Assembly (NCBI GenBank): GCA_004369045.1
Contig: ML213522.1
Coordinates: 375,775 to 439,774, forward strand
Reading direction: 5' to 3'
Source: Heliocybe sulcata
Lineage: Eukaryota; Basidiomycota; Agaricomycetes; Gloeophyllales; Gloeophyllaceae
Length of the DNA stretch: 64,000 bases
The translations under genes and the position numbers were made by a program. The notes under the pieces were generated by a model. It saw only the letters and a list, made by a program, of their open reading frames with translations, was not told the DNA's origin and ran no database searches. Shown piece after piece: positions 1 to 64,000 of the stretch (its first letter is position 1; each line of letters opens with the position of its first letter).

Positions 1-409
1 TGGTCCGCCAGCGCTAGCTCCCGTCTTCATGCTCCTATCGTTTGGATATTGCTCCCCTGTCTATCCCTCATCCTCTCCCGCCTGACCAGCACGTCGTACT
101 AATTCCCACATCAACACTAGCCACCTCATCTTGTCCTTGCCCATCTTGTTCCGTCCCGTCGATAGCTTTGCATCACCCTTCCCCTTTGATCCTTGGTGTT
201 ATTATTATCGGACAGCCTAGTTTGTTGCCGTTTCGTTACTCGTTACTCCTGCGGACTCTCTGGACTGCGCGCTGTGGATTTTTTCTTTTTTTCACCCTTC
301 ACACGTTCTCCGGCGGTGCCCGCCCGGAACTCTCGCATGGCAGATGTAGAATTAATAATAATAAATGTATTTCCAGAGTCTATGCGTAGAGATGAGGAGC
401 TGCGGACGG
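1..409. other. Intergenic / 3' flank, no gene recognised
   Basis: No reading frame here resembles a known family. The stretch lies just downstream of the minus-strand DnaJ gene and probably carries its 3' UTR. An A/T-rich run with AATAAT repeats near 345-370 is on the wrong strand to be that gene's poly(A) signal. Confidence 0.5.
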
Positions 410-2083
410 TCATAGTTCATCCTTAGAGGAATGTCCGCTGCCGTAGAAGGCTTCTGACAGCTCTGATAAGGGTCAGGCCAAAGGTGTTTAGAAAACGCCA
501 TAGGATATGGTGTAGACACTCACTCTTCCGTAGGTCTGGGCTAAGTTCAGTTGGCAAGACTACATTGTACTCAATGTACAGGTCTCCATATTGTATGGGA
601 TTTTCGAAACGGGGCATACCATCACCCTTGATAGTTTGGACAAAGCCTGCGAGAAGGTCATTAAGCATTAGCAATGCATGGCCGCTGGACTTGCCTGGCT
701 GAGTCACGCCGCTCCGCTTCAGTTGCACGACGTGGCCATCCAAATGTGTCAGGTTGCGCTCGAAGCCGAGAAGTGCCTATAGCGATGTCAGCTGAGATAG
801 TAAGCCCTCATACAAGACCTACTTACTTGATCAATGCCAATGGTCTCTTTCCAGTAGAGACTATTCTCCTTCCTCCTAAACCCTCCCGTCTCCTTCCTAC
901 TGCGCACTCTAAGGACTACGTCGCCAGGCTCCCAATCCGGACTCTCATCCCCTTCACCGTCAAACACCACCTCATACCCCTCCGGCATGCCTTTGGCCAC
1001 CTCGAGCGTATAGTGCGCGGTGTGGTCCATGACCTTGTTACCGCCGCAGTGCGGGCACTTGCGCCCGATGACGGTCCCGCGCCCACCGCACTCATTGCAG
1101 GTATTCTGGGTCTGCGCGAACATACCTGGGAAGATTTGTTGTTTGACGATGCGGACGCCCGATCCGCCGCAGCCGGTGCAGGCGTGAATGTCGTTTGTGG
1201 AGGCGGCGCCGGTGCCGCGACAGTGGTCGCAGAGGATACGTTTACGCATCACGAACTAGGGGCCGGTCGTCAGACAACGGCGTTGTAGCGCTTATGGGAG
1301 TTACGCACGTCTATACTGGCGCCGTTGTAGCTGATGAGATGAATTGTCAGTCTGGCGAAATGGAACTCGAGAAAACGAGACGCACATGTCCGCTAAGGTG
1401 ACCTCGAACTCTGTCAAGGATGTAGGTCCCCTACGGACTTGTTGCTGGGCATCTGCAATGGTGATTTATATCGTAAGGAGGTGAAAGGGCTAAGAGTACC
1501 TACGACCGCCACCGAAGAAACTGGAGAACATATCGAACGGATTGGCATATTGCTGGCCACCCCCGCCTTCGTGGGCTTTCAGACCTTCCTGATATCAACC
1601 CGTCAAAGGTTATCCAGGCCAGAGAACGACCGCTTTCATACTCACCTCGCCGTGTCGGTCGTAGATTTGACGTTTCTGCGTAATGTTTAAAAACGTACCT
1701 CGAAATACAAGCAGCATGCCTCACCGTCTGGTCGGACAAAACCTCATATGCTATGAATGGAACATGTCAGCGGGCTGAGGCGCGCCACCAGGCGGAATGA
1801 ACTCACCATGTGCGATTTCGACGAACTTGTCCTCCGCCCCTGGATCCTTATTCTTGTCTGGATGAAATTTTCGACTCAGCCTCTTGTAGGCTTTCTTAAT
1901 ATCTCTCTCGTCCGCCGACCTGTCCACTGTAGTATACCAGCGCAAGTTCAATTACAAGTCTGTACGGGACGAATGCATGCGCGCCTTGGACTAACGTTCA
2001 AGAACCTTGTATAGGTCCGCCGCTGCTACGAGCGTGGCCAGCAGCAACAGCGCCAGCAGCAATGGTCGCAGTACCCACAGCAT
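410..2083 (-). CDS. SCJ1: ER-lumen DnaJ co-chaperone (Scj1/ERdj3 type) with KDEL signal
   Basis: A type I Hsp40 that should stimulate the ER Hsp70 (BiP/Kar2) during protein folding and ER-associated degradation. The start at 2083 gives a hydrophobic signal peptide ([19 protein letters not shown]) followed directly by the J domain. The HPD motif is present in RKFHPDKN, and [14 protein letters not shown] follows. A Gly-rich linker (about 1480-1560) leads to four zinc-binding CxxC pairs: [24 protein letters not shown] and CPHCGGNK (about 1060-1240). The substrate-binding C-terminal region follows. The last exon, spliced near 440-490, ends in SKDEL-stop, an ER retrieval signal. At least seven short introns are visible. 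One, near 695, appears to use a GC-AG donor (CAG/GCAAGT). Signal peptide, DnaJ fold and KDEL together make the assignment strong. It converges on no neighbour within the window. Confidence 0.93.
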
Positions 2084-2345
2084 AGCAGAAGGTAGAAGAG
2101 TGAAGGGTGCAGCCTTGCTAGCTTCACGTCTTTACGGACACGTCAATTAGTCGCGCGCGTCACGTGCTCTTCTCGGTTTCACGCGCCGAGTCCTCCAGGA
2201 TCGTCTTCGCCGACTTGGACAGCTCTCCGGCTGCCGTGGTCGTTGTCCTTGACGACTACGACCTCTTCTTTCTCGCCTTCGTTATCTTAGTTGGCTCTGC
2301 TCTTGAGTTAGGCTCATCAGCCTCCACGCAAGTAGTCGGCGTACC
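2084..2345. promoter_or_regulatory. Divergent intergenic promoter with a CACGTG box
   Basis: About 260 bp separates the start of the ER DnaJ gene (minus) from the next plus-strand gene, so both promoters must lie here. A perfect E-box, GTCACGTG, ends at 2166. In fungi this motif is bound by bHLH factors such as Cbf1. Its use here is inferred. Confidence 0.45.
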
Positions 2346-4123
2346 ATGCTCGTGCCGCGGAACCAGTTCTCCTCATCGTTGAGAAGGGTCTCAGGCCGAG
2401 CTAGACACTATTCCAGCAGTCATGCCACTATACCTTACCATTCTAAAGTCAGAGGTTGGGGGATTTTTTTACTCTCCGCTATGCCGTCCATTTGACACCA
2501 AGTACTCAGTCTACCCCTTCCGCATATCGCCAGAGGATGCCGTCCGAAACATGTCCCTCGCTGCTGCTATACCATTCGTTGGCCACTTCTTGCGCTCGCT
2601 TCTAGCACGCTGGCTTCCCGGCTTCTGGTTCCAGCCGATACAGCCGGTTCAGCTCCAGGCACTGTATCTGCCTGCATGGTTGATCGACACTGAGCTTACT
2701 GGCACTGCTTGGATCGGAGCGGAACATGAAGATGAAGAGGTAAACCCTTGCCCGCGTAGTCGAGGTCTAACTGACTGCTTGCACCAGCGCAGAAGCGTCG
2801 TCGCCATCGCCACTAACTCGTAGGTAACTACGATCGTGCGTGCGCTCTTTCTGATCACTACCTACGTCATCTGATCCTAGATACATGCCAGGTCCGCTCT
2901 ATCCTCAGTCCTTTTGCGCTCCTCATACTGACATCGTCGCCCTCAGGGCATTCCCTGGAGCCTATATCGAGGATCTGTCTCAATAACCCTCAACTATACG
3001 AGGCTAAAATCATCCCCTGGTCTCCGGAACTAGAAACGCAATACGGCCTTCAGACCCTATGCCTTCCGTTCACTATGTCGCCCTTTGGTCTTCACGATTT
3101 ATTGAGGTCGCTGTCATATCGGGATGCCGCTATCAATGCGAACTTCCGGCTCGATCCCAAATCCATAGAGACCACCTTGGTGAGTGTTTGTGCATACGCC
3201 ACTGAATGTGGTATCAAATAGACACAGCTTGCAGCATATCCCGTCCTAATCCCTGTCTATCTTGCACGGTACGAGTACAAGGTAGGCGACGAAACCTTCA
3301 ACCTCACGGTACTGCAAGAAGCCTACCATCGGCAGGTAAGGTGTCAGCCGTTCGGACAATTCCCTGGTCCCATCCTTCTGCATTCCTAGGGACGTGTCAT
3401 CTCCGAAAATTCCTCAGTTATCTTCGCAAAGGCTCTCAGTAATCAAGGCGTCGACGTACCCTCTTTCGCCAAAGATTTCATGGATCGCGAACTGCTCGTG
3501 TGGAGAGCCAAAGCGGTGCCCTTTGCCTGCTTTGAGTTCCTCTACGCGAGTGGGGCTTTCTCCCGGCCGCAGAACAAGCCGCAGCTCGTCGAGGACATCA
3601 ACGAATGGATAAACACGATGGCTGACGCTCCCGGCTCGTTCCAGAGGCTCGCGCGCCGTGAGGAGATGCAGAGGGTTGACATGGACGACTTGAGGGTGCG
3701 GACGTACGACGAGGAAGAGGTGGCTGCGAACCGGATTTGGATGGCCCTTGGGGTTACTGAGCGCAACCTGCAGAGCATGATAGCTGTGAGTGGTCTGGTG
3801 TGTCGTCTCCGGTGCACGAGGCATTTAGAGGTCTGTAATAGAGATGGAAAAAAACCGGTGGAATGTCTCTCAATATCGACATCAGCACCGGGCTCGGCAA
3901 GAGGGACGAAACGAAGCCTGATAACGAGGCTTCCGAACCCGAAGCAAGATCCTCAAGTGAGACGAAGGTAGGGCCCATCTCGATTACGAAGTATTCGCAG
4001 GAAGATTCTGTGAAGAACTTCGAGAGGCACTTGGTGCAGGTGAAGGCAGAGCGGGAGGAGAAGAAGCCCGAGTGGCTGAAGAATCTGCATGCTAAGAACA
4101 AGAAAGAGTGTTCTGATAGATAA
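2346..4123 (+). CDS. Conserved fungal protein of unknown function, probably mitochondrial
   Basis: I recognise the general type (a basidiomycete protein with an N-terminal presequence) but no function. The ATG at 2346 opens an Arg/Ser-rich, acid-free leader (MLVPRNQFSSSLRRVSGRAR) that looks like a mitochondrial presequence. A likely intron of about 55 nt joins it to a block containing YPFRISPEDAVRNMSL, then LQALYLPAWLIDTELTG near 2640-2710. Later exons read YPVLIPVYLARYEYK (about 3230-3285) and a charged tail with EEEVAANRIWMALGVTE (about 3700-3760). The last exon ends IDRstop-like at 4121-4123 (ECSDR). Exon borders between about 2740 and 2950 are unresolved: the most obvious acceptor leads to a stop, so that part of the model is uncertain. 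A role in the inner membrane or matrix is inference only. Confidence 0.7.
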
Positions 4124-4602
4124 AGCGTGTGCTCCGTTGCTATCTGACTTGGACCTGGATTGCTTACATTTTGGGATTGGGGCTGCAAATCGTGCGGTTA
4201 TGCGTAAAGGTTACATGCGAGGAACTGTATGACCGAGGCGAGCACACTCGCCCTACGGCTCTTCTGAGGCAGAGGATATATATACCTTTGCTGCGCGTTT
4301 CATGTTTTCTTGGACCAGCTCACCCCTTCGTACTCACACAGCAAGTCCCCAGCAGCGCTCGGTGAGTTTCATTCCTGCGAGCCACAAGCATGCAGGATCT
4401 ACAGATGATCGGAACAACATCCGGCAGATTTGCCGGACGCCAGGTGAGTCTAGTGGCCAGGCTGACCGAGCTTTCCAGGTAACGACACAAAGTCCCGCGA
4501 TTACCGACCAGAATGCTAAGCCTCTGTTGATTCAGCTATGCCACTTCATCTATCTTACACATTACCGGCTTCGCATCCTGCTACGAGCCCATATGAATAT
4601 GC
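4124..4602. other. Convergent intergenic region
   Basis: The stretch lies between two genes whose 3' ends face each other. It holds a TATATATA run near 4275 and a few splice-like AG/GTGAGT strings (about 4440, 4480), so a very small plus-strand gene is possible. No protein family is recognisable. Confidence 0.4.
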
Positions 4603-6036
4603 TCAATCCTCGGCAATCTGAATAACCACCTTCCCGACATGCTTCTGGGCTTGCAAAAACTCGAACGCCTCCTTGGCCTGCTCGAACGGGAACACTTTGC
4701 TCACCACAGGCTTCACGTCGTTCGCCTCAATTAAGCGGTTCAAGTCCTCGAAGGATGACCGGGGGCCGACCAGGATACCTCGGACGTTGATGCCTTTCTG
4801 AAGAACTTTCATGGGGACGTTGGACACTTCGTCCAACTACATAAGTCAAGCGTTAAGCAGGAATCCGTTTAGCTTGGATGGAGGCCTACCCCAGCGACAA
4901 AGCCGATGACATGGATGCTGCCCTGGACTCGCACGGATGCGATGGATTTGTCGAAGGTGCCGGGTCCTCCAACCTGCTACTTTGTGAGAAATTTATCCGG
5001 TCACAGACGTCACATCATACCAACCTCGATGATATGGTCCACTCCCCGACCATTCGTCTAAAATCCGGACTATCTCAGCAATCCCACGGACAGGATGTAC
5101 TGAGGAGACTTACAATCTTCAAAACCTCCTTCTCCCACTCGGGGTGCGTCTTATAATTAATAAGATGCTTCGCGCCGAGCTTCTTCACCACCTCAAGCTT
5201 CTCGTCGCTGGAACTCGTGATAATCACCTCTGCACCGCTGGCTATCGCGATCTGGGCTGCAAGTACGGATACGCCGCCTGTGCCAATGCAGAGCACTATC
5301 TCGCCTGCTTTGACGGGGCGCGGACCGAGTAGCGCATTGTAGGCGGTGACTGCGGCACATGGGAGCGTAGACGCTTCGTTGTGCGAGAGGTTCGCAGGTG
5401 CTTTAACGAGGCTCTGTTAAGAATGCATTTTCAGAAGAGTTGGAGGTACTGGTCGAGGGATGACATACGTGCGCGGGGAAGGTGCGATACTCGGTCAAGA
5501 CGCCATCGATCCCTGCTCCCAGGGCCGTGCCCATTACACCAGCAGTGGCGTCCCCGTAGATGTGATCAAGGCAGAAATTGGCGCAGACGCGCTCGCCGAC
5601 TTGCCAGCTCTTGACGTCTTCACCCCGTGAGATAACTGTGCCCGACATGTCTGATGCAGGAATGACATTGGCCTTAATGCTGAATGGGAGGCACATCAGC
5701 CCAGGCAGCGATACAGAGGACTTGGCCACCTACGCCGCGGGGTATTGGCCCGACGCTATCAGCAGATCGCGGTACTAACATAGTGACCAGTCAGAGCTCC
5801 CGGATAGAACAGCGAAAGAGTGCCTACGTTGAGTGATACGGCATGGACCTTGACGAGTACTTCATTAGCCTTGGGCTGGGGAACTGGTCCTTCCTCAAGG
5901 ACCAGGGACTGGATGCCTTCAGTCTGCCGAAGATGCAGGCCTGTCAGACTGCTGGCGCCTCTCTGTGAGCCTACTGATCATGCCCTACCTTTGGGAACCT
6001 ATAGGCGCGAGTCTTTGACGGGATGCTTGACGCCAT
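4603..6036 (-). CDS. MDR-superfamily zinc-type alcohol dehydrogenase-like oxidoreductase
   Basis: A medium-chain NAD(P)H-dependent dehydrogenase/quinone oxidoreductase related to the fungal zinc-type alcohol dehydrogenase-like group. The start at 6036 gives MASSIPSKTRAYRFPK, an intron, then the N-terminal GroES-like domain (QPKANEVLVKVHAVSLN). Next come SDMSGTVISRGEDVKSWQVG and GIDGVLTEYRTFPAHV. The Rossmann fold follows with the dinucleotide loop CIGTGGVSVLAAQIA (about 5255-5295) and AEVIITSSSDEKLE. The end is typical: FPFEQAKEAFEFLQAQKHVG then VVIQIAED-stop at 4603. The classical catalytic-zinc ligands of alcohol dehydrogenases are not obvious, which fits the quinone-oxidoreductase-like branch. 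Substrate unknown. At least five short introns are present. Confidence 0.9.
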
Positions 6037-6846
6037 GAATGTAACTAGTCGTGAATGCCGTCTTATATATCTTGAGATAGCCCACTCCAACGGTGTTAGT
6101 AACTCTGAAGATGGCGTATTTACTGATTCACAGTCACGCGTAATCCGCAATCGTGCTCGAGCGTAGACAGAGCAGGTTCACGTGAAGCGACTGCCAAGGT
6201 TAATTTCCCGCCTTGTATTTCCCGTCGGATGAAAGCATAATATCCTGGCCCCGATTCGATACTGTATCCCGATTCCCGACGAATATATAATGCCGATTCC
6301 CCGGAGGATCGGTCAACATGTCGATTACGGATAGGACCCCAGCTGGGCAACAGGGCCTGTTATATTCTCTTGATGAAATCTTCCTTCGAAGATATATTTT
6401 CTTACTCTTTACAGACGACATTCGACAAGTTGCTTGCAAAGCTTCCCGGTCATGGATATTTCTTGGGAGGTCTGGAACCGTACGTCCTTGATGCGGCAGG
6501 TGTTTTAGCAGCTCTTTGCCGTTCAGAATATAGTATGGGGGAGGAGGGACGCGCCATCGTACTTGCTGAACAGGGGAGAGTAACAATACTCAAACCGTGC
6601 ATGGCCGTGGAACTTCACATGTATTGCACGGCGCAAAAAGTGTCCCGCACTCCGGCAATGATTCCCCCCATATGTCTCAGGGCACGAGTCCGAGCCTGAG
6701 GCCTGCCCCGATTCCTCGACGACCGCGACTTGACAGACGGTTATAGATAGACATACGGTGCCACAGACGGTAATCCGAACCCTTCGAAGGAAGGAGGACC
6801 TACAAAGGCCTGACGTCGGGGTCAAATCCAGTTTCTATAAATCAGA
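6037..6846. other. Intergenic, no gene seen
   Basis: About 800 bp between the start of the oxidoreductase (minus) and the 3' end of the WSS1-like gene (minus). Open frames here (such as 6200-6586 minus) have no recognisable motifs and lack splice structure like the neighbours. It should contain the oxidoreductase promoter. Confidence 0.45.
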
Positions 6847-8799
6847 TCAGGACGAGCCGCCCCTGGGAGTCCCACAAGCTGAGCATGCTAGATGCTCGGC
6901 CTCGTTCAAGCTAGACCAATAGTCAACTGCGAGCATGAAAGACATGTAGGATAAGTCTCACAGAGTGCACATAGCGCAAGCCCATTCCTCCACTTCCACT
7001 TGTGCTCGACTAGAGCGACTGGGGGAATGGGTATGAGGCGCGTTGGAAGGGGTAGCCCCAAGTTTGTTCCTCGCTCCGCCTAAGGCCAGACCCAATGATT
7101 CTTTCTTGCGCAGGTCAACTTCGTCCTGGACAAGGTTACCAAGGCGAAGTTGTCTGCCTTGGTTGCCCCGCCTGCTCTCCTGTGCAGAGGGCCTACTGGA
7201 AGGAGAGTCGCCTAGTAGCGTCTGTCGCTTTGATGATGATGAATGGGTTGTTGATATCTTCCCTGGAGGTTTTATGTTCGAGGGCCCGGCCTTGGATGAC
7301 GTGACGTGCGACAGGGAGGACGGTACCGGCTCATTATCCGATGTCAAGTCAATCAGGTCCAAAGGGTCCTTCTCTCCCGTAGATCGAGTCTTTGGAGGAG
7401 CTGGTAGGAAGAAGTCTTTGAAAAAGTCGGCTGCAGATGTCTTCAGGCCTTCTAATTCCGATCCATTCATAGACTCCAGCATGGTTTCGCGACGCTGCTG
7501 GTCCGTTTCGGGCTTGACCTCAAGCTCACCATCGTCCTCATCGTCAGAGGCTTCCATCTCTTCCTTCGGATGAGAGGTATCTAGGGCAAAGAACGTTTCA
7601 GCGTTCAATCTTCAGGTGATACCGGCCTTCATGTACTGACGTCGAGACACACCTTGGAGTCGCCTCTCTGCCGCTAGAGCTCTCTCCTCTCTAGCGCGTT
7701 TGCTGAGATACAAAGTGGATAAGAGAACCGCAAATGTGCATTAACATACTTGCACGAGCCTTGCAGCTTTTTTACGAAATCCAGTGCCGACCGTTTTGCT
7801 CCCATCATCGATATCTTCGTTGAGGGCGGTACCTTTACCTTTGAATATGCCTTCCGCGGTAACTCTCGATCCGGCCTTGCGTCTCTTGGCAGACTGCGCC
7901 CCAGTACGATTTGAAGGTCTAGCTGCTGCAGTGCGTCTACGTCGGCGTCGGACAGGACGTGCCCTGCTTTGTGCTCCGCCACACTATAGAAAAGTGTCAG
8001 TCACAGAAGGAAAGAAGAATGCATATGGTATAGATACCATATATTCTGGCAGGTCGCCGGCGACCATGGTCTGCCCGCCGACAGTGGCCGAGTCGAGCAA
8101 ACGCTGGCCGGATGACCAATACCCTGGCATCCTCTGGTCATACAAGTGATTACCTTCATGGAGCACAGAGGATGCTTACCATCTCCGTAGTAGCCCTTGG
8201 CTTGCAGGCTGCCCACTTCGCTCTTTAGTTGCCGCCACAATGCTTGGAAAGCGGGTCCATGGTTCATGTGCTGTAGCGCGTCTCAAAACCGGTTCTCCCC
8301 TTGGACAGTGACACCACACGCACTTTGATGTGTGCTAACTGTGCCACAACAGTCATTCATAATGTCCCGATGAAAACACCTTGCACGTACCTCATGGCAT
8401 AGGGTACTCAACAGCCAGGAATTGGGATAGAAGCTACCGTCGGCTCTTCTCAGGACCAGTTCTGTATAATCACATAAGCCAGTTTCCTAAGGCCCGACAA
8501 CTCATACGAACCTACAGTTTCTCCGGCTTCCCAGTTGCGCCCAGCAAATACTCGATTATACTCATACTTGTAAAAACTAGTCAGGTTTGCACGAGTGGTT
8601 AGGAACCGCTCCTTACCTCCTCAAGACTATTTACAACGAATCCGTGAGCCTTCATTATGGGCCGGACCTGCGCTGCCAATGCCCGCAACAACTGTCTCGC
8701 TCCTTCCTGCGCTCCCGGCTCCGGCATGGGAAGAACGGCAATGAAGTTTACGTGGGGATTGGGATTAGGCTCCCTTTCGTTGATACGATGATGCACCAT
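6847..8799 (-). CDS. WSS1: WLM-domain SUMO/DNA-dependent metalloprotease (Wss1/Spartan-like)
   Basis: Wss1-type proteases cut proteins crosslinked to DNA and act with SUMO and Cdc48. The start at 8799 (MVHHRINEREPNPNPHVNFI) matches the usual Wss1 N-terminus. Exons then read AGRNWEAGETV and RADGSFYPNSWLLSTLCHE. Splicing brings together the catalytic site HELAHIKHMNHGPAF (about 8265-8370), i.e. HExxHxxxxxH with the WLM HG. Downstream there is a low-complexity region with a SUMO-interacting motif (LDLIDLTSDNE, about 7320-7350). The last two exons form one RanBP2-type zinc finger: WACAMCTL (about 6965) and LACSACGTPRGG (about 6855-6890), ending at 6847. An upstream in-frame extension beyond 8799 exists but is not needed by homology. 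At least six introns. It is divergent to phosphofructokinase. Confidence 0.9.
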
Positions 8800-9034
8800 G
8801 GCTTGAAGATGGCTGAACGCGCTGCAGAGCAGTCTCGTCGCTGCCGACGGCGATGCCGAAGAGTAGACCGAGCTCGACGCCACAGACGCGCAGGTCGCGT
8901 CGAGTCTCCGATGGTCCAGGCCAAACCTGGATGAGTGCAAGTGCAAAGTCCGAGTCCCGCATTTAAACCCGACTCACATCGCGGCGGCCGCTTGTACCAC
9001 TACTCCCTTTCTACATTGCTGCTGCATAGTCTAG
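8800..9034. promoter_or_regulatory. Shared divergent promoter of WSS1-like and phosphofructokinase genes
   Basis: Only about 235 bp lie between the two start codons, so regulatory sequences of both genes must overlap. A short pyrimidine-rich stretch (CCACTACTCCCTTTCTAC, about 8996-9013) precedes the phosphofructokinase ATG, as is common before highly expressed fungal genes. No clear TATA box. Confidence 0.5.
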
Positions 9035-11956
9035 GATGAAGCTCGCTGTTCTCACTTCCGGGGGCGACAGTGCTGGGATGAATGCCGTGGTGCGAGCGGT
9101 GGTGAAGGCGGGTATCCTACAGTGAGTTTCTTTCTCAAGAAAGTGTGTCCCTACCATAATACCGCCGTTAAGAGGCTGCGAGACATGGGTGGTGCGGGAG
9201 GGATACGAGGGATTGGTGCGAGGGAACACTGGGGTTGAGCAGGAGCCAGTTCTACCGCCGCCCCCGGAGGTCCACATTAAAGACGACAATTTCCTCAAGA
9301 ACTTCAGATTCGGAGATGGCTCATTGTTGAAGGACGGCACAGGCGATCTCCCATCCGGTCGCACACTCAAGGGGCGCTACATTGTTCGGGTAGGCTGGGA
9401 CGATGTAATGGGATGGTTAACGGAGGTCAGTTATCTACAGTGACGCGGCGAAATAGATGATGAACGTTGTATTGGAGGGGGGAACACTTATTGGAACAGC
9501 CCGAAGCAAGTCTTTCCGGACAGCTGAAGGCCGGATAGCTGCCGCCTACAACATGATCAAGGAGGGCATCGATGCGCTCGTGGTCTGTGGTGGAGACGGA
9601 TCGCTGACCGGTGCCGATGTTTTCCGGTCGGAATGGCCCAAGATTGTTGGAACCCTTCGTGAACAAGGTGTGCAAGATATAATGTATCCTGATCGCTGAC
9701 CTTCACACTCATCCACAGGCAAAATTACCGAGGAACAATACAAGTTGCACGGTCACCTCAGGATCGCTGGTCTAGTCGGCTCCATCGACAACGACATGTC
9801 GATGACAGACCTTACAATCGGTGCCCCGACTGCCCTACACCGTATTTGTGAGTCTCTGGACAGCATCAACTCCACTGCCATCTCGCACTCCCGTGCATTC
9901 GTCATTGAAGTCATGGGTCGCCATTGTGGATGGCTAGCCCTCCTTGCGGGTCTTGCGTGAGCCAGTCAGTCTTTCCCGAAGCCACTTTGCCTGATGCGTC
10001 TTGCAGTTCGGGAGCAGACTTCGTCTTCATCCCCGAGTGTCCACCTGAGACGAACCCTTGGGAAGATGAGATGTGCGCGAAGATCCAACGGGTTAGGACT
10101 TCTTTGTCTTCTGGCACGATACGCTAACCTCGTTTGCCTCTAGCACCGTGATATGGGAAAGCGCAAAACTCTCGTCATCGTCGCGGAGGGCGCGTGTGAC
10201 AAGGAGCTGAAGCCTATTTCGGCGGAGTACGTGAAGGAGGTACTCTCCGAGCGGCTGGGTCTGGACACGAGGGTAACTACCCTTGGGCATACCCAGCGTG
10301 GAGGGAAGCCTTGTGCTCTCGACAGGATCTGGGTAAGGGACATCCATTTGTCTTCTATGAGATCTTGGCCCTTATTTGTTGCCAGCCAACACTGCAAGGC
10401 ATCGAAGCCGTCAAGGCTCTCCTGGAAGCGACTCCCGAGACACCGTCGTACATGATTGGCATGTGTGAAAACAAAATCACCCGTATTCCTTTGATGGAGG
10501 CCGTCGCTACTGTAGGCTCCCTGCCCTCGCGCGGTGGCGGCCATTGGCTAATAATTGAACTGTTCTCCAGACCCAAGCCGTTAATCAGGCTATCAAGGAA
10601 AAGGACTTTGCAAAAGCGATGTCTCTCCGCGATCCAGAGTTCTGTGATAGCTTGGAGGGCTTCTTCGCTACCTCCGGCCTAGATAAAGAGGGGCGCGCAC
10701 CCAAGGAACAGAGGATGAGAGTTGCCATCATGCAGTGAGTACTGCACGCTTCTTAGTCGAGTCTCCCGTTCCTGATATTGTAAAGCATCGGTGCACCTGC
10801 TGGCGGTATGAACGCAGCTACTCGTGCCATCACACGCTACTGCTACCGCATGGGCCATACGCCAATAGCTGTCCAAAATGGTTTCCTTGGTTTGCTTGAC
10901 GACGCTGTCTATCAGCTGTCTTGGCTTACCGTCGATAACTGGATGCCCCGCGGTGGTTCTGAGCTTGGCACGAACCGGACATTGCCTGACGTTGACCTCG
11001 GTGCCGTCGCGGCGAAATTCCAGCAGCACCACATCGACGGCCTGATCATGATCGGCGGCTTTGAGGCATTTACCTCGCTGATGATCTTAGAACAGGGGCG
11101 GAAGCATTATCCAGCGTTCCATATCCCTATGACGCACCTGCCTGCGACGATCTCCAATAACGTACCCGTGACGCAGTTCAGTTTGGGATGCGATACGAGT
11201 TTGAACTCGCTTCTGGATGCGTGCGATTCGTTGAAGCAAAGCGCGCAGGCGAGCAGGAATCGGGTGTTTGTCGTTGAGACCCAGGGAGGGAAGTGCGGGT
11301 TTTTGGCTACCATGGGAGCCCTCGGTGTACGTCCTTGCTCTCATCGAAGATGTGCGTTTCTCATGCCATGTTTTGTAGAGCGGTGCTGTCAAAGTATATA
11401 CCCCAGAAACGGGAATTTCGCTGGACATGCTTCGAAATGATGTCAAGTTCTTGAAACGCCGGTACCAGCTCGATATAAAAGGTCATAATGAGGGGCGCTT
11501 GGTCATTCGGTACGAATTTCCTCTGTAGTATCGAGGCCCTCAGCTGACATTATGCACAGGAATGAGGCCTCTTCGCACGTCTACACCACAGAGGTGCTGA
11601 CGAAAATGTTCAAGGAGGAAGGAGGAAAGCAATTTGACTCTAGATCCGCTTCCCTCGGGCACACCCTTCAGGGCGGTATTCCCTCGCCCATGGACCGAGC
11701 CCGGGCTGTCCGGCTGTCTCTAAAATGCATGACGTTCCTCGAGGAGCACCATGAAATTCTGCGGAAACAGCAGAAGAGGCAAGCAACACCGGACACCGCC
11801 TCTGTCATCACCATCCAGGGCTCAGCCATCGAGTGGGTGCCTGTCACTGACATGATCGAACATGCCGATATGAAGAACCGGAAGGGCAAGCACGGCTGGT
11901 GGGAGGACCTGCTAGAACTCGTCGATGCCCTGGTTGCTCGACCGCAAATTGCGTAG
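9035..11956 (+). CDS. PFK1: ATP-dependent 6-phosphofructokinase
   Basis: Catalyses fructose-6-phosphate to fructose-1,6-bisphosphate, the committed step of glycolysis, in the cytosol. It is the duplicated eukaryotic form. The N-terminal catalytic half starts [20 protein letters not shown] (ATP-binding GGDSAGMN). It contains [13 protein letters not shown] (about 9585-9625), the substrate/catalytic loop [18 protein letters not shown] (about 9770-9825), [10 protein letters not shown] (about 9913-9945) and [15 protein letters not shown] (about 10283-10327). The C-terminal regulatory half begins near 10700 ([20 protein letters not shown] across an intron). It retains degenerate versions of the same motifs: [16 protein letters not shown] and [16 protein letters not shown]. 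The stop is at 11956. About ten introns. The protein starts directly at the catalytic domain, without the long N-terminal extension of yeast Pfk1. Confidence 0.95.
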
Positions 11957-13715
11957 AGAATAGATGCATACAAGTATAAGTATAGTGAGTGTATTATTAG
12001 CAATATATTTCTTGGGATGCCTTTTTGCAGTCGTACTTGCAGCTGTCTGTCTGCCTCTAGTGATGAGGTGTCGCGCTTTGGACAGAGATGAGCCAGTTCC
12101 AGGATATCTGTGCTCTTATGCGCTTTCTCCAGGTCTGCTGTTGCTTCCGGCGGGCCCCGCCCTCACCGACAATTCAAAGTCAGTGAGGAAGTTAAGCTAA
12201 GTGCTGCAGCCAAGAACTGAAATCAGAGGTCGTGCACTCCGTGTGAGTTATAATAGTTCATCTCGGCAGCGAAGTATCCCCACCTGCCGCCCCTTGTTCT
12301 CTCCGGAGGCTCAGTTGTATAGGGACATGTAACAGATTGGGAGGGTGATAGGCTTACTCTGGGCGAAAAACGGCTTCTGCCCATATCCACATGGGATCAC
12401 AACCTCTTCAAGAAGGCCGACAAAGGTTTCGGAGACTACCGCGGTAGTCGAATCAGTAGCACTGTAATCTGCGCTGTCCCATGTGAGTCCAGAGCGATGA
12501 GAGCGAGGATGAGATCTTACCACAATGACATGTACAGCTCATTGTCTGGGAATATGCATGTTCCCAGACACAAGTGAACAGACCCCGCGAAAAGCCTCTT
12601 GCCTCAGCCCGTTACGTATGCTCATTTAAGATGTGGCCACAATCAGATCTTGGACAGGCAAAATCTTCTTTGCAGCTTTTGAAAAAATCAAGCGGCACCT
12701 GAGAAGATTTGAATATGGCGACCGGCTTGATGTCCACGGCTCTACCTCTTTCAGGCTCACACAGTCTCCGAAGATACGGATCGCAGTCATATAATGCCCT
12801 CCTCACTCAGTTATGCGACACAAAGAGGCCTGTTTCCTTGGACTAAAAGTTCTAGGACTGAGGCGGCTTTCGCGAAGAGAAAGCAGGCATCCACACAGAC
12901 CATCGACCTCAAGCGTCCTTCGCAGGGTGAAGAGAGATGTGCACACGAGTGCATCTGCATCCCCTGTGATCCTGAACATTGAACTCCGGCACTCGTAAAC
13001 GACGTCGACATCTTGACTCCGTAGGCATATGGTACCCAGCGTGACCATGCCAAATGCGGATTCTCCTTCGTAGCACGCTTGGGCGGGGCATCGTGTCGAA
13101 TTCCTTTTCGCGCGCTGCATCATCGAAACCAGTCGGCTGAAAGAGATGGTCTATGTCACTGCTCTGTGGCGTCCTCGCAGCGGTCAAACAGAGTTGACAA
13201 GGAGCGCGATGATCATGTCCTACGCACACATACTAGGACGTAACCGTGTCGCACTCATTTCGGTTCTCGTACACACTGCGTACCCGCATCCGAGCGGGTG
13301 ACCGTAAGTTGTTTGGCCCAGACATTGCCCATAATTTCAACTTAAGCAACTTCTCCCCCAAATCTCGAATCGGGCTTGGGCGGTACCTGACGAGGCTTGT
13401 TCAGTATCACGTCTTGTCACCCAAACTAGAGGGCCAGTCTGAGCGCTTCCAACAGCGTTTCAGCCTCCATGTCGTTAACCTCGGTCTATTATCATAGTTC
13501 ATTTGCGAAGTCCGTGATGTAAATAACGCTGCTTTATGATCGTGGAAGTCCAAATAAGCTGGAAAGTCCATTCATGAGGAAAGCCGAGGACACCTTCCAT
13601 CCGGGCAGCATCTGGAATGCGAGACGAGAAGAATGTTTGTTTGAAGGAAGTCCTGAGGGCGGACAGTATCAGAATCAGTCACCTTTGAAACAACGGTTGT
13701 ATGAATGACTTGCCT
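11957..13715. other. Long intergenic region with weak minus-strand coding traces
   Basis: No family is recognisable in this 1.75 kb. On the minus strand several frames look mildly protein-like: DIDHLFQPTGFDDAARE (about 13110-13165), FVGLLEEVVIPCGYGQKPFF (about 12365-12430) and ALYDCDPYLRRLCEPERG (about 12745-12800). They sit in different frames with stops between them. They could be exons of an unrecognised gene or a decayed one; I could not build a consistent model. Confidence 0.3.
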
Positions 13716-14880
13716 TCAAGCAGCACCCGCTCTAGAAATGATGCTGGAAGATGGGACGGCATAGGCAACGGAGGAGATGATCGTGCCAGACGGCGTGGCG
13801 GGCACGGCGGTCCCAGAGACTGTAGCTGACGCTACGGAGGAAACGATAGTGCCAAATGACGAGGCCGACGTGATAGACACGATGGCAGTGCCAGACGCAG
13901 TGACCGATGCGGTGGGCAGCTCACTCGTAACCGTAATAGGAGACCCAGAAGAAGAGGAAGTAACGGTGGTGGCACTCGAGGTTGCACCGGGCTCGCTTAC
14001 ACCACTCGCGATCACTGTGACTGTAATGGTGGCTACAGGCGCACAAGTAGACCCGATGCTAGAACTGGGGTACACGGTGGATATAACGGTGGTGGCAGGA
14101 CTGGGGCACACAAAACTGCTTGAGGCGATAATTGTATTCGTGCCTGTTACGATGCTGCTGGATGGCACCACAGTAGTCGTAATCGAGGTGGAGGATGCGA
14201 TTACAGTCGTAGGGTACGACGTGGTATCGGGATCGAAGGTTATGGTAGGAAACGCGGCTGTCTCAGGGTCTATAGTAGTGGGGAATGAGCTGGTATCCGG
14301 GACCCACGTATCGGTAGATAGCGTGGTGGTATCCAGATCCGAGGTAGTCGCAGGAACCACCGTCGCACTGGAATAAATGACGGTGGAAGGGCTTGCGCTG
14401 CCCGGGTACGCAGTTACGATGGACGTAACGACGCTGGGGCAAGCCTCACTGGTGGGGAACGGCGAAGCGCTGGCGACACTGGTCGTCGTAGGGAAGAATG
14501 ATGACAGCGCCGTACTGGACGGTGATGTTCCAACGCTAGAGATAATTACAGTTGTAGGACTTCCGGAAGCTAAGAACGAAAAGCGATGTCACGTCAAGGC
14601 TGAAAATGACAGCCATATAGGATCACTTACCAGAAGCCGATGATACGACCGTAGTCGGCTCAGCACTGGAAATAATGATGGTGGTAGGACTCCCAGTGAC
14701 AGATGAAAGTACCGTGGTCGGTTTCGGGCTGGAGCTGGAGACAATGACAGTCGTAGGGCTGCTTGCAGCGCTGGAGACGACGACAGTGGAGGGACTGCTC
14801 GCGAAGGAGGACTCGACGGGAATCGCCAAGCTCTGGGAGACCAGAACGGGGAGAACTGCGAGTATGTAGGCCAGGAACAT
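13716..14880 (-). CDS. Secreted Ser/Thr-rich mucin-like protein
   Basis: Start at 14880 gives a clear signal peptide, MFLAYILAVLPVLVSQSLA. It is followed by long runs of Ser, Thr, Val and Pro (repeats such as SSPTTVIVSSSS, GSPTTIIISS, DPDTTSYPTTV), which are candidates for dense O-mannosylation. One intron of about 60 nt lies near 14560-14625 (donor GTAAGTGATC, acceptor TTCTTAG). The frame ends at 13716 after SSSIISRAGAA. I see no convincing hydrophobic GPI tail, but a further spliced 3' exon is possible. Likely an extracellular or wall-associated protein; no enzymatic motif. The antisense frame is also open because of the repetitive codon use and is not taken as a gene. Confidence 0.72.
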
Positions 14881-15365
14881 GACTAGGTGATGATTCGAAT
14901 ACGGCGACCTTCGCTCTTGCTTAAGTTTGACGGGACCATGGGCCCTTTTATAGCCACTCGCGTTAGCCAACCATCACATCGCGTACCGGATGCTCGTGAC
15001 AAGTTTTGCCCGCGGGGATAACTCGAGGCGTAGTAGTAGATGGTTCTTGGTAACTTTACCGAGGGTTCGCAGAGACCTGCACAGCTTCGTACCGAGGCTG
15101 TGCAGTAGGATTGTGGGGCAGCTCTGTATTTCGACCGTGATCACAGTGGCCAGAGATGCCCGAGTGAGAAAGTATAACATGATGCGCCCAGCATATACCG
15201 ACCCTTTGTTTGGATCTGAACGTTGCTCCGTTAGAGTTGCGGAAGCTATGCAAGAGATGATCGGCTTGCGCCGAGTCTGGAGAGATATGGCCGGCTGAGA
15301 GGCCACGACGCAGAGTTCAAAGTATATGCACGAGCTATATCGATCGTAGACACGTTCGAATACGG
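14881..15365. other. Intergenic, promoter of the Ser/Thr-rich gene
   Basis: No protein-like frame recognised. A TATA-like string (minus-strand reading CTATAAAAGGGCCC, about 14937-14950) lies about 60 bp upstream of the Ser/Thr-rich gene start, a good candidate core promoter. Confidence 0.5.
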
Positions 15366-16600
15366 TCATATCGATTGTGCTGCTTCAAGTCCGAACCGGC
15401 TCCAGGATTCCGCGTGTGATTCATACAACATAACATTCTCCTTCTGCAATTCATATCCGTTCAGCTTCTGAAAGTACGCCAGCCTCTCTTGCCGTCTCTG
15501 CGCGAAGGATGTGAAGAAAAGGATTCTCTGCGGGTGCGGGTAGAATGAACTTACCTCCGCGTCTTCTGGCTGAGTATCGATGCTCTCACCCTTGCTCTTG
15601 GTACCCGAGGCTTTGCGTTTGCCTTGGCCGAAGGCTTGTGTTTTTGCAAAGGTTCGTCCTCGCTAATAGTCTCCTCGTCCCGGACTTTGCCTCGCACTCT
15701 TCTGGAGCCGCGTTTGCTTCCTCCAACGGCAATCCGTTTCACGTGCCGCTTGGGCAGTATGCCTTCCAGCTTCTTCGTGTACCCCACAGGGTCAAGGATC
15801 TCGTCATATTCGGATCTCTGCACAGGTTGTGTGCGCGACTTCTTGCGTCCCCGTCCTTGTGTAGTACCAGTGGCGTGGAATACGGAGCTGCGAGAGTTGC
15901 CAGGGGCAAGCTCAGATGATATGGCGGGTTTCGAGGGGGACGGCGTGGATGCCATAGATCGACGCTGTGCGAGGCGTGCTGCACGGAGTATCCATAGACC
16001 TGCGTTCAAGCGCGTTTGTGAGGAGTAGCTGGAGGCCGCGGGGTCGACTCTTTGGAGAATCCTTTCTCCTGTTCCTGGGTGCGTTCATGCTCAGCAAAAG
16101 CTTCAACCTCTTCGAAGGCATACAAGTCATCGACGTCTTCCTCAACCAGCTGCTCCGGTGTTTCCTTCTTCTTGGATACTGGACGTTCGGTCAGTCCTCT
16201 CCTCATACTGCACCACTGCGGAAATCTCTGTGCAGAAGACCATCAGTACATCAAGACGGAGAGACGATGCAGGCTCACATCGCAGAGCTCAGCGTACACC
16301 CTCGTTTCAAAGTACTTCCTTGCCGACGCAGACCATAGTATGTAGCAGCCGCGACGCTCGGAGGTACGGTCACTGTGCTGACCTTCCTCTTGATACCATT
16401 ACGCTTGTCATATACGGCGACTTCCAAGCAATCATCCCGGTTTCCTGATGAAGGCGCCAGTCGACAGAAAACACGAAAAGACTGACTCAGCGTGGAATCA
16501 TAGTGGGCCAGTTGGCAAGAAACTTGGCCAGCCAGGACGGAGTGATATATGGTGGTCAGGCTAGAAGAAGAGATGCATTGTAGTCGGCGACACCCGTCTG
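15366..16600 (-). CDS. Unrecognised basic/low-complexity protein, model uncertain
   Basis: Several minus-strand frames look coding but I could not identify a family. From high to low coordinates: a frame after an acceptor near 16600 contains CLEVAVYDKRNGIKRKVS and VPPSVAAATYYGLRRQG. A likely intron near 16215-16270 leads to an acidic block (TPEQLVEEDVDDLYAFEEVE, about 16090-16150). A second block, in a different frame, reads EYDEILDPVGYTKKLEGILP then a Lys/Arg-rich tail (about 15550-15820). A final exon near 15366-15490 may read LAYFQKLNGYELQKENVM. Frame changes between blocks need introns I could not all place, and the 5' end runs toward the N gap. A basic, probably nuclear protein is a guess. 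Confidence 0.35.
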
Positions 16601-16760
16601 CAACAAGCTCCAGCGCCTAAGCTTTAAGTATAGCCATTGCAAGCTTTACAAGTACGGGACGGTACGGAAATGGTTATATGATTATGAATATTAGGCACAA
16701 GCGTCGCCGCGCGCTTCGCGCTGCGGCTACTGCAGCCTACTGGTGAACTCCAACAGAAGT

Positions 16761-17190
16761 GGTATCTGAGCGTCCGGTGACTCGTTATTAGAATGTATGT
16801 TTCAANNNNNNNNNNNNNNNNNNNNNNNNNNNNNNNNNNNNNNNNNNNNNNNNNNNNNNNNNNNNNNNNNNNNNNNNNNNNNNNNNNNNNNNNNNNNNNN
16901 NNNNNNNNNNNNNNNNNNNNNNNNNNNNNNNNNNNNNNNNNNNNNNNNNNNNNNNNNNNNNNNNNNNNNNNNNNNNNNNNNNNNNNNNNNNNNNNNNNNN
17001 NNNNNNNNNNNNNNNNNNNNNNNNNNNNNNNNNNNNNNNNNNNNNNNNNNNNNNNNNNNNNNNNNNNNNNNNNNNNNNNNNNNNNNNNNNNNNNNNNNNN
17101 NNNNNNNNNNNNNNNNNNNNNNNNNNNNNNNNNNNNNNNNNNNNNNNNNCAGAAACAGTGAGCGTCCGGTGGCTTGATATTAAAATATCT
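16761..17190. repeat. Related sequence on both sides of the assembly gap
   Basis: TGAGCGTCCGGTG occurs just left (16767-16779) and just right (17159-17171) of the N run, each followed by a similar CTYGNTATTARAAT string. This suggests a tandem or direct repeat spanning the gap. Confidence 0.55.
16806..17149. other. Assembly gap (344 N)
   Basis: A run of N from 16806 to 17149. Nothing can be said about its content. Open frames drawn across it are artefacts. Confidence 0.99.
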
Positions 17191-17835
17191 ACCTTTTTGT
17201 ATCTGAGTGTGACGGCAACGCCCGCAACTGTTGAAACTCCGATGGGAATATGGGACAGCGCAGACAAACAGGGTACCGAGTCCCGAGACATCAGGCACGC
17301 GTCGCAAACAAAAACCGGAGCGTATTCCTGGCCAGATAAGCAATGATATATAACAGTATGCGAATGCAGGGGGGGTAGGGGGGGGCTTCAAAACCTTGGG
17401 AACAGACGTCCGTCGTCTGCGTAATGATACGGGAAATTCATTGGGCGCTATATACTACATGCTCTGAGGGACCGCACGGAACCTCGACGAGGCAAGGCGC
17501 CACGATCAGCCCAAACCAGGACCCCGAAACTCTGGTTCCAGGGCTATGACCGCGGTGTCGCAGTTCGCAAAACCTATGGGTTGTTGCTCCTTGATAAAAA
17601 AAACATTGGACGCTCGCTCTTGGTGCGTAGATATGTTTTATTTCTATGAAGGTAACTATACACATTGTTTTGAGACCTTAGAATAACACGCGAAAGCATT
17701 TGGTGCGGCCAAAGATATGATAGCCATCGGAGTTTCAAAGCTACCTTCCCGTCGCGGGAGGCTGTTGGAGGACATCGCTTCATACCTGCTTAAGGGCGGC
17801 AATGCCAACGGATTTTTGTACCTGAGATCGATTCT

Positions 17836-17906
17836 GAAGTATGTATAAACACAATCCCAAAGTTTGTTTTGCTTAGCTATAGGCCCCCCCCTTTGTTATG
17901 ATTTAA
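17836..17906 (+). repeat. Dispersed repeat, copy 1 (about 70 nt)
   Basis: Contains GCTTAGCTATAGGCCCCC followed by CTTTGTTATGATT. It aligns with 18042-18111 over its whole length, including an AGTATG...AA.CAC lead-in. Confidence 0.6.
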
Positions 17907-18041
17907 TTGCGACTGTCCGGAAAGAGAGGCCACATCCGGATATGGCAATGCGTGTGGCGGAGGTTGTTGAAGGAGAACGGGAGAACGTATCTACTCAAGC
18001 GCAGCGATGCAAACTGATTTTATCATCTTAATTAAAGGCTT

Positions 18042-18111
18042 GAGTATGCCTAAGCACGAATATGAAGTTCGTTTGGCTTAGCCATAGGCCCCCCGCTTGT
18101 TATGATTCGTT
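18042..18111 (+). repeat. Dispersed repeat, copy 2 (about 70 nt)
   Basis: Contains GCTTAGCCATAGGCCCCC and CTTGTTATGATT. Same orientation as copy 1, offset about 206 nt. Confidence 0.6.
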
Positions 18112-18424
18112 CGTACGCTAGGCGTTCTAACAGCCAGTTGAATCTGCAAGTACTTAAGCTTCTTTTTGCTCAGAGAGTATAGATCTGGAACACTATATGT
18201 CTTCTTGGCAGGTGTCAGGTAGCACGGAGACACTGAAGGTAAGCGGGCGCCCATGAAAGGGCCGGTGTCGACGAAATGTGCGCGGAGCGTCCGCGACTAG
18301 TACTAAAGCTTACGCGAATACAGCACATGTACACCTGCAATATTGCATTAATGCTGTTGAACTTGCATTCGAATACACGAGAACTCAATTTCTTTAGGCT
18401 TGTTACATTTGATACTATACGGCT

Positions 18425-18525
18425 CATTCTGCATTGGCGATAGTGCAGACAGTTCTGCATTCTGTACATTCTGCATTCTGCACGTTCTGCACGTTTCGCC
18501 ACGTTTCGCCACGTCTCTGCATTTT
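18425..18525. repeat. TTCTGCA-type short tandem repeat
   Basis: Successive units of TTCTGCATT, TTCTGTACA, TTCTGCACG and CACGTTTCGC form an irregular array of about 100 bp. Confidence 0.6.
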
Positions 18526-18737
18526 CTATAGGCCCATCACATGGCGCGTACGCGTCGTGAAGCTTTGAGCTTTGAAGTCCAACAGCCAACCAACAGCCTC
18601 ATCGCCACATCCTTCTATAATGCGACCCATGCTTGCCCGGATTCCCCAGGTCCACCGGCATCTGGTTGACATAACCTAAACCCAATGGAGGCGACTCTAC
18701 TCTCACCGCAGCCAACGTTCCTTGAACCTTCACGACT

Positions 18738-20090
18738 ATGAAGGAATCTCTGGTTGTATTTGCAGTCCTTGTGGTGAGTCCGAGTGCACCTCGAGCCGCA
18801 AATCCTCTCATATTCTCACAGAGCGTCATTGCCTGGCGGAACGGGCTTGTGGCAAAGAACCTCTTCCTGACGAAAGCGCCTCTCCCGCCAGCGTACTACA
18901 GCAGCGGCGACTACCGATCCAAATGCCGTATCATTGACGAGGAGCCCCAGCTAAAGTACTGCGAGGATGCGACGTTCTGGGATCTCAAGGACAGTGACGG
19001 CGAACTGCAGGATAGGCTGCTCATTGTCTCATGCGACCCAAACCGCAAAGCATGGAATACCGTGATGGGCCCTATGCGCGATGCGATTCCTCGCGGGGCA
19101 CTCTGGGTTTACGACCACAAGTCGGACAAGGTGGAGCACGTCTCATTCGAGGGATACCCGGCCGGACACGACTTCCACCCTCTGGGACTTGAGATATGGC
19201 CCTCGTTCGCCGGGAACGCTTCGAACCTCTTCGTAGTCAATCACGGGCGTCACAACACTACCATCGAGCAATTCTACATGTCCCCTTCGAAGCCCAACCA
19301 AGCAACCTGGGTTCGCACGCTCACCTCAAAATACTTCATCTCGCCCAACTCCGTCGCGCTCACCTCCCCGACCTCCTTCTACGTCACAAACGACCATCTC
19401 ATGACCCGCCGTCTCCCCTCCATCCTAGGCGAAGTTCTCCCCATGACCGAGTCCCTCCTCGGCCTGCCCCTCGGCTGGGTCTCGCACGTGTCCATCACAC
19501 CCACCTCCTCAGGCTCTCTCTCCACTGACATCCATCACACATTCTCCGCAATCGGCATCCCCTTCGCCAATGGCGCCGTCCTCTCTCACGATGGCAAGAC
19601 TCTCGCGGTCGCCTCCTCCTCCCTAGGCGAAGTCCGCTTCTACGCTCGCAACTCCGCCACAAACGCGCTCAGCCTCACAAGCCGCGTACCCCTCCCTTTC
19701 GCAGCGGACAACATCATGTTCGACGACGAGGGCGCGCTGATCGTTGCCGGTCACCCGCACTTTCCCTCATTGATTGCCGTATCGAAGAACAAGACCGACG
19801 CGGCCGCACCCAGCTGGGTGACCGCCCTCAAGCCGCGTCAGCTATACTTGAAGCATCCTGAGACAGGTGCACATCTCGCCCTGAAAACTCCGTCGCCAGA
19901 CTTTGACATGCAGGCGCCGTTGTCTGTGTCCAAGAGAGTCCCGCCCGCGCGTAGCCACGAAGTGGAGACCTTGTATCAGAGCGATGGGAGCCACTTCCCC
20001 AACTCGTGCACAAGCCTGAGGGACAGTCGAAGCGGCGTACTCTATGTGTTTGGTCTGTACACCGAAGGTATCCTGGCTTGCAAGCCTTAA
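18738..20090 (+). CDS. Paraoxonase/arylesterase-like six-bladed beta-propeller protein
   Basis: Related to the serum paraoxonase (PON) family of Ca2+-dependent esterases/lactonases. Recognisable family blocks are HPLGLEIWPSF, LFVVNHGRHNTTIEQF (about 19230-19275), SPNSVALTSPTSFYVTNDHL (about 19340-19400), PFANGAVLSHDGKTLAVASS and AADNIMFDDEGALIVAGHPH. Asn and Asp residues in these positions bind calcium in PON1. Near the start, GTGAGTCCGAG...CTCACAG (18774-18821, 48 nt) is a textbook intron that also stays in frame. Splicing it out turns the N-terminus into an uninterrupted hydrophobic segment (SLVVFAVLVSVIAW), so the protein is probably membrane-anchored like PON. The rest of the gene is intronless, unusual for this window. 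Codon use is very C-rich in the centre. Substrate unknown. Confidence 0.85.
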   Translation: MKESLVVFAVLVVSPSAPRAANPLIFSQSVIAWRNGLVAKNLFLTKAPLPPAYYSSGDYRSKCRIIDEEPQLKYCEDATFWDLKDSDGELQDRLLIVSCDPNRKAWNTVMGPMRDAIPRGALWVYDHKSDKVEHVSFEGYPAGHDFHPLGLEIWPSFAGNASNLFVVNHGRHNTTIEQFYMSPSKPNQATWVRTLTSKYFISPNSVALTSPTSFYVTNDHLMTRRLPSILGEVLPMTESLLGLPLGWVSHVSITPTSSGSLSTDIHHTFSAIGIPFANGAVLSHDGKTLAVASSSLGEVRFYARNSATNALSLTSRVPLPFAADNIMFDDEGALIVAGHPHFPSLIAVSKNKTDAAAPSWVTALKPRQLYLKHPETGAHLALKTPSPDFDMQAPLSVSKRVPPARSHEVETLYQSDGSHFPNSCTSLRDSRSGVLYVFGLYTEGILACKP

Positions 20091-20635
20091 ATGTTTGTCG
20101 CCTCAAAGCCCCAAGTGTCCAAATCCCCGGCGGTAAGTTATTGAATGTTCTCGTTGTATCCGCAGCCAGGTGCCCAAATTTCGTATGCCAGTCCTTCTGC
20201 CGGCGGTACGAAAGCTTTCTACAAACTTTGGGACATAAAAACAGAGAAAACGGGCACGATACACAAGTACATCCCGAACAGCGGCAAGCACGATGCAACA
20301 GAATAGATAACGGGGGCGAGGACAGGGTGGGGACTAGTAATACGTACGGGGGAAGATGAGAGCGATTACGGTCACGAACAACTACATGCTACTAAGAAAG
20401 AAAGTAAACTGGTGGCAATGTTGGCTGCAAGCCGAGCGCGACCGACGTGTATCGGCGAGAACGCGAATAGAAAAAGAAATAGTTGGATTGTACAGGAATC
20501 TGAAAGGAGACAAGTCAACGCGCAGTAGATAGCTGGGCCACTCTCTTGTATATGCAAGTAATCAGAAGCCAAGAAGATTTGGTAGGAACGTCCTGAGGGA
20601 GCGCGTCAGATGGCAGTCGAAAAGCAGCGACACTG
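20091..20635. other. Convergent intergenic region
   Basis: Lies between the ends of the PON-like gene and the Bqt4-like gene. Open frames here are not protein-like; it is probably 3' UTR of both. Confidence 0.5.
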
Positions 20636-21939
20636 TCAATGATCCACGTACATAGCACCAAGGCCCGCAGCGAAAGCGAACGCGCCCCAGGCAGCGGACT
20701 TCCGCTCCGGTGGCATCCGCTCGTAGAAGCCAGCGACACGCCTGTTAGTAACAATCGCCCTCTCCTGGTTCTCCGGCTCCTTAAAATCGAACTTATACTG
20801 CTGCTCCTCACCATCCTCTTCCCGCTCCCGCTTCTTAGCAGCTATTCCGTCCTCATTGATAGCGTCCCGCTCCCGCTCCTGTTGCTCCTGCTTTAACCGC
20901 TCAATCAACTCCTTCTGCTCAGCGACATCTTCGTGCATGTCAGGTCCTGGCACGTCAATGGGAGCATCGTCATCTCCAACGGCCTCGTCAGAGGCTGCGG
21001 GTGTGAGTGGCTCATGCTGCCTGGACGGCGGCTTGCTGACTTTGATCGGTGTCTTAGCCAAGGGCTTGACTGGTGTTGCAGTAATGACAGCTGGACTAGG
21101 CTTGCGAGGTGATCTGCGCACAGCGGGGGACGTGGTGGGCGCTGGGGAACGGGATGGCTTCACGTCCACGATAGGAGCAGGAGATGCCTCTCGCCGGCGC
21201 TTAGGCGGGTTCGGTGAGCCAAACGATGGAGCAGGGGTTGGCAGAGTTGCAGCAGGGACAGTCGGAGTCTGTTTAGGAGTCGCGGGCTTTCCAGATCGTC
21301 GATACTGCTTACCCTCTTCAGGGTGTGCCTCCGACAACAAGGGTACTATGCGCTCGAGACCATACGCGTCTGCGAGTGCGAGTGCGACGGAAACACCAAC
21401 CCAAGTGCCTGCTAGTCGCACCCGGTAAGTGTCCTTGTTTGTGCCTACGTCGTAGTTGGCCTTCACCCACGACGTCTCCGCCTTCTCGTCTTCGTCAGTG
21501 GCTGCAGGAAAGGCTGCGCGGAACATGGTAGTGAGGCTGATCGCGCCAGTATCATATCGTCTCAAAATAAAAGCGTGACCACCGGGCTAGATGACGATGT
21601 GCTCTCAGGATAGACCGTGAAGAATGGGACACGAGAAACGCACGGTTGGGATCTTCAACCTTCCGATCTAACGACGTATCAGTCGTGCTGTCTGCGCTTC
21701 AGTAACATGATATTACTCACAATAACTTTCTGGCCTTCCTTCTCCAGCTCCTGAAATTTCACTTCTGGCAACTTCCCGGTCTCTACTGCAGGAACATGAG
21801 GCTCTCGGCTACCTCTCATCGATCTCGAACGAAAGAGATGCTCACGATATTTGATATGCGTATTTGCATGTTGCACCGGCAGCGGCGAGCGCGGTGCTGT
21901 GGTTTTAGGAGGGATATAGTGCGTCTGTGCAGCAGGCAT
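20636..21939 (-). CDS. bqt4: Bqt4-like APSES-domain protein of the inner nuclear membrane
   Basis: The N-terminal exon (from 21939) reads RGSREPHVPAVETGKLPEVK. Two introns later it joins GHAFILRRYDTGAISLTTMF, then ETSWVKANYDVGTNKDTYR and LAGTWVGVSVALALADAYG. This is the KilA-N/APSES winged fold. Instead of being followed by ankyrin repeats (as in Swi6/Mbp1), it continues into a Pro/Ser/Ala-rich linker with PPKRRR and an acidic-basic coiled-coil-like segment (KELIERLKQEQQERERD). It ends with a single hydrophobic tail (AAWGAFAFAAGLGAMY) six residues or fewer from the stop. That layout matches fission-yeast Bqt4, which anchors telomeres to the nuclear envelope. DNA-binding by the APSES part is not established for Bqt4. 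About 395 residues. Confidence 0.85.
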
Positions 21940-22275
21940 GGTGGAGGGAGTGGCGAGAGCTGGGTATCGCGAGCGCGTTCACTGAACGCGGGCAAGCCTT
22001 CGGTCCGCGCCGATGCCTGCCACGCTGCAACCCGCCGTATTTTAATCTCCGCTCCGACATCCGGAATCACGTGGTGCGTTCCCTGGCGTCAACAAGGACC
22101 GCGTCGTATTTGTGGGTCCACGTTTAACGTTTAGCTCAATACTGCCTCCGTCGATGAGGCGGGCATCTCGTTCTATGCACGGAATACAGTGCTCTGTGTC
22201 AAATCAAATACGAAGCAGTGCACTTGCGCCCTCTTTCTGTAGGTGACATCCTTTATATTCGACAACAGGCATATA
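21940..22275. promoter_or_regulatory. Upstream region of the Bqt4-like gene
   Basis: About 335 bp between the Bqt4-like start and the 3' end of the next minus-strand gene. No coding sequence recognised. Confidence 0.4.
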
Positions 22276-23059
22276 TCAGATATTCTGAGTAGCAAACCTG
22301 ACATGCACGGCTTCGGCAGCAGCCATGAACTGGGTCAGCAATTCAGACTCCCGTTTGTGATCCTCCTGCTCCCTCAGCTTCTCAGTGCCTAGGGCAAGGT
22401 CAGGTACAGCGCTTCCTCCAAGGCGGGAAAAGAGCTCGGTACCTACCCCGATAGATTCCCAACCTAAGACACAGTATACTTTGCTATCATCATCGCTAGA
22501 GAAGGCCCATCCCCCACCCAAACAACCCGGTGCCCCAGAAGCGATACTGACAAGGCTGTCCAGGACACGACTGAAATCATCGCGATTAGCAGCCGGCTTG
22601 ACAGTTATGAAGCCCTATGATTCGAAGTCATAAGATACGTCTGTCTCTCATAGTCCACTGATTGCACTCACGAGCTCGGTGATGGGGACCTTGACCGCCT
22701 CTAAAGGAAGCGGGAACGGCAGGAAACAGGACACAGGCCCGCCCGTGCTGATGTCGGCGAACTTCTCCAAGAAGTCACCGCACTCAGCGGGCCATTGGAA
22801 ATCTTTGGGGGCCAACTGGGCTGGGAAGACTGGGTGCAACATCCGTAGGAATACGTCAAGGTCCGTCACTGATGTCAACTGTCTGGAACTCACAAAGAAG
22901 CCAAAATAGCTGGTCTGGTTTCTCGAGGCTCAGGCCCCAAGCTTACTGTACGAGGCCACCTTTGGCGGCTCCAGCACGCAATTTGACGTGCAGAGAAGGC
23001 TCCGAAGTAAAGCGGCCGCTCACAGTCACTCGAAGGATCTCTGTAATGTGCGTAGACAT
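22276..23059 (-). CDS. Dimeric alpha/beta-barrel (ABM-like) protein
   Basis: Small protein from 23059 (MSTHITEILRVTVSGRF), with an intron giving KGGLVHYFGFFVSSRQLTS. Next comes FPLPLEAVKVPITELV and, after an intron near 22615-22670, GFITVKPAANRDDFSRVLDS. It continues with GGGWAFSSDDDSKVYCVLGW and a C-terminal Glu/Lys helix ending RFATQNI-stop at 22276. The two halves look like repeats of the ferredoxin-like fold used by antibiotic-biosynthesis-monooxygenase (ABM) proteins and stress-response barrels. No catalytic residues can be assigned; the family is often of unknown function in fungi. Fold call moderate, function not known. Confidence 0.65.
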
Positions 23060-23451
23060 CTTTCAGAGGCGAGTATTGTGGAGGACAACCTACGCCCTTC
23101 TAGCTCTTTATACTCGAGCACCTGATTCATACTCGTCTTTGCAGCTGTTCCTTTTTTGCGCGGAAAAACTAATGCGACAATGGATTATTAAGACTGTTGA
23201 CGATGAACAGGCTCCAAGGAGGGCTCGGGCGGCGAACACGCACCAATATGATATATGCAACGTGGCCTCTCGACTCCGCCGACCCGACCTTACGAAGTTG
23301 TAAAGCTTCAGCACTTATGCAGCAGGGAGCCGGTATATGAATACGAGCATGAGCGATTGTGTATTGTCATGATGAAGAGCGGAGTGATACTGAGGAGAGT
23401 AGTGAATCGTCGCTGATACCAGGAGACAGAGGAGGATATATATAAGCGCAC
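23060..23451. other. Intergenic region upstream of the ABM-like gene
   Basis: Contains a minus-strand promoter-like stretch (TATAAAGAGC, about 23102-23111) 40-50 bp above the ABM-like start. No gene otherwise recognised. Confidence 0.45.
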
Positions 23452-24430
23452 TCAGGTACCATTCACGGGAGTCACGGGCCAGGCGGTGCTGCCTCCGCTG
23501 ATGACCCGCAGTGCATCGGTAATACCGGTCTGCCCAGTCAACTGGCCGTACTTGATGTCGGCGTAGTACTTTATGCAACTGGTCAAATATAATCATGCCG
23601 AACTGCACCTTCTATTAAACTTCCCAGAAGACGATCTGAAGAGAGCATTGTTCGTAGTGAGCAAGCCTTGGTTATGGCAAGAATGCCTGGGCACGGAGCT
23701 AACCTGATGCTCGTAGTTTGAACATGCACACTATCAGCCGTTCGCATCGAACTGGGAGCGCACGCAGCTTACCAGGCAGATTCACGGCAGGCATTTGGAG
23801 AGAAACATGGAAAGACCTGCACGTCGTCAATCGATATGTCTATACCATGAACGGACTTCGCGAATAACACACAGATTCCCGGTAAGAGTCAAGGCAGACT
23901 GGGGAATCAGCTCGCTTCGAAGCATATTTCCGCCGATCTAAATGGTACTTGCGTTAATCTTGACCTTGGCACCTAGTTTCTCCGCGTTTGCTAAGCGTAT
24001 ATCGGTTGCCAGTAATGATTGCCGCGGAGCTGAAGATGAGCTCACTCGCATGGTTCATGTACACGCCCCTGAGTCTGTACCATAACGTTGCCTCCTCTCC
24101 CTGCTGGTCCCTGTCAGATATGGTACCCGAAACTGCATAGCACGGGCTTACCTGCTGGTTACCGTAGATGTAAATTTGGTACGCACCGACCTGATTGTTC
24201 CAAGACCACCCATCCAAGACAGTCGCGGTACTGAGACTTCAGTTCAGCTCTGTAAAACTTGGGATCCGGAGCAATATGCTGATGAGTAGTCATTGGATCG
24301 AACACACCAGATGATCGTGGCAGATGCAAGGGACAGGAAAGCTAGAAAGGTGGCAGTAAATGAACTTCCATGGTAGCAGAATTCATGAACACGAGATTGT
24401 TTGCGTGCATACCGTGGCATATAAATTTGC
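23452..24430 (-). CDS. Unidentified gene traces, possibly secreted; exon structure unresolved
   Basis: Minus-strand segments look coding but switch frame. One reads SFTATFLAFLSLASATI (signal-peptide-like, about 24310-24360), another VLDGWSWNNQVGAYQIYIYG (about 24165-24225). A third reads LGAKVKINASTI with IGGNMLRSELIPQSALTLTG (about 23890-23980). The last 40 codons read YYADIKYGQLTGQTGITDAL then STAWPVTPVNGT-stop at 23452. Candidate GT-AG introns exist between most blocks, for example GTAAGCCCGTGC near 24155. I do not recognise the family. It could be an intact intron-rich gene or a decaying one. Confidence 0.35.
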
Positions 24431-26131
24431 TTTCCTCCTCTATAGCCTGGTATCACTCGAAGAAAGATAGAGTTATTTCGCTTACGCGCTGGTGAAACAT
24501 ATTGTGCCGAAGTTCAAGTGCAACCGCGTATTTCTCGTTAAGGGTAGTCAGCCGCAATGAGAGTATAAATCCTGGTACCATCCTGCTGGTACCATCCTGG
24601 TGGCCTTCGCGTGCAAACTGGAGGCACTAGTGTCCTTTCACAAAGTCTGTATACGATGATTCCTGGATTTAGGCCATAAGTTGTTGATTTCTGGCAAACG
24701 GGAAATGATACGCCATGACGTCCGAACGCATCAGCTTGGGCGTAAGCCTGCGTAAGCTTCTGGTATGTGAGAATTGGAATAACGGTGCTGGCCGGACTGC
24801 GTTCAGTGACACAGTGACTGTGACCAGCGCAGGTCAGTCACCCGCGACGCCGTTCTATCATTCTATCATTCATCAATTCTATCATCTATCACAGCTTGTC
24901 TGACATGCTCGGCGATGCCACTCAGAGTCTCCTTCATGCACTTCTCTACCCATGTATACTTCATCCAGACTCGCAGCAGGTAAAGGCCTTGGTTCATGCT
25001 TTAAAGTCCGGCATCCGTATATGTAACGGTGTGGCTCGTTGATCAATGATCATGACTCATGCGCACGAGACTTGAACGTTGTAGCGTTGATCTTATTAAT
25101 GTCAACATCAAACTTCAGTTCCAACTCGACAACAATCGATGGACTGTTCCCGACTCGCCGCTCTGGTGACCTCTTCTACCATTTGCAGGGACGCGCTTCG
25201 AGTAACTCCAGCACTAAAGGAGACGCATAAGCCAAAGGTGGAGGGACATGCCGGCCCGCAATGGCGCCTAAGAGTGTCCTGGGAGATGGCCACCTCCCTG
25301 TTACGTATCTCCGGACCTGGTACATCCCAAGAGCTCACTGAGCGTGGCTGCTTTCCGTCCGGTGCCAGCATCACTGCTGCTATATCAAAGCCCACACATG
25401 TGACTGGTCGCCTGCGATCAAAAGGACCGAATACCAGGGAATTGATACTTTGATTTATTCAATCGTCGGATCATCGAGGCTAGGATGAATGAACTGGGAT
25501 TCGAGGTAAAAGGTATCTCAATCGACTCATCTGGTGCCTGGTGCACTGCCAGCAGAAGCTATGCATACCACAACTATGCTTCAGACTCATAGGAGTACGT
25601 GCTTATCTTACTTTCATATAAGCTGAGCGCTGATGGTCCAATGCTGTCCATGAGAATAATCCGCCATCTGCCGAGTCGCCCGCTGCCCAGAGCTAGGAAC
25701 TGGACCGGGGTTGCTGTCGCATCTCCGTTCATGTTGGTCCCTTGCCCTGGGATCTGCACCATTACCGAAACTGTACCATCATGCCAGAGCCATGAAGTCG
25801 AGTCTCTTCCGTGCTCCGCCTGTGAATACTCTCAGGCACAGTTCAAGAGAACATGGTAGGAATCACGGGGCTATGCCATTGCCTTGTGAGAACGACCTTC
25901 ATCATTTCTCTCCTTTTGCCGTATGGGAGATTGCTACATATGCCGCAGCTTCATGGTGCTGGATCAGCTGGGCTGCTGCTGAGCAGTGTGAATAGACATC
26001 AACATCAATCCTATCCCGCCTTGGCATGCATTGACTGAACCCTAATGGGAAGGTATATAGAGAGAATATCGAGTCCTTTGGGACTGTACAACTGTGCAGC
26101 CCTTTAACTCATCTCGAATCTGCTATAGGCC
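24431..26131. other. Gene-poor stretch with another minus-strand coding trace
   Basis: The clearest coding-like segment is minus-strand 25590-25800: WHDGTVSVMVQIPGQGTNMN, QFLALGSGRLGRWRIILMD and GPSALSLYE followed by a GTAAGATAAG donor. A second runs about 25250-25395 (GFDIAAVMLAPDGKQPRS). No family recognised and no start found. A short tandem CCTGGTACCATCCTG repeat lies at about 24570-24600. The right-hand 150 bp should be the promoter of the first DUF6534 gene. Confidence 0.3.
24853..24895. repeat. Simple TTCTATCA repeat
   Basis: TTCTATCATTCTATCATTC followed by related TCATCAATTCTATCATC units, about 43 bp. Confidence 0.7.
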
Positions 26132-28331
26132 ATGGAGCGCATTGATCTCACGGATACCTTTGGTATTCTACTTTGCAATCTCAAGGCGTGAAAATAATCC
26201 TGACTTCGTAATAGGCGCTGCCGCCATTGGTGCCATGGCTACCCTCATGTAAGTGTCATTTCTTTGTGCAAATGATACTTGGTCTTATATCCCTGTTGTA
26301 GCCTGTACGGTATCACAATCCTTCAGGTTAATCAGCTACGCCACTATCTAGAGTTGGAAGATGTTAAATATTGCCACAGGCATACTTCTACTTCCTCCAT
26401 TACCCGAAGGATAGCCCTTACTTCAAGTTACTTGTGAGCAATAGTCATCTCTCAGCTACGATCCTTCGTAATTTGCCTAACATTCCAACACAGGTTGCCT
26501 TCCTTTGGTATGCTCTGTAATCTGGCCCGGATAACCAGTCATTCACATCCTCCCCATAGTTCCCTGGACACACTTCATATCATATTTGGTGAGGAATGAT
26601 ATTTTGGCTCACATCTGGGTACAAACACTGACATTTCTGCAGTCTGCCATTGTATATACTATTACCTCGTGAGATGGATTATTTCGAAGAGTGATTGTGA
26701 TGTCCACCTGATCCATTGTCTTGCAACTCTCAAGGTAACAAACTATGAAAATCCCCCTGCACTGGCCGGAGGCATTTGGTGAGCACAATAGTCCCGGAGA
26801 TACTAGCCATCTTCTGATAACATGTGGCTCTTGCAGGTCCCTCTACGTGCGTTGTCTCCTTAGTCCTGTCTTGCTCAATATCTCACTGACTAGGTGAAAC
26901 AGGCGTCTGTCGCTGTAAATGTAAGGGACGGACCTGAGGATTTCCCTTGACCATGCCGCTGACGAACGGCGATACTAGGTTGTCATTGCATGCGTAGTGC
27001 AAAGGTATCTTCGTCACCAATTCCATCAGGCATCACATGTCAGGGCCCTGATAATTTGTATTCCAGCTTCTTCACTAAGCGTATCTATCAACGTCAGTAT
27101 CTACGCATCTTACGGTTCCGCTGATGGTCTCAGCTATTCCTGCTTGAAGTGAGCGGCCCTCGAACAAAATATTGGTTGGCTACAGTCGTGGTAAGTTCCA
27201 ACAGCCCTCCTATTGACCATCTCATTGACTAGTGTCATGGTGCGCAGGCTATCTTTGTTGTCCTGCACTTTTGTAAGACATACAGATGGCTATGTGACTC
27301 AACAACTGACTGTGACGCCTGGTTTAGGCTTCGCAGTCGGTGAGTGTTGCAACCTGTAGTGGTGATTACCTACTGACTTGTTTCTTCTGTGTTTGACCGC
27401 TGCAGAGACTGTCGTGAAGTTGTGAGTGCAAATGCGCAGCTCAACTCAATGCGGTCTTCCTGACATTACCCCTTACTAAGCATCCAACAACCCTCACTTG
27501 CCGCCATCGGTGCTATCGGGGTCAGGAATCTATTGTCTAATACGACATTGCAAGAATTGACTCAAGTCGACCATTACAGCTCAGTGCAGTCTTGCCTTTC
27601 GGAGCTTTTGCAGTTCTGTCGGATATCCTGGTCGCAGCCTGTCTTTGTTTCCTGCTCTGGAATAACAGGAGCGAGATAAAATCGTCAGTCAGAGCATTGT
27701 CGCTTGCAGTATCGTCTGACTTACATTTTGACAGGACGAATATGATCATCAACCGTCTGATGGTCTGGGCTGTGAACCGCTGCTTGCTGACAGCGTACGT
27801 AGTTTGGCAATATTTTCTCGTGACACATTCAATGACATCTGCATAGTGTTGTCGCGATCGTTGAGATCATCGTGGTAAGCACGGGCATTGGGGTGCGACA
27901 GTCTCTTTGCTCACTATTAGCCTGCACCCTGTGTCAGTTCTCCGTCACTCCCTCCCACCTTTGGTTTTTAGCTATCGACTTTGTTATAGGAAAGCGTGCG
28001 TAACGATTCACCCTCCTCCTTCCTGAAATCCTCTCACCCGATTTCTTCAGTTTACTGCAATTCACTACTAGCTACACTTAACAGCAGAGAGTCGATTAAA
28101 GCTACCGGTAAGTCGTAATGTATCTACTCTTAATTTATGGGCTGCATCTCCCTACTCTCAGGCCAAGGCCGTGTGCACGAAATCGACGTCAACAGCAAAA
28201 ATGTCGTGCAAGTATGTGATGCTTTATTATATTCAAGTGGGGTCCTATCGCTGAATACCTCGGTACACTCGCTAGCTGTCGTCCTTCCCTCCCTCCAGCG
28301 GCGATACTTCCGGTTCGAGAGGCCCGGGTGA
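26132..28331 (+). CDS. DUF6534-type seven-TM membrane protein, copy A
   Basis: Basidiomycete integral membrane protein of unknown function. The start at 26132 (MERIDLTDTFG) is spliced to AAAIGAMATL, then LYGITILQ, AYFYFLHYPKDSPYFKLLV and AFLWFLDTLHIIFVCHCIYY. Further exons give NYENPPALAGGIWSLY and FFTKRIYQ (about 27040-27090), VLPFGAFAVLSDILVAACLC, NRSEIKSTNMIINRLMVWAV, LWFLAIDFVIGK and LLATLNSRESIK. The order of hydrophobic segments and the WxLDTLH, FFTKRIY and NRL..W..NRC motifs match DUF6534. More than fifteen tiny exons, several under 30 nt, with splice sites agreeing in phase where checked. The C-terminal exon after RESIK is less certain, so the end is approximate. The next gene downstream is a paralogue. 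Confidence 0.82.
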
Positions 28332-28746
28332 GAACGCGGGTAACTGCGACATACCGTTGGGAGAGGTTGTCGATGGGAAGGTGACTTACTTGCCCTGATG
28401 AAGACCACCGGTTAACGAGAATCATCGCGTAAAATGTAACTGAAGTCTGGAAAGTTGACATGCATCATTACTGCTCGGTGATCTATGCAAGACTAGGTCA
28501 TGTAATTTATTTAATTTTGCCTGTCCCCATATGGAGAGCAACTGCGATTGACGCGAGTCCGGATTCTGCAATCGCGCATGCGCATGAGATCGCGGCCCGT
28601 CGCAGTGGCGCGGTGGCGGTGAGTCTTCGCTCAAGAAGTTGATGGGAGGTCTTCTGTACGTTCGTCTCGTCGTCTCCCTCCTGCTGTCCGTGGCCTCGTG
28701 CATTGGTATTTTGAGGTCACATCGGACTCGTATTATTTCTTAGAAA
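28332..28746. other. Spacer between the two DUF6534 paralogues
   Basis: No gene seen. It should hold the promoter of copy B. Confidence 0.45.
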
Positions 28747-30847
28747 ATGGAGCGACTTAATATAGTCCCAACATTCGGTGAGTGCCCTATGCTGCTGAGA
28801 AGAGTCGGTGGATGCATACTGGAGAGCTGGCAGGGGCGGCATATATCGGATCTATGGCAGCTTTAATGTGAGTCGCGACTACGATTGTCGGGCCACCTGG
28901 ACTCACATACCCAAGCCTATACGGAATCACTACATTACAGGTACAGTCGGAGACCCAGTGTACTGGTGACCGAATGATGGACGAAGCTCTGCAGACATAT
29001 CTGTACTTCCTAAATTACCCTAGAGACGAAAGAAGCACGAAGCTGCTAGTAAGTAAAGACGGGAATGGTGTAAAAATGTATGGCAAACTGAATGCTCGTT
29101 CAGGTATTAGGCCTATGGTCCGTCGCATGAATATAGTGGGCATGTTCGCGGGGTAATCCCATGTTTCTAATGCAGGATCCTGGATACCATGCACATCATC
29201 TTCAGTGAGTGTCTGCACTTCTCCTTCTACGCTGCATCCTGACTAGACCAGTCAACCACGCAATGTATCATTATCTTGTGTGTAAACTCTTGACGAGGAC
29301 GTTGCGATTCTGGACTTACCCTCCGCAAGGTTTCAAACTACGCAAATCCTCTGGCTCTTATTGATGGGACATGGTATGTGCATCACTTCTTGTCCCTGTA
29401 GCGGCCATCTGAATAGTTTAGGTCTCTATATGTACGCGCCTCTCCTTACTGGCTTGAACCACAAATGATGACCGTATTCCCAAGGTCTCGATCGCGCTCA
29501 ATGTAAGTTCGGATTATCGTGATCCGGATTATCTCCGTCCTCCCTGCATTCACCGCAATCACATTTTCCGACTCTATCAGACGACAGGGCTGTGCTGATC
29601 GTGCAGGCTATATAGGTAACAATAGCTGTTGTGGTCGAAAGGTACGCTATTCTTTCGTGGTGGCAGTCGGCTCTAGATGTGCCTCACACTAAGTAGTTTC
29701 TTCACGAAGCGAATATACGAATGTGAGTGATAAAACCTGGTCCACCCAGGAAGTACCCGCTTTAACGCGTGTCTAGTGAGCCGATGTCGAGGAAAGGTAT
29801 TGCAAAGATCGTTGACGTTGGTCACCGTACGTCTTGTTTTTTTTTGGCATGTATCAACAAACTGAATGAGTGACGTTCCCCAAGGCTCTCGCTGTTGCTG
29901 GTCATTTTGGTGAGTCGAGCAGGCCTGCAGGTCAACCGTGCTCTCATGAATGCTCTATAGCATTAGGCATAGGTATATCGAGAAACTATGAACACCGGCG
30001 GGCGCTGATGGCTGTCATGCTCATACAGATACAGTCGTAGAGATGTATGCACACCTCTCCGGTTTTGGCGCTTCGGATGGCTGAGTTAGCGTAGGTTCCT
30101 CAAGAAACAACTCGCCCGCTTATCTGAAATAACGGTCAGTCACGTACCCAGTATACTCTGCTACCATTCTCAACAGGCTCCTCGTGATAGTGGCGAACCG
30201 TCCTGCCCTTCGCGCTCTTAACAGTCCTGTCGGACGTCCTTGTGGCGGGGGCCTTGTGCGGGCTGCTTTGGCATGAGCGATCGGACTTCGGAGAGTAAGT
30301 CGCTCACTCGAGTACTGCACACTCACGTTGACGAATGCGCAATCTGTACGCAGCACAAACGCCTTGATTGGGTCCCTCATAGTCTGGGCCATCAACCGCT
30401 GCTTGCTTACCTCGTGGAGTTATTTCCATCCTCTAGGGAATCTCACTGACCACAGTATTTAGAATTCTTGCCATCATCGAAATGATCACAGTGCGTGTTT
30501 TGTATTAGCTTGTTGGGGTCTTGGAGGGTAACGCTCAGCCTAGTTTGCTGCGCGACCTAACGAATTCTGGTACCTCGCAGTAGACTTTGTCGTCGGAAAA
30601 CGTCAGTGACAACCTAGTTGGTGGACGTTTCTTAACAGTTAGCGTTGCAGTTTATGCGAACTCGTTGCTTGCCACGCTGAACAGCCGCAAGGCGCTCAAG
30701 GTCAGAGGCGACTCGCGATCTAGGGATACAGATGTCACTACCAGCTTCCGGATGGCGCCCACTGTGGCCACGGATGTCGAGGGCGCGTCAGGCAGACCTG
30801 TGTTGCGGGTGCGTGGATTGCATCCTGTGCGCGAATCACCGCACTGA
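28747..30847 (+). CDS. DUF6534-type seven-TM membrane protein, copy B
   Basis: Tandem paralogue of the preceding gene. The start at 28747 (MERLNIVPTFG) corresponds exactly to MERIDLTDTFG of copy A. Exons read AAYIGSMAALILYGITTLQ, TYLYFLNYPRDERSTKLLV, LWILDTMHIIF, NHAMYHYL, NYANPLALIDGTW, VTIAVVVESFFTKRIYE, LPFALLTVLSDVLVAGALCG, NALIGSLIVWAINRCLLTS, FWYLAVDFVVGK and LLATLNSRKALK. It ends in a hydrophilic tail at 30847. Intron positions largely match copy A, so the duplication happened after those introns were gained. Roughly 18 introns in 2.1 kb. Function unknown; membrane topology is read from the hydrophobic blocks. Confidence 0.82.
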
Positions 30848-31258
30848 TGATGACTATCGAACGAAGATACTTCCGCCAAGGGACCGGACATCGGAAGACG
30901 GTACAACGGAGTTGGACGAGCTGCACTCGGTTTGCAATTTATACCTTTTGGTCATTCCGAGACTGAAGAGTGTTTGTCAGGCTACTCCTCTCAAGTGTCG
31001 GACACCCTCGCTCACCGTTCCCTGAACAGGCTCATCCCGAAGATGGACTCCGTTATCACGGATGTTAGATTGATCTCTTAGTTTGCTAATACCTGTACTC
31101 CGAAAATACATTATTTCACGGTGCATTGCGCCCGTACTGAAGAATGCTTATGCTTGGCCGCCGCCGAGAGGAAATTACTAGCACGTGAGGTTTCCCTGTT
31201 AGTGCGCCTGCCCCGAATCCTAGCCTCGCATGAGCGAATACTGCACGCCTCTCCGTCC
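30848..31258. other. Intergenic region upstream of the cation exchanger
   Basis: About 410 bp without a recognisable gene. It should carry the exchanger promoter. An in-frame upstream extension to 31121 exists, but its sequence is not conserved-looking. Confidence 0.45.
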
Positions 31259-33924
31259 ATGGCATCCCGAGGTGCATATAGGGCTATACTCGTAGCATTG
31301 CTGGTCGTCAACTGTCTCGTCTTTTCTCAAAGCCGCTATGGACAGACGTCTGAGGCCAAGTCGGGTGTCCTCAGCCGGGCGTTGTTAAAGAGAGAGCGGT
31401 CGTCAGACCCAGCTTGGACTTTGGATGGCCACAATGAGCAGGTATGTAAATGCTGTAGCTGTATGTCCTCTCTATATGCCCTGACTCCTATACCGCAGTG
31501 CTTTCCGGTGGAGGTCCCACTGGACCAACAATGCTCCCATGTTCGGACGATGTGCCCGGAATCCGACTCGTTCCTCTCCTTGCAATACCTGCGCTCGTAT
31601 TTCTGTGCGACGCCATCAACACGTCCATTCGTCTTTACTGGCATGATCGTATGGCTTGTCTTTCTCTTTTCAACGCTTGGAATCAGCGCCTCCGACTTCT
31701 TCTGTCCGAATCTGGCGACCATAGCGCAACTCTTCGGCCTGGATGAGAACGTAGCTGGTGTTACATTCTTGGCATTTGGAAACGGCAGCCCAGATGTTTT
31801 CTCCACATACTCAGCTATGCGTTCAGACTCGGGCAGTCTGGCCATCGGCGAACTCCTCGGTGCAGCGTCGTTCATCGTCTCCTGCGTTGTAGGATCTATG
31901 TGCATCATCAAGCCGTTCCAGGTGGAGCCGATCCCATTTCTGAGGGATGTTGGCTTCTTCACGGCGGCGGTCACGCTTCTGATCGTCATACTTCACGATG
32001 GAAGGCTTCACGCTTGGGAGGCTGGCAGTCTCGTGGGTCTGTATTTCCTTTACGTGATCGTAGTCGTCGTTGGGACGTGGTGGGAGAAACGCCGTACCCA
32101 GCGACGTATGAGAGAAGCTCTGATTCGCTCCGAGTACAGAGAAGACGAGGTGCCTCAAATGCCGTATCATGACGAAGAGCCATATCCCGATGACCGTAAG
32201 TGTTGAGGTATCTCAGTCAATCTATACTAATTGTGCGTAGCCTCGCCGTCTCACGAGAGCCGCCAGAACTCGCTGACTGTACCTATCACGACAAGGCCGC
32301 GGGCCGTCTCCCATCCTGAGCCTCCTCGGCTAGGTCTGCACACCGATCTCCCACTGCGCGCCCAGTCTAGGTCGCCGTCTCCGTCACCGAGACTGACCCA
32401 CATGCCATCATTCTCGCTCATCGGGGCTCTCGAGTTCCGGCAGGTGGTATCTTCTCTCCAACACCAGGCAGCCAGCCCCTCACTCAACCTGTTCGAAAGT
32501 CCGATGACACCGTATGTCGGTGGGCGGTATTACAGTCACAGTCGATCCATGTCTAGACCACATACGCCGTTGCGGAGCCCTCTTGTCCTGGATGGGCAGC
32601 ATGAGGCCAACCCTTGGGACGATTCTACGCTCGCGCTCCCGCTGAGTGACCGTTCCCCAGAGCTGAATAATGACCCCCGGCGCGCGATGTACTCGGATAC
32701 ATCCCTCCCCCTTCCTGACGGAGCTCGGAGTCCGGTGCCGCGAATATCGCACACACCTGCGTCGCCCACCTCGGAGGCGGATACAGAGTCCCAGCACCAT
32801 GTTTCACCCACGCGTCGCGAACGTCTGTTGCACATCCTTGGACGGACGTACCATATACTCTTCCCAACATTGCATCACTTCAGGAACAAGACATTTATCG
32901 GCAAAGTAGCGGCGCTCTTTGCAACTCCCGCTGTCATGGCGTTAACGGTGACACTGCCCGTGACGGTAACGCCCTACGAGCACGGCGGGCACTCAAGAGA
33001 GAAGTCCGTTGGGTGCGATTCAAGGCTGCTGGATTTTGAAGAAGACGGTGTCGAACGGACGCTCATCGCCGAAGAAGAGGTGCAGGAGGAAATGCACGAG
33101 CTCAAGTTCAACAAGTGGCTCATGGCTGCGCAGTGCATATGTGCGCCGCTGTTCTGCGCTGGGGTTCTATTCAGTAGGTAGACGTGTCTTTCCACGACGC
33201 GATGCAGAAGGACTGAATGAGCGGCTTCAGGTGGTACCGAGCAACAGTTGTGGCTGCTGCTCGCAGCGGGTGTTGCGGGGTTAGCCTGTGCGACGATCGT
33301 CGCTGTATTCTCTGATAGGGGTGAACACCCCACCGCTCTCCTGGCGCGCTGCATGATGGGCTTCTTCGTAGCGGTAGTCTGGATTATGGCCATTGCGGAC
33401 GAAGTGGTGAACGTTCTCCGGGTATGTACTGTGCCGTGTCATGTCTTTGCTCATCGCTTATAAGACTGTAGACGTTCGGATTTATCTTTGGATTGTCCGA
33501 TGCTATCATCGGACTAACGATCTTTGCTGTCGGCAACTCTCTGGCCGATTTAGTCGCAAACATGAGCGTGGCTGTATGTTCTTTATTCTCCTTTCTTTGA
33601 TGAAAGCGGCACTCACGTGTCCGATTCCAGGTTTTCGCTCCGATCATGGGCTTTTCTGCCTGTTTCGGTGGCCCCATGCTCAACATGCTTCTAGGTGTCG
33701 GGATATCAGGATCCTACATGATCCATCTTAGAGAGAAGCCATACGATCTGCACTTTTCGACGACGCTGCTAGTCAGCTCCGCTGGGCTGCTGGTAATGCT
33801 GATATTGACCCTGCTTTTCGTGCCTTGGAATGGCTTCTATCTCACGCGGAGATGGGGCATATTTCTGATAATGTTCTACACGACGATCATGATCATTAAC
33901 ATGATTGTTGAGACGCGCACATAG
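31259..33924 (+). CDS. NCX-superfamily cation/Ca2+ exchanger (NCLX/SLC8B1-like)
   Basis: Membrane antiporter moving Ca2+ against Na+, K+ or H+. The start at 31259 gives an uncleaved or signal segment (AILVALLVVNCLVFSQS). A Cys-containing luminal stretch follows (QQCSHVRTMC, SYFCATP). The first alpha repeat is VTFLAFGNGSPDVFSTYSA (about 31752-31820), with the GNGSPD core that coordinates Ca2+. After several TM segments comes a long cytosolic loop rich in Ser/Pro (about 32230-32820). TM segments resume near 32910, and the second alpha repeat is GLTIFAVGNSLADLVANMSV (about 33508-33573). Then VFAPIMGFSACFGGPMLNML follows and the end is IINMIVETRT-stop at 33924. Five or six introns. The layout resembles yeast YDL206W and animal mitochondrial NCLX. 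Organelle and counter-ion cannot be told from sequence. Confidence 0.92.
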
Positions 33925-34120
33925 ACTATGCTCTTGGATGGACGCTGTTCTGCGTATCTATGGTACTGTGCTACATGTAATCTGGAAGCCAGGGCAGACA
34001 AGGGGTACGTAGGCTGTCACCCTTGCATAGCGAAGCTTACCGTTGGTGCCAAACGACGCCTTCAAGAAAACAGTAATGATGGAACTGAACTCGGAGCGTG
34101 TTTCTTGGGGGGATAAAAGG

Positions 34121-34127
34121 TCAAAAA
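34121..34127 (-). terminator. Pol III T-run terminator of the tRNA gene
   Basis: On the minus strand the tRNA is followed a few bases later by a T run (GCCTTTTTGACC), a standard RNA polymerase III stop. Confidence 0.7.
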
Positions 34128-34133
34128 GGCATG

Positions 34134-34219
34134 TCCTTCGAGCCGGGATCGAACCAGCGACATCAAGATCACGTGATTTCCATTACAGTCTTGCGCTCTT
34201 CCAACTGAGCTATCGAAGG
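34134..34219 (-). tRNA. tRNA-Tyr (GTA) with a 13-nt intron
   Basis: Reading the minus strand, the acceptor arm CCTTCGA pairs with TCGAAGG. The D arm is GCTCAGTTGGAAGAGC (A box). The anticodon stem CAAGA/TCTTG encloses loop CTGTAA...A with anticodon GTA. The T arm is GCTGGTTCGATCCCGGC (B box). Between base 37 and base 38 lies TGGAAATCACGTG, a 13-nt intron in the canonical position; eukaryotic tRNA-Tyr genes normally have one. The discriminator base is A. The protein-like reading of the other strand through this gene (GIEPATSRSRDF) is a well-known tRNA shadow. Confidence 0.95.
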
Positions 34220-34280
34220 TTAAGGTACTGAGTATATACCATATATATAATGACGTACATTTTGTCACGGCCCGTTAATT

Positions 34281-34372
34281 GCGTGACATCACAGTGGCTG
34301 TTCCATATGCACGTGACTATCCCACGTGATAAGTTAATGGCTGTGCAAGGCACGTGACATTGCAGTGGCTGT
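34281..34372. promoter_or_regulatory. Cluster of three CACGTG boxes with a repeated 20-nt element
   Basis: CACGTG occurs at 34310-34315, 34323-34328 and 34351-34356. Two copies of a GTGACATNNCAGTGGCTGT element (34283-34301 and 34354-34372) bracket them. The cluster lies about 60-150 bp upstream of the tRNA-Tyr gene on its own strand. It could serve a bHLH-type regulator or simply be a local duplication. Confidence 0.5.
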
Positions 34373-36690
34373 GGGGACCGTTCAATCTCCGACGGACGCA
34401 CTTGAGCGTGCTTCCTTCGTTCCGCCACCTCTTAGTCGCGCATGTATACGTGTGATCTTCCCCCTCTGCACTCTGGACTGTACTTGGCGCCAGTACAACT
34501 CACCAGCCGGATTTACTGCAGACCTCTTTCCCAGACCGCAAACATCAAGTAGCAGCCTCGCTGTAGTAGAATGTAAGAGGGCATGTTGTGGTGCCCAAGA
34601 TCTCCCAGAAGCGTTCTTCCGTCCGAGCTGCAGATGTAGGAGTATGATTCCGGCTTGGACGCGTTCTGCGTCGCCACGCGGATAGAGCATTTTCAGAGCT
34701 TAACATGGTCGGTCTCAACGTCATTTTCTACTCCTGCGAAGGCGAGGGAGCAGAATGCGGTGCTGTAGGAGATTGGCACGTATGCTATGCCTGGGATAAT
34801 TCTGCTCGTGTGCTCCTACAATGAACTAGGACATCCGTTGTTCGATCATCTTCGGGACGAATCCTGGGCGTTGTATCACGCCCATTCGTGAATTGCTAGG
34901 TACGCTGATGTTTGCTATCATGTCGGATGTTTGCTACTGACCTTGTTGAAACAGGCAAGTCGACAACTTCCTCAACTTGGTCAAGCCTTCCCTTTGGCTT
35001 AACGAACCGCTCGATTAGCGCGCCCAACTGCCTTCGCCCCAAGTACTTCATCCTTGTGATTTCGACGGCGTACAAGTCAGCTCGAGCGAACATCGAGCAA
35101 TGCTTCGAGCTCGTCTCTTCGGGCACACTCCTTCACGCGAGGCCTCTTGCCGTGTTCCGTCCAGATGCATGGCGTGGCTCAGTCAGTATCTCTTGACCCT
35201 GATAAGACCATTCCTTTGTTGACTGCTTGTCTACGTCACTTAGCGTCAAGCTGAGTTCGACCCTGGGATAACGGCGTATCCATCTCTGTGCGGATTGTTC
35301 TTGACTACTAGACATTTCGAGGGCGTGAGAAAGCATATTCTGGCGTTTACCTCCAAAATTAAGGATGGTTGATTCTAAACTTGCTGGACTGCCCTCGCCG
35401 ATGTTTTTTGGACGACGGGGCTGATCTTCGGTGGCAACCAACATAACTACGGTACCTGATTGGACAAGATGGGTGAATAACGGAACGCGGGCACCGTTCC
35501 TAGGACGTCAAGAGATTGCACGCCGATGAAGATTACCGGGCTGCTGAAAAGTACCTTGCGGTGGCTAGATGAGCTCTCGAGTGCGGATGAATCACCCTTC
35601 AGTGGCGTCGAAGCCGAAATCAAGGGTAGGCCTAAGAAGAAGCATCTATCGAGTCTGCGCCGGACCGCAGTTGACGGAACGCGAAGCCTGGTGGCATACA
35701 AGGACTGGTCAACCTGATCCAGTCATGATCTAAGCAATGTTACTATGTTCCTCTAGGTGAGTAGTACCATACCTGATCCGACGTCACTGTGCTTATCTAC
35801 ATTGCCGGTATACTGCGGAGGATACGAAATACACTGTATAGCCTAGCACTGTTGACCGCCGCGGGACTTATGAGGACGACTATCGCTCCGGACCCGGTAG
35901 AGCGTTGTCGGACTCTCGATTCCATCCCAGTTTCCCGATCGCGATGAGGGTTGCGCGGGAGCTTTCTGAGAAGTAGCACACGGTCGGTGCCTTCAGACTG
36001 GGGACAATATCCTTCACACACTTTTGGGTGTGAAGACGTTGGATCCTAATGACGTGCAGCACCAGCCCTACTACGATAAGTTCAATAACTCGACCGATGC
36101 TGCGATAGCGAAGGGACTGAACTATGACCAAGTTCGTACTGGGTTCTTGTATTCGTTACTCAATGCCGACGGACGCGGGGTTAGCCTCTTGGCTACTTCT
36201 TTCCGGCGTACTTGCACTTCGACAAGTGCGTCGGCGCGGGAAGAGTACGCGAGAATAGCTTGACCAGATAATCAAGGTTGTCGTGGTTAGTCAATCGGTG
36301 GGATGTGGCACTGTCGGACATTGCCTGTTGAATGAGAAAACGTTATGGGGGTCCCAGAAACCCCTACAGAGCAGGGCATTTGTGCTGGTCTGTGGCTGGT
36401 GCCGCACCAACCCCTCGGGAACGGATGGCTCGGAGGCCTTGAAGCTTTCCCAGCAGATCTTGCGTTACCCCAACCATCCACGATCGTTTCAAGAATCTGA
36501 TTCATGAAATGGTATACATATTCTGCTAGACGTGTTCACCGCATGCAAGATGGACCTGCCATCCAGTGAACTTATCCTCCACCTGAGGATACCCATTGCG
36601 ACATCACATAACCCGCCGCTCATCAATTCTACCGCAGAAGATTGTCGGTATCAGTCTCTTCCTTTTCAGAGAAGATACTTCCAGACTCGC
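34373..36690. other. Long gene-poor region with isolated coding-like fragments
   Basis: No complete gene recognised in about 2.3 kb. Minus-strand 34930-35130 reads ADLYAVEITRMKYLGRRQLG and ERFVKPKGRLDQVEEVVDLP. Plus-strand 36024-36180 reads TLDPNDVQHQPYYDKFNN then GLNYDQVRTGFLYSLLNADG, and a nearby frame reads LGYFFPAYLHFDKCVGAG (about 36190-36245). These may be exons or remnants of unidentified genes. Confidence 0.3.
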
Positions 36691-39102
36691 CTAAATACTC
36701 GTCTCGCAAGGCTCGCACATGGTCACAGTGCTCGGCGCCAGTCTGACCGTCGCCGTAGAAGTGACAGTCGACAATACGGTCCTCGTAATCGCCGCTACCG
36801 TCACCGACTTTGTTACACTCCCGACTGTAACCGTGGGCGCAGGCGGACAGGACGTGACACAATCCGTCCGCGTCGCAATCTCGGTCTCCGTATGCGTAAT
36901 CGTGAGGGTGGACAGTGTGTGCGTCCGGGTGATGGTGACGGTGCTGAGAGTCGTGATATTGGTCTCTGTCGCTTTGGGCGGCGGGATAACGAAGGAGGGA
37001 GGAGGCAGGACTGGAGTACCCGGTCCCGTTGAGATGATCGACGGAGGCGGCAACGCAGCAGGAGTCTCATCGGCTACTGGGGGCGTAAGCACAGCTTTAT
37101 AGGAAGACGTGTCTGCTTCTGGCATTGCTGGCACCGGCAAGGTCGGAACCAAGGTTCCTGGTACGGAAGGAGGCGTAAGAACGGAGGCATTCTCCATTGG
37201 TGGCGGGAGGATCTGGTTCTGAGGGATCGATGGCGGCGACAGTGTACCAGGAGTCTCTCCAACGACTGGCGGCCTAAGCACGCTTATGCTGGAATTGGCG
37301 CCCTGTTCTGGTATTGCTGGTACCGGCAAGGTCGGAACCAAGGTTCCTGGTACGGAAGGAGGCGTAAGAACGGAGGCGTCCTCCAGTGGTGGCGGGAGGA
37401 TAGGGGTTTGAGGAATGGATGGCGGCGGAAGAGTAGATGCCTCCATATCTGAAGGTGCTGGGGAAGACAGTGTTGGGACACTCGTCCCCACCGTCGGTGG
37501 GGTGAGAATGGGCGTATCGAACACCGAGGCTGGAGGACTTGATACCGTCCTCGTCGTCCTCTCCGTGACAGTAACTTCTGGAGGAGTGAGGGTGGTAAAC
37601 ACACTCTCGATCAGAGAAGGCGGAGCGAGCGCAGGTGTCTCTGCGCCTGGGGCTGTAGGAGGCGGAAGGGCCGGCGTCTCGGAATCTGTGGGTGTAGCAG
37701 GTTGTAGGATGGGCGTGATTGCTGTCCTCAGAGAAGGTGGTACAAGGACGGGTGTACCGGACACTGAATCTGGATGAACCGGTATTGTAGTGCCTCTCTC
37801 CGGGATACTAATACTGGGGGGAGTAAGAGTACTGATGATAGTCTCCGCTGTCGGGATTGAGTGCAGGGTAAGAATCGATGGCGGTGTCCCATCGGGAATG
37901 GAAGGAGGCGTGAGGGTTCGAGTTTCGGAATCGGTGTGCATGAGAGGAGGTAAGGTAGGAATAATCTTGACATCCACAGAGGGTGGAACAACAACCAGAG
38001 TATCCGACTCTGGCAACTCTATCGAAGGTGAGGGAAGGATAGATATGGGCTCGGTCGGCAAAGACGGGGGTGTTAAAGTCGCAGTGTCGGTGGGGATAAG
38101 GCCGGAAGGAGGCAAGGTAGGGACACTTGTCTGAATGGGAGAATGAGGAGTGAAGAGGGATGTCTCATGCCGCTCAGATACAGTCGGAATCTGCAATGTG
38201 GTGTTCGTAGCCTCCAGATGCGGGAGCGTGGGCGTGATGTCCGATGCGGATGGTGGTGTAGGGACCGACACACTGCGACCTTCGATAGGCGGTGGCAGAG
38301 AAAGTGTGGGTATATCTGAGACCGTAATCGCCGGAGGAGGGAGCGTAGGAATGGATACCTCTGAGAACAGGGGTGGGATTAGGACTGGGACAGAGGCACC
38401 TGTTATCGCCGGTGGGCTCAGCACCACCGTCTCCGTACCTACTGGCGAAGGAAGATCCGTGATAGGTGTTTCTGCACCCGAAGGCGGTGGCAGGGTCGGT
38501 AGCTCTGGTGTCTCTGGCGTCTGCCTCTCCGTACTGGGTACTGCAGATGTTGGTGTACCAGTGGCTACGCTGGGCGTCTCGCCATATTCCACGGGGATTA
38601 GGGGGATAGGGATTGGAGGAGGAATGACCAGGTCTGTCATGATACCTGGAGGAGGCAGCACAGGAGGTGCTGGTAGAACAGCCGTGGTGTTCTCTCTCGT
38701 GCCTGGGACTGACGACACGAGTGTTGGTGAAGAAAGCGTGTTCATAGTGACATCCGGAGTAAAAAAGCAAGAGACACTTATTGGCGTGGGCACCTCTCCC
38801 GGTCGCAGAGAGGTAAGCCTCGGTTCAATGCGCGTCTGCGTCTCATTGCAGTGCGGCGCATGTACCGTCAGTGTTTCAGACGCAACAGTCCACTCTTCTC
38901 CGCAGGGCGCGTAGAGGAGCGTCGGATTGAACCTTGTGGCCGAGTTGAATCTGCCATCGGTAGCGATACGCGTGATTGATGTGGTACCATTTGCTAATAG
39001 AGACTGAAGACAGCCAGTCGTCGACTGCCCCCAAACCAGCCCCGCGAGATAGAGGTGGAAAAGAAGAAGATACAGCTGGATCGCTGCGTCGGACGGAGAC
39101 AT
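36691..39102 (-). CDS. Secreted Pro/Thr/Ser-rich wall-type protein, 803 aa
   Basis: Uninterrupted frame from 39102. The signal peptide is AAIQLYLLLFHLYLAGLVWG. A short Cys-containing head follows (CLQSLLANGTTSI, APCGEEWTVA, CNETQ), with N-glycosylation sequons. About 550 residues of irregular repeats come next, built on xxTLTPPSxP, xxILPPPxx and xxVLTPPSVPGTLVPTLP. The C-terminal 120 residues are Thr/Val-rich (TVTITRTHTLSTLTITHTE) with CVTSCPPAP and end CEPCETSI-stop. No GPI-type hydrophobic tail is seen. The architecture suggests a stiff, heavily O-glycosylated extracellular spacer or adhesin. The opposite strand is also open in places owing to codon bias and is not a gene. Intronless, unlike most neighbours. 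Confidence 0.8.
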   Translation of the reverse strand: MSPSDAAIQLYLLLFHLYLAGLVWGQSTTGCLQSLLANGTTSITRIATDGRFNSATRFNPTLLYAPCGEEWTVASETLTVHAPHCNETQTRIEPRLTSLRPGEVPTPISVSCFFTPDVTMNTLSSPTLVSSVPGTRENTTAVLPAPPVLPPPGIMTDLVIPPPIPIPLIPVEYGETPSVATGTPTSAVPSTERQTPETPELPTLPPPSGAETPITDLPSPVGTETVVLSPPAITGASVPVLIPPLFSEVSIPTLPPPAITVSDIPTLSLPPPIEGRSVSVPTPPSASDITPTLPHLEATNTTLQIPTVSERHETSLFTPHSPIQTSVPTLPPSGLIPTDTATLTPPSLPTEPISILPSPSIELPESDTLVVVPPSVDVKIIPTLPPLMHTDSETRTLTPPSIPDGTPPSILTLHSIPTAETIISTLTPPSISIPERGTTIPVHPDSVSGTPVLVPPSLRTAITPILQPATPTDSETPALPPPTAPGAETPALAPPSLIESVFTTLTPPEVTVTERTTRTVSSPPASVFDTPILTPPTVGTSVPTLSSPAPSDMEASTLPPPSIPQTPILPPPLEDASVLTPPSVPGTLVPTLPVPAIPEQGANSSISVLRPPVVGETPGTLSPPSIPQNQILPPPMENASVLTPPSVPGTLVPTLPVPAMPEADTSSYKAVLTPPVADETPAALPPPSIISTGPGTPVLPPPSFVIPPPKATETNITTLSTVTITRTHTLSTLTITHTETEIATRTDCVTSCPPAPTVTVGSVTKSVTVAAITRTVLSTVTSTATVRLAPSTVTMCEPCETSI
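37117..37430 (-). repeat. 189-bp internal tandem duplication in the Pro-rich gene
   Basis: Block starting TTCTGGCATTGCTGG at 37117 is repeated from 37306 (TTCTGGTATTGCTGG) with a period of 189 bp, i.e. 63 codons. Both copies share the long run around GGTTCCTGGTACGGAAGGAG almost unchanged. Confidence 0.85.
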
Positions 39103-40019
39103 TTTGGACTTCCACGGCGTCCAGACATGTCTGATTTGATATCCGAGAGCCTTTTATGACTGGAAACGGAGAGCAGTGCGCTGAATTGAACAGCGCACAT
39201 CGGCTTGCCCAACAGGCGTATGCCCGTGGAAACCTGCAAGATCAGCGCAGCTAATGCTTCAATGCGATCAGTATCCTGAGCTGTCTCTGATTTACCTACA
39301 AACCACTGAGAACATCTTCATAGGTATCCGTGAAGGAGAGCAGTAGTTCGCATTGAGCTGGCTACGTTCAAGCCTTGTCGAGTCGCCGGGGCGCGTGCTC
39401 TGAGGTCTGGTTCTTGCCGGGAAGACACGTTCAATGGCTCGGTAATGAGAGACTCATTCACGCCGAAGCCGAGAAAGATACTTCCGTGCTTGGATCCATC
39501 GTGGACGTCCAGGAGCCCTTCTGAGCGTGCAATGTGCCTTCTCAGACACTTGTGTGAATGAGGCACCACATACTATACGTACGGGACCAGACTTCTTGCG
39601 GACATGCAATGCAGCAGAATCTAGGCAATTAGCAGAAGGCAGGCGCCAGAGTACAGGTCCTCGTACGAACTTGCAGTGTAGACGATTTGGCTCGGAAGCC
39701 AGTGTTCTCACGCTCGGAAGCCAGTGTTCTCACCCACGGCGCTTGATACGGTGCTTACGACAAGCAATGCGCTCGAGGTGTGCCGCAGACATAATATTCA
39801 AGACTTCGTTTAGGGAGATGAAGTACAGCCATAGCACCCCGTAGCACCCCGAATTGCGAGCGTAGGTGCAGCCTGCTTTTAATATTCGCAGCGGAGGGAA
39901 AAGGATCGATCAGTTCTGCACCAGACACGACTGTAGCCCTCTGATTCATGATCCGTAAGCCTATCATTACTGGTGTGCGCGCAGTGGAGTAATTTCCCTA
40001 CATTCTAGACTAATGAATC
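39103..40019. other. Intergenic region
   Basis: Contains the promoter of the Pro-rich gene, and a perfect 22-bp direct duplication (39690-39711 and 39712-39733, GCTCGGAAGCCAGTGTTCTC plus AC). A minus-strand segment near 39440-39500 (GSIFLGFGVNESLITEPLN) is protein-like but isolated. Confidence 0.4.
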
Positions 40020-41863
40020 TTGCAGGGTCCGCTGCATGAGGGGATCGTGCGGTTCAACATCCGGAAGGCTCACGCCGATGAAAGAACTCCGTGGTACTCG
40101 CCGGCGTCAGTACCGCTGGAATCACCTGTGCAAGTATATACCTGCTCGTAAAGCCAATACTGGTGCGACATTCGACGATGGGACGGCAAGCCGATGATCA
40201 CTCGGATCTTGACCTTCCTAACATGCGTATCTCCTCCAGTTCCGCAGTGCCGCCCGTCATCTGCAGGCCCGGACTTGGATGGTCTCAGTGTGTCCACCCT
40301 GAAGGCTGGGTGTATTTTCAGAAGGGCAACATTGTCACTGATGTAGCACCCGACCGCCTTCCCGAGGTGGAAGGGCACATTGCCACCTTCGCGCGGGTTC
40401 TGACAAACGACCAGTACGATATTTCTGTCAGCAGCTCGCCGAGTAACGCCGCTCTCAATATCTTTTTTGTCAACCACGAGCTACGTTATGCATCTAGCAA
40501 TATGCGCGATGTAACTGAATCTCCAGGGCTCCCGGCATGTACGGCTGGATATGTCTTCTCATGGAGGGATAACTGATTTACTGTCGATAGCGCAAGACAT
40601 CCGCATGGAATACTGGAAGTTTATGTGCCATTATCCCTCTCACCGACCGCTTCCTTTGGGTGCTTTGGCTATGGCTCGACAACTCTTGGATTGCTACATA
40701 ATGGGTAGGCTATGTTTCATCATCATGGTGGCCCTAAATTTGCGATGACAACGCCTGTCTTCAGACGGTCTCAGGCGGAGATCGGAATCCCATGCTCCTT
40801 TTAGACTTGAGCAATCAAAGGAGTTGCTCGAGTTTCTGGACAAAATGGGAGGAACATCCGACGATTCTGACATATTCATGACGACCACGGCGGCATCCGG
40901 TATCCCTTCGAGATCGTCTTCCCTGGTCGCTCTGGTGTCCTGGATTATGTTGACATCCGGTATGTCATACCATTTAAAAGATTATGTCAAGCTCGGATGT
41001 CCGACGCTCTCCTCCCCCCAGCTCGTCACAGTGAACTACATAAATACGGCCGACGCCCACTCTATTCTCTCCGGCCTCATCTGGCCAGGAAGTCTCTCAG
41101 CTTTTCGCTTGTCTCGGCTATATGCTTTGGCTCTCCACGAAGCCACCTCCATCGCACAAGCGTGGCATTGACGACCATGAAGCTCCAAGGAAGGGTTGAT
41201 GCCTGGAGGGAGTACATGGAAGTCCTGCACGGAGAACTGGGAATCTCAGTACTTGTTGTGAGTATCCCATCTGTAGTCCAAGAAGCTTGACCCGAGCCTA
41301 TTTCCTTGCCAGGCTACTGTCGTACTGACGTCTGTGGCCAGCTTTCATAATACCGGATAGACTTGACTGACAGGAACCATAGGGCTGCCATAGCATTTTT
41401 GGCGGTGCCAGGGGTTGATGATATCACTCTTATCTTTGCATTACTGACCATTTCATTCACTTTAGCGAGCATAATGACGGGAATATACTTACAGTGGCAG
41501 ACCGGGAAGATCAGATTTGTCAACATCGTGCGGACGTCCTGCGTTTAGACATGAGCGAAGCATACTGACTTCAGCTTTTCTTAGCAATCTTCGCTGGCTC
41601 CTTTATTAGCCACTCTCTTCAGTATCCCCTTCGCATTGCTCACCTGGGCGATGGTGCTTTTCACAGTCGCCGTGCTCTCGTATTCAATTCTCGGCTTTCA
41701 AGCACCCACAGATGGCAATGCCCGACGACTGGGGCAGACTACGTACATATCGATTTTTGCATTCAGCTTTGCGTTCATCTGCATTATCGGTCTTAACGTC
41801 TTCTTCTTTCGCAATCTGCGCCACGGCCACCGTCATGCTATGCAGCGTGATGGAGATCTATAG
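40020..41863 (+). CDS. WW-like domain protein with C-terminal membrane segments (basidiomycete family)
   Basis: An exon near 40070-40130 (TPWYSPASVPLESPV) is probably spliced to VICRPGLGWSQCVHPEGWVY (about 40250-40315), a degenerate WW-type motif. The following stretch reads PDRLPEVEGHIATFARVL and ALNIFFVNHELRYASSN, then MEYWKFMCHYPSHRPLPLG (about 40604-40660). Later exons give QSKELLEFLDKMGGTSDD and hydrophobic segments ITLIFALLTISFTLASIMTG (about 41420-41480), ALLTWAMVLFTVAVLSYSIL and ISIFAFSFAFICIIGLNVFF, ending QRDGDL-stop at 41863. I recall many basidiomycete paralogues with this WW-like/EYW..H..H.xLP order and no assigned function. The 5' start is not certain. Confidence 0.6.
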
Positions 41864-42021
41864 CTCTTGTAACGTTTTCATGATGAATGTCGTCGATTGT
41901 ACTGTCCATTATTATCTTGCTTGAGAAGCTGTGCATGTGTACTATATTATCCTACACGCACTACAATTGCGCAATTCGCATATCTATCATCTCGGGTCCA
42001 GGAACAGTAGTAGTGGGCGAC

Positions 42022-44414
42022 TCAGGAACTTCTAGGAAGCAACGCTCTGATATTAGGATGCAGTCCGCCCAGTAGGATCCGTCTCAGTCTGTCGGAATCC
42101 AGTGTAGCCGTGTAAGGCACGGTGTCGACCATATTCTGCAGAGGGATCAGCATTGGACCTTCTAATGGGACGATAGCTCTGAACTTACTCCGTTCTTGCA
42201 ATTGATCAATTTGGCGAGCGCGGACGCTGCTCTCATCTTATGCCCGATCTGCACGAACTGGATGCCAATGCAGTTAGGATGGTGATGTCTGTCTTGTAGA
42301 TGAGCCGCTGCTTCTTCCACGACGACCTCTGGCTGGTCGGCTGTGTGAGAGTTGAATTGTCAAGCCACGAGCTGCGAGACGTAAATACAACTGACTTGGT
42401 TTGCCGTCAGTGATAATGATGATGTCGAGTGGCTTGATGTCCGCATATTCCGGCCTACCAATAGCGGGGTCGAGCTTACTTATCTGAGCATCCAAGACTT
42501 TCTTCAGTGCTGCGCCAGTCGGAGTGTTTCCTGAGATACCGGTAAGCATACATGAAGGCATGATCGAGCAAGAGGATCTACCTTCGGGTTGGACGCGAAC
42601 GAACAAGTCTGCGATTGTAGCAGTATCCTTTGGGAAGCATCAGATACAGTGCAGCAAAGCCAGTGTAAGCACGAATCACTTGTCCTTCGACATGCCGAAC
42701 GGGGGAATTCAAGAACAGCACCTCCATTGTGCCCGGAACGTACTGCTTCGCATAGTCAGCGATTCCTGATAAGGCATTCTTCGCCTCGTCCCAGCGGCCC
42801 TCGTCATTCATCTGCACAGACTTAAGTCAACATAATTTAGTAGACACGCACAGTGCTGACCGACGCAGAATCGTCAACAATGAAGACTACTTGGTAATTC
42901 CTGCAAAAAATATCCGCCGTCAGTTCCGTGCCCTGACTTGTCGATTACACAACGAAAGACTCACTGCAGATATTCGCTTAATTCTTGTGGCCTTCTCTTG
43001 TCGAGGTGAGGATTGTAACCTGGATTAGTCTCGGCCGGCGGTGGAGGTGGTACACGCAATCTAGCTTCATCGAGGGTTATCACTGTGCGCTTCTTTTCCT
43101 CCACAAGCTTTGCAGCAATGCATGCAATTTGATCCATCTGAGGTGGGGCGGCTAGCCAGTCTCTGATGACTGCTTCCACCTTCTGAATTTGACTTGGGAA
43201 ACAATCCACCAGTGCAATGTCTGGGTAGGGCAGTGGAGGATCGATGCGGAAGTAGATACCCCTGCCGAACAAGTCGTCACAAAGGCTTTTCGAGCCGAGC
43301 TCGATGCTAAGAACACTGACCTCACTGGTCCCTGGGCAGCAACTTCCCGATGAACCATTTCGGCATCGTTAGCAACAGTGACGAGATACTTGGCCAGGTT
43401 CTCGGCTTGTATCCGTGCTGATCCTTCGCTGACTTTGGCAGATCGTTCAGAAGGCAGCGGCACACGGAAGCGCCGGAGATATGGGTCCGAGGGGGCCCAA
43501 GCGCTATTGGGCTGTGAGGGACAGAGCTCAGAAAGACCATTGCCGATGCTGACGACTACGCCTATCTCGCCACTTGCCCAGATTCTTGAGCTATCCCTCA
43601 ACACAAGATGAGTGGGATTACTGAAGCCACACAGGCCTGCATCCCGATATGAAGATGACAGGTCATCTGTTTGCAGGACCAGGGGCGGCATGATGATTGA
43701 CTGGGCCACTGTTGCTCGGGCCACTTCATAGGTCGACCATCGGTGACCGATTGGGGCCGAAGGTGACGCTTGGGGAGGGGTAGTATACGAGCGCACGTGG
43801 TTCACCCGTCTCATTTTCTCTGGACAGTCGGCAGCCAAAGTAACCAACGTCTATGAGACACGGCTTTAGTCATATTTCACAAGGACCACTGATATCTGAC
43901 CTTCACCCGGCCGCTATCCTCCCATACCCCATCTGGGATATACTTCCTAATGAGATCTCTGGTTTTGTCTTCATCGCGTCGTTCGTCCAGGGCCGAAGAG
44001 GTCAATATGTTGTCCCAGAACGAGGCTTCAGACTTCCCAACCAAGCTGGATGACAAGGCCTTATATATCTCAATGGCTGCACGGCAATCCAAGTCGATCC
44101 GACCAATCAACAGAGCAATCAGACCGCCGGTGGAGGAGCCACAGATAATGTCAAAGGCTTGACTAGGTCGCACCTCCTCCCCGGCTCTCTTCGAAGTCTC
44201 TTCCATGATCTTTTCCAGTATCAATAGCGTGCTCAAACCACGGAAACCACAGCCGTCGAGGGATAAGACACGTCGTTGAGGAGCTTAGAGGGATTATATT
44301 ATTTGCTTTACTCGAACTCAAGATGCGCAGATGACTTACGATAGTTTGGCGCCATTGTTCCTCGGGTGGAAGGGAGTCGTCCTTCGTTTCAGGTGCCAAG
44401 GCACCTTTATTCAT
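42022..44414 (-). CDS. Patatin-like phospholipase fused to a von Willebrand A domain
   Basis: The N-terminal half is a patatin-like acyl hydrolase: oxyanion loop SLDGCGFRG (about 44230-44260), nucleophile elbow CGSSTGGLIALLIGR (about 44100-44150), and the Asp block YRDAGLCGFSNPTHL (about 43610-43660) in place of the usual DGG/DGA. A bridging exon (about 42961-43272, YFRIDPPLPYPDIALVD) continues into a vWA domain. Its MIDAS is NYQVVFIVDDSAS (about 42865-42905), followed by RWDEAKNALSGIADYAKQY, TPTGAALKKVLDAQ (about 42480-42525) and LDIIIITDGKP (about 42410-42440). The end is DRLRRILLGGLHPNIRALL near 42022. Lipases of this class release fatty acids from phospholipids; vWA domains bind partners through a metal. 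The start at 44414 (MNKGALAPETKDD) is plausible, but the first splice into the SLDG block does not resolve in phase, so the 5' end is uncertain. Confidence 0.82.
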
Positions 44415-44616
44415 GCAAACTCGACCTCGCGGAAGCCGTATGTATCAATAAATCATATGACTGCTATGGAAACGACCGAAAACGGAGATTCATCGGAACA
44501 AGAGGTCAGTACATGGCGGAATGCGTCCGTATATTAGAATACGATGTCATGATGCCTGCGCGCAGGGAATGCAAGCGGAACCTGAGCCTGATACGTCATG
44601 CATTTCCTCCGCCACG

Positions 44617-46614
44617 TCAATCAACCCACTCGATGATTCCAGAGATATTGTCCCAGTTTTGGGCTCGAGGCTTGTAGCGGTCAGGGTCGGACTGAGTCCT
44701 GTTCATCCTCTCCTGGACAGAACGATGGACATAAACCACGTCATCCCTAGGAGGTATAACCCTTCCCGCACAGTAATTCGGCCTGGAATGAAAGATTGCC
44801 TGCATTATCAGTCATCGTAGTGAGCAAACAGAGATCATCACGCACATTCTCCTCCGCACCCATGTGCCGTTAGGGTTCAGAGATGTGACTAGCATTGGGA
44901 TATACTCAAGGATCCGCCATGCTGGAACATGATCAAGCTGGTCATAGATCCAAGCCAACGCGTCCGTGTAGTCCCTTCGATGACCGCGGGTTAGCAGATC
45001 CAAGCCACCCTGACGTGCTATCGAGTTATGGATGGTTGGCCTGTCGATCTCCGGCTTCACGTGGTACGGATCAATCGCTTGCGGGGTGTGGATGTCGACA
45101 CCGATCCCACGCAGATAGTCCTCGTCGAACACAAGTCCTGTCTTGGCTTGGCACTCCTTGATCATCCAGCGCAACGGGATATTTGAGAGACTCTCGCTCT
45201 CTTCCTTTCGGTGTGAGCCGCCTCCGACATCAGCGTGACAGCCTGGTAAGTTGGCTTAGAACAGAAGCAGGGCGTATCAACGTACTAGCTCATACCTGAG
45301 AACCAAACCTCCTTGATATCGATATTGAGTTCGGGGGGCTCGTAGACCCAGTTTCCGCGATTGTGGGAAGGAGGCAAAACCAACTCGCCATCATGATCCA
45401 CAACCTCCTGCCTGACAGTAGGCTCACCCCAAATGTTGGGACGGAACCGAGCACGACGCTCGTCCAAGGCAAGAGCGTGGCGGAAGGTCTTCACGTTGTA
45501 ACAGGCGGAGGAATATGGAAGAACACGGGGTAGAATCCCAACCGACGAAACAGTGTCCCTGGTGGAATATTAGTTGCGATGAGAACAGGAAGTGGGGAGG
45601 TTGGCTAACCACACGCCGAGGAATTCGACCTTGACATGAATGCTGGGGGAAGTTAGCGCGCATATCGTACAGTACCTAGATGTCTTACGAGAAGTGATCT
45701 TTGAATTCCTTGCTGGTTACGGCGGCAGACATGTCGGTGGACTGGTATATTGTGAAGGCGAAGTCCAGCTGCTGATCGTTATCTTGCGGCAGCAAGCCAA
45801 CCTGAGCAATCATGAATAATTGTACAACTCTTGCATCTTTGACCGCCTACCTTATGGAGCATACCAGCCAGGGCACGAGCGGTATACGCTCCCCTTGAGA
45901 ACCCAAAGAGGCAAATCTTGTCCCCGGGCCTAGTGCGTCTCTTGTGAGAATAATGGAGGACGTCATCTTGGGGTCCGTACCGGTAATTCTGCATCAGGAA
46001 CTTGTACCTATGCGCGCAATGAGTGAAGCACCTGTGACCTGAAGCGAGAATTGGTCGGCAGGACTTACCCATCCTTAACATGATCGTTCAGATGCAATGC
46101 AACGGCTTGGTCAAGCACTGAGGCCACAGCCGTCAGCGTCCGAGTATGAAACTGCCGTTTGTTATAAGTGCCAACTCCGGCCTTCATCCCATTGAGCTCA
46201 TATAGCCTAAGAATGCTGCTGTTCGTCCAAACCTGATAGTAGGGAATCTGCACGTTGGGTATGTCCTTCTTGATAGCCCGAAAGAAGCGGACAACGTTGG
46301 AGTTCTGCAATAAATTCAAGTAGTTGAGTCCTCGATACCAAGGTCTTTGATTGGGCCTTACATTCTGACATTATCAGCGTGGCAGGATGAGCGGAATCAT
46401 GAGAAGATATAATGTCTGTATGAGATTCACAGTACCTCGCCGAACTTGTTTCCGGTGCCGTCAAAACCTATACGCGATAAAGATATGCAAAAAAAGCATA
46501 GATAATAATAAGTTACATACAAAGGCACAAATAGCGACCCTGTTGCTCGTCGCTTGCAAGAGGTGCGTAGCGCTCTGCAGAGGGACTCATGGGGAGTAAA
46601 GTCTGAGGTAACAT
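44617..46614 (-). CDS. DUF2235-type alpha/beta hydrolase (Tle1-like fold)
   Basis: The start at 46614 or 46590 (MSPSAERYAPLASDE) is spliced to YLCLCFDGTGNKFGE, the signature opening of DUF2235 proteins. NVRPNQRPWYRGLNYLNLLQ leads to QIPYYQ...GVGTYNKR, AVALHLNDHVKDGYKFLMQN and the nucleophile elbow ICLFGFSRGAYTARALAGML (GxSxG, about 45860-45920). C-terminal blocks are IDIKEVWFSG with CHADVGGGSHRKEESE (about 45210-45300; likely catalytic Asp/His region), IPLRWMIKECQAKTGL, NPNGTW and GRVIPPRDDVVYVHRSVQER, ending GIIEWVD-stop at 44617. The family includes bacterial type VI phospholipase effectors; fungal members are mostly uncharacterised. It lies about 200 bp upstream of the patatin-vWA gene, same strand. 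Confidence 0.87.
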
Positions 46615-48125
46615 CTCTTGGGGCCGACGACAGTGAATGGGAATCTAGATGCGGAAGACAGCGATCCATAGAACACTGTCTTTAAGTCGCCGATACCTAT
46701 GTAGACTGGGAAAGTGAAAAATATTGTAGTCAGGCTCGTGACACGGCACCTCATTCAGTATAGGCAGCTTTCTGGATGAAGCTCGTACCACAGTGACCGT
46801 GCATCCGGCACATGGTCCAAGTTATGAGATCATCCGCAGTGTTAATAAAGTAGATCCGGACGGGTTTGCGTAGAACGAACTTTCGCGGTTGCGGGCAGAT
46901 CTAGGGACCGAATTTTGTATGGCGAACTCTGTATCGATGGGACAGGCAAGAGTAGATTGACCGGAATGAGTGAACATGCCTAATGCACGCCTGTCGCGCA
47001 TTGGCACCAAGTCACGTCGCAAGAGCGTCAATGCCAGCCGCGAGCAGCCAATCTGGCTCCGAAAACAACGGCGTTCACAGAGGAGCGTGCCGCCCCAAAC
47101 TTCGGTGCTGTGTGCTGGAAGGATATCTATCAGCTGTGTCCGGGAGACGCTGAAGCACTTGTACAAGCCTGAGTGAGGAAGTCCGAGAAGTTAACTGCGC
47201 CGAGCGTGCGGCTTGATGACAGTTTTCAGCACACGTGTAGCTCAACACACCCTGCCTTTCCGTGCGCGCCCTGTATGTTCGCAGTAAGAACGGAGGGTAT
47301 GCTGCTGCACTGCAGTAACGTTAACATCCTGGATGTGGCGTCCAGACAAATATATACAATTAATGATTACCCTCCAAGGCGGAAATTCGAAGAGATGCCG
47401 TTTGCAGTGACGTCGGGAAGCTTTCCAGTATGTTCGGCTCTCGCTCACAATTATGCATGGCACAGGTGCATTTGCTGAACGTTTATGACAGTTGAGCGCT
47501 GAGCGCTGAGGTACTGAGGAATGTTCCGATTAATATCGTATATGGGCGTTATGAGAGATCCCAGCGCACGATGCACAACATCGCTAGGGTCTTGCATTCC
47601 TCCGTCTGACACGCGGAATGCTCATGTCTTCTCCTGTGGCTTTGGTCACCAATTTCTAGACTTCGTTTGGACTATTACCGCCCAGAGAAATCGAGAATCG
47701 ACATCTTTTGAATGTAATCCGGGCATTCATGCGTGGCTGTGCGTCGTGGCGGGATTGTGACAACTACTGACTACACTTGAATCCGCTAGTCGGAATGATT
47801 CGGAGATTGAGGTGAGAATCTCTAATCGGTACCGCGAAGTTGGCTCACATAATTCTGATTGTCAGGTATCTCGCATCGTCACCTTGCGCATACTTTCGCG
47901 GAATAGTATACCAGCACCATGTACCCGCGAGTATGCAGACATGCGGACTACGGGTGTACATTGAAATTAAGAGCATGTACCGCTCCTGCTGGTCGTCCGC
48001 AGAAGCCTGCGGACAAATTGGCGCAGTTTTGACGCTCTATATTGTCCTTTTAAACCGTGATCTCTTCTGCAGCAGGAACCACAGCACGCTGTTCCATTCT
48101 TCCACTTTCCAGTCGATATCTCCAG
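46615..48125. other. Intergenic region between the hydrolase and oxygenase genes
   Basis: About 1.5 kb separating two divergent genes; it should contain both promoters. No coding sequence recognised. A short GAGCGCTGAGCGCTGAGG duplication lies near 47491-47513. Confidence 0.45.
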
Positions 48126-51100
48126 ATGAGTCCAACAGAGCTAGACAGTCCCAATGGAGGTGCAGCTCGCGGTCCAGTAAACTCTGCAGCTCAATCTCGC
48201 CTGCAGAGTATTACAGCTTCTGTAGTCCGTCCCATCCGCAATGCCTTAGGATACCGGGAGATGAAGTCCCCTGAACCACCTAAGCAAATCGATCCAACCA
48301 AAGGCACCTACGTGCGTAGCGTGCATGATATCATTACCAGCTTTCCCTGATAGCCCTGCAGCGCGCATTTGACAAATTAGCACAAGAACGGGAAACAGAT
48401 GACAGAGACTCCAACCACGTTGTAAGTATTCTTCCGCTCTGATTTTTGCTTTCCTGACTGTCGCTCGATCGCAGTTTTTCGCAGGACTTAGGACTATGTC
48501 TGATCTGCCTGATGATTCGCCCATGCGGCTGAAATACAATTCCACCTTCATCAGGTTGAGTGAGTTGCTACTCTCAATCTATCCTGCTTCAGTCTGATCA
48601 TTTCGATCGGCAGTAAACAACGTTCATCAATCTCGTGGCGCTCCCAGAACGCTGTACCCTAACAGTCGCCAGCTTGGGCATAGCCGTCCCTATGTTCAGA
48701 CTGTTGCCGATCGTAATCCGGCTCCTCAGCTTCCTGCCATTTCTCAAGTCTTCGACGACCTGCTCAGGGCACGTGTTGTACGTGTGATTTCCGAAGCATG
48801 GTATGGTTTAGGGGAGCTCTCTAACGATTTGACCAGGCTACTGCTCATCAGAGCTCTGTTTCCGGCCTTACCTTTGCCTTTTCCACCTTGATCTCGGTAC
48901 GTCTGGTAACTCATAGAAATCAAAATGGTTTCCCTCAAATTTTGCGATTGCCACAGCTGTGTTTGTATCGCACTGATTCGCAAGATGAGCAGTGTAATGA
49001 GACATCCCCTTACCTCGACCTATCCCCCCTCTATGGAAACAGCCCACAGCAGGAAGAACATGTTCGTCAGATGGATGGGCATGGAATGCTTTCTCCCGAT
49101 TGCTTTTTCGAAGACAGACTCATGTTCGTGACGCCGGTCGTCCAAGCCCTCTTGATTCTGTGGAATCGGAATCACAATGTGAGCAATTCATAATGCCCAG
49201 GTTTGGCTGACATATTTACTCATCGCAACGATAAGTACATTGCTGGTCGATTACTGTCGAACAATCAGCACAACCGATGGATAGATCCTTCATCGGTCGC
49301 TCCTTTCGATGATGGGACTTTGCCGCCGCGATTGATCAGCCAGGACAATGAGATCTTCGATAAGGCTCGGACGATCAATTGTGCCATCTTCAAGAACGTT
49401 GTCATCGAAGACTTCCTCAAGGGCATAGTGGGGGTACCAAGCGTCGGAAGCAACCTTAGTCTCGATTTGCTGGGAGTGAGTTCTTTCAATATATTGACGG
49501 TTTGCTCAGCTCACGAATCGTCCGTACCTAGGATGTCGCAGGCACCACTTCTCGCACGGACGTAGTGGAACACAAATCGTGCCTGGAATTCAGCCTTCTC
49601 TATAATGTGAGCTTATCAATGTCTTGCAGAATCACGAGTTTGACAGCTGTCTCTCCGAAGTGGTATACTTTCGCATCCCAAGACGACATAGCCTGGATGC
49701 AAAGTGCGCTGCAAACCAATTTCGTGGGGAAGCCTGTCGATGAAGTACGATACTTTTATGTATGAAGGCGACGCCGATGCTGACCTCAGATACGTAGATA
49801 ACCCTCGAAGATTACAAGAATGCCTTTGATAACTACAGACATGAAACCGATCTTAACCGAAGACGGCGTGAATTAGCTGGGTATGTGCCCTGACCGCCGC
49901 CGCACGTTGCATTCCACTTATTGGGCACCAGGCTCCCTCGCGGAGACAATGGATTCGTCGACGACAACGATCTGGCCGGAATTCTGCAGAATGCGACGCG
50001 CTCGGTAGCTGGAGCACCGCGAGCACAGGGAGTGCCAAATTGCATGCGTATTCTGGAGCTAGCGACTATGCAGCAAGCGCGGGACTGGAACGTCTGCTCT
50101 TTCAATCAATTCCGAAGATCTTTGGGCCTCAGACGTTCGTTTTATCTCCCAATCTCTTGGTCCGCCCTGTTGACGAAGAAGACAGCTTTAGCTAATTTCG
50201 AGGAATGGAGCAGATCCGGCGATGCTGCGGCTGCTGCCCAGCGTCTTTACGGCAATATCGAAAATTTGGAGCTCTATGTAAGCTCTTGCCCGCACATTGA
50301 TTATCCTTCTTGTCATCTGCTGCGTAGGTCGGCCTTCAAGCTGAGGACGCTCCGCCTGGAGAGGGATTTGCTCTTGGCTACACAATGGTATCTACTCCTT
50401 CGGCTACGTCTTCTATATGCCACATTAATGAAACCGAAGATTTTCGGGCTTTTAGTCGACTTAGTGCGTCTTCGAGAATTCTTCGGAGACCTGTAGTGAC
50501 AGCGTGATTCCAGGTTAGCGCCCTCCGCGGCGATCCTCATTTATCTAAGTATACTCGTAAGCTCACTGTAACATAGAATGCCTCGCTCTTGTATCTAACA
50601 TTGTGCTAGGGGAACACCTGACGGACTGGGGTTATGATGAATGCATGACTAAATCTAGTATAGGAGCATTTGGCGCTGTACTTCCTAAAGGTACGTCCTA
50701 AGACCAATTGCCTCTACATTTTTATGACGTACACTTTCTTGCAGTTCTGATGAGGAACCTCCCTCATAACTATCCGTACGACAACACGTATGCGCTGTTC
50801 CCGTTTATCTCCCAGGATCTTCTAGACAAATGTCCAAATCATTCTCAACTCACGGAGCACTACCGTCGGGATAGACCATCTCTGACGAAGATCTTGCGGA
50901 CCCAAGAGGCCATCAAGGTGGTTCTAAATGATCCCTCGCACTACTTGACGCCATACAGGCAGAACCTCCAAACTGTCCTCGGTGGATATGGGTGCGTAGC
51001 ATACTTCCTCTAAGGGATGTCTCTGAGCCAGTGTGTCTGCCCCGTCTAGATTCCTTCTTGGATTTGATTCAGAGTCCATGTGAGTGGTGCTCTTAGATAG

Positions 51101-53883
51101 GGCGTGCAGCATCTGAACGTACATATCCGCTAGTCACGATGCAGATCTGCGCATGGTAGTTTTCTTCGTTCTTTTGCGGCTTTAGACCTCGAAAATTAAG
51201 CTGGTCTCCTGCAGGATCTGCACGCCCTTCTTCCGGACCGAGCAACCCTCTCTGTATACAGCCAATACTTTGCGAAGACCGCGGGCAAGATCATAGACGG
51301 TTTGAAAACTTCCGAGTTCGGTTCATCAGTTACTGTGTGGTTATCGTAAGATTGACGTGCTCTATAGTTCCGTAGACATCGTCGAAGACGTCATTGCTGC
51401 AACCTGTGCCAAGTGGATCTGCGATACCATGGTAGGCTATCGACAGGTCAAGTTATCTCCTGGGGCTGATATAGGTAACGTACGCCAGTACGGTAATCCG
51501 GCACGGAAGGAGCCATCGACTGAAGAAGTGTTCCGTCTGTTATGTGGGCTATATGCGTGAGTCATCATCGCAATATCAAACAAACCGTTAGCTCACAATC
51601 ACGGAAAGCTTCGTATTCGACCTCAACGACCCGGAACAAGCCTGGAGTGCACGGCGTAAGGCAATTGGTGACAGCAAGACGCTTATAAGCCATATTGAGA
51701 GGCAACTGAAGATGACGTTAGGATCGTCCGAAGAGGTGCGTACAATATCGAAAGCATGGTCATTGCAGCGTCCCTGACGGTGCCTAGACTCTCGCGGAAC
51801 GAGTACGTCGTATTTGGGCCGAAATCAGGGGCGAATTCGAAGTCGGCAAATTATCCACCGTCCCTTTCCTGACCAGACTGGCCATGAAACATACTGACAC
51901 ATTGGGAAAGTTCGGAAACTGGAGCGACATGCAATCAGCATTCGAAGCCCAGAATATTGGACTTTTCCATGACAAGTCCCGGCAGGATACCAGTCGACCT
52001 CGTAGCGTGCGTGAGCAGGAACGTAGGGCAGACAAGATGAAGATGTTCAGAGAAGATTTTCAAAAAATCAGGATTACCGCCAACATACTGGGTTTGTGCA
52101 TAATGTCCGTCCCACTCGTCGAAGGTACGCATCCCGGCTTCTTACGTGAAATTTGAATATGAAGGGCTAAAAATGACGAAGTCTGCGCTCATGCTGTCGC
52201 GTTCTACCTCCAGGACGCAAGAAGCGTGGAAAGGGGGGAGATTGATAGGCTTTCCCGACAGCAGGTGACTGACAAGGCCAAAATCATGGGATACATCCGG
52301 GAATCGCAAAGTAAGTCCAGTTAGATCATCCCTTTCGCTTGCCCCCGCTCAACAGAGACACAGGACTGCGACAGCCGCCTGGGCTTTTCCGTGTCGTCCA
52401 TGGTGCGGGACCTGACGGTATTACAATCACACAAGGAGGGGGGCAGCCGGACCTGAAGGTATACGATGGCGATGTCGTATTTGCCAACTTCGCGATGGCG
52501 TTCACGAATGTCCGTCACTATCTGCTAAGAATCTCTATCATGTTGACTTGCGATTCGTAGCCTGACGACACTACCATCAATCCAAGTCGCCAGACCCCTG
52601 CTGTACAAGGTCTAGGATTCCATGCATGCCCTGGGATAAAACTTGTCGAAGAAGTAAGTGAGCGCATTGCTCTGCTACCGGCACGTGTCTCATGGCTGTC
52701 CCCTCCGAAAGGTCCTGCCCGAGGTGCATTCTGATAGGCTGTGATTGCGCGGCGCATTGCATTAATATCCTCGGTAGCTATTCAAATCCATCTTTCGTAT
52801 GGAAGGCCTCCGGATCGTCGACGGTCAAGTAACGGCTGGAGGACCCAAGACGCCAGCTAGAGCCGTACGCATTCTGCTCGCAGCTGCTCTTCTTGTATTC
52901 TAATCGTTTAGTCCTCAATAGCCAAGCGGAATTCCATCCAGGAAGAGTCAGGCCCCGCTCTCTTTGCGTGTCAATGTGAGTGTACGCCTGGATTGAACAT
53001 GACCACGCTATCTGACGTATGTTACTTCGCAGTTTACTGGGTACGTCAAGTTGTAGTGTCGCGAGGTACCACCCATCTTACGGAAATTCCTTAGTGTCTA
53101 CAAACCTGAGCCCAGGTGGAAGGAGCCTGAGAATCTGCTCAAGAGCTCCAAGAGATGGCAGGTCATCCTGAGAAGGATCAAGAAATGGGCGATCGCATTA
53201 TGTGCTCTGGTCTTCTTTGTCTGTACGTACACCCCTTATGCAGCTGCTACGCAGTCTGACACTGGTTCTGGCCTCAGGTCTCCTGGCTCTCCTAATCCGA
53301 GGCTTCCCAGCGATTCAGCTTCCATCTATGCCACACGTCCACATGCCTTCTATGCACATCCCGTCTCTACACATACCTACATTTTTCTCAAGCCCACCTA
53401 AGAACATGGCATGCACGTCCTGGACGGCCTCTGATCCGTGGCACGTGGAAGCTATTAAGGCAGGGCAGGACGGGAAGCCGGTCCCAATTGAGTACACCTA
53501 CCGGTCTCGCCGCCCGCACCGTCTCAGCGTAGTCGACGCGGACAAACGTGATCTGCGGATGCAGCTATTCGTGGATGGGGAGTCCAAGGGCCTCACTACC
53601 GCGTTCGACCTGGACAAGACGCTCGACTGCGGCACTGACTTGGCAAAATGCCTCAACAACAGATTCAGTGCAGGTGTTCTTGAGGTGCCACCGGGGAAGC
53701 ATAAGGTCAGGATAGAATGGGCGGGCGAAGGTGAGTGCATGCTTGTCATTTACGACAGCGGATAGGTGCTAACGGATGATGGCGGTGTTCTTGGTAGAGT
53801 TCATCCGTGGAACGGAGCACATTGATTGGGGCGGAGAGAAGATTCGTCGATTCCAGATGCAGCGGGAAGATTGCAATCCATAG
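48126..53883 (+). CDS. Psi-factor/linoleate diol synthase-type DOX-P450 fusion with altered haem ligands and a membrane-anchored tail
   Basis: Ppo-type enzymes oxygenate fatty acids in an animal-peroxidase-like haem domain and rearrange the hydroperoxide in a P450 domain. From MSPTELDSPNG, exons read PTKGTY...LQRAFDKLAQERETDD, GLRTMSDLPDDSPMRLKYN, GAPRTLYPNSRQLGHSRPYV, SGLTFAFSTLIS/LCLYRTDS, SPYLDLSPLYGNSPQ, NRNHN/YIAGRLLSNNQHNRW and CLEFSLLYN/WYTFASQDDIAW (intron 49607-49660). The family's distal His (THSLFRTD) is Leu at 48957-48959, and YRWH reads YNWY. The P450 half keeps the K-helix ESQR and GLGFHACPG with its Cys at 52627-52629, then LFKSIFRMEGLRIVDGQ. In phase through introns at about 52866-52922, 52978-53033 and 53041-53094, the frame continues SLRVNFTGVYKPEPRW, a TM segment (AIALCALVFFVCLLALLIRG), HMPSMHIPSLHIP and a globular tail ending EDCNP at 53881. 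Confidence 0.85.
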
Positions 53884-54738
53884 GAGACTGAGCTTCCGCA
53901 GGATGTACAACCTTGTTCGCTTTCTTTATTATGTACATGTCTTCCTTTGCCTATGTCACTATGTCACTCAGGATGCTTGCGGTATTATGACAGCGAACGC
54001 AACGTGGGTGGAGTGCCTGGAATCCAATCCATCTCCAGCTGCGGCAGGAAGTCGTCGGCGAGAATCATAGGAGCAGCTGATTCTGGCTTCACGTCACTTC
54101 GTCCTTCCCCTTCCTCCCAGGCGACACCAGCTGCAAAAGGATCGTCCACCAAGGTTGTATGCGCTTCGGGAGGGGGCAACGCCCACCGCACCCAGCTGCG
54201 TCGCCCATATTGAATGCGGCCGAGGCCACACGCTCCTGAATATAACTCTACCAATTAACCGAGCTATCGATCGAAAGTTAAACTACAGGAGGATAATTAA
54301 CTTCTTTTAACCCCTGCCTATTTCTGACGAATGCGGGAGGCAGCTGCGCAACGCTCGCAGGCATTGATTACTACTAGCTGGAGTTACTGATGTGGGGTCA
54401 AGAGCGCAGGTTGGCCAGTGTCGAACCGTCCAGTAGCCCGGCCGTTTGTACGTGCACCTCATGCTTTCCCCATCATGATTCAATCATTCCAAGCTACAGT
54501 CTAGCTTGCTATACGCGCCCGGTAGCATATATCTCGCAGCATCAAGGATGAATCATTCTTCGAGTAAGGTAACACCATAGCAGAAGCACGTAACTTGGTT
54601 AAGACAGGAACGGAGATTAAGGAAAAACAAAGAGACATAGTTAGTCGACCCAGCAGAAGGAATAGAGAAACGGTCGTCAAGAAGTCGTTAATAACATACC
54701 ACGCAAAACCGAAACCTCCATGCCGAAAACACGAAAAA
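53884..54738. other. Convergent intergenic region
   Basis: Lies between the oxygenase 3' end and the 3' end of the CaaX-protein gene. A minus-strand frame at 53985-54254 (EGRSDVKPESAAPMILADDF) is mildly protein-like, but no family or splice context supports it. An isolated tRNA A-box-like string (GCTCGGTTAATTGGTAGAG, minus, about 54244-54262) has no matching B box. Confidence 0.35.
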
Positions 54739-57700
54739 TCACATAATTATACACCATTTCCCTTTCTTTTTCTCCCTCTCCTCTTCAGTTTCCTTGTCAT
54801 TTTCCGTTACGGGGCTGCTGGAACTCGCAGCAAACTCTCCTTGCGCACTATCCAAGGACGCCCTGCCTCCTTGAGGAGACGTTTGCGTAGAGTGGAACCA
54901 TCCACCTGGGAAGAACCGAGACGAGGTGGCTGACTCACGCCTATCACGGCTCGTAGAATCCGCACCGGGTTCCAAGAAGGTCGACGACGTGCCATCAACT
55001 GTCTTTCCCTCGCCAGGAGTCCTGAACATAAGTAGTTTAGTTACATCGCACTGTATGCGCCTACGCGAGATGCTTACCTGTCCTCAGCGCCGGGGAATGG
55101 CTCCTCAGGAGCCTTGGCAGGTTCTGCACCGACCCCAGTCGATTTCTGCAGGTCATCCAGAGCTTCGGTCGTAAATGTATCACCTCCTTCAGCAGGTTCT
55201 GGACTAGCAGAAGAGGCATCAGTTGCCGCAGGTACGCCGTCTGCCTCCGCGGGATGGCCGCCTACTGCATCAGATGATGGGACCTCTTCAGTAACGATAG
55301 TAGGGATAGGGCTTAATTCTGAAGGAGGTTCATCTTGTTGACTAGTCTCGGGAAGAACACGCCCAGGAAGCTGTTCTAGCTGGGAGAGCTCCCCCTCCTC
55401 CGCCGGGGTCAAGCCAGAGCCCTGTCTCGTGACACTGTAAGATGGAGTCCAAGGAGATTTAGGTCTTTCCGGGACCTCCGAGTCTTGATTAACAGGCAAA
55501 TTGTCGACCGACTCAGCCTGGACGACCGGCTCATCCTGCAATTGAAGGTTGGGTCAAGATTCTACATTAGGTCAGCCATTGAGAAACATACGTGTTCAGC
55601 AGCAGCATGCAAGTCAGGGCTTCTGGTGACCGAATAAGAAGGCGTCCAAGGGGACTTGGGCCGCTCAGGGATTGAGCTGTCTGCAACTGGCAGGACAACA
55701 GTCGGAGGCTGTGATACAGGCTCCTGAAACAAGAAAGTGTGTCAAGTCTCAAACCATAACAGAGCGAGAGAGACACTGACGTCTGCGGGCAATGACTCTG
55801 CGGCGTGCTCAGGAGTCCTCGTCACGGAATAGGACGGAGTCCAAGGAGACTTAGGCCTCTCCAATGCTTCCCTTTCCACGAGAGGGGTCTATGACCGACC
55901 CTGTTTAGTCCTGTTCTTGGGACAAAGAGAATAAAAACTCACTTCAGGCTGCACAGTCCGTTCTGCTTGCGGACTCTGTTCGACTTCCTCGGGAACGGGA
56001 GTCTCCTCAATCAAGCCGGCATCGGCCACAGGTTCAGCTATGTCCTCGTTAGGTGCAGCGTCAACTGCGTCGTCGGAAGTGACATTTATTTGCACATCGC
56101 TAGCAGGTGTGATCTCTTCGACCGCCCCAACCGCCTCAGTGTCAGGGCTGAGGACGACCTGAGGGATCTCGGTCGACATTTCTTCTGCAGTGACCGCTGG
56201 AGGAAGAGATTCAAGCTGCTCAATTTCATGCTCCTGGCTCGCAATCTCTGGCTCTTGCAAGCCGGATCCGACTGTCGTCACGGAGTAGGATGGAGTCCAT
56301 GGCGACTTCGGCCTTTCTTCTTGGACATCGTCTAGGACAGGGGACAAGACACGACTACCCACCTGCGATTCGGGAGAATGAGAGGTCACCAGTAGAGGAT
56401 GAGAACATGGAAGCCTTACCTCATCTCTTTCGACACTGATCTCATTTGTGAACTGATCATCGGTGGCTAGTTTCTCCTCCGCAGGAGCGATCTCGGTCTG
56501 GTATTCGGTGAGAGTGACCTGCGGTTCAGGCTGAATAGCTTCGTCATCCTTTGCCTCAACCTCAGGGGGCGGCAACCGGGACAACTCGGCCAGCTCATCA
56601 GCATTATCCGCCACGCCTGTGCCGGCACCACCTTGGGTACTGACACTATAGGAAGGAGTCCAAGGGGACTTGGGACGCTCCTCCTCAGGCTCCCCTGGAG
56701 TCATCGGACCAGGTTGAGGCACTTCACCAAGGACGTTGGCCGGGTCCACGTTCTCTGGAGCGTCAACTTGAATAACCGGGGCGTCCGCTGGTGCAGACTC
56801 AGCCGTTTCCAGCTCGGACGGCTGCTCAGAAGCTGCAGTTTCCGATTCCGCAGCTGTCTCAATTTCAACAGGGGGTTCAACTTCAATTTCGGATGTAGTT
56901 TCTTCAGCGATAGTCTGGACGTCAACGACAGGCTCATCAGCAGCAACAGTAGCACCTTCAGCACCTTCACGTCCCACTGGGATGACTTCCTCTGGGGCAC
57001 GCTGACCATCTGTTGCAGGGTCCTCAGTAGCAACCTCAGTTTCAGGAGCTGGTTCCTCTACAATGGCCTCAGTTTCAGGAGCTGGTTCCTCTACAATGGC
57101 CTCAGTTTCAGCCAGGGGAACCCCTGCCAAGGCAGAAGCCGGCTCGACATCGTCTACAGAGTATCTGGCCTCAGCATCATCGGATACAGCTTCGACTTGC
57201 TCAGGAGCCGTTTCACTTTCGTTGACAGATGAAGTTTGGATAGTTGAACTCTCGTCCATGAGCGGGACCACGACGGAGTCCTCGACTCCCGGGACATGGG
57301 CCTCTTCGTCAACAATAGCCTCAAGCTCGGCCTCAGGAGCAGCCGGCTCAGTCGCGATGGCTGTCTCAGCCGAAGTCTCGTCGAGAACGGCTACTATGGG
57401 TTCTTCCTCCAGAGTAGCAGCGGCCTCATCATCTTTTACGGCGGCATCACCGGCCTCCTCCAAAGCTGCCTCCTGAATTGTCTCTTCCTCCGCGATCACT
57501 TTCTCCGTATCGTCTGCTGGCTGCTCAGGGACGGCTTCTTCCACCAGTCCCTCGACCTCAGGCTCCTCAGGTAGGGGTTCCTGCGGCGATGATTCTTCAG
57601 CTGCTGCTTCCTCGGTAGCTGGAGCCTCTGCTACTGGTTCTTCAGCCTCACCAGATACATGCTCTGCTTTTGCCGACTCTTCAACAGCAGGCTCATCGCC

Positions 57701-59691
57701 ATACGCCTCTTCCGCCGCGGGCAGTTCAGTCACTGGTTCTTCCTCAACTTCAAGAACCTCCGTTGCCAGAGGGACTTCCTCCGCCACCGGCTTTTTGGCT
57801 ACTAGCTCCTCCTTAACCCTCTCCTCGACTGCAGACTCCTCAGCAGCTTCTGCAGAGACCGGTGCTACTTCCTCCGCAAGAACTTCTTCAGGTTGCACCG
57901 GCACACCTTCCTCAGTGACAGAAGCTGCCTCAGGCACTTCCTCTGTGACTAGCGACTCAGATGAAGGCACAGCCTCGTCCAGGGCAGCAGAGCCTTCCGG
58001 CACCTCCTCGGATCCGCGTTCGCCCACCTCAGAATCATAGGCAGGCTCAGGGACAGCATCCTCATCCACAAGCTCCTGGGGCACAGGAACACCTTCTTCA
58101 TTTACAACGACGGGCTCCGGTGCTCCCTCTACAGGCCCGGGTTCCTGCGATTCTTCCTCGGCAGCGGAGGCTGCCTCGGGCAATTCTTGAGCGAGCGGTT
58201 CATTTGCATGAGGCTCAGCGATAATCCCCTCAGGAACAGGCACTCCTTCCTCAGTGACGGGGGCGGGTTCGGGTGCTGCTTCAACGGAGTCCATTGCGGC
58301 TGCATCGCCCGTGGATTCCTCAGCAGAAGCATCCTCTGGAATAGTAGCACCCCCCTCCGTGATAGGCGCTGGCTCAGGAGCTTCTTCAATGGGTGCCGGT
58401 GACGCTTCTTCGACTGCGCCCAGCTCAACCGCCTCAGGAGCAGGCGCGGAGTCAGGTAAGGCTGTCTGAATAGCGGAGCTGTGATCCATGAGAGGAACGA
58501 CGACCGACTCCTCTACAGCCGGAGTGGCCGTCTCTTCCTCAGCAGGAGCCCCACCTCCGGGCTCGGCAGTAGCATCAGTCTCTATCGCAGGCTCAGCTGA
58601 CGACTCATCCAGAACTGGGACGACCGGCTCCTCCTCCAACGTGGGCGCACTTTCTACTGCTTCGTCGATGGCCTCTCCAGAGGGCCCCTCGCCTGCTGGG
58701 TCCTCCGGGACTAGGACACCCTCCTCCAAGACGGGAGCAGGCTCTGATGTTTCTTCGACCGGTGCAGCTTCTTCGACTGATGCAGATTCTCCAGCAGGGA
58801 CTTGCTCCTCTGTTGGAGCGGAGACGGCCTCTTCCACTGCTGGAGACTCCTCAACAGCAGCGGCGGGGGAAGCTTCCTCCGCGACTGGCGCTTCCTCAGC
58901 AGAAGCGGTAGCCTCTTCTTCCAGAGACGTAGGCACACCCTCTTCCGTGGCCGGAGCCGCTTCGGGGGCATCAATCAGAGCTGACTTGACGGCTTCTTCG
59001 GCTGGCGCATCGGCCGACGCACTCTCAGCTGGAGATTCGACCACGTCCCGGGACGCATCTCCAGGGATTTCGTCCGTAGCATCTTGCGTCTCGGACTCAG
59101 CATGCGCCTCTTGGGCAGTTTCTTCTTTCACTTCTTCTGCCTGAGCAGGAACGATGGATTCCTACAAACATTGTATTGTTCAGCATCCATCTTTGCGAAG
59201 AGTGATGATAGAACGCTACCGCAGTAATCTCATCGGGCAACAGGGCTTCATCGATAGTATGATACGCGTCGCCATTTGCGACCTCCAGGCCAGCCGATGC
59301 CTCATCGCCTTCGGCTGGGGTCTCATTCCACGATTGATTGTGAACAGGTTTCTTGAGAAGAACATGCTTAGGCAGCTCATCTGTCTCCTCAGTCTTCCAA
59401 CGCCCCAAGTCAGACCCCTCAAAACACGCAGCCCAAATCACTCACAGAGGCGCTCAGTAGAGCATTGTGACCATTTAGTCCATTGGCATGCTCTCCTCCG
59501 TTAATATCCTCGACAGAAGTCTCCTCCGCGTGCTTCGCCGGCACATCCACCAACAACACGTTACTCTTTACGGCTTCCTTCTCTTCAGCCTCCAGTGCGC
59601 CGTTCGCGTGCTCGTCATTGACTTCTAACGCATCGATAAGCTCTCTTTCGTGTATCGCAGCTGCGCTGGCTCCTTCTTCTGCCACGGACAT
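54739..59691 (-). CDS. Large acidic repeat protein with five ERPKSPWTPSYSV motifs and a CaaX box
   Basis: Begins MSVAEEGASAAAIHERELID at 59691. A second exon (about 59220-59430) has LGRWKTEETDELPKHVLLKK. A giant exon (about 55889-59155) follows, almost wholly Glu, Ala, Pro, Val and Thr, in units such as EEGVPVPE, AEEVPEAASVTEEG and VVVPLMDHSSAIQT (the last duplicated as VVVPLMDESSTIQT). The motif (E/P)ERPKSPWTPSYSV(T/S) occurs five times (about 56660, 56290, 55840, 55650 and 55450), usually followed by a short acidic helix with ELxQLExLPP. Each of the last copies lies in its own exon. The final exon is Ser-rich, then a Lys run, and ends GKWCIIM-stop, a perfect CaaX prenylation signal. I infer a long, disordered, prenylated scaffold at a membrane. 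Family known to me only as uncharacterised mushroom proteins. Confidence 0.8.
57034..57099 (-). repeat. Perfect 33-bp tandem duplication inside the repeat protein gene
   Basis: CCTCAGTTTCAGGAGCTGG and the next 14 bases occur twice back to back (57034-57066, 57067-57099), encoding two identical 11-residue EEPAPETEAIV units. It must be recent. Confidence 0.9.
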
Positions 59692-60260
59692 GTCACAAGA
59701 CCCAAATAATTAAAGACACGCCCAAACTATGGAATGTGAGAATCTCCGGATACTGACTATGCTGAGCCACTTACAAAAGTAGAACAGTCTTGTCGATAAC
59801 GAGCAGCAGATTGAATTCAACGTTGGCAGCGGGAGCGAGGGGTCCAGGGAGTCCTCGCTGATGCTCGTGTAGAACCGCTATCAGTTCCTTTCCTTTTTGC
59901 CTGGCCCCGAAAAGAAGTCGAAGCAGACGCGCCCCATCTCACGTGATCGTGCGGGCGCTGCTGGCAAGCCCAGGCGGCACAAAACGAGTCGAGGGGTTCT
60001 CTGGATCTGGCTTGAGTGGAATATATACAGTGTAAGTCCTGAACGCCCTACGTTTACACGATAGACAAACTGGATTAAATCTGCCTACGCGACACGAGGC
60101 CAGATTACAAGGAAGAAGAAAAGAGTACTAAAACGAACATAGGCAAACAGTCCATCGGAAAAGACAGGATTAAAAGAGTGACAGTCAATCGTCCGACATC
60201 ATGAAGTCGTATTGAATCCGGAGTCGAGTCCAGTCGCTAACGACTCTCAACGAGCACCGC
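59692..60260. other. Intergenic, promoter of the CaaX-protein gene
   Basis: No gene recognised. It spans the upstream region of the CaaX-protein gene and the 3' flank of the next minus-strand gene. Confidence 0.45.
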
Positions 60261-61151
60261 TCAGAAAAGAGCAGCACCGACAAGACCCATAACACCCGCG
60301 ACGCCGAAGGCGCCAACCGAGGAACCCCGAGAAGCACTGCTGCTGGAAGTCGAGGAGGGAGACGAAGATGTTGCGCTGCCACTGTGGCTAGACGAAGAGC
60401 CTGACCCTGCAGAAGTGGAGGATGCAGACGAGCCACTGGACGCGGAGGTTGCGGGGCTGTAGCCATATCAATGATACAGATCACATGAGGTGAAAGACTT
60501 GACTCGCCTGCTGCCAGAAGTAGACGAGCCACCCGCCACGACGCTGGTGCTGCCGTTCAAGCAGCTAAAAGAGGACGTCGGCATGAGCAAAGAACAGCTA
60601 TGTCTGGCTCGTACCTGGTGTCACCGCCATCCTGAACCGTGACAATGTCCGAGAATGCCTGAGTACCTGAGCTGTCCTTCAGGGCGACAGTGCTGTGGTT
60701 CGATGTCAAGCTGTGGCCTCCGCCGTTCTGACATAATGGCTTACAACTGGGTATTGGCCGGGAGTGTCACCTGAGACCAGGAGAAGCTGGTACCCTGCTG
60801 GGTAGGGAACGACTGGATCTAAAGCAGAGTCAGTGTCGTTGCTGGGGAAATTTGGTATTTCGAACTAACAGCAGCAGCGGAGGGCTGACCACCAGGGATA
60901 AGAGACAAGAAGTAAGGGGGGGCGCCGTCAGCCCAGGTGAACTGGATAGGTTCTGTGGACGTGTCATCAACTCAGTGCGGTCTGACCGCATACATGCAAG
61001 CTTACGGCAGGAAACAACGCCGGTACTGAAGATACCATCAGACACCGTCATGACAGGGGTCATTACACATTACTCACGGTGTGTTAACAGTCAGTCCCAG
61101 GACAGCGGGGACGAGCGCGACAAGAGCAGCAGCGGTGGCGAAGAACTTCAT
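60261..61151 (-). CDS. Kre9/Knh1-like Ser/Thr-rich GPI-anchored protein
   Basis: The start at 61151 gives signal peptide MKFFATAAALVALVPAVLG, then LTVNTP, an intron, EPIQFTWADGAPPYFLSLIP (about 60890-60950), IQSFPTQQGTSFSWSQ, and a beta-strand segment with SLTSNHSTVALKDSSGTQAF. This is the N-terminal domain shared by Kre9/Knh1 and the Ser/Thr-rich GPI family (PF10342). It is followed by a Ser-rich stalk (SASSTSAGSGSSSSHSGS) and a hydrophobic C-terminus (VGAFGVAGVMGLVGAALF-stop) typical of GPI addition. Four introns. Expected at the plasma membrane or wall, in beta-glucan organisation by family analogy. Confidence 0.87.
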
Positions 61152-61530
61152 GATGATCAGAGAGTGGACTGGTTACTTAGTGCTGATTGTAGCAGTTGTT
61201 TTAGCCTTCAGAGAACGTGAAGAACAGCGTCAAGAGAAAGTACCGCGGTGGTTGTGAAGGAAAGAGATGAAGAATCAGGTCGCGCGAAGTACCCTGCTGG
61301 GTTTTAATCGGAGTCCTGCACTCGGGGACGCCGAAGACTTCCGGCCGCCGGCCTGCTTCGATACAATGTCATCAGCCCCCGGGCCCCACTACGCCAGGGG
61401 CGCAAAGGTACTGTTACACATCGATACATATGTGGCAGAGCCGTGAATCAGAGCAGGTGCAGAGACACAACCGAGCAAGTAGTTGGACTATATTTTATTG
61501 CCACGCGCGATCGTCGTACTCTAGTGAAGC
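61152..61530. promoter_or_regulatory. Upstream region of the GPI-protein gene
   Basis: About 380 bp; the left part is the GPI-protein promoter. Nothing else recognised. Confidence 0.45.
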
Positions 61531-64000
61531 TTACAGTCCTATCCAGCTGCTGCGCCCGCCCGGATTATGCAGACTCGTCTGGCCAATCTTGACAAGGCCG
61601 ATATCCGTCTTTGCCCAGTCTTCGCTTGATCGCGGGGGCGTTTCCATGCTCCTGTCAGCTGGAAACGGCAAGTCGATTGCGTCAACAACAGGGCTCGGCG
61701 GTGCGACAGGCGTCGCAGCAGGAGCTAGCCACGATCCGTGTCTGTTGACTACCGGGCCCTCCTTTGTCTTCTCCTTCTCCTGCGGCAGCGGAGCATTCCA
61801 CACAGGCAGGAACGACTCAGCATACCATTCATACCAGACACGCTGTCGGTTCGTCAATCGCCACATTGTCACCTGTAGCTCTGAGTTGCTCGGCAAATAC
61901 AAGGGTTCCTGCGTCCCATCAGGAGTCAATAATAACCAGGTACGGAAGTGGTCTACGAGTACCTTGAAGGGAAAGAATATGGGGAACCAGCTCAGCATAT
62001 CTCTGGATATCTGATCCTTTCTGTCGGGGTGGATACTGAGGCCCACGTTTCCGTAAAGTATGGCCTCGAAATAGCCGGCGAGCCCATGAAGGATACCGGC
62101 GTGTGGAATATGGAAAGTTAATCTTGTCGACCTCGTGTTATGACTATTTGTGAGCGGGAGACCTTTTGCATAAATAAACTTAGCCTTGGTCAGTGACGTA
62201 AGAAAACGATACTCGCCTCGAGAATCGAGAGCTGCATCTCTACGGGGATGCTCAAATTCCCAACATTCTTGAACTTGAGGACCGCAGCGGGCGGCGAGTC
62301 CTCCGCCACTGCCGCTAAGAAGATTCACAGCCTGGAACATCACCACATACGGTGTCTCCGAGGTCTTAACATCCCTCCCGGCCTGAGTCTCTTGATATAA
62401 TTTGGAAGAAGACAGCGGTGCGATATGCGCCGTGTATGAAGATGGTATTGATATGCCATCCGCTACCAAGGCGCACTGAGGTTTTGGCATCAAAGGAGCA
62501 AATGACCGTGCGTACGTTTCAAAAATCGCATGGCTCCGTCGAGACATTCCGGACTTAATTCATTGTCTCCAAAGGAGCCCAACAGCTCGCTTACGAGAAT
62601 ATCCACCTTCTCAGGCAGCTCTATCGCTCGCATATCACCAAATCTCAGATCGACTCTGGAACCCCATTCTCGCTGGAGTCTGTCTTGCAAGCTAGTAAGG
62701 AATATTAAGGAGACCCACAATGCACAAGACCTGTACAAACTTACGTCACGTATGCGTTCGGGTTCTTTTCCAACGCGTAGACAAACGCATTTCTGCGGGA
62801 GCGTTCGATGGCTTTCAAGGAACGAGCAACAAGGGGGCCTCTTCCAGCGCCTGCAACACATATGACTCTGTCGATGTTGAGATCACTCCCACTTGAGAGC
62901 CAGGTGCCTCACATCCTATCGCTTTGTGGCCAATCCGCTAAAGCTTGGTATATGGCCTGTTTTAGCCACGCTCAACACAAGATTTACGGCATAGCGTGTT
63001 TTCGTTACCTCCTCATAATTACGGTACTTCACTGGGTCTTGCTCGAACGTATGGTACGTCGCACTCGGAAGATTGTCCATTAATGGCTGGATATCTGCTT
63101 TAGCACGGCCAGTTTAGCTATTCCTAAGAAATGCGAACCTGTAAGGGGGCCTGCAGGTAATCCGTGTACCCTTGAGCGAAATTCTCTACGCTGCCGGGCC
63201 TTTGCCTAGCTTGGATCGCTGGACTTGTCTTCTCCAGATGCCGCACATACTGCAGGTATGCAGTTTCACCTCCCCGACTGTGCACGCCGGAGTTCGCTCC
63301 TTCAATGATTATAGCAGGGTGGTACTGCGTTTTGTCAGTCGCGCAGGTGTCTTACTTTAGCTGATGGGCCCACCTTCACAATGTCACGAATAAAAGCCTG
63401 AGTGCCTTTCGGCAGTACCGGGTATCCCCTAGCATTCGCGATGAACGTCGAAGCTGGAAGGAATATCGAATGCATGGGCTCAGCTGCCCATCTTTCCAAA
63501 ACCCCCGCGGAAGATGGCAGAGGGGGTGTCAAATCCAAGGCTAAGACCAGGAGTGTTAGCTTGCTTGCTCTGGAGATGAATGTCTACCTACTGAGACTGA
63601 GTCTGTGATCATAGTGGCAGATTGAGCGTATGACATCCCACATCTCCCAAGTGGCATTCAATTCTCCTTCCGAGGTCTTGGTGCTACTAGCGCTTTGGTC
63701 AGTGGCTGCAAGTTCGGCCTCACTTGTCGTGATCCGGATGTGGGTCGAGTGAGGTGTAGACGGGTCTGAGGCAATGAACGGGTCTGGTGTCGACTCCTGC
63801 GTAGACACCACGGGTGGTTTGAAGATCGAAGGGTCATATATCGGCAGGCGAACGGATAGCTGCATGTATGGTATACTGTCCAGGCATGCCCTCACCGCGC
63901 GGGCGTAGGACACGACGTGGGCGCGATTTCGGGGAGGAGGGAGTACCACGGTTTGAATATTCAGATACGACGCGTATGCCAATTCTTGCTGCAATGCCTA
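61531..64000 (-). CDS. PRMT5: Protein arginine methyltransferase 5 (PRMT5/Skb1/Hsl7), 5' part outside the window
   Basis: Symmetric dimethylation of arginines on histones and Sm proteins, cytosol and nucleus. The visible part covers the end of the TIM-barrel region ([16 protein letters not shown], about 63930-63980), [19 protein letters not shown], and [20 protein letters not shown] with [14 protein letters not shown]. The Rossmann methyltransferase core includes [12 protein letters not shown]-like coding (about 62840-62870). The double-E loop is [20 protein letters not shown] (about 62540-62600), which binds the substrate arginine. The C-terminal beta barrel has [31 protein letters not shown] and [10 protein letters not shown], then a Pro-rich end to the stop at 61531. 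The start codon lies beyond position 64000, so the gene is cut by the window. Several introns. Confidence 0.93.

What the first reader, a model, noticed from the sequence alone, without database searches (positions are those of the whole stretch)
48900..49700. DOX-P450 protein whose dioxygenase half has lost both haem-ligand histidines
With introns phased as read, the family's distal-His block (THSLFRTD) becomes LISLCLYRTD, with Leu (48957-48959) where His should be. The proximal YRWH motif becomes YNWY (exons meeting at 49606/49661). The surrounding family sequence (SPYLDLSPLYGN, NRNHN, SQDD.AW) is well kept and the P450 Cys and ExxR are present, so this does not look like general decay. A dead or Tyr-ligated dioxygenase domain joined to a plausible P450 would be a new twist: the P450 half would have to take hydroperoxides made elsewhere or use a new substrate. 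His ligands at these positions are from published work on PpoA/LDS as I recall it.
Basis: partly seen in the sequence, partly recalled or inferred. Interest (0 to 1): 0.78.

Follow-up and report, generated by a model that had tools for sequence, protein, structure and literature searches.

The report
Membrane-tethered P450 fused to dead dioxygenase
In this wood-rotting fungus, and in relatives spread across several groups of mushrooms, an enzyme normally made of two haem-carrying halves has lost the iron-holding residues of its first half while keeping those of its second and gaining a membrane anchor, so it probably works on oxidised fats made by other enzymes.

Summary
The gene (33 exons, 48126-53883, 1336 aa; Heliocybe sulcata by a 97% match) has Leu at the distal-His position (48957-48959) and YNWY for YRWH. 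None of 4 + 4 frame-keeping splices listed restores His; the public gene model agrees at both places. It belongs to one clade in a tree without the motif columns (32 of 80 rows, SH-aLRT 100). Of 33 clade rows, 32 have Leu at the distal site, 1 keeps the proximal His, 32 keep the P450 Cys and 33 the ExxR Glu. A transmembrane-like segment follows the P450 in 26 of 33 (0 of 23 ordinary fusions), then a predicted jelly-roll domain. Tyr ligation is not general: Ser stands there in 22 of 33. The two other DOX-P450 loci found in this genome keep both His but show no P450 Cys. Best reading: a haem-free pseudo-dioxygenase scaffold carrying a P450 that takes preformed hydroperoxides; activity is untested. 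Fusions dead in the P450 half are known; I found no report of this inverse in the open papers searched.

The parts
48126..53883 (+). whole coding gene, 33 exons, 1336 aa, 32 introns of 50-67 nt, all GT..AG
   Evidence: agrees with NCBI model P0001 except at two places away from the motifs: intron 50135-50185, which P0001 keeps as 17 residues, and aa 743-761 (51432-51488), which P0001 lacks
48888..48977 (+). distal-His block LISLCLYRTD (aa 183-192), split by intron 48897-48956; Leu186 at 48957-48959 replaces His
48897..48956 (+). intron 5, 60 nt, open in frame; retention would add VRLVTHRNQNGFPQILRLPQ
49601..49672 (+). proximal block YNWYTF (aa 363-368), split by intron 49607-49660; catalytic Tyr363 kept (49601-49603), Tyr366 (49664-49666) replaces His
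52106..52198 (+). P450 I-helix SVPLVEVCAHAV (aa 933-944), split by intron 52125-52181; NxxQ replaced by PxxE
52301..52365 (+). P450 ExxR motif ESQR (aa 979-982), kept, split by intron 52311-52363
52615..52635 (+). P450 haem-thiolate motif GFHACPG (aa 1049-1055), His1051 and Cys1053 kept
52712..52723 (+). 12-nt micro-exon (VLPE)
   Evidence: these residues are present in P0001
53186..53297 (+). transmembrane-like segment WAIALCALVFFVCLLALLI (aa 1146-1164), split by intron 53223-53277
   Evidence: mean Kyte-Doolittle 3.01 over 19 residues; place
53412..53880 (+). C-terminal domain with four Cys, predicted jelly-roll beta-sandwich, split by intron 53731-53797
   Evidence: the fold is predicted for the relative P0092, not for this sequence

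Best explanation
The protein belongs to a conserved basidiomycete subfamily of the fatty-acid dioxygenase-P450 fusions in which the dioxygenase half has become a folded but haem-free scaffold, and only the P450 half can still hold haem. It is held in a membrane by one helix after the P450, with a small jelly-roll domain on the far side. The P450 half takes fatty-acid hydroperoxides made by other proteins (in H. sulcata most likely the two paralogues that keep both His but show no P450 Cys) and rearranges or cleaves them. Shown by sequence: both His lost, P450 Cys and ExxR kept, one clade. Supported by prediction: COX fold and P450 fold retained (in a relative), transmembrane helix, jelly-roll domain (in a relative). 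Inferred: no haem in the first half, haem in the second, hydroperoxide as substrate, supply in trans, orientation in the membrane.
Against: No activity, haem content or expression was measured. The DOX half is relaxed compared with ordinary fusions (median identity 0.456 against 0.656; 98 of 170 near-invariant DOX columns are not kept at 80%). The NxxQ pair tied to LDS-type isomerase activity is PxxE here; both residues are kept in 7 of 33 rows. P0014 has lost the P450 Cys and its His, P0029 and P0045 the Arg of ExxR. P0015 keeps the proximal His. The paralogues were read from unspliced frames, so their missing Cys is less sure. At least two clade hosts also have an ordinary fusion with both His and the Cys (Leucogyrophana P0061, Infundibulicybe P0044), so the mirror-image split is not general. 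Seven of 33 rows lack a segment over the transmembrane threshold, and the positive-inside rule does not settle orientation (N-side more positive in 14 of 26).
Confidence: 0.55

Rival explanations
1. Both halves are non-catalytic: a membrane-anchored scaffold or sensor that binds a fatty acid or a partner protein, much as the haem-free peroxidase-homology domain is only a structural part of DUOX.
For: Both DOX ligands lost; NxxQ changed in H. sulcata; receptor-like layout with one transmembrane-like segment and a Cys-containing, often sequon-bearing domain behind it; DUOX1 and PXDNL show that this fold persists without haem ligand or activity (PMC7794343 and PMC8533639, passages).
Against: P450 Cys and the His before it kept in 32, ExxR Glu in 33 of 33 rows, which a pure scaffold would not need.
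Confidence: 0.22
2. The P450 half is active on something other than a fatty-acid hydroperoxide, for example as a reductase-fed monooxygenase.
For: NxxQ changed to PxxE; the N position is N, S, H, K, P, Q, M, G or D across the 33 rows.
Against: Its P450 half is homologous to those of the self-sufficient fusions and keeps HxC; 9S- and 9R-AOS types also lack NxxQ (PMC8097960 passage; PMC13049297 section 32).
Confidence: 0.13
3. The DOX half still binds haem through another ligand (Tyr366 in H. sulcata, or a nearby residue).
For: Tyr at the proximal place in this protein; catalytic Tyr kept in 29 of 33.
Against: Tyr is not conserved there (Ser in 22 of 33); the distal site is Leu in 32 of 33.
Confidence: 0.06
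4. Pseudogene or splice-model artefact.
For: Intron 5 is open in frame and contains LVTH.
Against: 33 exons with intact frame and GT..AG sites; 4 of 4 and 4 of 4 frame-keeping alternatives give Leu and Tyr; the loss is shared by relatives of other genera.
Confidence: 0.02

Closest known systems
Fungal DOX-CYP fusions (PpoA, 5,8-LDS, 7,8-LDS, 10R-EAS, 8/9-DOX-AOS)
   Same: same two-domain order, catalytic Tyr, ExxR, HxC; predicted folds (in a relative)
   Different: both DOX haem His lost, NxxQ changed, extra transmembrane-like segment and C-terminal domain
PpoC and Coprinopsis CcDOX1/CcDOX2, fusions whose P450 half lacks the Cys (PMC9579011)
   Same: one half of the fusion is dead by its residues
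   Different: the opposite half: here the dioxygenase ligands are lost and the P450 Cys is kept
DUOX1 peroxidase-homology domain (PMC7794343)
   Same: peroxidase-fold domain without the haem-ligand His, in a membrane protein with another haem-carrying part
   Different: the partner is an NADPH oxidase and the domain is extracellular; a separate fusion
PXDNL (PMC8533639)
   Same: inactive member of the peroxidase-cyclooxygenase superfamily
   Different: other residues changed; no P450 (recalled)
Jelly-roll folds such as C1q, CBM36/CBM6 and BcsB

Membership tests
Functional fatty-acid haem dioxygenase (Ppo/LDS DOX domain) | An_peroxidase (PF03098) homology and COX-like fold | tested here: met
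Functional fatty-acid haem dioxygenase (Ppo/LDS DOX domain) | proximal haem-ligand His of YRWH | tested here: not met
   YNWY; present in 47 of 48 ordinary rows
Functional fatty-acid haem dioxygenase (Ppo/LDS DOX domain) | distal His | tested here: not met
   Leu186; present in 47 of 48 ordinary rows
Functional fatty-acid haem dioxygenase (Ppo/LDS DOX domain) | catalytic Tyr | tested here: met
   Tyr363; 29 of 33 clade rows
Functional fatty-acid haem dioxygenase (Ppo/LDS DOX domain) | dioxygenase activity | not testable with these tools
   needs the protein
DOX-fused self-sufficient P450 (LDS/EAS/AOS) | Cys ligand and HxC | tested here: met
   GFHACPG; Cys and His each in 32 of 33 clade rows
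DOX-fused self-sufficient P450 (LDS/EAS/AOS) | ExxR | tested here: met
   ESQR; E 33, R 31 of 33
DOX-fused self-sufficient P450 (LDS/EAS/AOS) | Pfam P450 profile PF00067 | tested here: inconclusive
   no match at E 1 or better in this protein; many ordinary fusions carry no PF00067 label either; fold of the relative P0002 matches P450s
LDS/EAS-type P450 isomerase | NxxQ in the I-helix | tested here: not met
   PxxE; motif and its link to LDS/EAS from PMC8097960 passage
AOS-type P450 | allene oxide formation | not testable with these tools
   9-AOS types also lack NxxQ, which is no proof
DOX-P450 fusion family by descent | homology to such fusions over both halves | tested here: met
   one search matches; trees of each half, which held only such fusions and so do not test a wider placement
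C1q/CBM-type jelly-roll | fold match above background | tested here: inconclusive

The most novel reading that the evidence does not exclude
The subfamily is an oxylipin sensor: the haem-free dioxygenase half keeps its fatty-acid channel and binds a lipid without oxidising it, and the membrane helix couples this to the jelly-roll domain on the far side, with the P450 half destroying or making the signal. It would be a signalling protein evolved from an oxylipin-making enzyme.
Probability: 0.1. Interest if true: 0.87.

Novelty: new variant of a known kind. Interest (0 to 1): 0.68.

Why it matters
Fusions whose P450 half lacks the Cys are known; a conserved clade whose dioxygenase half lacks its haem ligands while the P450 signature is kept is the inverse, and shows that the two halves can part functionally while staying joined. 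Of the three DOX-P450 loci found in H. sulcata none appears to keep both halves, which makes supply of hydroperoxide in trans directly testable. It also gives a membrane-bound candidate for hydroperoxide processing in some mushrooms; the microsomal activity that cleaves 10-hydroperoxide in Coprinopsis had no known enzyme in 2022 (PMC9579011, passages). No row named Coprinopsis was seen among the matches, so it would be at best one solution among several.

Tried and rejected

Led nowhere or inconclusive: Pfam with 12 C-terminal pieces (best E 0.057 for one member, nothing for the window's) and PDB sequences (best E 0.34); fold search of the C-terminal domain gave generic jelly-rolls; the positive-inside rule is undecided (N-side more positive in 14 of 26 rows); whether P0015 stands outside the rest of the clade (support 21); Pfam on ten neighbouring open frames (2 of 10 matched); six papers naming Heliocybe sulcata, none on this by title and start of abstract. 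Chen et al. 2024 on basidiomycete linoleate dioxygenases is not held and was seen only in a reference list; it may touch this clade. No DNA of relatives was at hand, so no dN/dS.

Counting choices: P0001 was left out of the trees as a near-copy of the window protein, and P0081 came too late for them. One search used 33 clade rows (this gene, P0081 and 31 others) and 18 of the 48 ordinary rows, picked by me among those that keep the Cys; searches used 23 of 48. 'Ordinary' means only that the DOX half is of the usual kind: 47 of 48 have the distal His (P0067 has Arg), 47 of 48 the proximal His (P0052 is out of register), and 35 of 48 the P450 Cys. and the first counts used a 1315-aa model made before the last exon and the micro-exon were set right.

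Full report
WHAT WAS CHECKED. The coding gene was rebuilt exon by exon: 33 exons from 48126 to 53883 on the + strand, 1336 residues, one stop, all 32 introns GT..AG and 50-67 nt long. The best protein match is a heme peroxidase of Heliocybe sulcata, 97% identical over 99% of an earlier 1315-aa draft (P0001), so the window is taken to be from that species. P0001 and my model are identical through both disputed blocks. They differ at two places: P0001 keeps a 51-nt intron as 17 residues after aa 487, and lacks aa 743-761. P0001 also helped me to set right the last exon and a 12-nt micro-exon, so for those two it is not an independent check; the two motif blocks were modelled before I saw it.

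THE TWO HISTIDINES. At the distal site the exons meet as FAFSTLIS|LCLYRTD; at the proximal site as SLLYN|WYTFASQDD. I listed frame-keeping, stop-free introns at both junctions, allowing GT or GC donors and lengths of 35 nt or more. Four exist at the distal site and all leave Leu; four exist at the proximal site and all leave Tyr. Retention of intron 5 is open in frame and would add a 20-aa insert containing LVTH; no row of the 81-row alignment has an insert there, and I take it as chance.

RELATIVES. A search of public proteins gave 80 matches (only the 7,993 candidates sharing most words were scored). Aligned, 32 of the 80 carry the loss in some form and 48 are ordinary. Among the ordinary rows 47 of 48 have the distal His and 47 of 48 the proximal His. 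In a refined alignment of 33 clade rows the distal residue is Leu in 32 and Ser in 1; the proximal one is Ser 22, Thr 3, Ala 2, Tyr 1, Phe 1, Trp 1, His 1 and gap 2; the catalytic Tyr is Tyr in 29, His in 1 and gap in 3. The row that keeps the proximal His is P0015 from Leucogyrophana.

ONE CLADE. With the columns of both motifs left out, the 32 rows form one side of a branch (SH-aLRT 100, quick IQ-TREE, 80 rows, 491 columns). A tree of the P450 half alone gives the same split (99). Both are quick trees without bootstraps, and several clade rows have long branches. Whether P0015 stands outside all the others is not resolved (support 21), so I cannot say whether the distal His went first.

THE OTHER LOCI. 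Two searches of the genome find three DOX-P450 loci (both score only the best candidates). The two others keep IIH or VIH at the distal place and YRWH, and at the place of the P450 Cys I could read only Cys-less sequence (unspliced frames, so moderate confidence). H. sulcata thus seems to hold two fusions with a live first half and one with a live second half. This is not general: Leucogyrophana and Infundibulicybe also have a fusion with both His and the Cys (P0061, P0044).

READING. The best account is a haem-free pseudo-dioxygenase that serves as scaffold for a membrane-tethered P450 acting on hydroperoxides supplied from outside. The NxxQ pair of LDS and EAS types (PMC8097960, passages) is PxxE here and kept whole in 7 of 33 rows, so diol synthesis is unlikely in H. 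sulcata; 9-AOS types also do without it (PMC13049297, section 32 read), so allene-oxide or lyase chemistry is open. In DUOX1 a peroxidase-homology domain without the haem His, and without haem density, is part of a membrane enzyme (PMC7794343, passages), which is the nearest precedent for how the first half may work.

WHAT IS KNOWN IN PRINT. Fusions with a dead P450 half are described for Coprinopsis and Aspergillus (PMC9579011, section 5 and passages). That paper calls the distal and proximal His essential for binding heme and highly conserved in CcDOX1/2. I found no account of a clade with the reverse loss in the listings of ten literature searches (one search was on the species and on DUOX), which cover open-licence papers only; one relevant 2024 paper is not held. 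The roles of these residues in PpoA itself are recalled.

Noticed in passing
window 52712-52723: 12-nt micro-exon in the gene; its four residues are also in the NCBI model P0001 and, in like form, in family members.
   Followed up: yes
window 48897-48956: Intron 5 is 60 nt and open in frame with LVTH inside, echoing the family's distal motif; probably chance.
   Followed up: partly
L010 (G000:C22) and L011 (G000:C8): Two DOX-P450 paralogues that keep both His but show no P450 Cys; spliced models not built.
   Followed up: partly
P0067 (Ephemerocybe angulata): A fusion with Arg at the distal-His position but intact YRWH.
   Followed up: no
P0014 (Jaapia argillacea): A clade member that lacks the P450 Cys as well as both DOX His: possibly dead in both halves.
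   Followed up: no
window 31082-32203 (+) and 61534-62559 (-): Neighbouring open frames matching Na_Ca_ex and PRMT5_C, the 2 of 10 scanned frames with a Pfam match.
   Followed up: no
window 55892-59161 (-) and 36694-39153 (-): Long open frames of 1090 and 820 aa without a Pfam match at E 0.001.
   Followed up: no
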